From assembly GCF_000744095.1 (NCBI RefSeq), contig NZ_JQLI01000008.1, positions 2,852,001 to 2,916,000 of the forward strand: a stretch of DNA of 64,000 nucleotides, written 5' to 3'. Source of the DNA: Cupriavidus necator A5-1 (GTDB lineage: Bacteria; Pseudomonadota; Gammaproteobacteria; Burkholderiales; Burkholderiaceae). Shown here one piece after another: positions 1 to 64,000 of the stretch. Below the pieces are notes generated by a model. It saw only the letters and a list, made by a program, of their open reading frames with translations. It was not told the origin of the DNA and ran no database searches. Made by a program: the position numbers and the translations under genes. Each line of letters starts with the position of its first letter. The stretch's first letter is position 1.

Positions 1-247
1 CTGTCATCACCGACCCTGCGTAGTTCGTGGTTGGCTGCGCGCTCTCGACCCTGGTGCCGGCGCGCCGGCGCCGCGAGATCAGGCCAAGATTCTCCACCAC
101 GGTCAGCGCCGACCGGATCGTGGCGCGACTGACTTCGTACTGGCCAGCCAGTTCCACTTCGCTGGGAAGCTGCGATCCCACTGCAATCCTGCCGGAGGAG
201 ATGTCACCGACGATCTTCCTCGCCACTTCCGCGTAGCGTGCCCCCAT
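1..247 (-). CDS. GntR-family transcriptional regulator, N-terminal part (runs off the left edge)
   Basis: Reading leftward from ATG at 247, about 82 codons are visible before the window ends. The protein opens MGARYAEVARKI and continues with SGRIAVGSQLPSE, then SRATIRSAL and LGLISRRRRAGTRV. This is the winged helix-turn-helix of the GntR family, with the usual LPSE..LA..Y.VSR.T.R.AL pattern at about residues 25-55. A good ribosome binding site (AAGGGAAG) lies just upstream of the ATG. The C-terminal effector domain is outside the window, so the subfamily (HutC, FadR and so on) cannot be read. The gene is divergent from the Bug receptor and tartrate dehydratase pair. The palindromes in the shared 150-bp gap are its probable operators, which would make it the local repressor. 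Confidence 0.85.
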   Translation of the reverse strand, partial: MGARYAEVARKIVGDISSGRIAVGSQLPSEVELAGQYEVSRATIRSALTVVENLGLISRRRRAGTRVESAQPTTNYAGSVMT

Positions 248-292
248 AACTTCCCTTGCCGATCGAATCCTGTTCAGACGGGTCAATTGTAC

Positions 293-321
293 TTGACCAG
301 GCCGCGACTCAAACTTATATT
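293..321 (+). promoter_or_regulatory. Sigma-70-type promoter for the Bug/tartrate dehydratase genes
   Basis: TTGACC (293-298) and TATATT (316-321) are separated by exactly 17 bases, a near-consensus -35/-10 pair. Transcription would start near 328, inside the first palindromic operator, and the first in-phase start codon with a ribosome binding site is at 398. The -35 box is also the right arm of an inverted repeat, GGTCAA-N6-TTGACC (281-298). Confidence 0.65.
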
Positions 322-352
322 GGTACGCACCAATCAATTGGTACGTACCAAT
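319..352. promoter_or_regulatory. Two tandem palindromic operators, probable GntR sites
   Basis: ATTGGTACGCACCAAT (319-334) and ATTGGTACGTACCAAT (337-352) are two 16-bp elements whose starts are 18 bp apart. The second is a perfect palindrome; the first breaks symmetry at one base pair. The GT..AC core matches the half-site spacing usual for GntR regulators. Both lie on the expected transcription start and just downstream of the -10 box, so a bound protein would block initiation. Confidence 0.7.
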
Positions 353-397
353 GAAGACCGAGACACACCTGCCCAAGTGCAGGACTGGAGACACGTG

Positions 398-1378
398 ATG
401 AGAGGATTGAAAAGCCTGGGCCTGCTGACTTTAGCTGCGACATGCCTGGCAGTCGCCGCCCCGGGCCTGGCGCTCGCCGACAGCTACCCGAGCAAGCCGG
501 TACGGATCGTCGTGCCATTCCCCGCCGGACAATCCGGCGACATCCTCGCGCGGCTGATCGGCGAACAGCTCACCAAGTCCCTTGGCAAGGGCTTCGTCAT
601 CGAAAACCGGCCCGGAGCCGGCGGCACGCTCGGCGCCGACGTCGCGGCCAAAGCGGCACCGGATGGCTACACCCTGGTGCTGGTCAGCAATGGGCCCTAC
701 GCGATTGCCCCGGCGATGTATCCACGCCTGCCCTACAGCCCGGCACGTGATCTCGCCCCCGTGGCTCGCCTCGGCAACACGCCGCAGGTGTTGCTCGCCA
801 ATCCGTCCGCCGGATTCTCCACCGTCAAGGAGTTCGTTGCGAAGGCAGGCAAAGGCGACCTGAACTACGCGTCGTCCGGCAATGGCTCGACCCAGCACCT
901 CACCATGGAGTTGTTCCGCACGACCACCGGCATCAAGCTGAACCACGTGCCCTTCAAAGGCGCGGCTGAGGCGCAGACGCAGGTGATCGGCGGCCAGATT
1001 CCCATCCTGGTCGATTCCGTCCCCTCGGCACTTCAGCAGATCAAGGCAAGCAAGCTCAAAGCGATTGCCGTGACTTCAGCGCAGCGCTCGCCTTTCCTGC
1101 CGGGCATCCCCACCGTCGCGGAACAGGGCTATCCCGGCTTCGAGGCGATTGGCTGGTTCGGCGTCGCCGCCCCTGCGCAGACACCGGTGGAGATCCTGGA
1201 TCAGCTGAATGCCGCCATCCGCAAGGCTTTGGCCGATCCCGCGCTGCGTCAGCGCTTCGAACAACTGGCCGTCACACCGGCGGGAGATGAAACCCGCGCC
1301 CAGTTCGCCGCGTTCCTGAACCACGAGATTGCGAAATGGGGAAAGGTGGTCAAGGACTCCGGTGCCACTGTCGACTGA
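398..1378 (+). CDS. Bug/TctC-family tripartite tricarboxylate-type periplasmic receptor
   Basis: A 326-residue exported substrate-binding protein of the Bug family, which usually binds carboxylates or related small molecules. ATG 398 is chosen because GGAG lies 7 bases upstream and the promoter lies at 293-321; an in-phase start at 287 would be upstream of transcription. The first 26 residues are a signal peptide (MRGLKSLGLLTLAATC, cleaved near ALA). Mature sequence shows family hallmarks: YPSKPVRIVVPFPAGQSGD, IENRPGAGG, PDGYTLV, a YASSGNGSTQH stretch and HVPFKG. There are no TctA/TctB membrane genes nearby, so it is an orphan receptor, as is common in this order. It is followed 64 bases later by a D-tartrate dehydratase, which suggests a tartrate-like ligand by context only. 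Confidence 0.92.
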   Translation: MRGLKSLGLLTLAATCLAVAAPGLALADSYPSKPVRIVVPFPAGQSGDILARLIGEQLTKSLGKGFVIENRPGAGGTLGADVAAKAAPDGYTLVLVSNGPYAIAPAMYPRLPYSPARDLAPVARLGNTPQVLLANPSAGFSTVKEFVAKAGKGDLNYASSGNGSTQHLTMELFRTTTGIKLNHVPFKGAAEAQTQVIGGQIPILVDSVPSALQQIKASKLKAIAVTSAQRSPFLPGIPTVAEQGYPGFEAIGWFGVAAPAQTPVEILDQLNAAIRKALADPALRQRFEQLAVTPAGDETRAQFAAFLNHEIAKWGKVVKDSGATVD

Positions 1379-1442
1379 CGCCTGCGCAAGCATTCAGCGC
1401 CCCCTCCCCCGGGGCCTCTTCAAGCCACTAGTACAGGTACTC

Positions 1443-2609
1443 ATGCGCATCACCCGTATTCTTGAAACGACCGTGCCACTCGCGGGCAATATCGCTAACG
1501 CGCTGGTCAACTTCTCCGAGCACACCATCTCGCTGGTGGCGGTGCAATCAGATGTCATCCGAAACGGAAAGGCCGTGACCGGGGTGGCCTTCAACTCGAT
1601 CGGGCGTTTCGGCCAGGGGGGCATCCTGAGGGAGCGCATGATCCCTCGCGTCTTGGCGGCCGCCCCGCAGACGTTGCTGACAGCGGATGGCAAGCAATTT
1701 GATGCGTCGCAGGTGCTGGCTGCCGCGCTACGCAATGAAAAGCCCGGCGGGCATGGCGACCGCGCGAGTGCCGCGGCAGCGATTGAACTGGCCATCTGGG
1801 ACCTGAACGCCAAGCTCAATGACGAGCCCGCCTATCAGACAATCGCCCGGCATTATGGCCGCACCGTCACGGACAAGCGCGCTGCGGTCTATGCCGCGGG
1901 AGGCTACTACTATCCGGACGCCAGCCTTGATCGCCTGAAAGCCGAACTGAAGGCTTACCAGGAAATGGGCTTCGAAGCCTTCAAGATGAAGATCGGCGGC
2001 GCCCCGCTTGCCGAGGACATCGCACGCATCGAAGCCGCCCTTGCCATCGCGGGCGACGGCAAGCGCCTGTCTGTCGACGCCAACGGCCGCTTCGACCTCG
2101 AGATGGCGTTGGCGTATGCCGGGGAGATCGCGCCGATGAAACTGCGCTGGTATGAAGAGGTCGGAGATCCTCTCGACTATGACCTCAACCGCCGCATCGC
2201 CGAACAGTACGACGGACCATTGGCCACCGGTGAGAACCTGTTCTCGACACAGGATGTGAAAAACCTGGTGCAGTTTGCCGGCCTGCGGCCGGGGCGCGAC
2301 ATCTTCCAGATGGATGCGGGCCTGAGCTATGGCATCACCGAATACGCGAAGATGCTCGCCGTGCTCGAAGCACACGGCTTTGACCGCCGCTTTGCGTTCC
2401 CGCACGGAGGACATCTGATCAATCTGCACATCGCGGTGGCCCTCGGCCTGGGCGGCTGCGAAGCCTATCCCGGTGTTTTCCAGCCATTCGGCGGCTATGG
2501 CGAGAACTGCAAGATTGGCGGCGGGTATGTGGAGCCGACGGATGCGCCAGGTTTTGGACTGGAAGAGAAAGAGGGTCTCGCCGGAAAGATCGCCGACCTT
2601 GCCTTCTAG
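1443..2609 (+). CDS. tarD: D(-)-tartrate dehydratase, enolase superfamily
   Basis: 388 residues. ATG 1443 begins MRITRILETTVPL and is 64 bases after the receptor stop, with a weak AGG upstream. Distinctive TarD features as I recall them from the Bradyrhizobium enzyme: FNSIGRFGQGG, NEKPGGHG, YAAGGYYYPD, a FKMKIGGAP segment with the KxK catalytic lysines, DANGRFDLE (metal-binding Asp), WYEEVGDPLDY (Glu), ATGENLFS (Glu) and FPHGGHLI (His near residue 322). The reaction would be D-tartrate to oxaloacetate plus water in the cytoplasm, with Mg2+. Length and motif order fit TarD much better than generic mandelate racemase or muconate cycloisomerase. Probably in one transcript with the receptor under GntR control. 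Confidence 0.85.
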   Translation: MRITRILETTVPLAGNIANALVNFSEHTISLVAVQSDVIRNGKAVTGVAFNSIGRFGQGGILRERMIPRVLAAAPQTLLTADGKQFDASQVLAAALRNEKPGGHGDRASAAAAIELAIWDLNAKLNDEPAYQTIARHYGRTVTDKRAAVYAAGGYYYPDASLDRLKAELKAYQEMGFEAFKMKIGGAPLAEDIARIEAALAIAGDGKRLSVDANGRFDLEMALAYAGEIAPMKLRWYEEVGDPLDYDLNRRIAEQYDGPLATGENLFSTQDVKNLVQFAGLRPGRDIFQMDAGLSYGITEYAKMLAVLEAHGFDRRFAFPHGGHLINLHIAVALGLGGCEAYPGVFQPFGGYGENCKIGGGYVEPTDAPGFGLEEKEGLAGKIADLAF

Positions 2610-2713
2610 GAAGTGAAGTCAAATCCCGTTGCGCCGGAAGGCCTTGCGCTATGCGACTTAGCGCCCTGCCACCGCGATTATTTGCATGAATAGTTTGAAC
2701 CGCTGCCCTCAGG

Positions 2714-2735
2714 AACTGAGGCGTACGCCTCAGTT
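2714..2735. terminator. Perfect 22-bp palindrome, probable bidirectional terminator
   Basis: AACTGAGGCG followed by TA and CGCCTCAGTT is completely self-complementary. It sits between the converging tartrate dehydratase and lipoprotein genes, and its last two bases fall within the lipoprotein stop codon. There is no strong T-run on either side, so terminator function is inferred from position. Confidence 0.45.
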
Positions 2736-3216
2736 ACATCTTCTCTGGCATGGCCGACGAGTGATGACTTGTAATCAGCCACTGCGAACCATTCCAGCGA
2801 TAGGTGTAGGTATAGCGGGCCTTAACAACGGCTCCCGTTCGTGCAAAGGTGAATGTATAGAGCCCGGAATCCACAGCAGAATTGCATCCCAGTTCGATGC
2901 TGCGGGAGTCAATCTTTCCGGACGGACCATCTTTCAGGAAGTGCTGGAAATAGTCCTCTTTCTCCGCGACGGTCAGGCGAGGCTTGTTGGATACCGTCGG
3001 AAGAAGAATTGACCGTTCTGCATAGTTGGCCACCACTTTGCGTGGATCCCCTGTCTGCAGGGACTGATTCCATCGATCAAACAACGCCGCAATCTCTTGC
3101 TCAGACGTCGCTTTACAGGGTTCTGTGCGCGACGCCTGCGTATTGCCAGGCGTGCCCTGATTCATGGCGCATCCCGCGAGCACGAACGCCAGGACAGCAA
3201 TGCGAAATAGCTTCAT
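2734..3216 (-). CDS. Small lipoprotein with a DUF4440/SnoaL-like (NTF2-fold) domain
   Basis: 160 residues from ATG 3216, with GAGGAA as ribosome binding site. The N-terminus MKLFRIAVLAFVLAGCAM carries a lipobox (LAGC), so the protein should be lipid-anchored. Residues from about 40 (SEQEIAALFDRWNQSLQTGD) to the end (TYTYRWNGSQWLITSHHSS) match the cone-shaped NTF2-like fold of the SgcJ/EcaC and CaMKII-association families, including the closing W.I..HHSS strand. Such domains bind or isomerise small ligands, but no substrate can be read. It stands alone, convergent with the tartrate gene, and gives no operon clue. Confidence 0.8.
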   Translation of the reverse strand: MKLFRIAVLAFVLAGCAMNQGTPGNTQASRTEPCKATSEQEIAALFDRWNQSLQTGDPRKVVANYAERSILLPTVSNKPRLTVAEKEDYFQHFLKDGPSGKIDSRSIELGCNSAVDSGLYTFTFARTGAVVKARYTYTYRWNGSQWLITSHHSSAMPEKM

Positions 3217-3323
3217 GGCGAATTCCTCAGGTCAGGGGTTGAGAGCCAAGGTACACGCCCTGAAGTATGGTACATCCCGCAAGCGTTAGCCATCTCCGAC
3301 AAACGACTTCCAGCGCAGCCTTG

Positions 3324-4427
3324 TCACGAAATGCGATAGCGCCGGATGACCTCGGGATCCGGGTCGATGCCCAGGCCCGGACCTTCGGGGACTGCGATCA
3401 CGCCGGCTTTCGGCACGATGGTATCGCCCAGCACCTGCGCTTCCATATCGAAGTAGCGCCATTCAATCATGGCCTCGGCGTCCCCTAGCGCTGCCGTGGC
3501 ATGGATGCTGGCCAGCAGGCCCGGGCCATCGTAGAACGTGTGGACCATCACCTGGGTGTTGTGCGCCTCGGCCAGTGCAAAGACCTTGCGCAGCGCGCTG
3601 ATGCCGCCCATCTTCGCCGGGCTGGGTTGCAGGATATCGACGGCACCCGCGCTGAGCATCTGCTGGAACTCCATCAGCGTGGTGGCATTCTCTCCGGCGG
3701 CGATCGGGATACCGCATTGCCGGCGCAGCGCGGCAAGCCCGTTGAAGTTTTCCGGTGGCCAAAGGGGCTCTTCCAGCCATCGTAGCGACAACGGCGCCAG
3801 CGCTCGCGCCATCCCGATTGCCTCATGGAGTGTCCACGGACAGTTCGTATCCAGCGTGATCTCGACGTCCGGGCCCGCGGCATCGCGAGCGGCGCGGATC
3901 ACCGTGAGATCGACTTCGTGCAGTTTCAGGCTCCGGTAGCCGTCTTCAATGGCACGCCTCACGTTGTTCGCAATCGATTCCGGGTCCGCATACCGGATCA
4001 GACTGGCATATGCCGGCAGGCGATCCCGACGCGCACCGCCGAGCAGCCGGTGGAGGGGCAGTCCGGCCGCTTTGCCGCAGATATCCCACAGCGCGATATC
4101 GAGCGCCGACAGGCCGTAGAATATGGCGCCGCTGCGCCCGAAGACATGGAACCTGCGCTGGAGGTCGAGGCCGAGGGCCTCGATCTGCGCCGCGTCCCTG
4201 CCGATGCAGGCCGGCGCCAGCATCTGTTCAATCGCAGCCTTGACCGCCGAAATACCAACGAATCCGAAGGTCTCCCCCCAGCCAACCAGGCCATCGTCTG
4301 TAGTCACCTTGACGAGCAGCGAATCGGCGACCTGCATCCCGGCACCGCCCCACACGCCGGCAGCGGAAACACCGCCCACCGTAAACGGGATGCGCAGGAC
4401 GATGGCTTCGATGTTTCCGATCTTCAT
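3324..4427 (-). CDS. Mandelate racemase/muconate lactonizing enzyme family protein
   Basis: 367 residues, starting MKIGNIEAIVLRIPF at ATG 4427; no clear ribosome binding site. Capping domain about 1-130, barrel 130-360. Metal ligands are visible: Asp in LDTNC, Glu in WLEEPL and Glu in AAGENA, with His in VHTFYDGPG. Two details are unusual. The second lysine of the family KxK is histidine (SLKLHE), and the Asp that normally partners the active-site His appears to be Ser (LQPSPAKMGG). Fold and Mg2+-assisted proton abstraction next to a carboxylate are expected; the substrate is unknown. It is not near a receptor of its own. Confidence 0.88.
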   Translation of the reverse strand: MKIGNIEAIVLRIPFTVGGVSAAGVWGGAGMQVADSLLVKVTTDDGLVGWGETFGFVGISAVKAAIEQMLAPACIGRDAAQIEALGLDLQRRFHVFGRSGAIFYGLSALDIALWDICGKAAGLPLHRLLGGARRDRLPAYASLIRYADPESIANNVRRAIEDGYRSLKLHEVDLTVIRAARDAAGPDVEITLDTNCPWTLHEAIGMARALAPLSLRWLEEPLWPPENFNGLAALRRQCGIPIAAGENATTLMEFQQMLSAGAVDILQPSPAKMGGISALRKVFALAEAHNTQVMVHTFYDGPGLLASIHATAALGDAEAMIEWRYFDMEAQVLGDTIVPKAGVIAVPEGPGLGIDPDPEVIRRYRIS

Positions 4428-4481
4428 GGCGCAGGCACCGAACCGATGTCCGCTACACGGCGAGGCACGATCGAAGGCAGT

Positions 4482-4697
4482 TCAAGACTTCGGTTGTGGC
4501 GTGCTGAGAAACCCCTGCCGCTTGTGCGAGCCATCGCAGAAAGGCTTGTTTTCAGAATGGCCACACCGGCATAACCAGACCTGATCCCCTTCGAAGGCAA
4601 AGGTGGCGCCTGCCGGGGTCACAATCCTGACGGGACCCTTTATGCGATAGGGGCCATTGTCCTGTACCGTAACCGTGACGACGGTGTCTTCATCCAT
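4482..4697 (-). CDS. CDGSH iron-sulfur domain protein
   Basis: 71 residues. The start at 4697 (MDEDTVVTV) is preceded by a G-rich ribosome binding site; longer in-phase readings lack one. Residues about 48-63 read CRCGHSENKPFCDGSH, an exact CxCx2Sx3PxCDGSH motif that holds a [2Fe-2S] cluster through three Cys and one His. The N-terminal half (VTVQDNGPYRIKGPV, then FAFEGDQVWLCRC) is the usual short beta extension of bacterial single-CDGSH proteins. A role in electron transfer or cluster handling is typical; no partner is suggested by its neighbours. Confidence 0.9.
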   Translation of the reverse strand: MDEDTVVTVTVQDNGPYRIKGPVRIVTPAGATFAFEGDQVWLCRCGHSENKPFCDGSHKRQGFLSTPQPKS

Positions 4698-5109
4698 GAT
4701 GCCCCCCAATTCCCGAGCGGCGGCGACGCTGGCGCCTTTGGCAGGTAGCCAGCGCAACCTTGTATGAGCCGGTCTTTCTAAATTTACTCCAGTTTTTGGC
4801 AGACCGGCGTCGAACTTGTGCTTTGCGCGGCAGTACCTTGCAATGCACTTTTGCGGCTGGTGACGGTCAGCTTCACGCACTCCGCCACGGTTGCCCCGTC
4901 CAGGTGTCACTTACGGGCCACAATCGCATCGCGATGGCATCCGAGGAAGTCTCGTCACCGTCCACAGGCATGGCGCGGCTTCTCTATCCTTGATGAGAAG
5001 AGCCGGCCAGTACCGTTAGCCGACCACCAGCCATCCGGGCGATGTCTGGCTGCCCGGACGCGCACGCACCTTTACCTGAGCCTCGGTGACTGCCGCACCG
5101 CGAGTGATC
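4698..5109. other. Intergenic region with no recognised gene
   Basis: About 410 bases between the divergent CDGSH and MBL-fold genes. It contains an inverted repeat GCCGGTCT (4768-4775) / AGACCGGC (4801-4808) around an AT-rich loop, possibly part of the CDGSH upstream control region. No reading frame here looks like a protein. Confidence 0.5.
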
Positions 5110-6135
5110 ATGCGTCCCTTGCTGCAAGCCCGCCTCGTCAACGATGTCTTTGGCGACCCGGGACTGCTCGTAGACTTCCTGGACGAACGGCGCGCGTTGC
5201 TATTCGACCTGGGCGACATCACCACGCTGATGCCGCGCGAGCTGATGCGCCTGTCGCATGTGTTTATCACGCATGCACACATGGATCATTTCTCTGGCTT
5301 CGACCATCTGCTGCGCGTGCTGCTCGGGCGCAAGCCGCGCATCGTGCTGTACGGCGGGCCAGGATTCGTGGCGCAGGTCGAGCACAAGCTGCTTGCCTAT
5401 ACGTGGAACGTGGTGCATCGCTACGCGATCGAACTGGTCGTCGAAGCGATCGAACTCGGACTGGACGGGCAGATGCGGCGCGCATGCTTTTCCAGCCGTC
5501 ACGGCTTCGCCAGGGAGGCCGAGGCGCCCATCGAAAGGACCGGCGATATCGTGCACGACGAGACTACGTTTCGGGTACGCGCCTGCTTTGTCGATCATGG
5601 GATTCCATGCGTGGCCTACCTTGTCGAGGAAAAGGTCCGGCTCGGCATCAACAAGGAGCGCCTGGCTGAATCCGGCTTGACCACCGGCGCCTGGCTGCGC
5701 GAACTGAAGCATGCGGTCCTGACCGGCGCCGCCGGCGATGCGCCGATTCTCGTGCAGTGGCGGGACAGGAGCGGCGACCACGCGGTAACGCGAACGGTCG
5801 GCGAGCTAAGCCGGCTGATCCTGGATGTCCAGCCCGGCCGGCGCATCGGCTATGTGACCGACCTGCGCTATACGAGCGAGAACGTGCAAGCGCTTTCGCA
5901 CCTGATGCAAGGCGTCGACCAGCTCTTCATCGAGAGCGTATTCCTGGATGTCGACAGCGCGCACGGCCTGCGCAAGAACCACCTGACCGCTACCCAGGCG
6001 GGCCTGATCGCGCGCAGCGCGGGTGCCCGCGCGGTGACGCCATTCCATTTCTCGCCACGCTACCAGGGCCGTGCCACCGCACTGGCCGCCGAGGTACGGG
6101 ATGCCTGGGGCGGGAGCGAACCGCGGATCGGCTGA
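5110..6135 (+). CDS. MBL-fold metallo-hydrolase, ribonuclease Z-like
   Basis: 341 residues from ATG 5110 (MRPLLQARLVNDVFGDPGLL); GTG 5086 is a possible alternative, and neither has a strong ribosome binding site. The metal motif THAHMDHFSGFDHLLR (HxHxDH) is at about residues 55-65, with later ligands likely in DHGIP, the Asp of YVTDLRY and the final His of FHFSPRY. This pattern is that of the RNase Z/ElaC branch, which includes stand-alone hydrolases of unknown substrate as well as tRNA 3'-processing enzymes. It lacks an obvious flexible exosite arm, so I would not call it tRNase Z. The following gene fragment overlaps its end. Confidence 0.8.
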   Translation: MRPLLQARLVNDVFGDPGLLVDFLDERRALLFDLGDITTLMPRELMRLSHVFITHAHMDHFSGFDHLLRVLLGRKPRIVLYGGPGFVAQVEHKLLAYTWNVVHRYAIELVVEAIELGLDGQMRRACFSSRHGFAREAEAPIERTGDIVHDETTFRVRACFVDHGIPCVAYLVEEKVRLGINKERLAESGLTTGAWLRELKHAVLTGAAGDAPILVQWRDRSGDHAVTRTVGELSRLILDVQPGRRIGYVTDLRYTSENVQALSHLMQGVDQLFIESVFLDVDSAHGLRKNHLTATQAGLIARSAGARAVTPFHFSPRYQGRATALAAEVRDAWGGSEPRIG

Positions 6136-6205
6136 CTGCATTTTCAGACGCGGTCTTCGCGGTGATCGTGACCATCATGGTGCTGGAACTCAGGCACCCG
6201 ATGAA
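6124..6205 (+). pseudogene. Fragment resembling the first segment of a TMEM175/DUF1211-type channel
   Basis: Overlapping the last codons of the MBL gene in another frame is DRLTAFSDAVFAVIVTIM, followed by VLELRHP. This is very like the first transmembrane segment of TMEM175-family potassium channels, with the FSD motif. The frame then changes to unrelated Arg-rich residues, and the second signature helix and its His/Asn stretch are absent. I read it as the remnant of a deleted gene. It has no start codon with a ribosome binding site of its own. Confidence 0.5.
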
Positions 6206-6477
6206 ACCTGTCCCACGCAGGCGTCTCACGCAACATATACTGCGTAAATATCGACGCGGTGATCGCAGCGCTTCTGCTGAAGATGCCGTGGAAGCCGTTG
6301 GCCGCCGGGCAGATCGGCGAGCGGGAGCTGGAGACCGCCGCCTTCACGATCTTCCTGTACCCGCGCATGCTCGGCTGCGCAGCCGAGGCCGACGACCACC
6401 TGAACCGCGGCCGCAACATGGACATGCGCGGCTTCAGCCTGCCGGTTCGTCGCCTGAGCACCGCCGGAGGTCCGGAC
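6206..6477 (+). other. Unassigned stretch before the citrate-type carrier
   Basis: Open in the same frame as the downstream carrier from GTG 6259 (MIAALLLKMPWKPLAAGQ and onward to RRLSTAGGP), but these 73 codons do not look like part of a CitMHS carrier, and the strong ribosome binding site is at 6467-6471. It may be decayed coding sequence from the same event that left the channel fragment. Confidence 0.4.
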
Positions 6478-7794
6478 ATGCTGACTGCCCTCGCCTACTC
6501 GATGATCCTCGTCTTCATGGCGCTGATCATGACCAAGCGCCTGTCGGCCATGGTCGCGCTGATGCTGGTGCCCATCGTCTTCGGGCTGCTCGCGGGCTTC
6601 GGCGTCAGCCTGGGCCCGATGATGCTGGAAGGTATCAAGAAGCTCGCACCCACCGGTGTGATGCTGATGTTCGCCATCCTCTACTTCGGCATCATGATCG
6701 ATGCCGGCCTGTTCGACCCGGCGGTGCGGGTCATCCTCAGGCTGGTCGGCAACGATCCGACCAGGATCGTGGTCGGCACCTTCGTGCTCGCGACCGTGGT
6801 ATCGCTCGATGGCGACGGCTCGACCACTTACATGATCACCTGCGCCGCCATGCTGCCGCTGTACACACGGCTGGGCCTCAGCCGCCTGGTACTGGCCTGC
6901 GTGATCATGATGGCCGGCGGGCTGATGAACGTCCTGCCATGGGGAGGGCCGACGGCTCGTGCGGCCAGTTCACTGGGCGTGGACGTGGGCCAGCTTTTCG
7001 TACCGATGATCCTGCCGATGGTGGTAACCGGCCTGTGGGGCATCTTTGTTGCGACCTTGCTGGGACGCCGCGAGAGAAAGCGTCTCGGCGCGCTCACGCT
7101 GCAGGAGGCCGCCACGCTGGCCGACGGCGCCCAGGCGCCGGTCACGGCCAGCGATCCGGGAACCGCACGGCCCAGGCTGCTGTGGTTCAACTTCGCGCTG
7201 ACGGTGGCCCTGATGGCGCTGCTCATCCACGGCGCCATCCCGCTGCAAGTGCTGTTCATGGTCGCGTCCGCGATCGCGCTGATGGTCAACTATCCCAATA
7301 TGCAGGACCAGAAAGACCGGCTGGCCGCGCATGCCGGCAATATCGTGCCGGTGGTCTCGCTGATCTTCGCCGCCGGCATTTTCGTCGGCATCCTGTCGGG
7401 CACCAAGATGGTCGATGCCATCGCCGCGAGCGTGATTGCCGGTCTGCCGAACTGGCTGGAACCGTACCTCGCGATCGTGACCGCGGTGCTGAGCGTACCG
7501 TTCACCTTCTTTATCTCCAACGATGCCTTTTACTTCGGCATCCTGCCGATCCTCGCCAAGGCCGGCGCCATGCACGGCATCACCGCCGCGGAACTGGGCC
7601 GCGCCTCGCTGATCGGCCAGCAGGTCCACCTGCTCAGCCCACTGGTGGCGTCTACCTACCTGCTGGTTGGCCTCTGCGAGATCGAGTTCGGCGACCATCA
7701 GCGCTATACCCTGCTGTGGGCGCTGTCGGCGGCGGTTGTGATGCTGGCCGCGTGCATCGTCTTCGGCGTGATCCCGGTCGTCGGCCGGGCCTGA
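6478..7794 (+). CDS. CitMHS-family citrate/metal-citrate:H+ symporter
   Basis: 438 residues, about 11-12 hydrophobic segments. ATG 6478 has GGAGG 6-10 bases upstream and begins directly with a membrane helix (MLTALAYSMILVFMALIMTKR), as usual in the family. Recognisable CitM features: LDGDGSTTYMITCAAMLPLY near residue 110, NVLPWGGPTARAAS, FTFFISNDAFYFGILPIL and GQQVHLLSPLVASTYLLVGL. Members take up citrate as a complex with Mg2+, Ca2+ or similar ions together with protons. The next gene begins 9 bases after the stop, so the two are almost certainly co-transcribed. Confidence 0.92.
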   Translation: MLTALAYSMILVFMALIMTKRLSAMVALMLVPIVFGLLAGFGVSLGPMMLEGIKKLAPTGVMLMFAILYFGIMIDAGLFDPAVRVILRLVGNDPTRIVVGTFVLATVVSLDGDGSTTYMITCAAMLPLYTRLGLSRLVLACVIMMAGGLMNVLPWGGPTARAASSLGVDVGQLFVPMILPMVVTGLWGIFVATLLGRRERKRLGALTLQEAATLADGAQAPVTASDPGTARPRLLWFNFALTVALMALLIHGAIPLQVLFMVASAIALMVNYPNMQDQKDRLAAHAGNIVPVVSLIFAAGIFVGILSGTKMVDAIAASVIAGLPNWLEPYLAIVTAVLSVPFTFFISNDAFYFGILPILAKAGAMHGITAAELGRASLIGQQVHLLSPLVASTYLLVGLCEIEFGDHQRYTLLWALSAAVVMLAACIVFGVIPVVGRA

Positions 7795-7803
7795 GGCATC
7801 GCC

Positions 7804-8955
7804 ATGCGAAACCACCGCACGCCATTTCTTGCCCGGCGACGCGCCCTGCTGGGGTTGGGGCTGGGCTTGCCCCTGATCTCGGCCGCGCAGGAAGCCAGTG
7901 AGCTGCTGGACTACGCGCCCCGTGCGAAGGCGCCGCCCGGCTACGCGCCGGAGTATGCCGGCATCGTCCGCGCGGCCGAGGACGAAGGGCGTCTGGTGAT
8001 TTACGCTACCACCGATGCCAACCTGGTCAATCCGCTGCTGGCCGACTTCCAGTCGATGTACCCACGCGTCCGGGTCGAGTATGAAGACCTCACCAGCACC
8101 GAGCTGTACCACCGCTATCTGGCCGAGACGCAGCTTGGCACCGAGTCCGCGGATGTGTTGTGGAGTTCGGCGATGGATTTGCAGGCCAGCCTGGTCGGCC
8201 GCGGCTATGCCATGGTCTACGAATCGCCCGAAGCGCCCGGCCTGCCCGCCTGGGCGCGCTGGCAGGATCGTGCCTGGGCCACCAGTTTCGAGCCGGTGGC
8301 GATCGCCTACAACAAGAAGCTGCTGCCCGCGGCCCAGGTGCCGCGCACGCATGCCGAGTTCGAGAGGCTGCTGGCGGCGCAGGCAACCCGTCTGCGCGGC
8401 AAGGTCATCACCTACGACATCGAGAAGTCAGGCCTGGGGTTCCTGCTGGCCACCCAGGACGCCAGGGTGTGGCCAGCCTTCTGGGACATGGCCGAAGGCC
8501 TCGGCAAGGTTGGCGCCAAATTGGCGACGATCACCGCCGCGATGCTGCGCCAGGTCGGAACCGGAAGCATGGTAATCGCCTACAACGTGCTGGGCGCCTA
8601 CACGGTCGCGCAAGCGCGCAAGGATTCCGACATCGGCTACGCCTTCCTGAACGACTACACCCTGGTGCTGTCGCGCCTGCAGTTGATCAGCCAGCGGGCG
8701 AGCCATCCAAATGCAGCCCGCTTGTGGGTGGACTACACGCTGTCGCGACGCGGACAGACCCTGATGGCGGAGCGAGCCGGGCTGTACGCCGTGCGCGGCG
8801 ATGTCGGCGGCGAAACCACTGCCGCCCGGCTGACCGCGCAACTCGGCCCCAGCCTGCGCCCGATCCCGCTCGACGCCGACCTGACCCGACATCTGGACAT
8901 CGCGGCCTACCGCGAATTCGTGCGGCGCTGGCGCGGCGCCACGGGGCAGAGGTAG
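7804..8955 (+). CDS. Periplasmic solute-binding protein, iron/family-1 type
   Basis: 383 residues. An Arg-rich start (MRNHRTPFLARRRALLGLG) leads into a signal peptide ending near SAAQEA. The mature part has the two-lobe pattern of Fe3+-type extracellular binding proteins: GRLVIYATTDANLVNPLLADFQ at about residues 65-85, ADVLWSSAMD, WATSFEPVAIAYNKKLLP and FLNDYTLVLSRL. There are no permease or ATPase genes beside it. In related bacteria similar proteins feed periplasmic signals to two-component systems that switch on citrate carriers, and its 9-base spacing from the CitMHS gene fits such a sensory or capture role here (inference). Confidence 0.85.
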   Translation: MRNHRTPFLARRRALLGLGLGLPLISAAQEASELLDYAPRAKAPPGYAPEYAGIVRAAEDEGRLVIYATTDANLVNPLLADFQSMYPRVRVEYEDLTSTELYHRYLAETQLGTESADVLWSSAMDLQASLVGRGYAMVYESPEAPGLPAWARWQDRAWATSFEPVAIAYNKKLLPAAQVPRTHAEFERLLAAQATRLRGKVITYDIEKSGLGFLLATQDARVWPAFWDMAEGLGKVGAKLATITAAMLRQVGTGSMVIAYNVLGAYTVAQARKDSDIGYAFLNDYTLVLSRLQLISQRASHPNAARLWVDYTLSRRGQTLMAERAGLYAVRGDVGGETTAARLTAQLGPSLRPIPLDADLTRHLDIAAYREFVRRWRGATGQR

Positions 8956-9013
8956 CCAGTCGCATGATCGCGCTGCGGTGTGCCACACCACAGCGCGACA
9001 ACGAGGCTGGCTG

Positions 9014-9337
9014 CTATTTGGACTTCGCGCCATCCGTGTATGGATCCGCCTTGCCGGCCTTGGAGCCGTCGGTGTACGGATCGGTCTTGCCAACCTTGGC
9101 GCCGTCCGTATATGGGTCGGCCTTTCCTTGTGTGGGATTCAGGGTGGATTGCGTGGATTGCTTGGCGCCGTCGGTGTACGGGTCGAACTTGCCGGACTTT
9201 GCACCATCGGTATAGGGATCGGCTTTACCGGCCTTGGCTCCATCGGTGTATGGGTCGGCCTTCTTCTGCTGACCATAGCTCAAGCCTGAAGCCGTTGCGG
9301 CAACGACAAGAAGCGTCATCGTGAGTACTCTGCGCAT
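9014..9337 (-). CDS. Secreted DPYTDGAK-repeat protein of unknown function
   Basis: 107 residues. ATG 9337 is preceded by AGGAG with ideal spacing. Residues 1-23 (MRRVLTMTLLVVAATASGLS, then YGQ) are a signal peptide. The whole mature chain consists of six copies of DPYTDG(A/S)K: three linked by AGK or SGK, a short spacer (STQSTLNPTQG), then three more. The repeats are rich in Asp, Lys and Tyr, with no Cys and little hydrophobic core. Acidic DxYxDG loops could bind a divalent metal, but that is speculation. I know of similar short repeat proteins in this order without a known role. The gene converges on the solute-binding protein gene and stands alone. Confidence 0.8.
   Translation of the reverse strand: MRRVLTMTLLVVAATASGLSYGQQKKADPYTDGAKAGKADPYTDGAKSGKFDPYTDGAKQSTQSTLNPTQGKADPYTDGAKVGKTDPYTDGSKAGKADPYTDGAKSK
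9017..9262 (-). repeat. Six tandem coding repeats, about 30-36 bp each
   Basis: Each unit encodes K-x-DPYTDG-(A/S)-K-x-G. Units 1-3 and 4-6 form two blocks separated by an 11-codon spacer. The DNA copies differ mainly at third positions, so the array is not a very recent expansion. Confidence 0.85.
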
Positions 9338-9670
9338 GAGTTGCTCCTGTAGTGAACAAGTGTGTTGCGGCGATTCCCCGGTCGTTTGACAGGCCCTGGT
9401 TGGCAAAAGTACTGCCCGCGTCGACACAAAGCGTCGGGCAGGCGCCTCGGAAACGCCCGCGGTGCACACGGGAAGCTTGCGGAAATGCCTGCGCCACCCA
9501 TGCGCATGCCTATGCTACCCCCTTTACCCGGTCGGAGCGCCGCCCTTTCCTGGACAAACGCTCTCCGGCGAAAGTGCGCCATGGATTACTCTCTGCGAGC
9601 CCTATGAGCAAGATGAGCAGTATCTCCAGAGAATCGCTCGTAAGCCATGATGAGACTGCGTTGTGGTCGA
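9338..9670. other. Intergenic region, no gene recognised
   Basis: About 330 bases between the repeat-protein gene and the ene-reductase stub. It holds the presumed promoter of the repeat protein near its left end. No frame on either strand resembles a known protein. Confidence 0.5.
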
Positions 9671-9760
9671 TCAGCGCGGCCCGCCACGCAGGCCATAGGC
9701 CCGGAAGTGGCTGCCGTACGTGTAGCGGCCGACGCGGACGGGATCGAACAGTTTGCTCAT
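9671..9760 (-). pseudogene. Truncated start of an ene-reductase (Old Yellow Enzyme family)
   Basis: ATG 9760, with a GAGGGAG ribosome binding site, begins MSKLFDPVRVGRY, the hallmark N-terminus of OYE-type alkene reductases. After about 13 matching codons the sequence departs from the family and stops at codon 30. The rest of the roughly 360-residue enzyme is missing. It faces a LysR gene 105 bases away, the normal layout for a LysR-controlled ene-reductase, so the regulator seems to have lost its target gene here. Confidence 0.6.
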
Positions 9761-9865
9761 GATGGAATGGCTCCCTCTGATTTGGGTGGAGCATCATCGC
9801 CCGCTTCTCGCGTGGGATAAATATGGTAATTTTGAGAACATTGATCCACTGATGGAGCAGTGAGC

Positions 9866-10738
9866 GTGGAACTGCTGAACGACATGGCCTTGTTCGTGGA
9901 GGTCGTCAAAGCCAAGGGCTTTCGCAGCGCGTCGGAGGCGATGGGAGTGCCGAATTCCACCCTGTCGCGGCGGATCAGCGCATTGGAGAAGGCGATCGGG
10001 CTGCGCCTGCTGCATCGCACGACACGCAAGATCGAATTGACCGAGGCCGGCCAGATTTACTTCGAGCGATGCAAGCGCATCGTCGATGAAGCCCGCCTGG
10101 CACACGAGCAGCTCGGCGAAATGCTCGCCCAGCCCGGCGGCGTGCTGCGCGCCTCGTTGCCGGTGGATTTCGCCGTCACCTACCTGGCGCCCCTGATCGC
10201 CGATTTTGCCGGCCTCTATCCCGGCATCACCTTCGATTTCGACCTGACTCCGCGACGGGTCGATCTGGTCAGCGAACCCTTCGACGTCGCGATCCGCATG
10301 GGGGAGTCCGAAAGCTCGCAACTGATCGCCCGCCCGTTGGCCTCGCTCACGCCTTACCTCTACGCCTCGCCCGGCTACCTTGAACGGTCGGGCGAGCCAA
10401 ACAAGCCCGCCGACCTGGAGCGGCACGAGTGCCTGAGCATCCTGAAGCCGGGTTCGTGGACGCTGCGCGACGGGAAGCGCACCGCCACGGTGTCGGTGGG
10501 TGGGCGCTTCACGCTCAACAGCGTTGGCATGAGCCGCCGCCTGGCAACGCTCGATATGGGCATTGTCCTGATGCCGGAGGAAATCGTCGCCGATGAACTG
10601 GCCAGCGGGAAGCTGCGCCGCATCATGCCGGGATGGCACGGCATGCCGATGCCCGTCTATGCCATCACCGAGACCCGTCTGCTGCCGGCGAAGACGCAGC
10701 GCTTTATCGAGTTCCTGCGGGAGCGTTTAGGGCAGTAG
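9866..10738 (+). CDS. LysR-family transcriptional regulator (CrgA-like)
   Basis: 290 residues from GTG 9866, which has GGAG 8 bases upstream; GTG 9860 is in phase but only 2 bases from that site. N-terminal helix-turn-helix at about 15-60 (FRSASEAMGVPNSTLSRRIS, then LEKAIGLRLLHRTTRKI). The effector domain starts near 90 (GGVLRASLPVDFAVTYLAPLI) and contains the DVAIRMG motif of the CrgA/AaeR branch. Members often control ene-reductases or aromatic efflux and are usually divergent from the target, here only a stub. Confidence 0.9.
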   Translation: MELLNDMALFVEVVKAKGFRSASEAMGVPNSTLSRRISALEKAIGLRLLHRTTRKIELTEAGQIYFERCKRIVDEARLAHEQLGEMLAQPGGVLRASLPVDFAVTYLAPLIADFAGLYPGITFDFDLTPRRVDLVSEPFDVAIRMGESESSQLIARPLASLTPYLYASPGYLERSGEPNKPADLERHECLSILKPGSWTLRDGKRTATVSVGGRFTLNSVGMSRRLATLDMGIVLMPEEIVADELASGKLRRIMPGWHGMPMPVYAITETRLLPAKTQRFIEFLRERLGQ

Positions 10739-11103
10739 CTCGGCCAGTTGAGGTCAACCCGCCATCAACACGACCGCCTGCTGGTGGCTGAAAGCACGCC
10801 CCCAAACGCGACCGAGCGCCAGGCCTGCCAAAGCGAGGTGCGCCCTACATGCACCTCGCACCGCAACATTTCTACGTAAGAATATGTAATTTATATGTCT
10901 TATGCAGCACTTTTATTGTCCGGCTTTCAATACTTTTTGGGTATATACCTAGGGATCAAATTAGAAGAAACACTCTAGGATTCGCACTCGGATGGTGCGC
11001 CGTAGGATTGGCGGCGCCGCCTATCCGGGAACCGTACCTCACCGGGAAGCATTTGCAGCACTTTTGCATGAATCCCGGTCGATCAATCCACAGGAGATTA
11101 CGC
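10739..11103 (+). promoter_or_regulatory. AT-rich upstream region of the phasin gene with two 12-bp direct repeats
   Basis: About 365 bases, clearly more AT-rich than the surroundings between 10860 and 10980. TGCAGCACTTTT occurs at 10903-10914 and again at 11054-11065, the second about 39 bases before the phasin start and followed by GCATGAAT. Phasin genes in this group are repressed by PhaR, which binds TGCA-containing sites. The repeats are candidate PhaR operators by position and content, not proven ones. Confidence 0.5.
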
Positions 11104-11658
11104 ATGTCCCCTTTTATGCCTGATCAATTTGCTGCAGTGCAAAAGGCCAATCTGGGCCATCTGTTCACGCTCACGAACATGGCTTTCGAAGGCTTCCAGA
11201 AGTTGACCGAGCTCAACCTGCAGACTGTCAGGACGACGCTTGCCGAAGGCCAGGACAATGCCAAAGCGGTGCTGGCCGGAAAGGACCTGCGTGAAGTGTT
11301 CGCCGTGCAGGGCAATCTGGCCCAGCCTGCCGCGGAGAAGGCTGTTGCCTATGCACGCAATGTCTACGAAATCGCATCGAACACGCAAGCGGAACTGAGC
11401 AAGGCAGTCGAGGCCCAGTACGAACAGCACAACCGTAATGTTCAAGCCTTCGTTGACGCCTTCGTGAAGAACGCGCCGGCCGGATCTGAAGCGATCACTG
11501 CGCTGCTGCAATCGAGCGTAGCAGCCGCCAGCAGCACCTATGAATCGATCCAGAACGCGGCAAAGCAGACGGCTGAAGTCGCCAAGGCCAACTTTGCCAC
11601 GACGGCCGCAGCCGCCTCTGGCGCGGCACAGCAGGCAGCCCGCGCTTCCAAGCAATAA
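11104..11658 (+). CDS. phaP: Phasin family protein, polyhydroxyalkanoate granule coat
   Basis: 184 residues from ATG 11104 with AGGAG upstream. The chain is almost wholly amphipathic helix. The phasin_2 pattern shows at about residues 8-110: PDQFAAVQKANLGHLFTLTN, FEGFQKLTELNLQTVRTTLAE, LREVFAVQGNLAQPAAEKAVAYARNVYEIAS. The tail is Ala-rich (ANFATTAAAASGAAQQAARA). Phasins cover PHB granules, limit their fusion and number, and are usually made in proportion to polymer. The next gene downstream is an acetoacetyl-CoA reductase, which supports a PHA role. Confidence 0.93.
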   Translation: MSPFMPDQFAAVQKANLGHLFTLTNMAFEGFQKLTELNLQTVRTTLAEGQDNAKAVLAGKDLREVFAVQGNLAQPAAEKAVAYARNVYEIASNTQAELSKAVEAQYEQHNRNVQAFVDAFVKNAPAGSEAITALLQSSVAAASSTYESIQNAAKQTAEVAKANFATTAAAASGAAQQAARASKQ

Positions 11659-11807
11659 CGGCGTATCGCTGGCAAGGCCGGGCCAGCGCGCAGAACGGAG
11701 ATCGCAGGCTTGCAGGCCAGGGACATCAACCCTCCTGGCTTGCCGCACCGCGACGCCAACCTTCCCGCATAAGCATAAAAACCGGGACCGGATCCATCCG
11801 GCCCGGC

Positions 11808-11832
11808 GCCCTCGCCCTTCGCGCGCGAGGGC
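11808..11832. other. Hairpin in the phasin to PhaB spacer
   Basis: GCCCTCGC (11808-11815) pairs with GCGAGGGC (11825-11832) around a 9-base loop. No T-run follows, so it may be an attenuating or processing structure rather than a full terminator within the 261-base spacer. Confidence 0.35.
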
Positions 11833-11919
11833 AATGGGAACTTGCTCTGGGCAACCAGGGCAAGAGCCCTTCCCGGCAAGGCAGGGGTCTTTTAACTTTA
11901 CGAGAATAAAGCAAGCAGG

Positions 11920-12663
11920 ATGACGAAGAAAATCGCACTAGTAACAGGTGGTATGGGCGGGCTGGGAGAAGCCATCAGCATCAAGTTGCACGACGCAGGC
12001 TATGCCGTGGTGGTGACGCACTCGCCGGGCAATGCGAACGCTCAGGACTGGCTTGCCGCGATGGCCGCCACCGGCCGCGAGATGCGTGCCTACGAAGTTG
12101 ATGTATCCGACTACGATGCCTGCCAGGTTTGCGCTGCGCAAATCCTGGCTGACGTAGGCCGAGTGGATATTCTGGTGAACAACGCCGGCATTACCCGCGA
12201 CATGGCCTTCAAGAAGATGGACAAGCCGAACTGGGATGCCGTGATGCGGACCAATCTCGACTCGGTATTCAATCTCACCAAGCCGCTTTGCGAAGGCATG
12301 GTCGAACGCGGCTGGGGACGCATCATCAACATCTCGTCGGTCAACGGATCCAAGGGCGCCTTCGGCCAGACCAACTATGCCGCCGCCAAGGCTGGGATGC
12401 ACGGCTTCACCAAGTCGCTGGCCCTGGAAGTGGCAAGAAAGGGCGTGACGGTCAACACCGTCTCTCCGGGCTACCTGGCCACCAAGATGGTCAACGCCGT
12501 GCCCAAGGAAATCATGGAGACCAAGATCCTGCCGCAGATTCCGGTCGGCCGCGTCGGAAAACCGGAAGAAGTCGCAGCGCTGGTGGCCTACCTGTGCTCG
12601 GAGGAAGCGGCCTACGTGACCGGGTCCAATATCGCCATCAATGGCGGGCAGCACATGCAGTAA
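11920..12663 (+). CDS. phaB: Acetoacetyl-CoA reductase (NADPH), PHA synthesis
   Basis: 247 residues, a classic short-chain dehydrogenase. Cofactor motif TGGMGGLG at residues 9-16, NNAG near 88, catalytic Ser in INISSVNGSKG and the YAAAK pair (NYAAAKAGMHGFTK) near 153-157. QTNYAAAKAGMHGFTKSLA together with KMVNAVPKEI and GQHMQ at the C-terminus is typical of PhaB rather than FabG. It reduces acetoacetyl-CoA to (R)-3-hydroxybutyryl-CoA. No phaA or phaC is present, so this is probably an additional PhaB paralogue linked to a phasin. Confidence 0.92.
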   Translation: MTKKIALVTGGMGGLGEAISIKLHDAGYAVVVTHSPGNANAQDWLAAMAATGREMRAYEVDVSDYDACQVCAAQILADVGRVDILVNNAGITRDMAFKKMDKPNWDAVMRTNLDSVFNLTKPLCEGMVERGWGRIINISSVNGSKGAFGQTNYAAAKAGMHGFTKSLALEVARKGVTVNTVSPGYLATKMVNAVPKEIMETKILPQIPVGRVGKPEEVAALVAYLCSEEAAYVTGSNIAINGGQHMQ

Positions 12664-12763
12664 ATGCTAGTCGAGTGCTGACCGCTTGCGTGCGGCCAGA
12701 CCCACCGTGCCCGAGCGCGTCTTCACCGCCTCTCCAGGCAAAGTCAGCTCCCGGGCATGGCGG

Positions 12764-13528
12764 CTACTCGAACCGTACGGATCCCGCACCGCTTCGGTCT
12801 ACCGATCGCCTGGGAGGATTGCCGGAAACTCGAACATTGCCGGCGCCACTCAACCCCACTTCCGCGGATTCCGAGGCATATGCCGAGACTAGCCCGGCTC
12901 CTGATACGTCAGCAGAAAGCGATTTCGCGCGCAGGTTGGCCAGTTCCACACTGCCTGAGCCCGACACCATAGCCTTGACTTCGCTGGCAGTGCCGTCGGC
13001 TACGATCGAGCCCGAACCGGACACCTGGAGCAGGACGGCATTGACGTGCAGGCCGTTGGCCACAAGCCTGCCCGACCCGGAGACGACCGCGCGCGACAGC
13101 TCCGGTCCTTCGACCAGCAGCCTGATTGGCTTGTCCGAAGAAAACGAGCCATCGGAGGCGATCACCAGGTTGCCGCCATCGACGGTCGTTTTGATCTTCG
13201 ACATGATGTCGGACTGGGCCGAGATGGTAATGCCTGGGTCGGGAGCGAACCGGTACGTCGCCTCAGCACTCAGCATCATGTCAATGCCATGAAACGCAGG
13301 TAGCGAACGGCGCTCGCTGACGACCGAACCCTTCGCTTTCACCATATCGGCGCCGCCGTAGACCTTGCCGTTGATGATGGCGACCGACTCGCCTGTCACG
13401 ACAACGTTCGAGCCATTGACGATCACGGTGCCGTCGCCTTGCGCAATACCGGAGACAGCCGCAAACATCGAAACCCACAACTTGACGAGTTGCTTCACGG
13501 TGGTTAGTCCGCCGTTGCGTGCTGCCAT
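12764..13528 (-). CDS. Exported protein with a DUF2807 (GIN, auto-adhesin-like) domain
   Basis: 254 residues from 13528; GTG 13498 (VKQLVKLWVSMFAAVSGIAQ) gives a better signal peptide and may be the true start. From about residue 75 the chain is repetitive beta structure of the DUF2807 head domain: FHGIDMMLSAEATYRF, then VEGPELSRAVVSGSGRLVA and serial VSGSGSIVA / VSGSGSVELA / VSGAGLVSA / LSGAGNVRV turns forming a beta-helix. Such proteins are periplasmic or surface-exposed and of unknown role. The gene converges with phaB and lies upstream-to-downstream with no obvious operon partner. Confidence 0.82.
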   Translation of the reverse strand: MAARNGGLTTVKQLVKLWVSMFAAVSGIAQGDGTVIVNGSNVVVTGESVAIINGKVYGGADMVKAKGSVVSERRSLPAFHGIDMMLSAEATYRFAPDPGITISAQSDIMSKIKTTVDGGNLVIASDGSFSSDKPIRLLVEGPELSRAVVSGSGRLVANGLHVNAVLLQVSGSGSIVADGTASEVKAMVSGSGSVELANLRAKSLSADVSGAGLVSAYASESAEVGLSGAGNVRVSGNPPRRSVDRSGAGSVRFE

Positions 13529-13540
13529 GCCGCGGCCGCG

Positions 13541-13852
13541 CTATTGCCACTTCGATCCAAGTGTTCCCAGTCCTGCCTTCCTGAGATCCTCAGGCGCCAT
13601 CACCACGCGAAACTCGCAATCGGCATTGAACATCAGGAACCAGGGTTCTGCGAATGCGGGAATCTGCGAGGGTTCGTCGAGGTTGACGACGAGAATCGCT
13701 CCGCGTCCTCCATTCTGCTCGGTAAAGTAGACGGCCTCCGGTTTCGTCTCTGCCAGAATCCTTTCCATCACGTCACCGATGGTGCCATCGCGCACAAAAG
13801 CATTGAATGGCTCGTGAGGTATTCGGACGTTGAGAAGCATGCGCATGTTCAC
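13541..13852 (-). CDS. Small conserved protein of unknown function
   Basis: 103 residues from ATG 13852; ATG 13843 (MRMLLNVRI) is an alternative start. The sequence LLNVRIPHEPFNAFVRDGTI followed by MERILAETKPEAVYFTEQNG and AILVVNLDEPSQIPAFAEPW has the layout of a single ferredoxin-like alpha/beta domain. I recall a family of this pattern that is sometimes labelled panthothenate synthetase in databases; no catalytic motif supports that name. It ends 13 bases before the DUF2807 gene start, so the two may be co-transcribed. Confidence 0.75.
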   Translation of the reverse strand: MNMRMLLNVRIPHEPFNAFVRDGTIGDVMERILAETKPEAVYFTEQNGGRGAILVVNLDEPSQIPAFAEPWFLMFNADCEFRVVMAPEDLRKAGLGTLGSKWQ

Positions 13853-13920
13853 TCTCCCTTGATGGATGGATTTCTTCAGTCAGACTCGAACGCGCCAGGG
13901 CCTTCCCATGACGCACGCTT

Positions 13921-14916
13921 TTACCCTAAACCAAGCGTGAACGGCAGCAACAGTGCATTCACAAAAAGCAGGACATAGGCGATAACCATGACCGCCCGGA
14001 CGGTGGAACGTGACCGGTCCCCTGCGCGAGCGTTACGCCGAGTCCACAGCAAACCCGCGCCTATGCCCAAAACGGCAACCCCGGAAAACAGGCTCTCCAG
14101 GGCAAGCGCGGCCGGACGGGATTTGCCCGGACTGCTGTTCATGGCCTTTGCAATGGGGCGCGCCGCCGCTTGCATGGCAGCTGGTGTTTCAACGGGGGTC
14201 GCGGTCAGCAGAGCGAACTCGGTGGGTTCCGCTCCGACCTGCATGGCAGGCGACTCAGTCGACGTCGGCTGTTCTTGCACGCTCTGCGTCGGCGCAGTCG
14301 TCGGTGCCGGCTCATGCGTGGCCGGGCTTGACGTAGGGGCTTCGGTCGGCCGAGTGAGCTCGGTGGGTTCCGGCCTGGCCTGCATGGCAAGCGACTCAGT
14401 CGACGCCGGCTGTTCTTGCGCGCCCTGCGTAGTCGTCGGTGCCGGCTCCTGCGTGGCCGGGCTTGACATAGCCGTAGCAGCCTGGGGCGGGGCGGCGGGC
14501 CGGGCCGGCGCATTTCGCATCGCGTCGCGCTCCCGCCAGAACCTGGCGAACATGCCTTCCAGGCAGCGTACCGAGTCGCAGGCATCGCGCCGGGCACGCC
14601 AGGCCGTGATGTCCGAGTCGTGAATCGTACCCTTGCGCAGCATTCTCTGCTGCTCGGCGTAGATGCGCTCGTAGCGCTCTGACAGCCTGCTGGAACCGCA
14701 GATCAGGTGATGCTTGCGCGCGGACGGGCGGGGGTCGTCGGTCGCCAGCGTGCATCGCATCCCGACGCCGCGCGGGTCTTCGCAGCGGACCGGGGATCCG
14801 CTCGCAGGTGATTTACAGTCGATGTCGGAGGCCCGCGCCCCGCTGACGCCGAACAGGCCCACTGCGAAGCCCACGGCAACCATCGTGGCCAGACGCCTTA
14901 TGACCCTCTTCATCAT
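13921..14916 (-). CDS. Membrane protein with an LprI-like Cys domain, a Pro/Thr repeat stalk and two C-terminal helices
   Basis: 331 residues. Signal peptide about 1-29 (MVAVGFAVGLFGVSGARA). Residues 34-125 hold six cysteines and an LSERYERIYAEQQRML...WRARRDAC...CLEGMFARFWRER pattern like the LprI/DUF1311 lysozyme-inhibitor family. Residues about 150-240 are two long imperfect repeats (SSPAT.EPAPTT...EQP.STES.AMQ...EPTE), a Pro/Thr/Glu-rich stalk. Two hydrophobic segments close the chain (about 272-290 and 305-328). A periplasmic domain tethered to the inner membrane by a long linker is the likely topology. Function unknown; the lysozyme-inhibitor link is by resemblance only. Confidence 0.75.
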   Translation of the reverse strand: MMKRVIRRLATMVAVGFAVGLFGVSGARASDIDCKSPASGSPVRCEDPRGVGMRCTLATDDPRPSARKHHLICGSSRLSERYERIYAEQQRMLRKGTIHDSDITAWRARRDACDSVRCLEGMFARFWRERDAMRNAPARPAAPPQAATAMSSPATQEPAPTTTQGAQEQPASTESLAMQARPEPTELTRPTEAPTSSPATHEPAPTTAPTQSVQEQPTSTESPAMQVGAEPTEFALLTATPVETPAAMQAAARPIAKAMNSSPGKSRPAALALESLFSGVAVLGIGAGLLWTRRNARAGDRSRSTVRAVMVIAYVLLFVNALLLPFTLGLG

Positions 14917-15176
14917 GATTCCTCATCGAAGCGGCCCAAGGCTTTCAAGCTAGTCGATAGTCGCCGGGTACAACAAGTACCTGTTGCGGAGGGCGTGCGG
15001 TACGACACTTAGCGCTGCATTGTCGAGTCAGAATGCGTCCTCTCCTTCTCCTGCCGGCGCAAGTTGGCATGTCATGTGTGGCGGGCATGTCGATGTGATG
15101 TCCAACGCGCTGATCAAGGGACAAGGCGATCGAAAAGCTGCCGCTGTCAGACGCTTCAGCCATACGGGCGGATGGG

Positions 15177-16541
15177 TCATAGGTCGAGCACCAGTTCATC
15201 ACTTCGACATCCCGATACGCACACCGTCATCAGGTTGGCGGCGCGCTCTGCCTGCGTCAGGACTGCATCACGATGGTCTGGCGTGCCGCGCAGCACGGTG
15301 GTCTTGCATGCACCGCAGTTGCCCGCCTTGCATCCGTGAGGGACCGCCACGCCAGCGTCGAGCAGCGTGTCAAGGATGGTATTGCCCGCGCGCACATCCA
15401 GCGTTTTTCCCGTGCGCGCCAGCGCGACCCGGAACTCGGCCCTGGCATCTGCGGCGGCCGGCTTGCCTGCCGCCGCGAATCGCTCTATGTGCACTTGCTG
15501 ATAGTGCAGCGCCTCGCAGTGCGACACGAAGGCATCGAGCACGGGCGAGGGGCCACAGGCATAGAAGTGGGTATCGGCGCTTCGCCCGGACAGCAGCGCC
15601 TTCAGGTCGGGCGGTCCGCCCTGCTCGTCATCGAAATGCCAGGTGACCGGCACGCCGATGGCCTCAATCTCCGCAACGAATGCGGTCGCCTTGCGCGAAC
15701 GCGCAACGTAGATCAGCTCCGCGGAGCGGCCGAGCTGGCGCAGCCGGCGCAACATGCCCAGGATCGGCGTGATGCCGATGCCGCCCGCTACAAAGACGGA
15801 ATGCGCCGCCCCCTCCTGCAACGGAAAGTTGTTCCGTGGGCGCGAGATCTCGATGGCAGCACCAACACGCAGTTGCTCGTGCACATACACGGAGCCTCCC
15901 CGGCTCGCACGGTCCTTCAGCACGCCAATCTGGTAGCGACCCGGCGCGGTCCCACAGAGGGAATAGCTTCGCACCATGCCGCTCGGCAAGTAGAGGTCAA
16001 TGTGGGCGCCGGGCTCATAGGCTGGCAGGTCAGCGCCATCCGGCGACGTCAGCTCGACGCTGATGACGCCATCTGCCTCATGGCGGAGCTGTCGCACGCA
16101 GACGCTGAGTCTTTCGGTCTGTGGCACTCGCTTGCGAGGCGGGTGATAGATGACAAGCATCTCCAGAGGCTCATCCCCGAGCGTGCGGAAAGAGTGCGGC
16201 TGCCCCGCCGAGATCGGGCTGACGGAGCCGGCGTGCACTTCCCTGACCTCATCCTCGACCGTCACCTCGCCACGGCCGGATAGCACATAGAACACGTGCG
16301 CCCACGGTTCGACGTGTGTTGGCGACGATCCGCCCGGCCCCACCGTGGTCAGCTCGATGCTGTATGCATCGTTGGTGAACTCCGGCGGGATCACGGTCTT
16401 GTATCCCGCCTTCCGGATGAACAGGCCAGTCAGGGGCGTCCATGGCCTGTCGTCAACATGCCAGGTGACGGGCTCCCGGCCATTGCCGTCGTTGAATGCT
16501 TGATGCGATGTCGATGCTTCCATGACTTGGTCTTGACGCAT
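15177..16541 (-). CDS. Fusion of a cupin domain to a phthalate-dioxygenase-reductase-type flavin/iron-sulfur reductase
   Basis: 454 residues from ATG 16541 with GAGGAAAAC as ribosome binding site. Residues about 30-135 are a cupin (GPGGSSPTHVEPWAHVFYVL, then SGRGEVTVEDE and PISAGQPHSFRTLGDEPLEM). From about 145 comes the reductase: flavin site RSYSLCG, NAD(P) site VAGGIGITPILGMLRRL, YACGPSPVLDAF, and a C-terminal plant-type [2Fe-2S] domain with CKAGNCGACKT plus a distant Cys (TVCVSG). Family IA/PDR reductases pass electrons from NADH to Rieske oxygenases. No oxygenase is encoded nearby. It lies 17 bases downstream of a Bug receptor in the same orientation. Confidence 0.88.
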   Translation of the reverse strand: MRQDQVMEASTSHQAFNDGNGREPVTWHVDDRPWTPLTGLFIRKAGYKTVIPPEFTNDAYSIELTTVGPGGSSPTHVEPWAHVFYVLSGRGEVTVEDEVREVHAGSVSPISAGQPHSFRTLGDEPLEMLVIYHPPRKRVPQTERLSVCVRQLRHEADGVISVELTSPDGADLPAYEPGAHIDLYLPSGMVRSYSLCGTAPGRYQIGVLKDRASRGGSVYVHEQLRVGAAIEISRPRNNFPLQEGAAHSVFVAGGIGITPILGMLRRLRQLGRSAELIYVARSRKATAFVAEIEAIGVPVTWHFDDEQGGPPDLKALLSGRSADTHFYACGPSPVLDAFVSHCEALHYQQVHIERFAAAGKPAAADARAEFRVALARTGKTLDVRAGNTILDTLLDAGVAVPHGCKAGNCGACKTTVLRGTPDHRDAVLTQAERAANLMTVCVSGCRSDELVLDL

Positions 16542-16558
16542 GTTTTCCTCGATGGGGG

Positions 16559-17584
16559 TTATTCGGCATGTACGCCACTGGACTGCGCGACCCTGGCCCA
16601 GCGCAGCCGCTCGGATTCGATGAAGCTCGCGAAGCTGCCGGATGAGCCTTGCTCCACGCGAAAGCCATTCCTTGCGAGCGTCGCCTGGACTTCCGTCATC
16701 CCCAGCACCCTGTTCAGGTCGCCATTCAGGCGTGCGACCAGCGGTGCTGGCGTCCGAGCCGGGGCAACGAGACCAAACCACGCACGCAACTCAAAAGCCT
16801 TGAGTCCGGCAATCCCCGATTCCCCGATGGTGGGAATCTCCGCCAGCATCGGCGAGCGGTTCGGCCCCGTGACGGCGATCGCACGCACCTTGCCGCTGCG
16901 CACCAGCGCCGCCGCCGCCGGCATGGCGGCGAACATGACCGACACATGCCCGCCCATGACGTCGGCCAACGCCGGCGATACGCCCTTGTACGGCACGTGC
17001 CGCAGCTCCACCCCAGCGTCGGACTGGAACAGTTCCATACCCAGGTGGTGCTGGCTGCCGACGCCGCTGGAAGCGTAGGTCATCGCTGGCTGCCGGTTGT
17101 GAGCGAGCTTCAGCAGTTCCGCGACATTGCGCACGGGCAGGGCCGGGTCCGCGACCAGGACGAAGTCCACGTGGGCCGCCAGGCCTATCGGCGCAAAGTC
17201 GCGCCGGGGGTCATAAGGCATGTGTGCGTAGATTGACGGGTTGATCGCCAGCGGCCCGTCGGTGCCCATCAGCAGCGTATAGCCGTCCGGCTTGGCCCGG
17301 ACCACGACGCCCGCAGCGATATTTCCGCCCGCGCCTGGCCGGTTCTCGACCACTACCGGCTGGTTCCACAGCACGCCGAGCTGCTGTGCCAGGATGCGCG
17401 CGAGCTGGTCGGGACTTCCGCCAGGGGGAAACGGCACCACGATCGTGACGGGACGGTTCGGGTAGCCGCCGTTGTCCCCTGCCGCACTGGCGTCGCGTGG
17501 CAGGACACAGGTCAGCGCAACACAAGCAATCAACATCTGCAACAGCAGGCGCGGCCACGATCGTGGCACCGGGAAGCGAAGCAT
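16559..17584 (-). CDS. Bug/TctC-family periplasmic receptor
   Basis: 341 residues from ATG 17584, AGGAG upstream. Signal peptide about 1-33 (LLLQMLIACVALTCVLPRDASA). Mature protein shows GGYPNRPVTIVVPFPPGGSPD, VENRPGAGGN, PDGYTLLMG, YASSGVGSQHHLGMELF and HVPYKG. First gene of a two-gene operon with the cupin/reductase fusion and divergent, across 95 bases, from the HTH/citrate-synthase-like gene. The ligand is probably a substrate of the unknown oxygenase system served by the reductase, by context. Confidence 0.92.
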   Translation of the reverse strand: MLRFPVPRSWPRLLLQMLIACVALTCVLPRDASAAGDNGGYPNRPVTIVVPFPPGGSPDQLARILAQQLGVLWNQPVVVENRPGAGGNIAAGVVVRAKPDGYTLLMGTDGPLAINPSIYAHMPYDPRRDFAPIGLAAHVDFVLVADPALPVRNVAELLKLAHNRQPAMTYASSGVGSQHHLGMELFQSDAGVELRHVPYKGVSPALADVMGGHVSVMFAAMPAAAALVRSGKVRAIAVTGPNRSPMLAEIPTIGESGIAGLKAFELRAWFGLVAPARTPAPLVARLNGDLNRVLGMTEVQATLARNGFRVEQGSSGSFASFIESERLRWARVAQSSGVHAE

Positions 17585-17679
17585 GGCGAGTCTCCTGCAT
17601 CTGGTTTCCAACAGCGGTGGATTGACTCTATGATTCGTCGTGATGTTGCGCAATATTGATTCTTACGATCAATCTCATC

Positions 17680-18963
17680 ATGACTTTCCCTGACTACCTG
17701 GACCGCGAAGCCGTCATCTCGGCACTCGGCATCAAGCCTGCAACGCTCTACGCGTACGTCAGCCGGGGCCTGTTGCGCCGGGTGCGCAGCCAGGATGGCC
17801 GGCACAGCCTGTATCTGCGCGAAGACGTGGAACGCTTGTCGGCGCGACACCGGGGCGTGCCGCGGCGGGACGAAGCGGCCGCCAGCTCGATGCGCTGGGG
17901 TGCCCCGGTCGTCAGTACCGGCATCACATGCATTGATGCGGGCGGGCCCACGTACCGCGGCCGCAGCGCCTTCGAACTGGCCAGGGGGGACATATCGTTC
18001 GAGGCAGTCGTCCATCTGCTGCTGACCGGTGGCTGGCAGCCGGCCATGGATGCATGGCCGGCCATCGACACGCCCGACGACGTGCGACGCCGGCTCAATA
18101 CGGAATTGAAGGCGCTGGATGCAGCGGATCTGAGCAAGGTGCTGGCAACCGCCGTCCTGTGGCTGGGCATGGACGCCCGCGGGCAGGACGAGCTGAGCGG
18201 CGCCTCCGGTCAGGACGCGCGCCTGATCATCCAGACGCTGGCGGGATGCTTTGGCGGGCTGGCGACGCCGGGCAGGTTCGTGGAACGCAAGCCGGACGAA
18301 TCCATCGCCGCGCTGGTGCTTCGCGCCTCCGGGTGCAGTACTTCGGCGCAGGCCCGGTCCGCGGTCAACCAGGCACTGATCGTACTGGCCGATCACGAAC
18401 TGGCCACTGCTTCGTTCGTGTCGCGAATCACGGCGTCCACGAACAGCGACCTGTTCTGCTGCGTGGCCGCCGCGCTGTGCGCCCACGCGGGTTCATCCAT
18501 GGCGGCCTCGGCCGCGAGCATCGACGACAAGGTCTTCACGCCGCTGACACGCCGCAACCAGAGCGAGATGCTCACACTGGTGCGCACCCGCGGCACTACG
18601 CTGTTCGGCTTCAACCACCCGCTCTACCCGCGTGGCGACCCGCGCGCCGAGTTCCTGCTGACGCTGGCCGCGTCTCTTCCTTCGGCCGATCCCAAGGTGC
18701 AAGACTTGCTGGCATTCCTGCGGCTGGCGCGCGAGGACGGGATCCTGCCGGGCATCGCCGTGGCGCTGGCCGTGCTGGCCCGTGTGCTCGGCCTGCCGTC
18801 GAGCGGGGCGCCCGCGCTCTGGGTCCTGAGCCGGTCTGCCGGCTGGATCGCCCACGCACTCGAGCAGCGCACGCAGGGGTTCATGCTGCGGCCGCGCGCG
18901 AAGTTCATTAGTACTGCGGATACCGTGCCTTTGGCCGCCACCATGCCCGATCTACCTGCTTGA
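17680..18963 (+). CDS. HTH protein with a citrate-synthase-like body, possibly non-catalytic
   Basis: 427 residues from ATG 17680 (MTFPDYLDREAVISALGI). Residues 5-60 form a MerR/excisionase-like helix-turn-helix (LGIKPATLYAYVSRGLLRRV, then RSLYLREDVERL region). From about 75 the citrate synthase fold follows: GPTYRGRSAFELA, ADHELATASF (first catalytic His), GFNHPLYPRGDPR (second His), SAGWIAHALEQR and LRPRAKF. Where family members carry N-(V/I)-D-F with the catalytic Asp, this protein reads GIAVALAVLARVLGL, so Asp appears to be Ala. The DNA-binding domain and divergent position suggest a metabolite-sensing regulator of the Bug/cupin-reductase operon. I cannot exclude residual enzyme activity. 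Confidence 0.85.
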   Translation: MTFPDYLDREAVISALGIKPATLYAYVSRGLLRRVRSQDGRHSLYLREDVERLSARHRGVPRRDEAAASSMRWGAPVVSTGITCIDAGGPTYRGRSAFELARGDISFEAVVHLLLTGGWQPAMDAWPAIDTPDDVRRRLNTELKALDAADLSKVLATAVLWLGMDARGQDELSGASGQDARLIIQTLAGCFGGLATPGRFVERKPDESIAALVLRASGCSTSAQARSAVNQALIVLADHELATASFVSRITASTNSDLFCCVAAALCAHAGSSMAASAASIDDKVFTPLTRRNQSEMLTLVRTRGTTLFGFNHPLYPRGDPRAEFLLTLAASLPSADPKVQDLLAFLRLAREDGILPGIAVALAVLARVLGLPSSGAPALWVLSRSAGWIAHALEQRTQGFMLRPRAKFISTADTVPLAATMPDLPA

Positions 18964-19003
18964 TGCGCGGATGACCGGTGGACCGGACAGCGGCGTATGC
19001 CGC

Positions 19004-21007
19004 TCACTCCATCCCAATGCGCCTGGCGCCTTCGCGGAACAGGGCTTCGCCTTCGGGATCGAACGGGAAAGTCATCAGAAATTCGGCAAGGCTGTAGCGT
19101 GGGGCGATCTTGCGGATGGCAGCGGCTTGGGATCGCGCCTGTTCCGGGGAGTCAGCCAGCGCGAGACAGCAGGCAGCAATCGCGTGGATGTGCGGAAAGG
19201 CATTGGGCCGCGCGGCTGCCTTGACGGCCCAGCCGGCTGCTTCCTCGAACTGTCCGAGACGGACCAGCGCCATCGCTCGCGTGGCGAGCATGCCGAAAAG
19301 CATGGGATCGAATGGACTCAACTGCCGTGAGAGGTCCGAAGAAACGATGGCAGCCTGCGCGTCGCCGGAGATCGAGCGGACGAATGAAAGGTTGTAGTGG
19401 CCCAACGCGAAGTTCGGGCTGAGATCGATGGACTGCTCAAGTTCGGCGACGGACTCTTCGGGGCGGCCCCGTAGCCAGAGCGCACGACCCATCGCCCAGT
19501 GCGCCGCAGGGTCGCGGTCGTCGACCATGAGGCCCTGCGCCGCGGCGTCGTAGGCCTTGTCGATTTCCGGCCCGCGCTTCTCCCAGTTCTGGAACGCGTC
19601 CTGGAAGTGCGTGAAGGAGAGTCCGGCGTAGGCACGCGAGAAGGTTGGATCGAGCCGTAGCGCAGTCTGGAAGAAATGGCGGGCCATCTCGTTGTCTGCC
19701 CTGCGATACCGGTACATGTGCCACAGGCCGCAGTGGTATGCCTCCCACGCATCGAGGGAGCTCGGCGGCTTGAGGATGGCGCGGTTGCGCTCGAGGATCT
19801 CGATCTCGCTGGCGATGGAAGCGACGATCCGGTTGCCGACCTCTTCCAGCACGAGGAAGGCGTCGTCCAGTTTATGGTGGAAGGTGTCCCCCCAGACGAT
19901 CCGGGCGCTGCGCGTCTCGGCGAGCTCGACGGTCACCGTGAGGCGCCCGTTCCGCGTGCTTACCGATCCGCCCACGACGTAGTCGACATCCAGGGTCCGG
20001 CCAGCTTCTTCCGCGCCGACGTGCCGCTCGTGCAGTGCGAACACCGTCCCTTGCGCGATGACAAACAGGCTGCGCAGTTTGGCGAGCCGCGTGATGACAT
20101 CGTGCGCGAGCGCATCGGCCGCCCCGCCGCGGACGTGGACCTCGGTGGAAAGGTCGACGAACGGCATGACCGCGATGGAGCCGTGCCGGGGAATCCCTGC
20201 GGCGACCCCGGAGACTTGGGCGACCTCTGCGACCTCTGCGCGGCCTTCGAACCCGACGACCGTCGCTGTCACGGCCGACCGCCAGGCGTTGCGGATCGGC
20301 CTGCTATCCAGGCCTTCGGCCTCGAACAGCCTGGCGGTCGCCGCCACATGCTCCTCCCCTTCGCGAATGCGGCCTTGCCGGGCGAGCGTGGCGAGAATGG
20401 TCGCGTGGACATGCTGGTCGAATGGCGCGAGTTCGCGCCACTTGTCCAGATACCCAAACGTCTCTTCGCCGGCAGCGCTCTTCGCGAGATGCTCCAGCAG
20501 CGCGGTATGGCAAGCACGGAAACGCCGGCGTTGCGCGGTGTGCCACGCGCTGAACACCGGACAGCGGGCAAGGTCGAGACCGTCCAGGAAATCCCCTTCG
20601 AACAGCATCGCAATGCTTCGCTGCCGCTCCGGGCTCAGTGCCGTGACGCCTTCCTCGAGCGCATGCGCGATCTCGAGCGCATCGACGAAGCCATCGGACA
20701 GGTCGAGCCAGATCGTGTCTCCGCTGGTCTTCAGGCGCTGCCGTTTGCCCGAGTCGACAAGTCTCCTGATCCGGCTGAGGCACCAGCGCAACTCGCCGCG
20801 TGGATCGTTGGGCACCTCCCACAGCAACTCGCAGAGATGGCTGCGCAAGACCGGGCGTGGCGCAAGCGCCAGATAAGCGAGGAGCGCGCGGACCTTCCTC
20901 GACGCCGGCAGCGACAGGGCAACGCCATGCTGCCGGACGCGAAGTGGCCCAAGCATCTGAATCTGCACCGGAGGGAGGCCGGATTCGGGCGGCCGATCTG
21001 ATTCCAC
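19004..21007 (-). CDS. BTAD/SARP-type regulator with TolB-like and TPR domains
   Basis: About 667 residues if GTG 21007 is used; a longer reading to ATG 21127 would overlap the divergent MFS gene by 36 bases, so the shorter start is preferred. Near residues 15-110 is a winged helix typical of SARP/BTAD proteins (MLGPLRVRQHGVALSLPA, then LAYLALAP and LRWCLSRIRRL). A BTAD helical domain follows to about 240. Residues 275-410 resemble the TolB-like domain found in CadC-type and cyclase-linked regulators (SIAVMPFVDLS, DYVVGGSVSTRNGRL). The remainder is TPR repeats (LDPTFSRAYAGLS, AAHWAMGRALWLRG, FALGHYNLSFV). No kinase or membrane segment is seen. Likely regulator of the divergent carrier/hydrolase genes. 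Confidence 0.82.
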   Translation of the reverse strand: MESDRPPESGLPPVQIQMLGPLRVRQHGVALSLPASRKVRALLAYLALAPRPVLRSHLCELLWEVPNDPRGELRWCLSRIRRLVDSGKRQRLKTSGDTIWLDLSDGFVDALEIAHALEEGVTALSPERQRSIAMLFEGDFLDGLDLARCPVFSAWHTAQRRRFRACHTALLEHLAKSAAGEETFGYLDKWRELAPFDQHVHATILATLARQGRIREGEEHVAATARLFEAEGLDSRPIRNAWRSAVTATVVGFEGRAEVAEVAQVSGVAAGIPRHGSIAVMPFVDLSTEVHVRGGAADALAHDVITRLAKLRSLFVIAQGTVFALHERHVGAEEAGRTLDVDYVVGGSVSTRNGRLTVTVELAETRSARIVWGDTFHHKLDDAFLVLEEVGNRIVASIASEIEILERNRAILKPPSSLDAWEAYHCGLWHMYRYRRADNEMARHFFQTALRLDPTFSRAYAGLSFTHFQDAFQNWEKRGPEIDKAYDAAAQGLMVDDRDPAAHWAMGRALWLRGRPEESVAELEQSIDLSPNFALGHYNLSFVRSISGDAQAAIVSSDLSRQLSPFDPMLFGMLATRAMALVRLGQFEEAAGWAVKAAARPNAFPHIHAIAACCLALADSPEQARSQAAAIRKIAPRYSLAEFLMTFPFDPEGEALFREGARRIGME

Positions 21008-21091
21008 GGCAATTTCCACGCCGCCTACCACGCGCGCGGCAAAAGATCGGGACTGGGACGACCTGGAACGGACGGAAAAGGAGAAGCAGTC

Positions 21092-22330
21092 ATGGACACC
21101 ACCGTGCACGTGCGCAGCCGCAGTCATCTAACCATCGCGCTCGCCGCGGGAGCAGTCTTCGCGCTTGGGCTCGGCCTGCGCCAGGCGCAGCCGCTCTTCA
21201 TCAGCTTACTCAATTCCCATACCGGCGTCGGGTACGCCACCGTCAGCCTTGCCTTTGGCGTCTCACAGCTCATGTGGGGCGTGGCGCAGCCGGTGGCCGG
21301 CGCTGTCGCGGACCGCTGGGGACCGCGTCGGGTGATGATTGCAGGCGCAATCCTCTTTGCCGCCGCGATCGCAGCGACGCCGATCTCGGACAATGCCTTC
21401 ATGCTCATGCTGCTGATCGGCGTGGCGGGCGCCGCCGGCGCTGGCGCGATCGGCCCGGCAATGCTCATGTCGGCAGCGAATCGCCTGATCCCCGAGGCGA
21501 AGCGCGCGGTGGCGAGCGGCATCGTCAATGCGGGCGGCTCGGTCGGCCAGTTCACCATCCTGCCCCTCACCCAGTTGCTCATCGGGACCGCCGGCTGGCA
21601 GCAGGCAATGGTGCTCCTCGGCGTGGCGGGACTGGCCGCGGTCCCGGCAATCATGGTCGTCACGCGCCCTTCGCCAGCGCCCTCCCTTCCTGGTGTGGCC
21701 GGCGGGTGCACGATCGGCGTGGCATTGCGCGGGGCGCTCCACGATCCGGGCTTCCTCTTGCTCAACGCCGGCTTCTTCGCCTGCGGATTCCACGTCGCTT
21801 TCATCTCGACGCATCTGCCTGGCGTGGTGGCGCTTTGTGGAATGCCCGCCACAGTCAGCGCCTGGTCACTGTCCATCATCGGGCTGTTCAACATCCTGGG
21901 GAGCCTGTCGATTGGCAAGGCCATCCAGACGGTCTCCATGAAATACGCGCTGGCTTCCCTCTACCTGGCGCGGGCGGTGCTGATCCTCGCGTTCTTCCTG
22001 GCCCCGAAGACGCCGATGGCCTTCGCCCTGTTCGCCGCCGGACTCGGCTTCACGTACCTGTCGACCGTCCCGCCGACCATCGGCCTGGTCGCAAGACTGC
22101 GGGGCGCACGCTACCTCGCCACGCTCTTCGGCATCGTCATGCTCTCGCACCAGATCGGCGGTTTCCTCGGCGCCTGGCTCGGCGGAAAGGCCTTCGAGGC
22201 AACCCGAAGCTATGACTGGATGTGGCTGGCAGACATCGCCCTTTGTCTGTTTGCCGCCGCCCTTCACTTGCCGATCCGAGAGGTTCGCCCCGTACCTGTC
22301 GCTGCCAGTCAAATGCGCCAACCCTCCTGA
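21092..22330 (+). CDS. MFS transporter
   Basis: 412 residues with 12 predicted membrane segments. ATG 21092 has GGAGAAG upstream. Segment 2-3 loop shows the MFS signature ADRWGPRRVM; segments include AAGAVFALGLGLRQAQPLFI and GPAMLMSAANRLIP. The pattern of a short N-terminus, a conserved Q in helix 1 and RL-rich helix ends fits the monocarboxylate/oxalate-like or CynX-like carriers of proteobacteria, but the substrate cannot be read. Its stop is 10 bases before the alpha/beta hydrolase gene start, so they form an operon divergent from the BTAD regulator. Confidence 0.9.
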   Translation: MDTTVHVRSRSHLTIALAAGAVFALGLGLRQAQPLFISLLNSHTGVGYATVSLAFGVSQLMWGVAQPVAGAVADRWGPRRVMIAGAILFAAAIAATPISDNAFMLMLLIGVAGAAGAGAIGPAMLMSAANRLIPEAKRAVASGIVNAGGSVGQFTILPLTQLLIGTAGWQQAMVLLGVAGLAAVPAIMVVTRPSPAPSLPGVAGGCTIGVALRGALHDPGFLLLNAGFFACGFHVAFISTHLPGVVALCGMPATVSAWSLSIIGLFNILGSLSIGKAIQTVSMKYALASLYLARAVLILAFFLAPKTPMAFALFAAGLGFTYLSTVPPTIGLVARLRGARYLATLFGIVMLSHQIGGFLGAWLGGKAFEATRSYDWMWLADIALCLFAAALHLPIREVRPVPVAASQMRQPS

Positions 22331-22340
22331 GGAGACAGCC

Positions 22341-23252
22341 ATGCGTCCATTTCTCTCGACATCCTCGCTCCTGCCGCAGCAGACTCTGGATGTTGCTACC
22401 CGACCGGAGGAAAACGTGAATACCGCGCTGCCAACGGGCATGCCTCGGCATGAGCCGTTCTTTCGCGAGGCGGGGGCCGGACCCGGGGTCGTATGCATCC
22501 ATTCGAATGCGAGCAACTCCGGACAATGGCGTGCGCTGATGGAACGCCTCGCACCGAAGTTCCACGTCCTTGCACCGGATTCGTATGATTCCGGCAAGGG
22601 TCCACACTGGCCCTCGGACCGGGTCATTTACCTGCGAGAGGAGGCGGCGCTCATCGAGCCGGTGGTCAGGAGGGCTGGCTCATCGCTGGCGTTCGTGGGC
22701 CACTCATATGGAGCCGCCGTCGCACTCATCGCGGCCCTGGCGAATCCTGACCGCGTGCGCGCCCTGGCCCTCTACGAGCCAACGCTGTTTGCCCTGCTCG
22801 ATGCGGAGACGCCCGCGCCGAACGAGGCGGATGGCATCCGCAATACAGTCGCTGGCGCGGGCGCCGCCCTCGATGCAGGGAACCATGACGCCGCCGCCGA
22901 GCGCTTTATCGACTATTGGATGGGAGCCGGAGCCTGGAAGCAAACCCCCGAACCACGCAAACCGCCAATTGCCGCATCGGTGACGAATGTACGCAGATGG
23001 GCCCATGCCCTGTTCACAGAGCCCACACCCCTGAAGGCATTCCGTTCACTGAACGTCCCGGTGCTCTACATGGTGGGCAAGCGCTCGCCCCCGTCAGCGC
23101 GTGGGGTGGCACGGCTACTTACCACAGCACTGCCCCAAGTTGAATTGGTGGAATTTGAGGATCTTGGCCACATGGGCCCTGTTACCCATCCTGACACGGT
23201 AAATCAGGTGATCGGGGAATTTCTCGAACGCCACCAGACTTGTCGGTGCTGA
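22341..23252 (+). CDS. Alpha/beta hydrolase
   Basis: 303 residues from ATG 22341 with GAGGAGA. The fold is clear from residue 40: VVCIHSNASNSGQWRALMERL (oxyanion region, HSNAS in place of HG), nucleophile elbow VGHSYGAAVAL with Ser near 125, ALYEPTLFALL, and the terminal GHMGPVTHPD with the catalytic His. The acid residue is probably in the loop after VLYMVGKRS but is not certain. There is no signal peptide, so it acts in the cytoplasm, presumably on the compound imported by the MFS carrier just upstream (a small ester, lactone or C-C bond substrate). Confidence 0.88.
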   Translation: MRPFLSTSSLLPQQTLDVATRPEENVNTALPTGMPRHEPFFREAGAGPGVVCIHSNASNSGQWRALMERLAPKFHVLAPDSYDSGKGPHWPSDRVIYLREEAALIEPVVRRAGSSLAFVGHSYGAAVALIAALANPDRVRALALYEPTLFALLDAETPAPNEADGIRNTVAGAGAALDAGNHDAAAERFIDYWMGAGAWKQTPEPRKPPIAASVTNVRRWAHALFTEPTPLKAFRSLNVPVLYMVGKRSPPSARGVARLLTTALPQVELVEFEDLGHMGPVTHPDTVNQVIGEFLERHQTCRC

Positions 23253-23310
23253 GCATGCGGATCTCCCGGGCGGAAAGCGTGGAGATGGCCTGTCATGCAT
23301 TGCTGCCCTT

Positions 23311-24228
23311 TCAGCCAACGCGCATCCGTTGGATATCCCGCAAAGGCGGAGCACCGAAGAGCCGGGCATATTCCCGGCTGAACTGTGATGCGCTTTCATA
23401 CCCGACGCGCAGACTTGCCGTTCCGGCGTCGAGGTTCTGGCTCAGCATCAATTGGCGTGCTTCCTGGAGGCGCAGCTGTTTCTGGTACTGCAGCGGGCTG
23501 ATCCCGGTAATCGCGCGAAAGTGCTGCCGGAATGTCGACGGGCTCATGTGTGCATTGGCTGCGAGTTCCTCCACCTGGAACGAATGTGCAAAATTCAGCT
23601 TGAGCCATGCCACTGCCCTGGCAATCTGCTCACTTGGCGAGCCGGTGGCCGCGAACTTTCGAAGTAGCGGCCCATAGGCCCCGGCCAGCAGGCGAATGGC
23701 GATTTCCTGCTGAATCAATGCGGCGACGTGAGGGATGAGTTCCGGCTCGTCGAGCAGTCGTACGAGCCGGATCAATGCGTCCAGGACAGGCGGCTCAAGG
23801 TCACTGACGGAAATCGCGAGATTCGGACTCTCCTTCCGAGGCTCCATCTCTTCCATTTCCGCGGCCAGTTCCATGACGATGCGCGGCTCAAGCGCCAGCA
23901 TCAGGCCAAGGAACGGCTCGGCCGGCGTAGCGACCGTGACGTTCGACACGACAGGCACGTCGATCGTCGTCAGCAAGGATTGTCCGGCGGCGTAGTTGAA
24001 CACCTCGTTGCCAAGCATGACCTGCTTGCCACCCTGAGCAACCACCCCTAACCCGAACCCGTAGATGCATGGCATCGGCGCCGCGCTGGCGCTCCTGCGG
24101 TGGAGCGTCAGGCCCGAAATCTCAGTGAAGTAGTCGCCGTCATTTTGGGCAATTCGGCCGATTGCCTCGGCGAGGATGTCAATGCCCGCAGCCTTGCCAG
24201 GATTTCCAGTCTTGTCACGCGCATTCAT
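23311..24228 (-). CDS. AraC-family transcriptional regulator
   Basis: 305 residues from ATG 24228 with GGAGTAGGAG as ribosome binding site. N-terminal AraC_N-type cupin at about 25-170 (LTLHRRSASAAPMPCIYGFG, VMLGNEVFNYAAGQSLL). C-terminal double HTH at about 205-300 (VEELAANAHMSPSTFRQHFR, SPLQYQKQLRLQEARQLML, RVGYESASQFSREYARLFG). It is divergent from the ene-reductase gene across 173 bases, a common pairing in which the regulator activates the oxidoreductase in response to an aldehyde or enone. Confidence 0.92.
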   Translation of the reverse strand: MNARDKTGNPGKAAGIDILAEAIGRIAQNDGDYFTEISGLTLHRRSASAAPMPCIYGFGLGVVAQGGKQVMLGNEVFNYAAGQSLLTTIDVPVVSNVTVATPAEPFLGLMLALEPRIVMELAAEMEEMEPRKESPNLAISVSDLEPPVLDALIRLVRLLDEPELIPHVAALIQQEIAIRLLAGAYGPLLRKFAATGSPSEQIARAVAWLKLNFAHSFQVEELAANAHMSPSTFRQHFRAITGISPLQYQKQLRLQEARQLMLSQNLDAGTASLRVGYESASQFSREYARLFGAPPLRDIQRMRVG

Positions 24229-24401
24229 GCTCCTACTCCGCCTTCTTTTTGCTGCGGGAAGTCTAGCACCGGGCGAAGCCAGGCGGGCGTGACAGGCATG
24301 CAATCGTCGGATTGGGCAAGAAGTGAGGCGGAATTGGCAAACAGTTTTCGGGCACCCTCCCTCAAACTGGGCCCCATCGCTACTCTCCACGGGCTTGCCG
24401 G

Positions 24402-25496
24402 ATGTCGTCCCTCTTTTCCCCCTACTCGTTGAAGGGAGTCACCCTTCGAAATCGTATCGTCGTCTCTCCCATGTGCCAGTACATGGCCGAGGTCGGGCAT
24501 CTGAGCGACTGGCATCAGAGCCACTACGCTACGCTGGCGCGCGGCGGCGCCGGACTCGTGATCGTTGAAGCGACCGCCGTGTCCCCGGACGGACGGATTA
24601 CGCCCGGTGACGTGGGTCTCTGGAGTGACTCGCTCATTGCAGGCCTTGCCGCTGTGGCGAAGGCCATCAAGGACGCCGGCGCCGTAGCGGGCATCCAGAT
24701 CGGTCACGCCGGCCGCAAGGCCGGCTGCACGCCCCCTTGGGAGGGCGGTGCTCCACTGGACAAGAACGATCCGCGTGCCTGGCAGCCGTTGGCGCCGAGC
24801 GCGCTGCCGTTCATGCCCGCGAACCCGCATATGCCGCGGGAAATGAACCTGGAGGACATCCGACGCACGCAACAGCATTTCGTGGATGCCGCAGGTCGTG
24901 CCCTACAGGCGGGATTCCAGTGGCTCGAGCTTCATTTTGCCCATGGCTTCCTCGCTCAGAATTTCCTGTCCGCTCTCACCAATGCGCGAGACGACCAGTA
25001 CGGCGGCTCCCTCGAAAATCGCTCCCGCTTCCTGATCGAGACTGTAGCCGCTGTGAGAGAGGTATGGCCGAAAAGCCTGCCGCTGACGGCACGCCTGGGT
25101 GTCATGGAATTCAACGGTCGGGAAGACGAGACACTCGCGGAGTCCGTTCAGGTCCTGAAATGGCTGAAGGATGCCGGCCTGGATCTTGTCGACGTCGGAC
25201 TCGCACTGTCCACTGCGGACGAACAAGTGCCATGGGGACCCAACTTCCTCGTTCCCTACGCGCGACAGATTCGCGCGCAGACCGGGCTGCCGGTTGCAAC
25301 CAGCTGGCAGATCACGAGTGCGTCAGAGGCGGACGCCCTGATTCGCGAGGGGCAGCTCGACCTCGCGCTCTTCGGCCGTACGTTGCTGGCGAATCCGCAC
25401 TGGCCGTTCCAGGCGGCGCGGGACCTCAAGGTCGAAAAGGCGGCGTCAGTGCTGCCAACGCCATACGCCTTCTGGTTGCAGGGCTGGGCGGGCTGA
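24402..25496 (+). CDS. NADH:flavin oxidoreductase, YqjM-type ene-reductase
   Basis: 364 residues from ATG 24402. FMN-dependent TIM barrel of the thermophilic-like (YqjM) OYE class: [20 protein letters not shown] with the redox-tuning Cys in PMCQYMAE near 26, QIGHAGRKA, the HFAH pair at about 176-179 that binds substrate carbonyl, [10 protein letters not shown], and [14 protein letters not shown] at the phosphate site. It reduces activated C=C bonds of enals, enones or nitro-olefins with NAD(P)H in the cytoplasm. The molybdenum hydroxylase genes begin 56 bases after its stop and may share its transcript. Confidence 0.93.
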
Positions 25497-25552
25497 GGCC
25501 AGGCGATTCACGGCACTCGTACCTGATCACCACCTACGGAGAACCCTCCCCA

Positions 25553-26026
25553 ATGAGCACGCTCAATGTCAACGGCCGTAAGCACACGATCGATGTCGAT
25601 CCCGGCACGCCCATCCTCTGGGCGCTGCGCGACTCCCTTGGCATGACCGGCACCAAGTTCGGCTGCGGCGCCGCATTATGCGGCGCCTGCACCGTGCATC
25701 TGGACGGCCAGGCCATTCGCTCGTGCATCACGCCGGTCTCTGCCGCCAAGGGCAAGACCATCGTCACCATCGAAGCTGCCACCGATGGCAGCGACCGGGT
25801 CGGCACCGCAGTCCATGCAGCCTGGGTGAAGCACGACGTGGCGCAATGCGGTTACTGCCAGAGCGGCCAGATCATGAGCGCCACCGCCTTCCTCAAATCC
25901 CTGCCTCGCGGCAAGCAACCCAGCGCTGCCGAGATCGACGCCGCCATGGCGGGCAACATCTGCCGCTGTGGTACCTACCCCCGCATTCGCGCCGCGATGG
26001 CCGATGCCGCCAAAGCCCTCGCCTGA
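25553..26026 (+). CDS. iorA: (2Fe-2S) small subunit of an isoquinoline 1-oxidoreductase-type molybdenum hydroxylase
   Basis: 157 residues from ATG 25553, CGGAGAA upstream. The plant-type cluster motif is [17 protein letters not shown] with the last ligand in SCITP (about 38-62). The helical-bundle cluster follows: [10 protein letters not shown] near 105 and [10 protein letters not shown] near 138. This two-cluster subunit passes electrons from the molybdenum subunit to an external acceptor. It ends 10 bases before the large-subunit gene. Members oxidise N-heterocycles or aldehydes, so the name follows the family and not a proven substrate. Confidence 0.93.
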
Positions 26027-26036
26027 AGGATCCGCC

Positions 26037-28283
26037 ATGTTGCCCAATTTCGATCACGGCGAGATGCCGCGCAACCTGCAGCGGCTGCTGGCGCGGAGCC
26101 AGAGCGACGAACCCGCCATGCCGCCGCGCCGCAGCTTCCTGAAGCTGGCCGGCTCCGCCGGCCTGGCGCTCGGTGCATTTCCGCATCTGGCCATGGCACA
26201 GGCCGCCAGTGCCGGCGGTGCCGCGAGCGCCCTGAAGCCGACACAGCAGCCATTGGCGTTTGTGCAGATCGCTCCCGGCGGCGAGGTCACCGTAACTGTC
26301 AACCGGCTGGAGTTCGGCCAGGGCGTGCAGACTGCCTTGCCGATGATCCTGGCCGAGGAGCTCGACGCGGACTGGAGCCTGGTGCGCAGCCGGCACGGCT
26401 CGAACGACGCTCCCTACGTCGACCCGCTGTTCGGCATTCATCTCACCGGCGGCTCGCATTCGGTCAAGAACAGCTTCACACAGTACCGCGAGCTTGGCGC
26501 CCGTGCCCGCGCGATGTTGCTGTCGGCGGCGGCGGCGCGCTGGAAAGTGGACGTGGCCACGCTGCGCACCCGCGCCGGGGTGGTGTTGGGTCCGGGTGGC
26601 CGCACGCTGACCTACGGCGAGCTGGCCGAGGCCGCCATGGCTCTGCCGGTGCCAGAGAAGGTCACGCTGAAGGACTCGAAGGACTTTCGCATCATCGGCA
26701 CGCCCACCACGCGCATCGATGCGCGTGCCAAGAGCAGCGGGCGCCAGGACTTCGGCATCGACACGCGCCTGCCCGGTCAGCTCACTGCCGTGGTGGCACA
26801 TCCGCCTGTGTTTGGCGCGCGACTGACTACGGTGGACGACAGCGCCGCGCGATCCATCAAGGGTGTCAAGGCAGTGCTGCGCGTGCCGGTGGACCGTGGT
26901 GGCGAAGGCGTGGCCGTGCTCGCCGACGGCTACTGGGCGGCCAAGCAAGGGCGCGACGCGCTGAAGCTGCAATGGAACACGGCCGCCGTCGAAAAGGCTG
27001 ACAGCGAACGGTTGCTGGCCCAGTACCGCGAGCTGGCGGCGCGGCCCGGCCGGCGTCAGTTCGACGCTGATATGGCGCCGCTTGCCACCGCGCCGCGCAA
27101 GCTGGAAGCGGAATTCGTGTTCCCCTATCTGGCACATACGCCAATGGAGCCACTGAACTGCACCGTGCAGTTGTCCGACGGGCGCGCCGAACTGTGGGTA
27201 GGGAGCCAGTGCCCCGGCCTGGACGGTGCCGCGGCGGCGCGCGCACTTGGCCTCAAGCCCGAGCAGGTGAAGATCCATGTGCAGATGGCGGGCGGCGGCT
27301 TTGGCCGGCGCTTCGCGAGCACGAGCGACTACGTGGTCGAGGCCTGTGCGATCGCCAAGGCCGCGCGCGCCGCCGGCATGAAGGCACCGATACGCACGCT
27401 GTGGAGCCGCGAGGACGACATCAAGGGCGGGTATTACCGTCCGATGCACCTGCATCGCGCGCGCATCGGCTTCGACCGGCAAGGCAAGGTGCTGGCCTGG
27501 GATCATGTCATCGTTGGCCAGTCCATTACCTCGGGCACGGTGTTCGGGGAGTTCCAGGTGAAGAACGGCATCGACGCCACGGCCACGGAGGGCATGCGTG
27601 ACCCCTACCCGCTACCGATGCGCCTGACCGTGCACCACCCCACGCCCAACGTGCCGGTGCTGTGGTGGCGCAGTGTCGGGTCCACCCACACTGCCTACGT
27701 CATGGAGACACTGCTCGACGAAATTGCGCGCGCCACCAGGCAAGACCCGGTGGCCTACCGCATGCGCCTGTTCGGCGACAGGCATCCACGCCACCGCGCG
27801 GCGTTGCAACTGGCGGTGGACAAGAGCGGGTACGGCAAGAAGAAGCTACCCGCCGGCCGCGCCTGGGGTGTCGCGGTGCACGAGGCGTTCGATTCCGTGG
27901 TGGCCTATGTCGTGGAGGCGTCGGTGAAGGAAGGCCGTCCGCACTTGCATCGTGTCACCGCCGGCGTGCATTGCAACCTGGTAGTGAATCCCCGCACCGT
28001 GGAAGCACAGGTGCAGGGCGCGGCAGTCATGGGGCTGTCGATGTGCCTGGCGGGCTCTGCCATCACGCTGAAGGACGGTTTCATCGAGCAAAGCAACTTC
28101 GGCGACTTCACGGTGGCGCGCATTACCGACACCCCCGCGTTCGACGTCCACATCGTGCCCAGCGCCGATCCACCCACGGGCATGGGCGAGCCTGGCCTGC
28201 CGCCGTTGGCGCCGGCATTTGCCAACGCCATTGCGCGCCTCACCGGCAAGCCGCAGCGCCAGCTTCCCTTCAAACTGACCTGA
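26037..28283 (+). CDS. iorB: Molybdopterin large subunit, isoquinoline 1-oxidoreductase type, Tat-exported
   Basis: 748 residues from ATG 26037. A twin-arginine signal lies unusually far in, at residues 31-50 (RRSFLKLAGSAGLALGAFPH), so the holoenzyme is probably periplasmic. Molybdenum-cofactor motifs: FGQGVQTALP near 95, GGGFGRRFAS near 420, WWRSVGSTHTAYVMET and the active-site Glu in GMGEPGLPPLAPA close to the C-terminus. The single-chain arrangement without FAD is that of IorB, aldehyde dehydrogenase and nicotinate-type enzymes. A cytochrome c partner is often encoded next to such genes, but none is seen here; the following gene is a convergent Crp regulator. Confidence 0.93.
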   Translation: MLPNFDHGEMPRNLQRLLARSQSDEPAMPPRRSFLKLAGSAGLALGAFPHLAMAQAASAGGAASALKPTQQPLAFVQIAPGGEVTVTVNRLEFGQGVQTALPMILAEELDADWSLVRSRHGSNDAPYVDPLFGIHLTGGSHSVKNSFTQYRELGARARAMLLSAAAARWKVDVATLRTRAGVVLGPGGRTLTYGELAEAAMALPVPEKVTLKDSKDFRIIGTPTTRIDARAKSSGRQDFGIDTRLPGQLTAVVAHPPVFGARLTTVDDSAARSIKGVKAVLRVPVDRGGEGVAVLADGYWAAKQGRDALKLQWNTAAVEKADSERLLAQYRELAARPGRRQFDADMAPLATAPRKLEAEFVFPYLAHTPMEPLNCTVQLSDGRAELWVGSQCPGLDGAAAARALGLKPEQVKIHVQMAGGGFGRRFASTSDYVVEACAIAKAARAAGMKAPIRTLWSREDDIKGGYYRPMHLHRARIGFDRQGKVLAWDHVIVGQSITSGTVFGEFQVKNGIDATATEGMRDPYPLPMRLTVHHPTPNVPVLWWRSVGSTHTAYVMETLLDEIARATRQDPVAYRMRLFGDRHPRHRAALQLAVDKSGYGKKKLPAGRAWGVAVHEAFDSVVAYVVEASVKEGRPHLHRVTAGVHCNLVVNPRTVEAQVQGAAVMGLSMCLAGSAITLKDGFIEQSNFGDFTVARITDTPAFDVHIVPSADPPTGMGEPGLPPLAPAFANAIARLTGKPQRQLPFKLT

Positions 28284-28296
28284 TTGTGGATGCCCA

Positions 28297-28330
28297 CCGA
28301 CGGCAGGCAGGCCTCGCCTGCTGCCGTCGG
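28297..28330. terminator. Strong hairpin between converging genes, probable bidirectional terminator
   Basis: The left arm (28297-28311) and right arm (28317-28330) pair over 14 bp with one bulged G and a 5-base loop. It lies exactly between the molybdenum hydroxylase stop and the Crp-type regulator stop. There is no T-run, as is frequent for terminators in GC-rich betaproteobacteria. Confidence 0.55.
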
Positions 28331-28340
28331 CGCGTGGCCG

Positions 28341-29072
28341 TCAGCCCTGGGGCGTCGATGCCGGACTTTGCTGTCTCGGGTCAATGCCTCGTCCAAAAGC
28401 ATGCAAGGCAGTGACATCCAGTACATGGATCATGCCGTATTGCATGCGAACCAGGCCGGCTGCCTCCAGCTCGTGCAGGGCGCGATTCACGACCTGACGG
28501 GACAGGCCGCACAGGCGTGCGATCTCCTCCTGTGAAATCCGCAGGACGTCAGACGTAGCCGTGCACAGTGCCGGGTTGAACAGTTCCGCGACGCAAATGG
28601 CTACCTGCGCCGTGGTTGTCTGCATGCGGTAACTCTCCACGACCGCAACAAACTGGCCGAGTCGCGCGTTCAACTGGCGCACCAGAAACTGATTGAAGCT
28701 CAGGCTTGTCTCGAACAGCCAGTCAAAGGTCTCTGCCGGCACCAACGCGATCCAGCTGTCGCGCAGCGTGACCACTTCGTAGGGACGAAGCTCGTGCTTG
28801 AGCAGTGCCCCTTCTCCCAGCCATCCGCCAGTAGAAACGCCAATGAACGTTGTTCCACGGCCATCCTGCGATACGGTGTTGACCTTCACCATGCCGTCCA
28901 GCACGCCAATCCAATGCAGGGCCGCTGCGCCTTGCTGGCAGACCAGCGACCCCGCGGCGTAGCTCGACACGCGGGTGTCTCGTTCAACGCGTCCCCGCTG
29001 CTCTGCAGAGAGGTGTCGCGCCCACGGCGCTTCCAGCAGGCGATCGCGCATGACGGCGTATGAATCCGGCAA
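28341..29072 (-). CDS. Crp/Fnr-family transcriptional regulator
   Basis: 243 residues from 29072; ATG 29051 (MRDRLLEAPW) is an alternative. Cyclic-nucleotide-binding-type beta barrel at about 20-130 (YAAGSLVCQQGAAALHWIGV, FIGVSTGGWLGEGALLK). The Crp-type HTH at about 160-230 reads RISQEEIARLCGLSRQVVNR followed by ALHELEAAGLVRMQYG. No Fnr-type N-terminal cysteine set is present. Members in these bacteria respond to diverse signals. It is 62 bases downstream of a TetR gene in the same direction, so they may share a transcript. Confidence 0.9.
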   Translation of the reverse strand: MPDSYAVMRDRLLEAPWARHLSAEQRGRVERDTRVSSYAAGSLVCQQGAAALHWIGVLDGMVKVNTVSQDGRGTTFIGVSTGGWLGEGALLKHELRPYEVVTLRDSWIALVPAETFDWLFETSLSFNQFLVRQLNARLGQFVAVVESYRMQTTTAQVAICVAELFNPALCTATSDVLRISQEEIARLCGLSRQVVNRALHELEAAGLVRMQYGMIHVLDVTALHAFGRGIDPRQQSPASTPQG

Positions 29073-29134
29073 GAGTCCCTCGCAATAACTAGATCAGTGG
29101 ATTAGTGGACCGGCGCTTCAAGACGCGCCGCGCG

Positions 29135-29830
29135 TCAACCGTTGCCCGCCCTTCTCAACGCCGCGCCGACTTCTCCATAGAATGCGCGCAATTTCTCCAC
29201 CTCGACGTCTACAGGCAGCAAGGCGGGCCACAACAACGCCACCATATCCCTGGCCGTCTTCTCGATATCCACTTGCCGCTGCCGGGCGATCGCGTCCCAC
29301 AGGATGTGCTCCATCGGCCCGAGGATTGCCGAGCGCAGCAGGCTCAACGGCAGGTCATCCCGGATCTCGCCGTTGTCCCGCGCCCGCGCCAGCAAGTCCA
29401 TCAACGGCGCCGTATAGCGGCGCTGCAGCGGTGCGAACATCTCTCCCAGCCCCGGCCCTTTGGCACGGCCCTCCGACAACACCAGCGCACACAAGCCCGT
29501 CCCCTGGATCAGGAACAGCCTCAGGTGTGTCCTGACATAAAACTCCAGCTGCACCTTCGTGCTCTGCCCGTGCGGCATGCCTTGTTCCACGGTGCCGATG
29601 ATCTCGTCATACCAGTCCTCGATCACGCGTGCGCATAGCTCGCGCTTGCCATGGAAGTAGGTGAACACCGTGCCCTCGGAGATGCCCAGGCGCTGGGCGA
29701 TCTCGGTGGTCGTGGTCCTCTCGTAGCCGAGCTCGGCGAATACCTCGCGGCTGACGCGCAGGATGTCCCGGATGCGTTGCTCCGCCTTGGCGCCTGCGGG
29801 CACACGGCGGGGCGATGTGACGTCTTCCAT
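29135..29830 (-). CDS. TetR/AcrR-family regulator of the adjacent acyl-CoA genes
   Basis: 231 residues. The N-terminal HTH is clear: [55 protein letters not shown] (about 20-70). The rest is an all-helical ligand and dimer domain. It is divergent from the acyl-CoA ligase/isovaleryl-CoA dehydrogenase genes, and an inverted repeat in between is its probable operator. TetR proteins in this position usually sense acyl-CoA thioesters and release the DNA when they bind. The liu genes of Pseudomonas are instead run by a MerR protein (LiuR), so the control differs here. Confidence 0.9.
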
Positions 29831-29871
29831 CTTTGAGTCCTAGCTTGCCCGAAGGCGAGATTATAGGGCCG

Positions 29872-29899
29872 GCTCAACCCCGACTTGAGCTTTGCTCAA
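29872..29899. promoter_or_regulatory. Probable TetR operator: TTGAGC-TTT-GCTCAA with an extra half-site
   Basis: TTGAGC (29885-29890) and GCTCAA (29894-29899) form a perfect inverted repeat with a 3-base spacer. A further GCTCAA copy is at 29872-29877. The site is 55 bases upstream of the TetR start and about 220 bases before the acyl-CoA ligase start, a fitting place to control both. Confidence 0.55.
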
Positions 29900-30120
29900 T
29901 TTTAGGTTGCCATTTCGATTGGCACCATGTATTTTTCAGTCATCGCACCAACGGGCGTCAGACGGGTCTCGGAAGAATATCTCGAAAACCTAGGGATCGC
30001 CCTACTAATATCCGGGAAAACCCGGAGACGTCGCCCCAAAAATTCATCGAAACGATGTTTGTTGAGGAACACTCACAAATATCCAGAGAGACGAACCACA
30101 ACCGGGCTTTGGAGACAAGT

Positions 30121-31845
30121 ATGACGATGCAGGCCGAGTCCTCTTCCACCACCCTGCCGATTGGCGGGCTTTCGCATGTGAAGGGGGACACCACCATTCC
30201 GCTGTCGGAACAGACCGTGCCGGAGTTGCTGGCGCAAACGGTGGCTCGCTACCCCGAGCGGGAAGCCGTTGCCTTTCGCGAGCAAGGGGTGCGCTGGAAC
30301 TGGCGCGAATTCTCCGATGCCGTGGACGCACTGGCGGCAGGCCTGCACACGTTGGGGCTGGCCAGAGGCGACCGCGTCGGCATCTGGTCCCCCAACCGGG
30401 TCGAGTGGCTGGTCACCCAATTCGCCACGGCGCGGCTGGGGCTGGTGCTGGTGAACATCAATCCCGCCTACCGCCTGTCCGAGCTGGAGTACGCGCTGAA
30501 CAAGGTGGGCGTCAAGGCGATCGTCGCGGCGGAAGCCTTCAAGACCTCACGGTACCTGGAGATGCTCCAGGTACTCGCCCCCGAACTGGCCACCTGCGCG
30601 CCGGGCGAACTGCAGGCGGCGCGGCTGCCGGCACTGCGCTGCGTCATCCGGATGGGCGACGACCATACGCCCGGGATGCTCCGCTATGCCGATGTGATTG
30701 CGCGCGGCACGGGCGTGGCGCGGTCGACGCTGGATGCCATCACGGCACAGCTGGATCGCCATGACCCGATCAACGTGCAGTTCACCAGCGGCACTACCGG
30801 TGCGCCCAAGGGCGCCACGCTGACCCATCGCAATATCGTCAACAACGCACGCTTCATTGCCATGGCGATGCGTTTCTCCGAGCAGGACAAGCTCTGCATC
30901 CCGGTGCCCTTCTATCACTGCTTCGGCATGGTCCTGGCGGTGCTGGCATGCGTGTCCTCCGGCGCGGCAATGGTGTTCCCCGGCCAGGCCTTCGAGCCGG
31001 AAGCCACCATGCAGGCAGTCAGCGAAGAACGCTGCACGGCGCTTCATGGCGTGCCGACCATGTTCATTGCCCAGCTCGATCACCCGAATTTCTCGCAGTA
31101 CGACTTCTCTTCCCTGCGCACCGGCATCATGGCGGGGTCACCCTGCCCGATCGAGACCATGAAGCGCGTGGTGTCGCAGATGCACATGTCCGAGGTGACC
31201 ATCGCCTACGGCATGACGGAGACGAGTCCGGTTTCCTTCCAGAGCAGCACCACCGATCCGCTGGACAAGCGCACCACCACGGTGGGCCGCATCCAGCCGC
31301 ACCTCGAGGTCAGGATCGTGGACGCGACAGGTGCCACGGTCCCGGTAGGCGAAACAGGCGAGCTGTGTACGCGTGGGTATTCGGTGATGCTGGGCTACTG
31401 GGATGACGAGGTGCGTACCGCCGAAGCCATCCGCGACGGCTGGATGCACACCGGCGACCTCGCCACCATCGACGCGGAAGGCTACTGCAACATCGTCGGC
31501 CGCGTGAAGGACATGCTGATTCGCGGCGGCGAGAACATCTACCCGCGCGAGATCGAGGAGTTCCTGTTCCGCCACCCGAAAGTCCAGGCGGTCCAGGTGT
31601 TCGGCGTTCCCGACCAGAAGTACGGCGAGGAAGTCTGCGCGTGGATCGTGCTGAAGCCGGGCGCCAGCGCCACGGAGGATGAGATCCGCGATTTCTGCCG
31701 CGACCAGATCGCGCACTACAAGATCCCGCGCTACATCCGCTTTGTCGAAGAGATGCCCATGACCATCACCGGCAAGGTACAGAAATTCGTGATGCGCGAG
31801 CGCATGACGCAGGAACTGAAGCTCAGCGAATCCAGGACGGCCTGA
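30121..31845 (+). CDS. AMP-binding acyl-CoA synthetase
   Basis: 574 residues from ATG 30121 ([15 protein letters not shown]). Although the frame is open far upstream, residues before this start do not resemble the family. ANL-superfamily motifs: phosphate-binding loop [18 protein letters not shown] near residue 222, [13 protein letters not shown] near 362, [12 protein letters not shown] near 440, [19 protein letters not shown] near 460 and the catalytic Lys in [10 protein letters not shown] near 555. It makes acyl-CoA from a carboxylate and ATP. Because the next gene is isovaleryl-CoA dehydrogenase, isovalerate or another short branched acid is a reasonable substrate. A 70-base gap separates them. 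Confidence 0.92.
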
Positions 31846-31915
31846 CGCGCCGGCGCCGGTGCGCGGCGCCAGCCATTCCCCCGATCCCACAGACAACACC
31901 AGAGACAACACCGCT

Positions 31916-33097
31916 ATGAACACCCTCCCCGGCCTCAAGTTCGACCTCGGCGAAGACATCGAAATGCTGCGCGATTCCGTGCGCGCCTGGGCCCAGGCCG
32001 AACTCGCCCCGCGCGCCGCCGAGATCGACCGCACCGACCAGTTCCCGATGGACGCCTGGAAGAAGATGGGCGACCTGGGCGTGCTCGGCATCACGGTGGC
32101 CGAGGAATATGGCGGCGCCAACATGGGCTACCTGGCGCACATGATCGCGATGGAAGAAATCAGCCGCGCCTCGGCCTCGGTGGGCCTGTCGTATGGCGCC
32201 CATTCCAACCTGTGCGTGAACCAGATCCACCGCAACGGCACGCCGGCGCAGAAGGCCAAATACCTGCCCAAGCTGGTGTCGGGCGAGTGGATCGGCGCGC
32301 TGGCGATGAGCGAACCCAACGCCGGCTCAGACGTGGTCAGCATGAAGCTGCGCGCGGAGCTCAAGGGCGACCGCTACGTGCTCAACGGCACCAAGATGTG
32401 GATCACCAACGGCCCGGACTGCGACGTGCTGGTGGTTTACGCCAAGACCGAGCCCGACCTGGGCGCGCGCGGCATGACCGCGTTTATCGTCGAGAAGGGC
32501 ATGAAGGGCTTCTCGGTGGCGCAGAAGCTGGACAAGCTGGGCATGCGCGGCTCGCACACCGGCGAACTGGTGTTCCAGGACGTGGAGGTGCCGGTCGAGA
32601 ACATCCTCGGCGCCGAGAACGGCGGCGCCAAGGTGCTGATGAGCGGGCTGGACTACGAGCGCGCGGTGCTGTCGGGCGGCCCGGTCGGCATCATGCAGGC
32701 GTGCATGGACGTGGTCACGCCGTATATCCATGACCGCAAGCAGTTCGGCCAGAGCATCGGCGAGTTCCAGCTGATCCAGGGCAAGGTGGCGGACATGTAC
32801 ACCACGCTGCAGGCCGCACGCAGCTACCTGTACACGGTCGGCAAGAACCTCGACGGGCTGGGCAGCGACCACGTGCGCCAGGTGCGCAAGGACTGCGCCG
32901 CGGTGATCCTGTACACGGCCGAGAAGGCCACCTGGATGGCGGGCGAGACCGTGCAGATCCTGGGCGGCAACGGGTATATCAATGAATACCCCGCCGGCCG
33001 GCTGTGGCGCGACGCCAAGCTGTACGAGATCGGCGCCGGCACCTCGGAGATCCGCCGCATGCTGATCGGCCGCGAGCTGTTCTCCGAAACGATGTGA
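31916..33097 (+). CDS. liuA: Isovaleryl-CoA dehydrogenase
   Basis: 393 residues from ATG 31916. Acyl-CoA dehydrogenase fold with FAD sites [16 protein letters not shown] and [11 protein letters not shown], and the dimer/FAD signature [13 protein letters not shown]. The catalytic Glu sits in the helix-G position [14 protein letters not shown], the place characteristic of isovaleryl-CoA dehydrogenases, not near the C-terminus as in most relatives. [12 protein letters not shown] is also typical. It oxidises isovaleryl-CoA to 3-methylcrotonyl-CoA and passes electrons to ETF. Next in the pathway are the two carboxylase genes downstream. Confidence 0.94.
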
Positions 33098-33174
33098 GCG
33101 CGCCTTAGCCGCACACCCGCCCTCGCCATCTGCCGACCGACAGCACCATCTCGCGGCACACCAAGTAGCACGAT

Positions 33175-34782
<1,608 letters not shown>

Positions 34783-34800
34783 CCACGACAAGGAAGATCG

Positions 34801-36816
<2,016 letters not shown>

Positions 36817-37119
36817 TAGCTTGATATGAGCAGGCTGCCGGCAAAGCTGTCGGCGTAGTAGCGCAGAGTGGTGCGTCAATGCGTTGAACCTTGGTGAACG
36901 CTCCCCTACCGCAAGCGGGAAGGGGAAGCAAACTGGCAGCACGCAGGCTGGCTTTGTCAGCAAGCTGGGGTGGCATCGCCTGCGATGCCACCTCATTTTT
37001 TTGGGTCTTCGCCAGATAGCGGGATGCGTGTTTTGTTGATGGCCTCTGGGGCTCGGGCACTGCCCGAGCCCAAAGGCCCCCCGGCTACGCCGGCGAAACA
37101 AATCACGCCCGTCAAGCAC
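36817..37119. other. Intergenic region with a long inverted repeat (37041-37078)
   Basis: About 300 bases between the converging carboxylase and MFS genes. GGGCTCGGGCA (37049-37059) and TGCCCGAGCCC (37061-37071) are perfect arms around one base, flanked by outer arms GGCCT (37041-37045) and AGGCC (37074-37078). Near 37010-37040 lies TTTTTTTGGGTC-like T-rich sequence. The repeat may terminate the liu transcript or be a dispersed intergenic element. No gene is evident. Confidence 0.5.
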
Positions 37120-37145
37120 AAAAAAAGCCCCCTGCATCAGGGAGC
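37120..37145 (-). terminator. Intrinsic terminator of the MFS gene
   Basis: On the minus strand GCTCCCTG (37145-37138), a 3-base ATG loop and CAGGGGGC (37134-37127) form an 8-bp stem with one G-U pair, directly followed by seven T (37126-37120). This is the best canonical terminator in the window and lies 35 bases after the carrier stop. Confidence 0.85.
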
Positions 37146-37179
37146 CCGAGGCGCGTTGCCGCACCCACTGCATGCGACA

Positions 37180-38562
37180 TCACTGGCGCAGTATCGCCGG
37201 ACGCGTGCCGACTACAGCCGGCTCACCAATCTCGGCGCTAACGTCCTCATCATGCGCCGAGGCCGAGCGCCGATGGTCCACCAATGCGATGGCGACCAAC
37301 GCAATCACCGCCGGCACGGCGATCGCGAAGAAATTCTGCTGCAATGGCAGGCTCATCCCGACCAGGGTGCCGATCACGATCGGCGCCAGGATCGCCCCGC
37401 TGCGGCCGACGCCCGAGGCCCAGCCGATGCCGGTTGAGCGCACAGCCATGGGGTAGAACTGGCCAACGTACGCGTAGGCGAGGATCTGCGTGCCGATCGT
37501 CGTGGCGCCGGCCATGCCGACAAGCAAGTACAGCACCGCGGTCGGAACCTTGTAGCCGAGCATCGAGATCGACACGGCCGCCAGCGCAAAGAACACCACC
37601 AGCACATGCTTGATGTGAAAGCGGTCGGCCAGCCAGCCGCCGCCGACCGCACCGGCGATCGCGCCGAAATTCAGCACCAGCACGAACGTCAGCGCGGAGC
37701 CAAGGCTGTAGCCTGCGTTGGCCATCAACTTTGTCAACCAGGAACTGAGCGCGTACACCATGAACAAACACATGAAGAACGCGACCCAGAACATCACCGT
37801 GCTGAAACCGCGTCCCTCATGGAACAGGTGGCGAATCGGCGCATCGTCGGCCTTGTGCTCGGACGGCAGTGCGAAGCGGTCATTTGCATGCGGCTGGTAG
37901 CTCGGCTCCAGCTTCGAGACGGTTTGCTTCAGTTCGTCAATGCGGCCCGACTTGATCAGGAAAGGCATCGACTCGGGCAGCGACTTCATGATCAGCGGGA
38001 CTAGGATGACCGGGAGTCCCGCTGCGACGAAAACGGATTGCCAGCCGTACGTCTCGATCAGGCCTTTGCCGAGGACTGCGGCCAGCATGCCGCCCACCGC
38101 ATATCCGCTGAACATCAATGTGACCATCGTGCTGCGGATCCGCTTCGGCGAGTACTCGGTCATCTGCGCGACCACGTTGGGCATCACACCGCCGATGCCG
38201 AGGCCGGCAAGGAACCTGGTAACGCTGAACGTTACCGGGTCGCTGGTAAAGCCGGCCGCCGCGGTGAAGACGCTGAACAGTCCGACGCAGATGGAAATGG
38301 CCCGGCGACGGCCGATCCTGTCCGCGATGGTGCCCAGGAAGATGGCACCGACCATCATTCCGAACAGCGCCGAGCTGACCATGAATCCCGCGCTGGTCGC
38401 GTTGACGCCCATGTCTTTCATGATCGATGGCAGCGCGATCCCGGCGACTGCCAGGTCGTAACCGTCGAAGATGATGATGAGCGCGCACCAGAATAGTACG
38501 AGCCCGTGAAAGCCATTGAGGCGGGCCTCGTCGGCCAGCTTGTGAACGTCGACTTGACGCAT
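37180..38562 (-). CDS. MFS transporter, aromatic acid:H+ symporter (AAHS) type
   Basis: 460 residues from ATG 38562 with GGGGAGA upstream. The AAHS hallmark DGYDLAVAGIALPSI, with the acidic residues needed for proton coupling, is in the first membrane segment (about 33-50). Other features are ADRIGRRRAISIC, SVTRFLAGLGIGGVMPNVVA, LPESMPFLIKSGR before the central loop, and GWASGVGRSGAILAPIVIG in helix 11. PcaK, BenK and related members import 4-hydroxybenzoate, benzoate or similar. No aromatic catabolic gene is next to it; its nearest neighbour in the same direction is the GST, 234 bases upstream. Confidence 0.92.
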   Translation of the reverse strand: MRQVDVHKLADEARLNGFHGLVLFWCALIIIFDGYDLAVAGIALPSIMKDMGVNATSAGFMVSSALFGMMVGAIFLGTIADRIGRRRAISICVGLFSVFTAAAGFTSDPVTFSVTRFLAGLGIGGVMPNVVAQMTEYSPKRIRSTMVTLMFSGYAVGGMLAAVLGKGLIETYGWQSVFVAAGLPVILVPLIMKSLPESMPFLIKSGRIDELKQTVSKLEPSYQPHANDRFALPSEHKADDAPIRHLFHEGRGFSTVMFWVAFFMCLFMVYALSSWLTKLMANAGYSLGSALTFVLVLNFGAIAGAVGGGWLADRFHIKHVLVVFFALAAVSISMLGYKVPTAVLYLLVGMAGATTIGTQILAYAYVGQFYPMAVRSTGIGWASGVGRSGAILAPIVIGTLVGMSLPLQQNFFAIAVPAVIALVAIALVDHRRSASAHDEDVSAEIGEPAVVGTRPAILRQ

Positions 38563-38795
38563 TGGTTGTCTCCCCGGTGCTGCCTGCACCAATGTTGGCG
38601 GCCTGCGTACACACAAAGCTCTGCAGGCTACATTCCCCGCGAACGTCGAGATTCAGCGGGCTGTCTGATGACCGAAGCAGCATAGGCAATCCGTACGCAT
38701 CGATCTGTCGTTGCAATGACAATCCGCACCGGGGATTTCCCTAGCGCTTTCACGCCCTGCCCCCATCAAGTAGAGGATGCGTCGCGCGCCGCCAC

Positions 38796-39470
38796 TTACG
38801 TGCCTGGCGCGGTGTCCGGCGCAGGGACAATCGAAATGCCCTGCGCCAGCGCCGCCGCCTCCTGGGCGTTCAGGGCGCGGATGAAGCCAGGTCGCAACTG
38901 CAAACGCTGCCAGTAATCCGCGATCGCCGGCGTGAAGCGCGGCTGGAGCCCCAGGTGCTGTGCGAGCAGCAAGGCGTAACCCACGGAAACATCGGCCGCG
39001 GTGAAACGACCCGAGCACAGGTATGGGTGCTTCTCGATGACCGGTTCCAATGTGCGCAAGCGCGCCAGAAACCATTTCGCGTAATCCGCGGCGACGGTCG
39101 GCTGGCGCCGCTCTTCTGGCTCGAATCTCGAATAGCGAAGGACCAGCGTCTGGGGAAACGTAAGGGTTGCCTCACCGAAATGAAGGTAATTCAGGTAGGC
39201 GCCGAAGTCGTCCTCCCCTGCTTCGACCTGCAGCGAGGTGGGCGCACTGGTTGCGCAGAGGTACTGGCAGATTGCAGCCGATTCCGACATCCGCGTCGTC
39301 CCGTCGATCAGGAATGGAACCGTACCCAGCGGATTGATGTCCAGGTAATCCCGCGACAGGATGCGCGGCGGGAAAGGCAGCATCACCAGCTGATATTCCC
39401 GGCCCAGCTCCTCCAGCATCCAGAGGGGACGGAAGGAGCGCGCACTCATGCAGTGATAGAGAATGGTCAT
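38796..39470 (-). CDS. Glutathione S-transferase family protein
   Basis: 224 residues from ATG 39470, whose ATGA overlaps the stop of the HMG-CoA lyase gene (4-base overlap, translational coupling likely). The N-terminal thioredoxin-like domain shows MTILYHCMSARSFRPLWMLE, then NPLGTVPFLIDGTTRMSESA with the cis-Pro and glutathione gamma-glutamyl site. The C-terminal helical domain has FTAADVSVGYALLLAQHLG, with the N-capping Asp. Ser9 or Ser12 could be the catalytic residue. Its tight coupling with a lyase gene suggests a role in the same catabolic process, perhaps on a reactive intermediate; unknown otherwise. Confidence 0.9.
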   Translation of the reverse strand: MTILYHCMSARSFRPLWMLEELGREYQLVMLPFPPRILSRDYLDINPLGTVPFLIDGTTRMSESAAICQYLCATSAPTSLQVEAGEDDFGAYLNYLHFGEATLTFPQTLVLRYSRFEPEERRQPTVAADYAKWFLARLRTLEPVIEKHPYLCSGRFTAADVSVGYALLLAQHLGLQPRFTPAIADYWQRLQLRPGFIRALNAQEAAALAQGISIVPAPDTAPGT

Positions 39471-40420
39471 GACTGGCAGGTCACCTTTGATGTGACGTGA
39501 CCGCGCTTCGCCATCAGGGCCCGTGCCGCCCTGGAAGCTGGCAGGCGGCCCAGATGATCCGAGATGAAGGCGCTGGCCGAGAGCAGCTTTTCCATGTCGA
39601 CACCGGTCTCGATCCCCACGGAGCTGAGCAAGTAGACCACGTCCTCGGTGGCAACGTTGCCCGAAGCCCCCGCGGCGTAGGGGCATCCCCCGAGCCCGGC
39701 AACAGAGCTGTCAAATACCGCCATCCCCAGTTCGAGTGCGGCGCAGATATTTGCAATGGCCATGCCAAAGGTGTCATGAAAATGACCGGCAAGCTTTTCC
39801 ATCGGCAAGCCTTGGCCGACGGCTTCGAGCATTCGCCGTACCGAAGTGGGCGTACCCGTTCCGATGGTGTCGCTGAGTGACACCTCATAGCAACCCATGT
39901 CAGCGAGACCCCTGGCAACCTGCGCAACCTGCGCCGGTGCCACCGCGCCTTCATACGGGCATCCCACCACGCAGGATACGTAGCCGCGCACCTTGATATC
40001 GTGGGCAAGCGCGGCAGACACGAGTGGCTCGAATCGCCTCAAGCTTTCACTGATGGAGCAATTGATATTCCTCTGCGAGAATGCCTCCGAGGCAGCCCCA
40101 AATACTGCCACTTCGTCGGCGCCCGCCTCAATGGCAGCCTCCAGGCCCTTGAGATTCGGTGTCAGTACAGGATAGGAGGTGCCAGGCCTGCGCCGAATGC
40201 CCTTGAGGACCACTGCGTTGTCTGCCATCTGCGGCACCCACTTTGGCGAGACGAAGGCCGTGGCCTCCACCGCCGGCAGTCCCGCATCCGCCAGGCGCTC
40301 GATAAGCTCGATTTTTACCGCGGCAGGAACGATCTGCTTTTCACTCTGGAGGCCGTCCCGCGGCCCGACTTCGACAATCCTTACCTGTTTTGGCCATGAC
40401 TTGCTGATCCCATCATCCAT
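39467..40420 (-). CDS. liuE: Hydroxymethylglutaryl-CoA lyase
   Basis: 317 residues from ATG 40420. TIM barrel of the HMGL-like family: RIVEVGPRDGLQSEK near residue 14 (catalytic Arg-Asp), TAFVSPKWVPQMAD, FGAASEAFSQRNINCSISES, SLSDTIGTGTP, metal-binding GHFHDTFGMA near 220 and the lid loop with the active-site Cys in GLGGCPYAAGASGN near 255. It splits HMG-CoA into acetyl-CoA and acetoacetate, the last step of leucine breakdown. It is on the opposite strand from the liu genes, forms a two-gene unit with the GST and is divergent from an AraC gene. Confidence 0.93.
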   Translation of the reverse strand: MDDGISKSWPKQVRIVEVGPRDGLQSEKQIVPAAVKIELIERLADAGLPAVEATAFVSPKWVPQMADNAVVLKGIRRRPGTSYPVLTPNLKGLEAAIEAGADEVAVFGAASEAFSQRNINCSISESLRRFEPLVSAALAHDIKVRGYVSCVVGCPYEGAVAPAQVAQVARGLADMGCYEVSLSDTIGTGTPTSVRRMLEAVGQGLPMEKLAGHFHDTFGMAIANICAALELGMAVFDSSVAGLGGCPYAAGASGNVATEDVVYLLSSVGIETGVDMEKLLSASAFISDHLGRLPASRAARALMAKRGHVTSKVTCQS

Positions 40421-40533
40421 CTCGACGCTCCTCAGACTTCAAGATTCCCACGACGCGAGCATAGGGCAACAGCGGATGCAAAGCGTGCCAACTCCCTTGC
40501 AGATCGTGCCAGTTGGACCAACACGCGCCAGAC

Positions 40534-41547
40534 ATGAAATCGGTAGCAGAAACACCCATCGCCTTTGTTCGTTCGATCGTCCTGGCGTACGAGCGCTACG
40601 GCGTGGATCCACGGCGAGCGCTGCGCGCGGCGCACATTTCACCGTCGCTACTGCGCAGCGACGATGCGCGCGTGACTGCCGATCAGTTCGAAGCGCTGTC
40701 CGCGACTGCAATGCACGAGCTCGACGACGAGGGGCTTGGCTGGTTCTCGCGGCGCCTCCCCTGGGGAACCAACGGCATGCTTTGCCGTGCCTCCTTGCCC
40801 TCGCAGAATTTGCGGGTAGCTCTGCTGCGCTGGTGCCGGCACTATGGTTTGCTGGTGGATGACATCAAGCTGGAACTGAACGTCGAGGCTCGGCTGGCGC
40901 ACCTCGTCATCCGCGAAAACCGTGACCTACTCCGGCAACGTGAGTTTTGCCTGGTAAGTACCCTTCGGAACATTCACGGTTTCGCATGTTGGCTGGTCGA
41001 TTCCCGCATCCCGCTGTCGCGCGCCACCTTCCCGTTCAAGAAGCCGCGGCACGCCAGGGCGTATGACTTGATGTTTCGCGGGTCACTCGATTTCGAAGCG
41101 CCCCACGCCAGCCTGGTTTTCGACGCGGCGTATCTGCAATTGCCCGTACGCCGGGACGATCACGATCTGCGGCAGATGCTGCTTCGTCCGCTACCGCTTA
41201 TCGTGCTCCAGTACAGGCGCGACCGGCTCCTTTCGCAGCGCATTCGCAAGCTTTTCCGTACAAGTGGATTCGAGGTCTCGACGTCGGCCGCCGTGGCGGC
41301 GTTGCTGAACGTTTCAACGAGAACCCTTTATCGGCACCTGGCAGAAGAAGGCGTCTCGCTTCAGGGCCTGAAGGATGAGGCCAGACGTGATCTGGCTATC
41401 CAGCAACTTACGCGAACCTCGAGGCCGTTGAAGCAGATAGCGATCGCCGCCGGGTTCGGCAGCGAGGCCAGTTTCATCCGGGCATTCCGACAGTGGACGG
41501 GGAAAAGTCCAGGGGAGCTCAGGCGAACAGCATCCGTGGATAAGTGA
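40534..41547 (+). CDS. AraC-family regulator with an arabinose-binding-like N-domain
   Basis: 337 residues from ATG 40534 (MKSVAETPIAFVRSIVLAYE). The N-terminal 200 residues match the OruR/ArgR-type AraC ligand domain of pseudomonads (YGVDPRRALRAAHISPSLLR, VTADQFEALSATAMHELDDE). The HTH region about 250-330 reads STSAAVAALLNVSTRTLYRH, GVSLQGLKDEARRDLAIQQL, IAIAAGFGSEASFIRAFRQW. The gene is divergent from the HMG-CoA lyase/GST pair across 113 bases, and probably activates it. A role for the downstream glutamine synthetase, 207 bases away, is less likely. Confidence 0.9.
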   Translation: MKSVAETPIAFVRSIVLAYERYGVDPRRALRAAHISPSLLRSDDARVTADQFEALSATAMHELDDEGLGWFSRRLPWGTNGMLCRASLPSQNLRVALLRWCRHYGLLVDDIKLELNVEARLAHLVIRENRDLLRQREFCLVSTLRNIHGFACWLVDSRIPLSRATFPFKKPRHARAYDLMFRGSLDFEAPHASLVFDAAYLQLPVRRDDHDLRQMLLRPLPLIVLQYRRDRLLSQRIRKLFRTSGFEVSTSAAVAALLNVSTRTLYRHLAEEGVSLQGLKDEARRDLAIQQLTRTSRPLKQIAIAAGFGSEASFIRAFRQWTGKSPGELRRTASVDK

Positions 41548-41754
41548 GGCGCGCCAGCAAGCGAGATCCCCAAAAGATCGCCATACATCACTTGCCTCCA
41601 AGTTACTGTGTTGCGGTGAGCCGCCTGGGGAGAACGCGGATTTCACCGCATGGGAGCCTCCCGGAAAGACTGCAACGGGTTGCCGAGGCACTTTGCATTC
41701 GGAATTTGGCAGGCTAATGTTGGACTATGCGGCGGGCAGACGAGGGAGGCAGTC

Positions 41755-43230
41755 ATGAGCATGGTCTCGATAGAACCCGGCAGCTATCAATTTGCGCCGC
41801 CGCAAAACCCCGGTGAAGTCATCGACCTGATCAGGACGCACGCGATCCAGGTCGTTGACCTCAGGTTCACCGACTTGCCCGGCGTGTGGCAGCACTTCTC
41901 GATCACGCTGCCCGAAATCAACGACGGTTTGTTCTCGGCCGGCATCGGGTTCGACGGGTCGTCCATTCGTGGATTCCAGGAAATTCACGAGTCCGACATG
42001 CTGGTCAGGCCTGACCCGACCACGGCATTCATCGATCCGTTCTGCACAGCACCAACGCTGGCGTTGATCTGCGACGTGCTGGATCCTGTCTTGCACCAGG
42101 CGTATTCGCGCGATCCGCGCTACATCGCACGGAAAGCGGAGCTGTACCTCCAGCAAACCGGTCTTGCTACGGATTGCTACTTCGGCCCCGAACTGGAATT
42201 CTTCATTTTCGACTCCGTTCGCTTCGGGCAGGACCAGCACTCAGGCTACTACCATGTCGAATCCGCCGAAGGCGAATGGGCCTCGGGTCGCGACGAAGGC
42301 GCCTATGGCGGAGGCAATCTTGGCTACAAGCAGCGCTACAAGGGAGGATACTTTCCCGTCCCGCCAAGCGATACGCTGCAGGACATCCGCTCCGAAATCG
42401 TACTCGCGCTGATGCAGGCCGGCATCCAGGTCGAGGTGCATCACCACGAGGTCGCCACGGCGGGCCAGAATGAAATCGACATGCGCTTTGCACGCCTGGC
42501 GCGCATGGCAGACAACGTGATGATGTACAAGTACATCTGCAGGAACGTTGCGCGCCGCCACGGCAAGGTCGCCACATTCATGCCCAAGCCCCTGTTTGCC
42601 GACAACGCGAGCGGCATGCATTGCCACCAGAGCCTCTGGCGCGACGCCGAGAACCTCTTCTATGACGCGCACGGCTGGGCGCAGACGTCCCAGATGTGCC
42701 GCTGGTACATCGGCGGCTTGCTCAGGCACGCGCCCGCGCTGATGGCGTTCTGCGCACCGAGTACAAACTCCTACAAGCGACTGGTGCCTGGATACGAGGC
42801 CCCTGTCAACCTGGCCATGTCGCAGCGCAACCGATCCGCCGCGGCCAGGATTCCAATGGTTTCGGATTCCCCAAGCGCCCGACGCGTTGAATTTCGCTGC
42901 CCTGACCCGTCCGCCAATGCCTACCTCGCCTTCTCGGCAATGCTGCTCGCCGGCCTTGACGGCATTGAAAACCAGACGGACCCCGGCGATCCGCTCGACA
43001 AGAACATCTATGACCTGCCACCGGAGGAAGCCGCCGGCATCCGGCAGGTTCCAGGTTCGCTCGAAGAGTCGCTTGCCGCGCTGGAATCCGACTCAGCGTT
43101 CCTGCGAAAGGGAGATGTCTTCACTGACGACCTGATCAGGACCTGGATTGACTACAAGCGCACGCACGAGATCGATACCTTGAAGTTGCGGCCACATCCG
43201 TGGGAGTTCCAACTCTACTTCGACATTTGA
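41755..43230 (+). CDS. Glutamine synthetase type I, resembling actinobacterial GlnA1
   Basis: 491 residues from ATG 41755, GGGAGG upstream. All GS motifs are present: FDGSSIRGFQEIHESDM, FGPELEFFIFDS (metal Glu), KGGYFPVPPSD, HHHEVATAGQNEID, ATFMPKPLFADNASGMHCHQ, NSYKRLVPGYEAP and RNRSAAARIP. The putative adenylylation tyrosine is in DKNIYDLPPEEA. FDGSSIRGFQ.IHESDM, SRDPRYIARKAE and LRPHPWEFQLYFD recall mycobacterial GlnA1 rather than proteobacterial GlnA, and the chain is about 20 residues longer than the usual 470. No ntrBC or glnK is near. It may make glutamine or gamma-glutamylate an amine under AraC-type or other local control; horizontal origin is suspected. Confidence 0.9.
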   Translation: MSMVSIEPGSYQFAPPQNPGEVIDLIRTHAIQVVDLRFTDLPGVWQHFSITLPEINDGLFSAGIGFDGSSIRGFQEIHESDMLVRPDPTTAFIDPFCTAPTLALICDVLDPVLHQAYSRDPRYIARKAELYLQQTGLATDCYFGPELEFFIFDSVRFGQDQHSGYYHVESAEGEWASGRDEGAYGGGNLGYKQRYKGGYFPVPPSDTLQDIRSEIVLALMQAGIQVEVHHHEVATAGQNEIDMRFARLARMADNVMMYKYICRNVARRHGKVATFMPKPLFADNASGMHCHQSLWRDAENLFYDAHGWAQTSQMCRWYIGGLLRHAPALMAFCAPSTNSYKRLVPGYEAPVNLAMSQRNRSAAARIPMVSDSPSARRVEFRCPDPSANAYLAFSAMLLAGLDGIENQTDPGDPLDKNIYDLPPEEAAGIRQVPGSLEESLAALESDSAFLRKGDVFTDDLIRTWIDYKRTHEIDTLKLRPHPWEFQLYFDI

Positions 43231-43251
43231 TCAGGGTGCGCCCGTGCCAAC

Positions 43252-43512
43252 TCAGGCACGGGTGGCGAGAGTGGCGATGGCACTGCTTGCAATAGCACAG
43301 GGATTCACTCTTCTCGCGCGAATGCGCCCCAAAGCCTTGAGAAAATGGTACCCCTGAATTGTCACCTGAGGACGGCTGTAGTCTGGTCCAAGGCGTTCCA
43401 GCGTAATCAACTGATGCGAGAGCAACATCTCCACATCCGTTCGGTCCAACTCGCGCGCGTCGGCGCTGTCGTTTACGAGTACGAGGGTAGCGAACTCATG
43501 ATGACTCAGCAC
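43252..43512 (-). CDS. Small conserved protein of unknown function
   Basis: 86 residues from ATG 43512: MLSHHEFATLVLVNDSADAR, then ELDRTDVEMLLSHQLITLER and QVTIQGYHFLKALGRIRA. The pattern of two helices, a short strand and a basic tail resembles winged-helix-like small proteins that occur in Cupriavidus and Ralstonia genomes, often near membrane or stress genes. I cannot name it. It converges with the glutamine synthetase gene, 21 bases apart, and has no operon partner. Confidence 0.6.
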   Translation of the reverse strand: MLSHHEFATLVLVNDSADARELDRTDVEMLLSHQLITLERLGPDYSRPQVTIQGYHFLKALGRIRARRVNPCAIASSAIATLATRA

Positions 43513-43832
43513 AGGCGTCTCCTCAGCAAATGGGGTAGTTTTGCAGCGGGACTTCTTAATACGGGGGAGTTGGCGGCAGAGACCTGGTCCTGGTGAGGCA
43601 AGGTCTGGCCAGCGGGCACTTGCTCTTCGCGCCCGGAAAGTCCATCTTAGTTGATCACCCGGCTCTGTTCAATACGAGACACGCTGCTGCAGGTCGCGGC
43701 GCGAATTGCGGCAGTCTTCAACGGCTTCCACCCTCCGCAATTCAGCCGGGCCTGCGGCAATGTCCGACCGGTCGGTCGGAATACGGGAGCGCACTGAGCC
43801 CACGCAGGATTGGCACGCCAATCCCTGCGCCG
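43513..43832. other. Intergenic region with a hairpin after the Bug receptor gene
   Basis: 320 bases. CGCAGGATTGG (43803-43813) pairs with CCAATCCCTGCG (43818-43829) with one bulge around a CACG loop, immediately after the stop of the Bug gene read on the minus strand; probable terminator without T-run. GACCGGTCGGTC-like symmetry is seen near 43770. No coding sequence recognised. Confidence 0.5.
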
Positions 43833-44804
43833 TTATTCCGGCTGAATGCCGGCATCCCGCACGACCCTGGCCCACCGGGCGATCTCGCTGCGCAGGAACG
43901 CAGCGAGCTGCTCGCGTGAGGAACCCTTCAGCTCGACGCCCTGGCTGCTGAGCCGGTCGCGTGTCGGTCCATACACCAGCGCCTGGTTGACCTCCATGTT
44001 CAGTCGCGCCGCAATGTCCGGCGGCGTCCTCGCCGGCACGACGATGGCCCACCACTGGCTCAGTTGCATGCCGGGCAGCCTGGCTTCCGCGGCCGTTGGC
44101 ACCGCGGGAAGCGCCACCAGCCTCGACGTGCTCGTGACCATCAGCGCGGCAACCTTGCCAGCGCCCAGCAAGCTGCTGCCGCTGGCCAGCGTGGCGAAGT
44201 GCCCGCCGACCAGTTGCGCCGCAACATCGCTCAACGCGGGCGCCGAACCCCGATAAGGGACCGCATCCACCTTCAGACTGGCCTGCGCCTCCAGCATCTT
44301 TGCGGAAAGGTGGCTGATGGAACCGTTGCCGCTAGTCGCTATGAGCAGAGGCGTATCACCGCCTTTGCGTGCATCGGCGAGAAAACGCTGGATGTCGCCG
44401 GTCTTGTAGCGAGCACTGTCGGCAAACAGGATCAGCGGCGACTCACCGATCAGCGAAACCGGCGCGAAGTCTCGCACCAGGTCGTACGGCATCTGTGTAA
44501 AAACAGCGGGAGCGATCGCATGCGGCAGCTCCACGACCGCAAGGGTATAGCCGTCCGGTGGGGCTTTGGCAGCAATCTCCAGGCCGATCCGCCCCGAGGC
44601 GCCGGAGCGGTTCTCGACCACCACGGTTTGTCCCATGGTCTGGCCCATGCGCTGCGCGATGGCACGTGCGAGGGCGTCGGTGCTGCCGCCCGGCGCCCAT
44701 GGCACGATCAGCCGCAGCGGCTTGTCCGGATACGCCGCCAGCGCAGCACTACTGCAAGGAGCGGCGAGAAAGAGCAGCGAAGCGATGATGCTGCGAATCG
44801 TCAT
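43833..44804 (-). CDS. Bug/TctC-family periplasmic receptor
   Basis: 323 residues from ATG 44804, with AAGGAG 7 bases upstream; in-phase ATG 44828 would overlap the preceding gene and lacks such a site. Signal peptide about 1-23 (IIASLLFLAAPCSSAALA). Mature protein shows AAYPDKPLRLIVPWAPGGST, VENRSGASGRIG, PPDGYTLAV, IATSGNGSISHLSAKMLE and DAVPYRGSAPALSDV. It begins 20 bases after the stop of the zinc-ribbon PLP enzyme gene, hence one operon. The ligand is likely an amino-acid-related compound used by that enzyme (inference). Confidence 0.92.
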   Translation of the reverse strand: MTIRSIIASLLFLAAPCSSAALAAYPDKPLRLIVPWAPGGSTDALARAIAQRMGQTMGQTVVVENRSGASGRIGLEIAAKAPPDGYTLAVVELPHAIAPAVFTQMPYDLVRDFAPVSLIGESPLILFADSARYKTGDIQRFLADARKGGDTPLLIATSGNGSISHLSAKMLEAQASLKVDAVPYRGSAPALSDVAAQLVGGHFATLASGSSLLGAGKVAALMVTSTSRLVALPAVPTAAEARLPGMQLSQWWAIVVPARTPPDIAARLNMEVNQALVYGPTRDRLSSQGVELKGSSREQLAAFLRSEIARWARVVRDAGIQPE

Positions 44805-44824
44805 GCCAACACTCCTTGGGAGGT

Positions 44825-46021
44825 TCATAGGGAATCGAATGGGAACGGGTCGCGGTCGCCCTTGGCCGTCAGCAGCAACAGCACTTGCTGGGACGACGCA
44901 ATACGCCCTGCGGAGCGCAACTGCCAGGCGCCGCTGTAGCATGCGCCGGCGCACAGCTCGACCCAAAAGCCAGCCTTCGCCAGGCGGGACATACCCTCCG
45001 CGGCGGCGTGATCGTCGACCAGCACGGCGCCCCCGCCGGAAAGACGGGCCGCCATTTCCTGTTGCAGCGTGACGGTGGAGCCCGCCGTGGAAAACTGCGC
45101 GGTCCGACCCTCGAATTCGGACTGGAGCGCTACGCCGTCCAGCACGCGCGACAAACGCGCAAACGGTTCGACCGCCCACAACTGCGGCACGCGATCGAGC
45201 ACGCCGCCATGCACCAGATCGCGCAGCGCACTGTAGACGCCCCAGAGCAGGTCGCCCCGCGCCGTCGGCACCAGCACATGGTCCGGCCGGACGCCCTGGG
45301 CCACCCACTCAAGCGCCACGGCACGGTATCCCTCGACACCGAATACCGGACTGCCGACGGGAGGCACGCAGTAGTTGGTCACGGCAAAAGCGCCATCGCG
45401 CTCCACGCGCCGCCGTACGTGGTCCCAGCGCGCGTGCCCGCTGTCGAAGGCCACGCGCATCGCGCCGTACTCGCGAAGGGCGCGCGCGAACGGCGCAGGC
45501 AGATCGCTGTAGGTGGCGATCTCGCAGGGAAGGCCAGCGGCGGCGCAGTATGCCGCCGCCGAAACCGCCGCATTGCCGCTGGACGCCAGGACGACGAGCC
45601 GGGCGCCAACGTCCAGGGCACGGCTGACGGCTTGTGCCGACATCCTGTCCTTGTGCGAACCGGTCGGGTTCATGCCCTCGTGCTTGATCCACAACTGCTC
45701 GACACCGAGGGTTCGCGCGAGCGCGGGAACATCGAGGCAAGGTGTATTGCCCTCGCCCAGCGAAATGCCATCCGAATAGGGCAGCCATGCCCCCCACCTA
45801 TAACCCTGGCTTTTCGGCTGAAGCGGCAACGGGGCGCCAGCGTAGACCGCCTCGACGCTGCTCGGGTGGCCCGCCCCGGCACAGCGTGGACAGCCCGTCG
45901 GCATGTCTGCTATGGGATACTGGGTGTGACAGGCAATACAGCGCAGGGCGGCTAGGCGCTCGTTGCGGCGCACGCGGCCCGTGGCGCGCATTTCCGATGG
46001 TGGTTGAAAAGATGTTTGCAT
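44825..46021 (-). CDS. PLP-dependent threonine-synthase-like enzyme with an N-terminal zinc ribbon
   Basis: 398 residues from ATG 46021. Residues 28-47 hold a zinc-ribbon pattern (CIACHTQYPIADMPTGCPRC). The fold-type II PLP domain follows: SLGEGNTPCLDVP, the Schiff-base Lys in NPTGSHKDRMS near 123, the phosphate-related ASSGNAAVSAAAYCAAAGLP, and LVPTARGDLLWGVYSAL. GEGNTP and TGSHKDR are typical of threonine synthase and its many orphan relatives, yet there are no threonine genes near. Likely it eliminates or replaces a beta or gamma substituent of an amino acid. LysR is divergent 89 bases away; the Bug receptor is co-transcribed. Confidence 0.87.
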   Translation of the reverse strand: MQTSFQPPSEMRATGRVRRNERLAALRCIACHTQYPIADMPTGCPRCAGAGHPSSVEAVYAGAPLPLQPKSQGYRWGAWLPYSDGISLGEGNTPCLDVPALARTLGVEQLWIKHEGMNPTGSHKDRMSAQAVSRALDVGARLVVLASSGNAAVSAAAYCAAAGLPCEIATYSDLPAPFARALREYGAMRVAFDSGHARWDHVRRRVERDGAFAVTNYCVPPVGSPVFGVEGYRAVALEWVAQGVRPDHVLVPTARGDLLWGVYSALRDLVHGGVLDRVPQLWAVEPFARLSRVLDGVALQSEFEGRTAQFSTAGSTVTLQQEMAARLSGGGAVLVDDHAAAEGMSRLAKAGFWVELCAGACYSGAWQLRSAGRIASSQQVLLLLTAKGDRDPFPFDSL

Positions 46022-46110
46022 GCGATGGATGTTAGCGCCGCCGCTCGCCCTGCACCGTCATGCGTTCGGCACAACAATTAAGTAGAACTTATATCCCTTA
46101 GATTCTGCCC

Positions 46111-47010
46111 ATGAGCATCAGCGCACGTCAGATCGAAATCTTCCGCATGGTGATGTTGCTCGGTTCGGCGAAGCGCGCCGCCACCGCGCTGCACATCAGT
46201 CAGCCGGCAGTCACGCAATTGCTGCTCCAGCTGGAGGGCGGGTCCGGACTGAAGCTGTTCGACCGGCTCAAGGGCCGACTGGTCCCGACACCTGAAGCGC
46301 ACGCCTTGATGGCGGAGGTCGAGCGTGTCTATGTCGGCCTTGACATGGTGCAGCGCAAGATCGACATGCTTCGCTCGCATGAGGATTCAGTGCTCCGCGT
46401 AGGCACCCTGCACGCGATGTCGGCCAGCATCATGCCCGCGGTGGTGTCGGAATTCCTGCATCTCTATCCGCGCATCCGCTGCCAGCTGGTGGTGGACAGT
46501 TCGCTCGCGCTGCGCGCCAGCTTGCTGCAGGGCGAGCTGGACCTCGCCTTCATGGGCGACGAGGCTGACACCAGTGGGCTGGTGGCCTCGGCGTTCTATG
46601 AGGCGCCTGCGGTGTGCGCGATGCCGGCCACGCATCCCTTCGCCCACCACGCCCGCATCGAGCCGCGCGATCTGCAGGATGCGCCACTGATTGCGTTGTC
46701 GGCATCCGATCCCGCGCAGCGGCGGCTTGAGCAGTTATTCGCAGCGGCCGGAAAATCAGCCCGTTTTGTCGCCGAGACGCCGTACAGCGCGACGCAATGC
46801 GCGCTGGTGCTGGCGGGCGCTGGCCTGGCGATCACCAACCCGCTGGTTGCGCGCGAGTATGCGGCGCTGGGGCTGCGCGCGGTACCGTTTGCACCAGCCT
46901 TTCACTTTCGTGCCCTGCTCGCCTTCCACCCGGGACAGGGACAATCGCGAGCCGCGCAGGAATTCGTCGCCCTGTGCCGCCGGCGGGTTGCGGACGTCCT
47001 GGCCACCTAG
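46111..47010 (+). CDS. LysR-family transcriptional regulator
   Basis: 299 residues. HTH at about 3-62 (SARQIEIFRMVMLLGSAKRA, ATALHISQPAVTQLLLQLEG, GLKLFDRLKGRLVPT). Effector domain begins near 92 (VLRVGTLHAMSASIMPAVVS) and includes LDLAFMGDE and CALVLAGAGLAITNPLVARE, the latter close to lysine/arginine-type regulators such as LysG and NocR. Divergent from the PLP enzyme/Bug operon and likely its activator in response to an amino-acid-like co-inducer. Confidence 0.91.
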   Translation: MSISARQIEIFRMVMLLGSAKRAATALHISQPAVTQLLLQLEGGSGLKLFDRLKGRLVPTPEAHALMAEVERVYVGLDMVQRKIDMLRSHEDSVLRVGTLHAMSASIMPAVVSEFLHLYPRIRCQLVVDSSLALRASLLQGELDLAFMGDEADTSGLVASAFYEAPAVCAMPATHPFAHHARIEPRDLQDAPLIALSASDPAQRRLEQLFAAAGKSARFVAETPYSATQCALVLAGAGLAITNPLVAREYAALGLRAVPFAPAFHFRALLAFHPGQGQSRAAQEFVALCRRRVADVLAT

Positions 47011-47114
47011 CGCATGCCGGGAGGATCAGCCCGGCTGCACCCCTGCCGCAGATTCTGCGTTCCGGACAAAGCAGTTCGCAATTCGATGTGGACTGGAGCG
47101 GCAAGATCAGCGTG

Positions 47115-47615
47115 ATGCACGGCAACGTTGCACTTATGCTCGATAGCATGAGCACGACCGTTGCATCCTCTCAGCCGCCCAGCGCCGGCCCCACCACCGG
47201 CCCCACTGCCGACGACCAAGCCCATCCCCGCCTGGGCGCCGCGCTCGCCTACATTCACCAGCACCTGGGCGAACCGCTGCCGCTGCCGCTACTGGCCGAC
47301 CTCGTCCAGCTGAGCGTCGGACGCTTCGTGACCGTGTTCCGGCTGACGCTGGGCATGACGCCGCATCGATACATCAGCCTGAAACGAATCCGGCGCGCGC
47401 AGTGGCTGCTCAGGCAGGGCCACTCGCCGGCGCTGACCGCGCACGAATGCGGCTTCTATGACCAGAGCCACTTTACGCGCTGCCTGAAGAGCGTCTGCGG
47501 CATGACGCCACGGCAGTTCCAGACGGCCAGCGCACCGCCCCCCGGGAATGCCGGCCGCAGCGTGCCAAAGCCCAGGGCTCAGGTTGCCGAAGGGAACAGC
47601 CGTTCGATGGGATAG
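47115..47615 (+). CDS. Short AraC-family protein with only the DNA-binding domain
   Basis: 166 residues from ATG 47115; ATG 47148 (MSTTVASSQPP) is also possible and neither has a clear ribosome binding site. The only recognisable domain is the double HTH at about 50-150: LGEPLPLPLLADLVQLSVGR, FRLTLGMTPHRYISLKRIRR, ALTAHECGFYDQSHFTRCLK, GMTPRQF. There is no ligand domain, so it must be controlled at expression level or by partner proteins. The last 37 bases overlap the convergent Lrp gene. Confidence 0.8.
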   Translation: MHGNVALMLDSMSTTVASSQPPSAGPTTGPTADDQAHPRLGAALAYIHQHLGEPLPLPLLADLVQLSVGRFVTVFRLTLGMTPHRYISLKRIRRAQWLLRQGHSPALTAHECGFYDQSHFTRCLKSVCGMTPRQFQTASAPPPGNAGRSVPKPRAQVAEGNSRSMG

Positions 47616-48073
47616 TGCGTCTTGATGAAAGGCGACTTGATCACGATGAAGCTGAAGTACTTCTCGATGCCGATATTGCGCTCGAGCAGGCTTTCCATCA
47701 GTTCCTGGTAGTGGTTGACCCCACGGGTGATGAACTTGAGCAGGTAGTCATAGCCGCCGCTGACAAGGTGGCATTCGACGATCTCATCCACCGCGCACAC
47801 AGCCTTCTCGAAGCGCGCGAAGTCCTCGCGATGGTGGTCCTCCAGCGTGATCTCGGTGAACACCGTGAGAATATCGCCCAGCTTGTCCATCCGGATCTGG
47901 GCGCTGTATCCGCCGATATAGCCGGCCTGCTCCAGCCGCTTGACGCGAATCAGGCACGGGCTTGCAGAAAGACCCACGGCATCGGCGAGGTCGACGTTGG
48001 TCATGCGGCCGTTCTTTTGCAGCTGGGCAAGGATGCGGAGGTCGAGTCGGTCAAGTTTGATGGGGGCGGACAT
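47579..48073 (-). CDS. Lrp/AsnC-family transcriptional regulator
   Basis: 164 residues from ATG 48073. HTH at about 7-55 (LDRLDLRILAQLQKNGRMTN, VDLADAVGLSASPCLIRVKR, LEQAGYIGGY). The C-terminal RAM domain has VDEIVECHLVSGGYDYLLKF, with the GxxDY motif that binds amino acids. It follows the 2-hydroxyacid dehydrogenase gene by 97 bases on the same strand. Members regulate amino-acid uptake and breakdown, so control of the surrounding transporter/aminotransferase cluster is plausible. Confidence 0.93.
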   Translation of the reverse strand: MSAPIKLDRLDLRILAQLQKNGRMTNVDLADAVGLSASPCLIRVKRLEQAGYIGGYSAQIRMDKLGDILTVFTEITLEDHHREDFARFEKAVCAVDEIVECHLVSGGYDYLLKFITRGVNHYQELMESLLERNIGIEKYFSFIVIKSPFIKTHYPIERLFPSAT

Positions 48074-48170
48074 GGGCTTTCAAGACTGGAATGACTGAAT
48101 CACATTGTCCCCGCATGATTCGGCGAGGGCAATCGGGGCACGCCCGGAAAGTGAGGCACCGGATCGCCTT

Positions 48171-49109
48171 TCAGTACCCTTTCACACGGTCCACCAGCCC
48201 GATCAGCGATTCGCCGCGCTGCAGGCGGCGCAGATTGTCGAGCACGACCCGCGCCGCCGTGCCCGGCTGCGTCATGCTGGCAATATGGGGCGTGAGCCAG
48301 ACCCTGGGGTGGCGCCACAACGGGTGGCCGGCAGGCAGCGGCTCGGGGTGCGTGACGTCGAGAATGGCATCGCCGATCTGCCCCGAATCCAGCGCGGCCA
48401 GCAGGTCGGCATCGTCGAGGTGCTGCCCGCGTCCGACATGCACCAGCCCCGCCCCAGTTGGCAGGGCGTCAAACACGCGAGCGCTCAATACTCCACGTGT
48501 TTCATCCGTCAGCGGCAGCAGGCAAACCAGGATATCGGTGCGGGCCAGGAACGCGTCCAGGGTCTGCGGGCCGGCATAGCACTGCACTCCTTCCAGGCTG
48601 CGCGGCGACCTTGCCCAGCCGGCGCAGTCGAACCCGAACAGCCGCAGGCGCTCCAGCACCGCCTGGCCCAGCGAGCCGAGGCCGAGCACGCCCACGCGGC
48701 GCTCGTGTGCCGGACGCACCTGCAGCGGCTGCCACGCTTCCTGCGCCTGCTGCCGCCGGTACGCCGGCATGTCGCGATGCAGGGCGAGCACCGAGAACAC
48801 GACGTACTCCACCATCCCGTCGACGATGCCGGGCTCGATCATTCGCACCAGCGGTACGTGCGCAGGGAGCGCGTCCAGGTCGAACTGGTCGATGCCGGCT
48901 CCGGTCGAAAACAGTACCTGCAGGTTCGGGAACCGCTCTGCGATGCGGTCCGGCGCCTCCCAGGCCGCCAGGTAGCAGACCTTCCCGGGATCCCCGATAT
49001 CAGGCCAGATGCGGAAATCGATGCCAGGCGCCTCGCGCGCAAAGACCTTGGCCCAGTCCCGGCCGCGCACGGGATCCGCCTTGTAGAGAAATGTCGTGTC
49101 TTGATGCAT
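48171..49109 (-). CDS. D-2-hydroxyacid dehydrogenase, glyoxylate/hydroxypyruvate reductase A-like
   Basis: 312 residues from ATG 49109 (MHQDTTFLYKADPVRGRDWA). NAD(P) site VGVLGLGSLGQAVLERLRLF at about 138-157. Catalytic set: Arg in LVHVGRGQHLDD, Glu in THPEPLPAGHPLW, and His in WLTPHIASMTQPG near 285. The order and the compact N-terminal domain agree with GhrA-type enzymes that reduce glyoxylate, hydroxypyruvate or other 2-keto acids to D-2-hydroxyacids. It starts 5 bases after the acetyltransferase stop, in one operon. Confidence 0.9.
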   Translation of the reverse strand: MHQDTTFLYKADPVRGRDWAKVFAREAPGIDFRIWPDIGDPGKVCYLAAWEAPDRIAERFPNLQVLFSTGAGIDQFDLDALPAHVPLVRMIEPGIVDGMVEYVVFSVLALHRDMPAYRRQQAQEAWQPLQVRPAHERRVGVLGLGSLGQAVLERLRLFGFDCAGWARSPRSLEGVQCYAGPQTLDAFLARTDILVCLLPLTDETRGVLSARVFDALPTGAGLVHVGRGQHLDDADLLAALDSGQIGDAILDVTHPEPLPAGHPLWRHPRVWLTPHIASMTQPGTAARVVLDNLRRLQRGESLIGLVDRVKGY

Positions 49110-49114
49110 TGTTT

Positions 49115-49993
49115 TTATCCGAGGGCCTTGTCGGCCAGCGCAAAGGGAAGAAATGGTGCCGTTGGCGAAGCCGGGGTGCCGCGGGCCAGCACCGTCGCGT
49201 CGGCGACGTGCGCCAGGCCAAGGCAGCCGAGCCACTCCTCGAGTTCGCCATCGGCGTGGACGTCCAGGCGCAGCACGCGCCCGGTCACCAGGCCGGCCAG
49301 GTGCGCGATCATGGCCTTGGCCGACATCGCACAGGGTGCGACCACGGGGCCGACCATCGCGCCGCGGCCAAAGCGCCGCAGGATCGCGAAGCCGCGGGGC
49401 CCGTCGGGGTGATCGAGCACCACCGTGCCGATCGACTGGCGCAGCCAGGCCTGGATCAGGGACGGCCGTGCAACACCGCGGGCACCCTGCTCCATCCCGA
49501 CCAGAAGTTGCAGGTCATTGCGCCCGCCAGGCCGCAGGCGGCAGCCTTCAGGCAGCGCCATCAACGGCGCGGGCAACGCTTTGCCCTCGTATTGATGCAC
49601 CTCGCCGATGCGTTCGAACCCCATGCGCGCATAGAAGCGATGCAGCTTACCGGGGGCGTGAAGCAGCACGGTGCGGCCGTCCAGGCCGGCGCACAGCGCC
49701 TCCAGCAACACGCTGCCAATCCCACGCTCGCGGAAGGCCGGGGCTACGATGAGCAGCCCGACCGACGCGCCGCGCTCGTCCCACAGCCAGCGCATGCCGA
49801 CACCGACCACCGCGCCGCCGACTTCGGCAACGCGGCCCTCGCCCATCTGGAACAGCATCTTCCAGTCGCTGGGGCGATGCGGCCAGCGTACATCTTCGGA
49901 AAGCGAAAGCGCGACGGGCAGATCGGACTGTGCCATCACGCGGATGGCGGGCGGTCCATCGCTTGCATGGAGGGGGAGCTGCGCGGAATTCAT
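49115..49993 (-). CDS. GNAT acetyltransferase with a YitH-like C-terminal domain
   Basis: 292 residues from ATG 49993 (MNSAQLPLHASDGPPAIRVM); the start is not certain because the ribosome binding site is weak. GNAT core at about 15-150: GAVVGVGMRWLW, VGLLIVAPAFRERGIGSVLL with the acetyl-CoA-binding R/Q-x-x-G-x-G/A pattern (RERGIG), and FYARMGFERIGEVHQYEG. The second half (GGRNDLQLLVGMEQGARGVA, GFAILRRFGRGAMVGPVVA) looks like the Acetyltransf_18 domain of YitH-type proteins. It is the first gene of the operon with the 2-hydroxyacid dehydrogenase. Confidence 0.85.
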   Translation of the reverse strand: MNSAQLPLHASDGPPAIRVMAQSDLPVALSLSEDVRWPHRPSDWKMLFQMGEGRVAEVGGAVVGVGMRWLWDERGASVGLLIVAPAFRERGIGSVLLEALCAGLDGRTVLLHAPGKLHRFYARMGFERIGEVHQYEGKALPAPLMALPEGCRLRPGGRNDLQLLVGMEQGARGVARPSLIQAWLRQSIGTVVLDHPDGPRGFAILRRFGRGAMVGPVVAPCAMSAKAMIAHLAGLVTGRVLRLDVHADGELEEWLGCLGLAHVADATVLARGTPASPTAPFLPFALADKALG

Positions 49994-50376
49994 TGCAGTA
50001 AGGGCCAGCGCCGGACGAAAAGAGAGAGCCCTGATGATGCGATGAACAGGCAAGGCCCGGATAGGAAAAATTTGCTGCATCCGACGATGCACCGACGCTG
50101 TGCCTGCCTAGGGTAATCCCGAGGATTGTTGCGGTGCACATGCACGCACGCAGTGCGCATGGCAGGCAATGCCAAACCGCCCACGCGAAACCGCAGGTTT
50201 TACTGCCAAGGCTTGCAATACCCCACAAAGCCATCGGTCGCACATGCTTCAATGTCAGGGAGATGACACGCCGCGCGCTCGTGCTGCCTCAGCAGGAGCT
50301 TGCCCCCGCGCCGCATGGTCCTGAGTTTCCACTTTCGCAATCCCCCGATCTCCGGCCCCCACCAGGAGCTATTGCC
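49994..50376. promoter_or_regulatory. Divergent control region between the acetyltransferase and ABC transporter operons
   Basis: About 380 bases with no recognised gene. It must contain the two outward promoters; the most AT-rich part is 50060-50090 (AAAAATTTGCTGCATCC). I see no convincing -35/-10 pair or palindrome. An Lrp site is expected here but cannot be defined by eye. Confidence 0.4.
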
Positions 50377-51996
50377 ATGTCAGACAAGAAGCCGATCGAG
50401 GGCCTCATCGGCCCTGCCGAATCCACCCGGATCATGAGCGCCCTGCACCATGGCGCCAGCAGGCGCGACGTCCTGAAGATCCTGGCTGCCGGCGGCATGC
50501 AACTGGGTCTTGCCGGGAGCCTTGCCGGCGCGGCCGTGTCGGCGCATGCGCAGACGCCGCGCCGCGGCGGCCGCATCCGTGTGGGCAGCGACAACGCGTC
50601 GCCCAGCGATACGCTCGATCCGGCCAAGCAATCCAACAAGACCGACTACTGTCGCGGCACCATGCTCTACAACGGCCTGACGAGCCTGGATGCGAAGCTG
50701 GTGCCGCAACCGGCGCTGGCTGAGTCCTTTGCCTCGCAGGATGCCGTGACCTGGGTCTTCAAGCTGCGCAAGGACGTCACCTTCCACGACGGCAAGCCGC
50801 TGACGCCGCAAGACGTGGTTTTCTCCCTGATGCGCCACAAGGACCCGGCCACCGCCTCGAAGGCGAAGACGCTGGCGGACCCGATCAAGAGCGTGAGCGC
50901 CACGGGCCCGAACGAAGTGACCGTGGTGCTGGACGGCCCCAACGCGGACTTCCCCGTCATCGTCGGCACGTTCCACTTCCATATCCTGCGCAACGGCACC
51001 ACCGACTTCAACACCGGCATCGGCACGGGCCCCTACAAGCTCAAGGAATTCAAGCCGGGCGTGCGCTCGGTGGTAGTACGGAACGAAAACTACTGGAAGC
51101 CCGGCAAGCCCTACCTTGACGAGATCGAGTTCGTCGGCATTGCCGACGAGGGTGCGCGCGTCAATGCGCTGCTCTCGGGCGATCTCGATATGGTGGCCTC
51201 GATCAACCCGCGTTCGGTCGCGCGCGTGAAAGGCACGCCCACGACCGATGTCTTCGTGACGCAATCCGGCCAGTACACCGACCTGATCATGCGCCGGGAT
51301 ACCGGTCCGGGCGCCAACCCCGACTTTGTCCAGGGCATGAAGCTGCTGCTCGACCGCGAGCTGATGAAGAAGAGCATTGCCTTGGGCTATGCCGTGCTGG
51401 GCAATGACCAGCCGATCGATCCCACCAACCGCTTCTACTTCCCTGGGCTGCCGCAGACCAAGTTCGATCCGGAGAAAGCCAAGTTCCATCTCAAGAAGGC
51501 CAACATCGGCAGTGCCGCCATCCCGGTGGTGGCCTCCCCCGCCGCGCAGTACTCGGTCGACATGGCCCTGATCCTGCAGCAGTCCGCGCGGCAGGCGGGC
51601 GTCAATATCGACGTCAAGCGCATGCCCGCCGACGGCTACTGGTCCAATCACTGGCTCAACAGCCTGGTCGGATTCGGCACGGTCCTGCCGCGCGCCAGTG
51701 CCGACACGCTGCTGACCCAGTTCTTCAAGTCCGACGCGGCGTGGAACGAATCGCGCTACAAGGACCCGAAGTTCGATTCGCTGCTGCTCGCCGCGCGCGC
51801 CGAGACCGACCTGGCCAAGCGCAAGCAGATGTACGCCGACATGCAGACCATGATCCGGCGGGACGCAGGGATCGGCATACCGCTCTTTATCGCCACCATC
51901 GACGGCTACAACAAGCGGGTCAAGGGCCTTTCCCCGATCCCGCTGGGCGGCCTGATGGGCTACTCGTTCGCCGAGCACGTCTGGCTGGCGGCCTGA
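50377..51996 (+). CDS. Dipeptide/oligopeptide-type ABC transporter substrate-binding protein
   Basis: 539 residues from ATG 50377 with AGGAG 9 bases upstream. Twin-arginine-like signal at about 29-58 (RRDVLKILAAGG, then GAAVSAHA). SBP_bac_5 features: DTLDPAKQSNKTDYCRGTML, ESFASQDAVTWVFKLRKDVT, FHDGKPLTPQDVVFSL, GTGPYKLKEFKPG, DEGARVNALLSGDLDMV and ADTLLTQFFKSDAAWNESRY. It should deliver a peptide or small polar compound to the two permeases and ATPase downstream. A close paralogue lies at 62490-64000 on the other strand. Confidence 0.93.
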   Translation: MSDKKPIEGLIGPAESTRIMSALHHGASRRDVLKILAAGGMQLGLAGSLAGAAVSAHAQTPRRGGRIRVGSDNASPSDTLDPAKQSNKTDYCRGTMLYNGLTSLDAKLVPQPALAESFASQDAVTWVFKLRKDVTFHDGKPLTPQDVVFSLMRHKDPATASKAKTLADPIKSVSATGPNEVTVVLDGPNADFPVIVGTFHFHILRNGTTDFNTGIGTGPYKLKEFKPGVRSVVVRNENYWKPGKPYLDEIEFVGIADEGARVNALLSGDLDMVASINPRSVARVKGTPTTDVFVTQSGQYTDLIMRRDTGPGANPDFVQGMKLLLDRELMKKSIALGYAVLGNDQPIDPTNRFYFPGLPQTKFDPEKAKFHLKKANIGSAAIPVVASPAAQYSVDMALILQQSARQAGVNIDVKRMPADGYWSNHWLNSLVGFGTVLPRASADTLLTQFFKSDAAWNESRYKDPKFDSLLLAARAETDLAKRKQMYADMQTMIRRDAGIGIPLFIATIDGYNKRVKGLSPIPLGGLMGYSFAEHVWLAA

Positions 51997-52010
51997 TCCA
52001 AGGAGACACC

Positions 52011-52967
52011 ATGAACCTTTTCATCTTGCGTCTGCTGGCGCGGCGCATCGGCCTGGCGCTGATCTCATTGCTGGCCGTCTCGGCCATCGTCTTCGCCATC
52101 ACCGCGGTATTGCCCGGCGATGCCGCGCAGGAACAGCTCGGGCAGGACGCCACACCCGAAGCCCTGGCCGCGCTGCGTACCCAGATGGGCCTCGATGTCC
52201 CCGCGCCGGTGCGCTACGCGCAATGGCTGGGCGGCATGGTGACCGGCAATGCCGGCGAGTCGCTGGTCACGCGTATGCCGGTGTCGGAGGCCATCGGCAG
52301 CCGCCTGCGCCATTCGCTGCTGCTGGCCGGCCTGACCGCGCTGATCTCGGTGCCGGTGGCGCTCGGCCTCGGCATCCTGGCGGCGGTCTACCGCGGCACA
52401 TGGTTTGACCGCAGCGTCAGCCTGGGCGCGGTGGCGGTGGTCTCGGTGCCGGAGTTCCTGGTCGCCACGCTGGCGGTGTTGCTGTTCGCGGTCCACCTGC
52501 GCTGGCTGCCGGCGCTCGCCTATATCGGCACCGACGATTCGTGGGACAAGATCGTGCGTTCGCTGGCCATGCCGGTGCTGAGCCTGTGCTGCGTGATCGT
52601 CGCGCAGATGCTGCGCATGACCCGCGCGGCGGTGATCGACCAGCTCAAGGCGCCCTACATCGAGATGGTGCGGCTCAAGGGCGCATCCTCGACCCGCATG
52701 GTGCTGTTCCACGCCCTGCCCAACGCCATCGGCCCGATCGCCAATGCCGTGGCGCTGAGCCTGTCTTACCTGCTTGGCGGCGTCATCATCATCGAGACCA
52801 TCTTCAACTACCCGGGGATCGCCAAGCTGATGGTGGACAGCGTCGCCCAGCGCGACATGCCCGTGGTCCAGGTGTGCGCCATGATTTTCTGTTGTGCGTA
52901 CCTGATCCTCGTCACGCTTGCCGATGTGTGCGGCATCGTCGCCAATCCGCGTCTGCGTCACCGCTGA
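52011..52967 (+). CDS. ABC transporter permease, DppB type
   Basis: 318 residues from ATG 52011 with AAGGAGA. Six membrane segments; the N-terminal helix (LLARRIGLALISLLAVSAIV, FAITAVLPGD) is the DppB hallmark. The inner loop contains the EAA motif, EMVRLKGASSTRMVLFHALP. It pairs with the DppC-type permease to form the channel for the binding protein encoded just upstream (14-base gap). Confidence 0.93.
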   Translation: MNLFILRLLARRIGLALISLLAVSAIVFAITAVLPGDAAQEQLGQDATPEALAALRTQMGLDVPAPVRYAQWLGGMVTGNAGESLVTRMPVSEAIGSRLRHSLLLAGLTALISVPVALGLGILAAVYRGTWFDRSVSLGAVAVVSVPEFLVATLAVLLFAVHLRWLPALAYIGTDDSWDKIVRSLAMPVLSLCCVIVAQMLRMTRAAVIDQLKAPYIEMVRLKGASSTRMVLFHALPNAIGPIANAVALSLSYLLGGVIIIETIFNYPGIAKLMVDSVAQRDMPVVQVCAMIFCCAYLILVTLADVCGIVANPRLRHR

Positions 52968-52998
52968 AGCCTTGAACGCCATGCAGGAGCTGCAACTC

Positions 52999-53883
52999 AT
53001 GTCCCCTACCTCCAACACGCACGCCACCCCCGCCGTGAGTGCCCTCGACCAGGGCGGTCGCCGCCCGCGCCTGCCCAAACTGGGCATCACCGGCTGGATC
53101 GGCTGCCTGATCCTCATCGGCTGGCTGGTCGCCGCCATTGTTGGCCCGATCCTGATCAGCCATGACGGCACGCCCACGGGCGAGATCCAGGTCTTCGGCC
53201 CGATCAGTGTCCAGCACTGGCTCGGTACCGACTACCTCGGGCGCGACATGCTGACGCGCGTGATCCTGGGCGCGCGCTACACCGTCTGCGTGGCCCTGGT
53301 CTCGACCCTGTGCGCCAGCGGCATCGGCATCACGCTGGCATTGCTCGCCACCGTCAGCGGGCGCTGGATCGATGCCGGCCTCAGCCGAGGCCTCGATACG
53401 CTCACGGCGATCCCCAGCAAGATGTTCGCACTGATCATGGTCGCGGCCTTCGGCTCGTCGGTGTGGATGCTCGCGCTCACGGCGGCGATCATCTACATCC
53501 CGGGCGCGTATCGCATCGCGCGCTCGCTGGCGGTCAACATCAACGCGATGGACTACGTGACGGTTGCCCGCACCCGCGGCGAAGGGACCGCCTACATCAT
53601 GCGGCAGGAGATCCTGCCCAACATCCTCGGCCCGATGCTGGCCGACCTGGGGCTGCGCTTCGTCTACGTCGTGCTGCTGCTCGCGAGCCTCAGCTTCCTG
53701 GGCCTGGGCATCCAGCCGCCCGATGCCGACTGGGGTTCGCTGGTGCGCGAGAACATCGGCGCGCTGTCTGAAGGCAGCATGGCCGTGGTGGCGCCGGCGC
53801 TGGCCATCGCCAGCCTGACGCTCGCCGTCAACCTTGTCATCGACAACCTGCCGGGTCGCTCGGCACGCAACGGAGTCAAATAA
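52999..53883 (+). CDS. ABC transporter permease, DppC type
   Basis: 294 residues from ATG 52999, which has GGAG 10 bases upstream; the in-phase ATG 52981 lacks one. Family markers: HWLGTDYLGRDMLTRVILGA near 70, RTRGEGTAYIMRQEILPN (EAA loop) near 200 and LSFLGLGIQPPDADWGSLVR. The stop overlaps the start of the ATPase gene by one base (TAATG), so translation is coupled. Confidence 0.93.
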   Translation: MSPTSNTHATPAVSALDQGGRRPRLPKLGITGWIGCLILIGWLVAAIVGPILISHDGTPTGEIQVFGPISVQHWLGTDYLGRDMLTRVILGARYTVCVALVSTLCASGIGITLALLATVSGRWIDAGLSRGLDTLTAIPSKMFALIMVAAFGSSVWMLALTAAIIYIPGAYRIARSLAVNINAMDYVTVARTRGEGTAYIMRQEILPNILGPMLADLGLRFVYVVLLLASLSFLGLGIQPPDADWGSLVRENIGALSEGSMAVVAPALAIASLTLAVNLVIDNLPGRSARNGVK

Positions 53884-55526
53884 TGGGCACGTCCGTAAAG
53901 GTCAGCAATCTGCGCATCACCGCAGGCCAGGCGACGTTGGTAGATGGTGTGGACTTCGAGATCGAGCCCGGCAAGGTGCTGGCACTGATCGGCGAGTCCG
54001 GCTCGGGCAAGACCACCACCGCGCTGGCGCTGATGGGCTTCGCGCGCCACGGTTGCGAGATCTCCGGCAGCATCCGGGTCGGCACCACCGACGTGCTGCA
54101 CCTGTCGCCGGGCGAACAGCGCCGGCTGCGCGGGCGCGAGATCACCTATATCGCGCAGAGCGCGGCGGCCTCGTTCAACCCGTCGCGCACCATCATGGAC
54201 CAGGTGGTCGAACCGGCGCTGATCCATCGGCTCATGGATCGCAAGGCTGCCGAGAAGAAGGCGGTCGCGCTGTTCCGCGAACTGGCGCTACCCGACCCTG
54301 ATTCCATCGGCGAACGCTACCCCCACCAGGTCTCCGGCGGACAGTTGCAGCGCCTGATGGCGGCAATGGCCCTGATCACCGATCCCGACCTGGTGATCCT
54401 GGACGAGCCGACCACGGCCCTGGACGTCACCACGCAGGTCGAAGTGCTGCGCGTGTTCCGCCGCGCGGTGCAGGAACGCCGCACCACCGCGGTCTATGTC
54501 AGCCACGACCTGGCCGTGGTGGCCCAGGTGGCGGACCACATCCTGGTGCTGCGCGATGGCAAGATGCGCGAGCTGGGCGAGACCGACCAGATCCTGTACC
54601 AGCCCGCCGACGACTACACGCGCTGCCTGCTGGCCGCGGCGCGCCCGACCGAGCGTCCCGGCGCGCCGGTGGACCCGGACAAGAGCCCCCTGCTGCTCGA
54701 GGTCCGCGATCTTTCCGCCGGCTACGGTGCGGTCGATGCGCACGGGCAGCCGGCCTCGAAGATCCTTGAGGGCGTGGGCCTGAAGCTGTACCGGGGCCAG
54801 GCGATCGGCGTCATCGGCGAGTCGGGTTCGGGCAAGACCACGCTGGCGCGGGCCATCGCCGGCCTGGTGGCGCCGTGCTGCGGCAGCATCGCCTTCAACG
54901 GCCGCCCCCTGAAGCCGACGGTGGCCGAACGCAGCCGCGATGAATTGCGGCGCATCCAGATCGTGTTCCAGATGGCCGATACCGCGCTCAATCCCGCGCG
55001 CACCATCGAGGAGATCCTGGCGCGGCCGCTGCAGTTCTTCCATGGCCTGCGCGGCGAAGCGCAACGGGCGCGGATTCGCCAGTTGCTCGATCTGGTGCGG
55101 CTGCCGGCCGGCGTGGCGCAGCGCACGCCTGGTGGACTGTCCGGCGGGCAGAAGCAGCGCGTGAACCTGGCCCGGGCGCTCGCGGCCGATCCGGAGCTGA
55201 TCCTGTGCGACGAGATCACCTCGGCGCTGGACACCGTGGTCGGCGCTGCCATCCTTGACCTGATGGCCGAGCTGCGCAAGGAGCTGGGCGTCTCGTATCT
55301 CTTCATCAGCCACGACCTGCACACCGTGCGCTCGATCTGCGACGAGATCGTGGTGATGCAGCATGGCCGCAAGCTGACCCAGGTCGCGCACCAGGACTAC
55401 GACCGCGGTCCGCACCACCCCTACTACGCGCTGCTGGCGCGCTCGGTGCCCGAGTTGCGCCGCGGGTGGATCGATGAAGTCGATCTGCATATCGATGGGG
55501 CAGTGGCCGCCGCTGCTACCGCCTGA
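53883..55526 (+). CDS. Dual ATP-binding subunit of the dipeptide-type ABC transporter (DppD-DppF fusion)
   Basis: 547 residues containing two complete ABC domains. First: Walker A GESGSGKTTTAL near 38, signature SGGQLQRLMAAMAL near 150, Walker B LVILDEPTTALD. Second: GESGSGKTTLARAIAGL near 315, LSGGQKQRVNLARALA near 420, Walker B ELILCDEITSALD. Fusion of the DppD- and DppF-like ATPases in one chain is common in proteobacteria. The linker (ARPTERPGAPVDPDKSPLLL) separates them. It powers import through the permeases encoded just upstream; the aldehyde dehydrogenase gene follows after 26 bases. Confidence 0.94.
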   Translation: MGTSVKVSNLRITAGQATLVDGVDFEIEPGKVLALIGESGSGKTTTALALMGFARHGCEISGSIRVGTTDVLHLSPGEQRRLRGREITYIAQSAAASFNPSRTIMDQVVEPALIHRLMDRKAAEKKAVALFRELALPDPDSIGERYPHQVSGGQLQRLMAAMALITDPDLVILDEPTTALDVTTQVEVLRVFRRAVQERRTTAVYVSHDLAVVAQVADHILVLRDGKMRELGETDQILYQPADDYTRCLLAAARPTERPGAPVDPDKSPLLLEVRDLSAGYGAVDAHGQPASKILEGVGLKLYRGQAIGVIGESGSGKTTLARAIAGLVAPCCGSIAFNGRPLKPTVAERSRDELRRIQIVFQMADTALNPARTIEEILARPLQFFHGLRGEAQRARIRQLLDLVRLPAGVAQRTPGGLSGGQKQRVNLARALAADPELILCDEITSALDTVVGAAILDLMAELRKELGVSYLFISHDLHTVRSICDEIVVMQHGRKLTQVAHQDYDRGPHHPYYALLARSVPELRRGWIDEVDLHIDGAVAAAATA

Positions 55527-55552
55527 TTCCCATTCTCAAGGAGAGTTTGTTT

Positions 55553-57034
55553 ATGCCTTTGTCCCTACAGAACCAGACCTTGCTTCCCGGCCGCAACTAT
55601 ATCGGCGGCGAATGGTGCGGCGCGGCCGACGATCGCACACTGTCCGTGGCGGACCCCGCGACGGATGAAGTCTTTGCGGCGGTACCGGATAGCGGTGCGG
55701 CGGACGCACGCCGCGCCGTCGATGTCGCGCACGCAGCGTTCCCAAGCTGGCGCAAAACGCCGGCCAAGCAGCGCGCGCAGATCATCAAGCGCTGGAACGA
55801 CCTGATCGTCAGCCACGTGGAAGACCTTGGCCGCCTGATTTCGCGCGAGCAGGGCAAGCCATTGGCGGAAGGCAAAGGCGAGGTGCTGTACGCCGCGAGC
55901 TATGTCGAATGGTTTGCAGAAGAAGCCACCCGCGCCGATGGCGACGTGATCGCCGCACCGGTGCCCGGCCGGCGCATGCTGGCACTGCGCGAGCCGGTCG
56001 GCGTCATCGCGGCGATCACGCCGTGGAATTTCCCGGCCGCGATGATCGCGCGCAAGATCGCCCCGGCGCTGGCGGCCGGTTGCACGGTGGTGTGCAAACC
56101 TGCCGAGGATACGCCGCTGACCTCGCTGGCGCTGGTCAGGCTCGCCGAACAGGCGGGCGTGCCGCCGGGCGTGCTGAATATCGTCACCGCCTCGCGCGAA
56201 CGCGCGCCCGAAGTCGTCGACGTATGGCTGGACGATGCCCGGGTGCGCAAGATCACCTTTACCGGCTCGACGCCGGTGGGCAAGCACCTGGCGCGCCGCT
56301 CCGCCGATACGCTGAAGAAGCTGTCGCTGGAACTGGGCGGCAATGCCCCGTTTATCGTGTTCGACGATGCCGACCTCGACGCCGCCGTCGATGGATTGAT
56401 GGCTTCCAAGTTCCGCAACGGCGGGCAGACCTGCGTGTGCCCGAACCGCATCTATGTCCAGGACAAGGTGCATGACGCCTTCGTCGACAAGCTTGCCGCC
56501 CGCGTCGGCGCGCTGGTAGTCGCTCCTGCCACGAACCCCGCCGCGCAGATCGGTCCGATGATCAACGCGCGGGCGGTCGACAAGATCGAACGTCATGTGA
56601 AGAACGCGGTCAGCCGCGGTGCCCGCGTGGTCGTCGGCGGCGAGCGCATCCGCAACGAGCAATGCCCGGGGCCGAACTACTATGCGCCCACCGTGCTGGT
56701 CGATGTGGATGCGTCGATGGACTGCTCCTGTGAGGAGACCTTCGGGCCGGTTGCGCCGGTTACGCGCTTCAGTACCGAGGCGGATGTCGTTGCGGCGGCC
56801 AATGCCACCCCGTTCGGGCTGGCGGCGTATTTCTACTCGAATGACGTGCGGCGGATCTGGCGCCTTGCCGATGCGCTCGAGTCGGGCATTGTCGGGATCA
56901 ACGAGGGCGCGGTGGCCGCGGAAGCGGCGCCCTTTGGCGGCGTGAAGGACTCCGGCTACGGACGCGAAGGGTCGCGCTATGGGCTTGAGGAGTACATGCA
57001 TATCAAGTACGTGTGCCAGGGACTGCTGGGCTGA
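55553..57034 (+). CDS. gabD: NAD(P)-dependent succinate-semialdehyde dehydrogenase type
   Basis: 493 residues from ATG 55553 with AAGGAGAG. Aldehyde dehydrogenase motifs: WNFPAAMIARKIAPALAAGC near 161, KPAEDTPLTSLALVRL, FTGSTPVGKHL, LELGGNAPFIVFDDADLD with the general-base Glu, and GGQTCVCPNRIYVQ with catalytic Cys plus the second Cys two residues on, which marks the GabD/SSADH group. It oxidises succinate semialdehyde (or glutarate semialdehyde) to the diacid. With the aminotransferase downstream it forms a GABA- or 5-aminovalerate-type degradation pair; these cannot be told apart here. Confidence 0.92.
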   Translation: MPLSLQNQTLLPGRNYIGGEWCGAADDRTLSVADPATDEVFAAVPDSGAADARRAVDVAHAAFPSWRKTPAKQRAQIIKRWNDLIVSHVEDLGRLISREQGKPLAEGKGEVLYAASYVEWFAEEATRADGDVIAAPVPGRRMLALREPVGVIAAITPWNFPAAMIARKIAPALAAGCTVVCKPAEDTPLTSLALVRLAEQAGVPPGVLNIVTASRERAPEVVDVWLDDARVRKITFTGSTPVGKHLARRSADTLKKLSLELGGNAPFIVFDDADLDAAVDGLMASKFRNGGQTCVCPNRIYVQDKVHDAFVDKLAARVGALVVAPATNPAAQIGPMINARAVDKIERHVKNAVSRGARVVVGGERIRNEQCPGPNYYAPTVLVDVDASMDCSCEETFGPVAPVTRFSTEADVVAAANATPFGLAAYFYSNDVRRIWRLADALESGIVGINEGAVAAEAAPFGGVKDSGYGREGSRYGLEEYMHIKYVCQGLLG

Positions 57035-57053
57035 GCACCCTCCTCTTCCTCTC

Positions 57054-57079
57054 GAGCGGCCGGCGCAAGCCGGCCGCTC
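57054..57079 (+). terminator. Perfect 11-bp hairpin with GCAA tetraloop after the aldehyde dehydrogenase
   Basis: GAGCGGCCGGC (57054-57064), loop GCAA, and GCCGGCCGCTC (57069-57079) pair without mismatch, 20 bases after the stop. The GNRA tetraloop adds stability. The downstream run TCTGCATTTA is only modestly T-rich, so it may be a weak terminator or mRNA-protecting hairpin within a longer operon. Confidence 0.6.
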
Positions 57080-57268
57080 TGCATTTAGAGCCCCGCCAGC
57101 AAGCCCCTCATCCATCCCATCGAAGGAACTGCTGTTCCTCCCGCCACAACAGAATTCACTGCTGATCCAGGCCACGAATTCGGTAAGAGCACGACGACCC
57201 TCGTCCCTATACTGGTCCCGGTGATTGCCAGAAAGCGTTGGCGATAAAACCCCCAGCAGGCTTCCACC

Positions 57269-60244
57269 GTGCCGCACACGAACTCCATGACAGCGATGAC
57301 CCAACGCCAGGCCAGCGCGCCAACCGACCTCAATGCGCTGCTGCGGCTGCGCACCCGACTGGAAGCCGAAACCACCGCGGAAGTGCGCTTCGATGCGGTG
57401 ACGCGCGCCATCTACGCATCGGAAGCCTCGAACTATCGGCAGGTGCCGCTTGGCGTCGTCATTCCGAAGTCTGTCGAAGACCTGGAGACCACCGTGCGGC
57501 TGTGCGGCAAGCTTGGCGTGGCCATGGTGCCACGCGGCGCGGGCACCTCGATGAGCGGGCAGTCGGTCAACGCCGCAGTCTGCATCGACCATTCAAAGTA
57601 CCTGCACGCGGTTGAGCTAATCGATCCGGCGCGGCGCATCGGGCGCGTGCAGCCAGGCGTCATCTGCGACCACCTGAAGCAGGCCGCCGCCACGCACGAC
57701 CTCACCTTCGGCCCCGATCCCGCCACCCACAGCCGCTGCACGCTGGGCGGCATGATCGGCAACAACTCATGCGGCGCCCATTCGGTGATGGCCGGCAAGA
57801 CGGTCGAGAACATCGAGCGCCTGGAGATCGTGACGGCCACCGGCGCGCGCTTCTGGGTCGGCGCCACCGACGAGGCCGCGTATGCCGAACATCTGGCGGC
57901 AGGCGGCGAACAGGCGCGCATCGTCAAGGCCCTGCGCGAACTGGCCGAGCGCTATGCGGACGATATCCGCGCGGGCTTTCCGCGGCTCAAGCGCCGCGTC
58001 TCCGGCTACAACCTGGACCAGTTGCTGCCGGAGAACGGTTTCCACATCGCCCGCGCACTGGTGGGATCCGAGGGGACCTGCGCAACCGTGCTGCGTGCCG
58101 ACACGTCGCTGGTGGAGGGACTGCCCGAGCGCGTACTGCTGGTGCTCGGCTTCGATACCATCTTCGATGCCGCCGACTGCGTGCCCGAGCTGTTGCCGCT
58201 CGGACCGATCGCGATGGAAGGCCTGGACACCGGCATCATCGGCGGACTGAAGCAGCTTGGGCTGAAGCTCGACGACATCGCCGAGCTGCCGGCCGGCAAT
58301 GCCTGGCTGATGGTGGAGTTCGGGGCTGCCCTGCGCGACCAGGCCCGCGAGCTGGCAGCCCGCGCTGCCAGCGCGGCACGCTCGTTCCCCACGCAGCCGA
58401 ATGTAAGGCTGGTCGACGATCCCTCGCTGATGGGACGCCTCTGGGCCATCCGCGAGACCGGGGCTTCGGCAACGTCGTTGTCGACCGTTCCCGGACAACC
58501 CGATCCCACCGTGGGCTGGGAAGACGCCGCGGTCGAGCCGGCCCGGCTTGGCGCCTACCTGAGGGAATTCTCCACCCTGGTCGAGCGCTATGGCTACAAG
58601 ACCAATATGTACGGCCACTTTGGCGATGGCTGCATTCATTCGCGCATCACCTTCGACCTGCGTTCCCGCACCGGCGTTGGCGACTGGCGCAAATTCCTGG
58701 CGGAAGCGGCCGCGCTGGTCGTCAAATACCAGGGCTCATTGTCCGGCGAGCATGGCGACGGCCAAGCCAAGGGAGAGTTCCTGCCCCTGATGTTCACGCC
58801 CCGGCTGATGCAGGCGTTCCGCGAGTTCAAGGCCATCTGGGACCCGAACGGCCTGATGAACCCCGGCAAGCTGATCGATGCGATGCCGGTGGACGCCAAC
58901 CTGCGCATGGGTCCGTCATACAAGCAGGATCAGGCAACCAGCGTCTTCACCTATCCGATGGGCGATGGCCCGGGCACCGGCTTTGGCCGCGAGACCGAGC
59001 GCTGCATCGGCATGGGCAAGTGCCGGTCGCTCGATGGCGGCACCATGTGCCCCAGCTTCAAGGCCACCCGCGAAGAACGCTACGCCACACGCGGACGCGC
59101 GCGCCTGTTCTTCGAGATGCTCAACGGCGAAGTCATCAGCGAGACCCGTGACGGCGAGGCGGTCAAGGACTCGATGGACCTGTGCCTGTCGTGCAAAGGC
59201 TGCAAGCACGACTGTCCGACCCATGTCGACATCCCCAAGTACCGCAGCGAGTTCCTGTATCGCTACTACAAGCGCCGCCTGCGCGCGCCGATGGATGCCG
59301 CGATCGGGCGGCTGGGGCAATGGCTGCCCACGGCCACGCGCGCGGCTGGCCTGCTCAATGCCCTGATGCGCAATCCGCTGACCCGGCGCGTCGGCCACGC
59401 TTTCGGCCTGGCCCGCTCGGCCGTGTTCCCCGAGATCGCCAACACCGCATTCCGCCGCACCGGCACAGCGACCCGCCTGCAGCAGACCGGCATGCGGCCG
59501 TACGGCCAGCGCGACGTCGTCATCTGGACTGACACCTTCAATAACGGCTTCACGCCGCATGTGCTCGAGGCCGCCGTCGCGGTGGTCGAGCGGCAGGGGT
59601 GGAACGCGCGGCTGAGCGCGCGCCACGTCTGCTGCGGCCGGCCGTTCTATGACGTCGGCCTGCTGGACCAGGCGCGCCGCAACCTGCTCGAGATCCTGGA
59701 CGTACTGTCCGCGCCGATTGCCGCCGGCGTTCCGGTGCTGGTACTGGAACCAAGCTGCCTGTCGGTGTTCCGGGATGAAATGCCGGCCTTGCTGCCTGAC
59801 GACCCGCGCGCCAAAGCGCTGGCAGCGTTGACGGTCACGATGGCCGAGTTCGCCACCCGGGCCGGCATGGCGCTGGGCAACGACGCCGCGGTCCACCTGC
59901 ACGCCCACTGCCATCACCGCGCCTGCGGCGGCACGGCGGCGGAACGCCAGCTTGGCGCAAGCGTCCTCGACACCGGCTGTTGCGGGATGGCCGGCGCGTT
60001 CGGCTATCACCGCAAGACGGCCGAGCTGTCGCGCCGGATTGGCGAGAGCACGCTGCAGCCAAAGCTTGCCGAACTCCCGGCCGATGCGCTGGTTGCCGCG
60101 GACGGCTTCAGCTGCCGCACCCAGATCCGCAAGCTGACCGGACGCGAACCGCGCCACCTCGCAGAGATCCTTGCCGACTCTAACCCTTCGCAACCCCGCC
60201 GCGACACCGACTTCGCGGAACCTGAAAGAGGCGTAACGCAATGA
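57269..60244 (+). CDS. FAD- and [4Fe-4S]-containing D-2-hydroxyacid (D-2-hydroxyglutarate-type) dehydrogenase
   Basis: 991 residues from GTG 57269; ATG 57287 or 57296 are alternatives. FAD-binding PCMH fold at about 60-250 (GVVIPKSVEDLETTVRLCGK, MVPRGAGTSMSGQSVN, GGMIGNNSCGAHSVMAGKTV), FAD-oxidase C domain to about 560 (YKTNMYGHFGDGCIHSRITF, GSLSGEHGDGQAKGEFLPLM). Then two [4Fe-4S] motifs near 590 (CIGMGKCRSLDGGTMCP) and 645 (CLSCKGCKHDCPTH), and a CCG domain near 885-905 (HAHCHHRACGG, TGCCGMAGAFGYH). This is the YdiJ-like layout that passes electrons to the quinone pool. The aminotransferase gene overlaps its end by 4 bases (ATGA). Confidence 0.92.
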   Translation: MPHTNSMTAMTQRQASAPTDLNALLRLRTRLEAETTAEVRFDAVTRAIYASEASNYRQVPLGVVIPKSVEDLETTVRLCGKLGVAMVPRGAGTSMSGQSVNAAVCIDHSKYLHAVELIDPARRIGRVQPGVICDHLKQAAATHDLTFGPDPATHSRCTLGGMIGNNSCGAHSVMAGKTVENIERLEIVTATGARFWVGATDEAAYAEHLAAGGEQARIVKALRELAERYADDIRAGFPRLKRRVSGYNLDQLLPENGFHIARALVGSEGTCATVLRADTSLVEGLPERVLLVLGFDTIFDAADCVPELLPLGPIAMEGLDTGIIGGLKQLGLKLDDIAELPAGNAWLMVEFGAALRDQARELAARAASAARSFPTQPNVRLVDDPSLMGRLWAIRETGASATSLSTVPGQPDPTVGWEDAAVEPARLGAYLREFSTLVERYGYKTNMYGHFGDGCIHSRITFDLRSRTGVGDWRKFLAEAAALVVKYQGSLSGEHGDGQAKGEFLPLMFTPRLMQAFREFKAIWDPNGLMNPGKLIDAMPVDANLRMGPSYKQDQATSVFTYPMGDGPGTGFGRETERCIGMGKCRSLDGGTMCPSFKATREERYATRGRARLFFEMLNGEVISETRDGEAVKDSMDLCLSCKGCKHDCPTHVDIPKYRSEFLYRYYKRRLRAPMDAAIGRLGQWLPTATRAAGLLNALMRNPLTRRVGHAFGLARSAVFPEIANTAFRRTGTATRLQQTGMRPYGQRDVVIWTDTFNNGFTPHVLEAAVAVVERQGWNARLSARHVCCGRPFYDVGLLDQARRNLLEILDVLSAPIAAGVPVLVLEPSCLSVFRDEMPALLPDDPRAKALAALTVTMAEFATRAGMALGNDAAVHLHAHCHHRACGGTAAERQLGASVLDTGCCGMAGAFGYHRKTAELSRRIGESTLQPKLAELPADALVAADGFSCRTQIRKLTGREPRHLAEILADSNPSQPRRDTDFAEPERGVTQ

Positions 60245-61533
60245 CCCAGTCCAACCAGGCCCATATCGCGGCCCGCACCCAACATGTGCCGCATGGCGTC
60301 GTCACCGCCCATCCGATCTTTGCCGACAAGGCCGAGGGTTCGTTCCTCTGGGATGTGGAAGGACGTCGCTATATCGATTTCGTCGGCGGTATTGGCGTGC
60401 AGAATATCGGCCATAACCACCCCAAGGTCGTCGAGGCAGTGCGCAAGCAACTGGGTCGCGTGACGCACGCAGCGTTCCAGGTGGTCGGCTATGACGTCTA
60501 TGTCGAGCTGGCCGCGCGGCTGAACAAGCTGGTCGGGGGCGCCGAGCACTACAAAGCGTTGTTCGCGACGACCGGCGCGGAAGCGGTGGAAAACGCGGTC
60601 AAGATCGCGCGCGCCTACCGCAATGTGCCGGGGATCATCGCGTTCCGCGGCGGCTTTCACGGGCGCACGCTGCTCGGCTCGACGCTGACCGGCATGAGCA
60701 CGCCGTACAAGCAGAACTTCGGGCCGCTGGCCGGCGACGTCTATCACACGCCTTATCCCGATGAATTCCGCGGCTTCTCGGGCGCGGATGCGATCCGTGC
60801 GCTGGAAGACCTCTTTGCCACGCAGATCGCCCCGGATCGGGTCGCGGCCATCATCCTGGAACCGGTGCAAGGCGACGGCGGCTTCCTGCCGGCCGGCAAC
60901 GAGTTCCTGCAGGCCCTGCGCGCGCTGACCCGCAAGCATGGCATCGTGCTGATCCTGGACGAGATCCAGGCCGGCTTCGGCCGTACCGGCAAGATGTTCG
61001 GCTTCCAGCATGCGGGCATCCAGCCCGACCTGGTCACGGTCGCAAAGAGCCTGGCCGGCGGCATGCCGCTGTCCGGCGTGGTCGGGCGTGCCGAGATCAT
61101 GGAGGCGCCGGCACCCGGCGGCCTGGGCGGCACGTATGCGGGCAATCCGCTCGCCTGCGCCGCCGCGCTGGCGGTGCTCGACCTGTTCGAGGAAGAACAG
61201 TTGCTCGCCAGTGCGCACGCGCTGGCTGAAACGCTGCGCGCAGGGCTCGACCAGCTCGCGCGCGAGTTTCCCGCCATCGGCACCGTGCGCGGCGTTGGCG
61301 CGATGCTGGCGCTGGAGTTCGTCAAGGACAGCGACCCGTTCCAACCCGACGCGGCATTCGCCCAGGCGGTGATCGACCGCTGCCGCGAAGGCGGCCTGCT
61401 GGTGATCAAGTGCGGCGTGCATCGGAACAACGTGCGCCTGCTGGCACCGCTCAACACCTCTGCGGAGACAGCGCAGGACGCCCTGAATATCTTGCGCGCC
61501 GCGATTGCCCAAACCAGCGACGAGGCCCGGTAA
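60241..61533 (+). CDS. gabT: 4-Aminobutyrate-type aminotransferase
   Basis: 430 residues from ATG 60241, overlapping the dehydrogenase stop. Class III aminotransferase motifs: FVGGIGVQNIGHNHPKVVEA near 50, TTGAEAVENAVKIARAYRNV near 110, RGGFHGRTLLGSTLTGM, EPVQGDGGFLPAGNEFL, ILDEIQAGFGRTGKMFGF with PLP-binding Asp, and VAKSLAGGMPLSGV with the Schiff-base Lys near 270, then GGTYAGNPLACAAALAVLD. It converts GABA (or 5-aminovalerate, as DavT) to the semialdehyde with 2-oxoglutarate as acceptor. The semialdehyde is the substrate of the dehydrogenase encoded at 55553. Confidence 0.93.
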   Translation: MTQSNQAHIAARTQHVPHGVVTAHPIFADKAEGSFLWDVEGRRYIDFVGGIGVQNIGHNHPKVVEAVRKQLGRVTHAAFQVVGYDVYVELAARLNKLVGGAEHYKALFATTGAEAVENAVKIARAYRNVPGIIAFRGGFHGRTLLGSTLTGMSTPYKQNFGPLAGDVYHTPYPDEFRGFSGADAIRALEDLFATQIAPDRVAAIILEPVQGDGGFLPAGNEFLQALRALTRKHGIVLILDEIQAGFGRTGKMFGFQHAGIQPDLVTVAKSLAGGMPLSGVVGRAEIMEAPAPGGLGGTYAGNPLACAAALAVLDLFEEEQLLASAHALAETLRAGLDQLAREFPAIGTVRGVGAMLALEFVKDSDPFQPDAAFAQAVIDRCREGGLLVIKCGVHRNNVRLLAPLNTSAETAQDALNILRAAIAQTSDEAR

Positions 61534-61638
61534 CACGCAGGGTTCACCGGGTCAGGCCAACAGTACGCGGCCCGGCCGCAGTATGATTGGGGCGCCACCG
61601 GGAGCCGCCGTTTCGAATCCTCGCCTTGGAGCCAACAC

Positions 61639-62427
61639 GTGAAATTCCTGATTGCGCCAGTCTTCGCGCTGCTGTCGTCCGTGGCCGCGGCACAAACGGT
61701 GTCCGCGGTAACGTCAGCCCCGCCAGCCCTGAACCGGGTCGCCCAGAGCGGCACCCTGCGCGTGTGTACGCCGGGTGACTACAAGCCTTTCAGCTTCCAG
61801 CGCCCGGACGGGAGTTTCGAAGGACTGGATGTGGACCTGATGGGCTCGCTCGCGACGGCGCTCGGCGCAAAGCCGCAATTCGTCAAGACTACCTGGGCGA
61901 ACCTGATGCCCGACTTTGTCGCGGGCAAATGCGATATTGCGGCCGGCGGCATCTCGGTCACGCTGGAGCGCCAGAAGCTCGCATTCTTCAGCGTGCCCTA
62001 CATGGTCAACGGCAAGACGCCGATCGCGCGCTGCGAGAATGCGGCGAAGTACCAGAGCGTCGAGGCCATCAACCGGCCGGAGGTGCGCGTCATCGCCAAT
62101 CCCGGCGGCAGCAACGAGCGCTTTGCCAAGACGCGGCTGCAACGTGCCCAGCTCACCGTTCACCGCGACAACCTCACCATCTTCGACGAACTGATCGCCG
62201 GCCGGGCCGATGTCTTTGTCACCGAGGCGGCGGAGGCGGTGGCGCAAAGCCGGATTCATCCGGAGCTTTGCGCCATCAATCCCGAGCAGCCGCTGCAATA
62301 TGCGGAGATGGCCTTCCTGCTGCCCACCGGGGACACCGTCTTCAAGGGCTTTGTCGACCAATGGCTGCACCTGGCCAGGGCAGGCGGTGACTACCAGGTG
62401 CATGCGGCCAAGTGGCTCGGCAAATAA
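61639..62427 (+). CDS. Periplasmic cyclohexadienyl-dehydratase-like (PheC-type) protein
   Basis: 262 residues from GTG 61639 with GGAG upstream. Signal peptide about 1-18 (MKFLIAPVFALLSSVAAA). The mature chain has the amino-acid binding protein fold (SBP_bac_3) but follows the recalled Pseudomonas PheC sequence closely: RVCTPGDYKPFSFQRPDGSF, TTWANLMPDFVAGKCDIAAG, ISVTLERQKLAFFSVPYM, NPGGSNERFAKTRLQRAQLT, VHRDNLTIFDELIAGRADVF and QSRIHPELCAINPEQPL. The Glu in VTEAAEAVAQSR, where PheC has its acid/base residue, is present. It could be a real periplasmic prephenate/arogenate dehydratase or a solute-binding relative. Confidence 0.85.
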   Translation: MKFLIAPVFALLSSVAAAQTVSAVTSAPPALNRVAQSGTLRVCTPGDYKPFSFQRPDGSFEGLDVDLMGSLATALGAKPQFVKTTWANLMPDFVAGKCDIAAGGISVTLERQKLAFFSVPYMVNGKTPIARCENAAKYQSVEAINRPEVRVIANPGGSNERFAKTRLQRAQLTVHRDNLTIFDELIAGRADVFVTEAAEAVAQSRIHPELCAINPEQPLQYAEMAFLLPTGDTVFKGFVDQWLHLARAGGDYQVHAAKWLGK

Positions 62428-62453
62428 GCCTGGCCCAACCGCGCAGGGGCGCA

Positions 62454-62482
62454 GGCGGAAACCTTGCGCAAAAAGGTCCGCC
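62454..62482. terminator. Hairpin between converging genes
   Basis: GGCGGA (62454-62459) with AACCTT and AAGGTCCGCC (62473-62482) form a 10-bp stem with a 2-base bulge around a GCGCAAA-containing loop. It sits between the PheC-like gene and the second binding protein gene, which end facing each other. Confidence 0.5.
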
Positions 62483-62489
62483 CGCCCCG

Positions 62490-64000
62490 TCAGGCATCAA
62501 GCCAGACATGCTCCGCAAACGAATAGCCCATCAGCCCACCCAGCGGGATCGGTGACAAGCCCTTGAGCTTCGATGAATGTCCGTCGATGCTGGCCAGGAA
62601 CAGCGGGATACCGATGCCGGCGTCCTCGTGGATCATGGTCTGCATGTCGGCATACATCTGGCTGCGTTTGGCGGTATCGGTTTCGGCCCGCGCCGCCAGC
62701 AGCAGCTGGTCGAACTTGGGGTTCTTCCAGCGCGATTCGTTCCACGGCGCATCCGACTTGAAGAACTGCGTGAGGATGGTGTCGGCGCTGGGGCGCGGGT
62801 TGACGTTGCCGAAGCCCACGGGGCTGTTGAGCCAGTGGTTCGACCAGTAGCCGTCGGCAGGCATGCGCTTGATGTCGAGGTCCAGGCCCACGCGCTGCGC
62901 AGTTTGCTGCAGCACCGTCGCCATCTCCACCGAATACAGGGCGGCAGGCGAGGTCACCACCGGCACCTTGCCCGTCACGCCGGACTTGCGCAAATGGTAC
63001 TTAGCCTTGTCAAGGTCGAAGGCGCGCTGCGGCAGGCCCTTGGAAAAGAAGCGGTTGGTGGGGTCGATCGGCTGATCGTTGCCGAGCACCGCATAGTCGA
63101 GCGCGATGGCCTTCTTCATCTGCGCGCGGTCCTGCAGGTACTTCATTCCCATCACAAAGTCGGGGTTCATGCCTGGACCCGCGTCCTTGCGCATGATCAG
63201 GTCTGTGTACTGCCCCGATTGCGTGACGAGGATGCCGAAGCCCGGCGTACCCTTGACGCGGGCCACGGAGCGCGGGTTGACTGAGCCCACCAGGTCCATG
63301 CCGCCGGACAGCAGCGCGTTGACGCGCGCGCTCTCATCGCCGATACCGACGAACTCGATCTCGTCGAGGTAGGGCTTTCCCTGTCTCCAGTACGCATCGT
63401 TGCGCACCACCACCGTGCGAACGCCGGGCCTGAACTCCTTGATCTTGTAGGGCCCGGTACCGATGCCCGCGTTGAAGTCGGTGGTGCCGTCCTTGACGAT
63501 GAGGAAGTGGAAGGTGCCCAGGATGACCGGCAGGTCGGCATTGGGGCTGGTGAGCACCACCGTGACCTCGTTCGGGCCGGTGGCTTTCACGCTCTCGATC
63601 TGCTCAGCCAGCACCTTGGCCTTGGAAGCGGTGGCGGGATCCTTGTGGCGCATGATCGAGTACACCACGTCGGCCGGGGACAACGCCTTGCCGTCGTGGA
63701 AGGTCACGCCCTTGCGCAGCGTGAAGACCCAGGTCTTGGCATCGGTGGTGTTGAACGACTCGGCCAGCGCCGGCCGCGGCGTCAGACTGCCATCGAGCGA
63801 GGTCAGGCCGTTGTAGACCATGTTGCAGCGCACGTAGTCGTTCTGGTTCGACTGTTTGGACGGATCCAGCGTATCGGACGCGGCCGCCGTGGCGGCTGCC
63901 ACGCGGATACGTCCGCCACGCTTCGGCGTCTGCGCATGGGCCTTGACGGCCACGCCGGCCAGGCTGCCGGCCAGCGTGGCCTGCATGCCTCCCGCCAGCA
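62490..64000 (-). CDS. Second dipeptide-type ABC transporter substrate-binding protein (N-terminus outside the window)
   Basis: About 503 residues are visible; the frame stays open to the right edge, so the start codon lies beyond base 64000. The visible N-terminal part LAGGMQATLAGSLAGVAVKA, followed by HAQTPKRGGRIRV, aligns with the signal region of the binding protein at 50377-51996, and the rest follows it almost motif for motif: TLDPSKQSNQNDYVRCNMVY, VTFHDGKALSPADVVYSI, GTGPYKIKEFRPGV, MPADGYWSNHWLNS, QMYADMQTMI and LSPIPLGGLMGYSFAEHVWL. It is an inverted paralogue, probably feeding the same or a like transporter. Confidence 0.92.
   Translation of the reverse strand, partial: LAGGMQATLAGSLAGVAVKAHAQTPKRGGRIRVAAATAAASDTLDPSKQSNQNDYVRCNMVYNGLTSLDGSLTPRPALAESFNTTDAKTWVFTLRKGVTFHDGKALSPADVVYSIMRHKDPATASKAKVLAEQIESVKATGPNEVTVVLTSPNADLPVILGTFHFLIVKDGTTDFNAGIGTGPYKIKEFRPGVRTVVVRNDAYWRQGKPYLDEIEFVGIGDESARVNALLSGGMDLVGSVNPRSVARVKGTPGFGILVTQSGQYTDLIMRKDAGPGMNPDFVMGMKYLQDRAQMKKAIALDYAVLGNDQPIDPTNRFFSKGLPQRAFDLDKAKYHLRKSGVTGKVPVVTSPAALYSVEMATVLQQTAQRVGLDLDIKRMPADGYWSNHWLNSPVGFGNVNPRPSADTILTQFFKSDAPWNESRWKNPKFDQLLLAARAETDTAKRSQMYADMQTMIHEDAGIGIPLFLASIDGHSSKLKGLSPIPLGGLMGYSFAEHVWLDA

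Follow-up and report, generated by a model that had tools for sequence, protein, structure and literature searches.

The gene at 17680..18963 (+) of the window, i.e. the whole 64 000-nucleotide stretch of Cupriavidus necator A5-1 DNA analysed here, probably encodes a pseudoenzyme that works as a one-component transcription factor, with a dead citrate synthase as its effector domain, and that would control the divergent genes for a TctC-type binding protein and a reductase by sensing an organic acid. An earlier sequence-only reading had proposed for this gene that a citrate synthase had been turned into a regulator that senses a metabolite; this view is now supported by a single clade in which the catalytic residues were lost, by the retention of the arginines of the substrate clamp, by a conserved operator and by catabolic neighbours.

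Gene and domain organization

The product of this intact ORF (427 amino acids) contains a helix-turn-helix (HTH) domain at residues 12–54 (17713..17841, +), delimited by Pfam and alignment, and a citrate synthase domain at residues 73–406 (17896..18897, +), delimited by Pfam (Citrate_synt, PF00285; E = 4.5e-43) and structural matches. Pfam support for the HTH is marginal, with HTH_17 scoring 22.9 bits, below its cut-off of 27, and MerR_1 scoring 21.6 bits, exactly its cut-off of 21.6, and the TLY-YVSRG motif of this domain is invariant in a 63-row alignment. The protein thus has the N-terminal TLY-YVSRG HTH joined to PF00285 by which we recognize the HTH-citrate synthase (HTH-CS) family. Structural matching with Foldseek assigns it the fold of citrate synthases, the HTH part of the model being barely covered. 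It scores far under every NCBIfam citrate-synthase and citryl-CoA-lyase cut-off, on which ground an identity as citryl-CoA lyase was rejected. The same genome also encodes one GltA and two PrpC-like genes. A 79%-identical orthologue was found at locus L008, where the predicted operator described below is kept.

Active-site residues

Alignment shows that two of the three catalytic residues are gone from this protein and that the residues gripping the substrate are kept. With the genome's own GltA as the reference, the active-site series His/His/His/Arg/Asp/Arg/Arg corresponds to His239/Met274/His313/Arg322/Ala360/Arg385/Arg406. Residue frequencies were taken from a homology search in which 7999 candidates were scored and 3457 reached E <= 0.001, using the 120 best listed proteins, our protein included. 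The loss of the catalytic Asp, already suspected in the sequence-only reading, is upheld: Ala360 (18757..18759, +) stands where PNVDF has its D, and none of the 120 best-scoring proteins has Asp at this position, which is occupied by Ala (74), Glu (39), Pro (3), Ser (2), Val (1) or Gly (1). That reading had also counted both catalytic histidines as present, which holds for the second catalytic or substrate His of GFNHP (His313; 18616..18618, +; kept in 117 of the 120 best listed) but not for the first, since the His of ADHELATAS (His239; 18394..18396, +) is the substrate-binding one and the catalytic His of GPxHGG is replaced by Met274 (18499..18501, +). His239 is the equivalent of pig H238, a substrate-binding His; among the 120 best listed relatives its position holds His in 92 and Asn in 25.

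A catalytic role for the ADHELATAS His was rejected on its gap-free spacing to the GPxHGG position, as the GPAHGG His of the genome's own GltA and Met274 each lie 35 residues past the ADHE His with no gap between. The GPxHGG His is likewise paired with Met274 when the protein is aligned to 3o8j independently with HMMER. In all 64 sequences of a mixed set that carry the GxxHG motif, its Gly lies 32 residues past the ADHE His, and a Gly is found at that distance in 113 of the 120 best listed relatives. The position of the first catalytic His is taken by Thr (58), Val (21), Ile (21), Met (8), Ala (7) and others, and by His in none of these 120. The corrected count of two lost catalytic residues out of three strengthens the earlier reading of the protein as a regulator.

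The three arginines of the substrate clamp are kept almost without exception, Arg322 (18643..18645, +) and Arg385 (18832..18834, +) each in 119 and Arg406 (18895..18897, +) in all of the 120 best listed proteins, in which the median top-residue frequency over 336 domain columns is 0.53 and only 4–7% of the columns reach the frequency of these arginines. Arg406 corresponds to the clamp Arg that, in citrate synthases, is supplied across the dimer interface by the partner subunit; as the interface-crossing Arg and the most conserved residue of the clamp, it fits a retained dimer. The Asn242- and Asn373-type positions, like both catalysts, are variable in the clade that has lost the triad. With both acid–base catalysts and the Asn of N-V-D lost and the carboxylate clamp kept, an organic acid would be a likelier ligand than an acyl-CoA, so that the earlier guess of an acyl-CoA or oxaloacetate-like product has been moved towards an organic acid.

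Two HTH-less citrate synthases that face an HTH-CS gene in Caulobacter (L061, 8823-10067, -; L052, 8795-9976, -) read TNVEFY, with Glu at the Asp position. The NVEF of the L061 partner suggests that an Asp-to-Glu change alone need not kill the enzyme.

Distribution of HTH-citrate synthases and single loss of the triad

From a scan of genome contigs, the best 80 of 587 relatives were taken; this set was chosen on the motifs TLY[AST]YVSRG and GWxAHxEQR, the conservation of which can therefore not be judged from it. Together with loci from plasmids, from other genomes and from the window, 102 loci were classed, of which 33 had lost the triad, 66 had kept it and three were mixed (L020, L064 and L070, included in neither count). 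Two duplicates, L107 on the contig of L008 and L112 on the contig of L012, were dropped before neighbours were counted, leaving 31 triad-lost loci, and L063 was left out of the tree and of the operator set. HTH-citrate synthases mostly keep the catalytic triad among the loci fetched.

A quick tree with 105 rows gathered all 37 triad-lost ones into a single clade (SH-aLRT 100). A more careful tree of 61 rows, built with the catalytic columns masked, again placed all 30 of its triad-lost rows in one clade (100/100), and every one of 200 bootstrap trees recovered it. The triad-kept rows nearest to this clade are mostly myxococcal or deltaproteobacterial, with a weak placement (68/59). The topology indicates that the triad was lost once, in a betaproteobacterial and essentially Burkholderiales clade; all named triad-lost loci belong to the Burkholderiales except L014, which is labelled just as a betaproteobacterium.

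The triad-lost clade is rare, with matches at E <= 1e-60 in four of 60 relative genomes (own included) and in two of 35 other genomes of the same genus. Across the order, nine of 399 genomes (own included) had a match at E <= 1e-45, one of which (G289, L118) is triad-kept. One genome (G135) held four matches at this latter threshold (L098, L104, L105 and L106), two of them approximately 7 kb apart on one contig. The annotation of an Acidovorax plasmid splits the relative there (L095, 6007-7229) into two ORFs that overlap and lie next to IS elements. When plasmids were searched at the DNA level with the locus studied here, no place covered 80% of it.

A predicted operator in the divergent intergenic gap

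The gene is separated from its divergent neighbour by a 95-bp gap (17585..17679), as given by the ORF positions and by the TctC start that we chose at 17584. This gap contains a predicted operator, CAATATTGATTCTTACGATCAAT (17651..17673, +), an inverted repeat with the half-sites ATTGAT (17655-17660) and ATCAAT (17668-17673) separated by N7, which ends seven bases before the HTH-CS start codon and lies 67 bases from the divergent start. It matches with no mismatch the consensus CAAT-n-TTGAT-N6/7-ATCAAT (in fuller form TCAAT-n-TTGAT-N6/7-ATCAATA) found before HTH-CS genes of both the triad-kept and the triad-lost type. Within the 9.74-Mb genome it is the sole match at up to two mismatches, and the reversed pattern has no match at this tolerance. 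At up to three mismatches the window holds two matches, both on the 17651-17673 palindrome, against 0.41 expected, a number that is not striking by count alone since six of 100 shuffles reach two. A promoter scan returned one weak sigma-70-like match (17605-17634), which does not span 17651-17673 (MerR-type regulators have their site inside a 19–20 bp promoter spacer).

Motif discovery by EM scored 1003 on 65 triad-kept upstream regions, compared with 92 and 90 for two shuffles run with fewer restarts, and 254 on 27 triad-lost upstream regions, compared with 84–88 for four shuffles, also with fewer restarts. These 27 come from the 31 triad-lost loci, L016, L095, L108 and L116 being out of the operator work because the HTH motif and 60 upstream bases were required. 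The matrix trained on triad-kept promoters scored 18 or more in 14 of the 27 triad-lost promoters and lower in the other 13, and reached this score in none of 5400 shuffles and in 35 of 5400 stretches drawn at random from these loci, which may hold true sites; since the loci are related, neither these counts nor those of neighbours given below are independent. The reverse transfer was poor, the triad-lost-trained matrix recovering five of the 65 triad-kept promoters.

With a near variant of the triad-kept matrix, the top-scoring site within the entire locus lay at the promoter in 16 of the 27 triad-lost loci, two of these sites being weak (L115, 13.0; L114, 9.7). In three further loci (L017, L018 and L109) the best-site coordinate test overlooked a strong site at the promoter. 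The site of L120 is the same as that of L092, and L012, L013 and L015 carry an operator-like site just beyond the gene end. The best match of L119 lies elsewhere in the locus, L122 has a variant recognized by eye alone, and L014 and L117 have no good site in the sequence stretch scanned.

When 60 congeneric genomes were searched at up to one mismatch, 38 had a match, with 46 sites listed (own included) compared with one for the control. This search tests the specificity of the pattern and is not a fresh discovery, as the pattern had been derived from HTH-CS promoters that include one of this genus (L058). Sixteen of the 20 congeneric sites examined (own included) lay just upstream of an HTH-CS gene, and the other four (L125, L135, L136 and L137) had no adjoining HTH-CS gene. 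The site of L125 (1501-1523), which differs from the operator by one mismatch, is flanked by ORFs that we read as aroA and cmk and has no HTH-CS in its vicinity; it recurs in several congeneric genomes.

Divergent genes and neighbourhoods

The divergent gene (16559..17584, -; start codon chosen here), a predicted target, encodes a TctC/Bug-type solute-binding protein according to Pfam and to comparison with solved chains, of which Bug27 is the closest (3.2e-63) and a terephthalate-binding protein is near (1e-60). Behind it lies a second predicted target (15177..16541, -; start codon again chosen here) encoding a cupin fused to a phthalate-dioxygenase-reductase-like protein, closest to the P450-fused reductase 6laa (3.8e-59) and then to phthalate dioxygenase reductase 2pia (2.5e-58). 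The divergent catabolic operon of the earlier reading is thus partly recovered, as these two genes are divergent but no complete pathway is seen there, and seed profiles found no ring-hydroxylating alpha subunit in the 21 kb around 15177-16541. The likenesses of the TctC and reductase proteins hint at an aromatic or related acid as substrate without fixing it. With at least 150 TctC matches in the 9.74-Mb genome, against five ring-hydroxylating alpha subunits, a TctC gene next door carries little weight by itself; it is the predicted operator that ties this TctC gene to the regulator. On the other side of the gene, 19004-21127 (-) encodes a 707-amino-acid TPR-repeat protein weakly similar to a putative peptide modification system cyclase and to HilA-type regulators.

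Catabolic markers, i.e. TctC, oxygenase parts or a VanB reductase within 10 kb, occurred at 21 of 31 triad-lost but only three of 66 triad-kept loci. Among the triad-lost loci, TctC was found at 15, a ring-hydroxylating alpha subunit at 12 and a VanB-type reductase at 10, and the markers searched for were absent from 10 of the 31. Six triad-lost loci had supplied seeds for the neighbour search; without the seed loci the markers were present at 15 of 25 triad-lost versus three of 66 triad-kept loci, and versus one of the 12 triad-kept loci from Burkholderiales (Fisher 0.004). Conversely, a divergent adjoining second citrate synthase was present at 36 of 66 triad-kept loci (35 of 65 without the seed locus) and at none of the 31 triad-lost loci, a contrast of which lineage may explain part, as such a second citrate synthase is absent from all 12 triad-kept loci of the Burkholderiales.

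Pfam tallies covered 80 of the 116 neighbours picked around triad-lost genes and 79 of the 135 picked around triad-kept genes, many short or doubtful ORFs being omitted by eye. They gave TctC (10), MFS (8), TPP enzymes (6), class II aldolase (5), cupin (4) and Rieske (3) for the 80 triad-lost neighbours, and citrate synthase (12), GntR (11), CoA-transferase III (9) and TctC (1) for the 79 triad-kept ones. At the annotated plasmid loci, Rieske oxygenases, VanB reductases, ferredoxins and PdxA-like, HpaI or TPP enzymes lie near the gene.

Proposed mechanism and alternatives

We infer a regulator in which two N-terminal HTH heads, carried on a citrate-synthase-type dimer, would bind the inverted repeat at 17651-17673 and thereby control the divergent TctC and reductase genes as well as the regulator's own gene. 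The old oxaloacetate site, made of the three arginines and the GFNHP His, would now be purely ligand-binding, the His-to-Met and Asp-to-Ala changes presumably having stopped condensation and perhaps made room for another acid. The ligand would most likely be the acid imported by the neighbouring binding protein or one derived from it, perhaps aromatic, and its binding may close the two-domain fold in the way that oxaloacetate closes citrate synthase, changing the fit of the HTH heads on DNA.

A regulator of the same kind could instead still sense oxaloacetate, citrate or acetyl-CoA and report central carbon status to the catabolic genes, a rather unlikely reading that draws on the retained clamp arginines and GFNHP His and on an operator shared with triad-kept relatives, 36 of 66 of which lie opposite a gene for citrate synthase, but one that sits poorly with the variability of the Asn242- and Asn373-type positions and of both catalysts in the triad-lost clade and with neighbours that are pathway-specific catabolic genes. 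We think it very unlikely that the protein is a bifunctional or altered enzyme that catalyses some CoA or acid reaction through other residues and also regulates: neither a conserved acid nor a conserved His has taken the place of the lost pair (His at 274 in none of the 120 best listed, the Asp position mostly Ala) and the scores are far below the NCBIfam cut-offs, even if the GFNHP His is kept and the Glu of the HTH-less L061 partner indicates that a single change need not be fatal.

Two further explanations are scarcely credible and were rejected. A plain isozyme of citrate synthase whose N-terminal extension is spurious would agree with the fold and with the name citrate synthase that the relatives bear in their source databases, but the catalytic residues are lost, HTH and operator are conserved, and the genome already has GltA and two PrpC-like genes. 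A decaying pseudogene would suit the patchy occurrence within the genus (two of 35 other genomes at E <= 1e-60) but not an intact ORF with a 79%-identical orthologue that retains the operator, nor clamp residues kept across the 120 best listed proteins.

Relation to known systems

Our preferred reading, the acid-sensing pseudoenzyme regulator, can be set in a wider frame to which we give an even chance: HTH-citrate synthases would be a widespread, undescribed class of transcription factors with the citrate-synthase fold as sensor, of which the Burkholderiales enzyme died once, its vacated acid/base positions allowing the clamp to be retuned to aromatic or other pathway acids while the operator was carried from citrate synthase genes to catabolic operons. 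Enzyme-derived domains joined to an HTH as sensors are known with other folds, as in MocR/PdxR, BirA, PutA and PurR of Bacillus subtilis, so that reuse of an enzyme fold in a regulator is not new in itself; the novelty would lie in the citrate-synthase fold, which is not known among the enzyme-fold regulators or trigger enzymes. The literature searched, which was open-licence and left most subscription papers outside, contained no citrate-synthase-fold regulator and no description of triad-kept HTH-citrate synthases as regulators.

If the preferred reading is right, the citrate-synthase fold joins the enzyme folds that now serve transcription factors as ligand domains, and the stages of the change can still be seen, from an enzyme, through an enzyme with an HTH facing a partner enzyme gene, to a dead enzyme with an HTH facing catabolic genes. 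Many Burkholderiales genes named citrate synthase may then be regulators, and the triad-lost HTH-citrate synthases would be candidate sensors for organic or aromatic acids. The predicted operator is both short and conserved and has hardly any other match in the genome, which makes regulon and ligand directly testable.

The protein shares its fold with citrate and 2-methylcitrate synthases (PF00285; PrpC 6s6f and 3o8j; GltA) but differs in having an N-terminal HTH and an upstream operator and in lacking the first catalytic His and the Asp. Triad-kept HTH-citrate synthases, such as those of the Agrobacterium fabrum pAt plasmid (L096) and of Caulobacter (L061), have the same layout and the same type of operator but keep His/His/Asp and often face an HTH-less citrate synthase, whereas our gene faces TctC and reductase genes.

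Caulobacter CitA, a citrate synthase, has a regulatory role for which its catalysis is dispensable, but unlike the protein studied here it is an active enzyme of the GltA type that acts on the cell cycle (PMC7083601). According to passages of the same source, CitB of C. crescentus complements an Escherichia coli gltA mutant and CitC, whose gene number adjoins that of CitB, does not, the two paralogues having 30% and 33% identity to E. coli GltA (PMC7083601). These passages mention no HTH in CitA, CitB or CitC. In a related Caulobacter, the HTH-less partner and the HTH protein are 29% and 33% (over partial length) identical to the GltA of the window genome, and from this resemblance to the published values CitC is probably a triad-kept HTH-citrate synthase.
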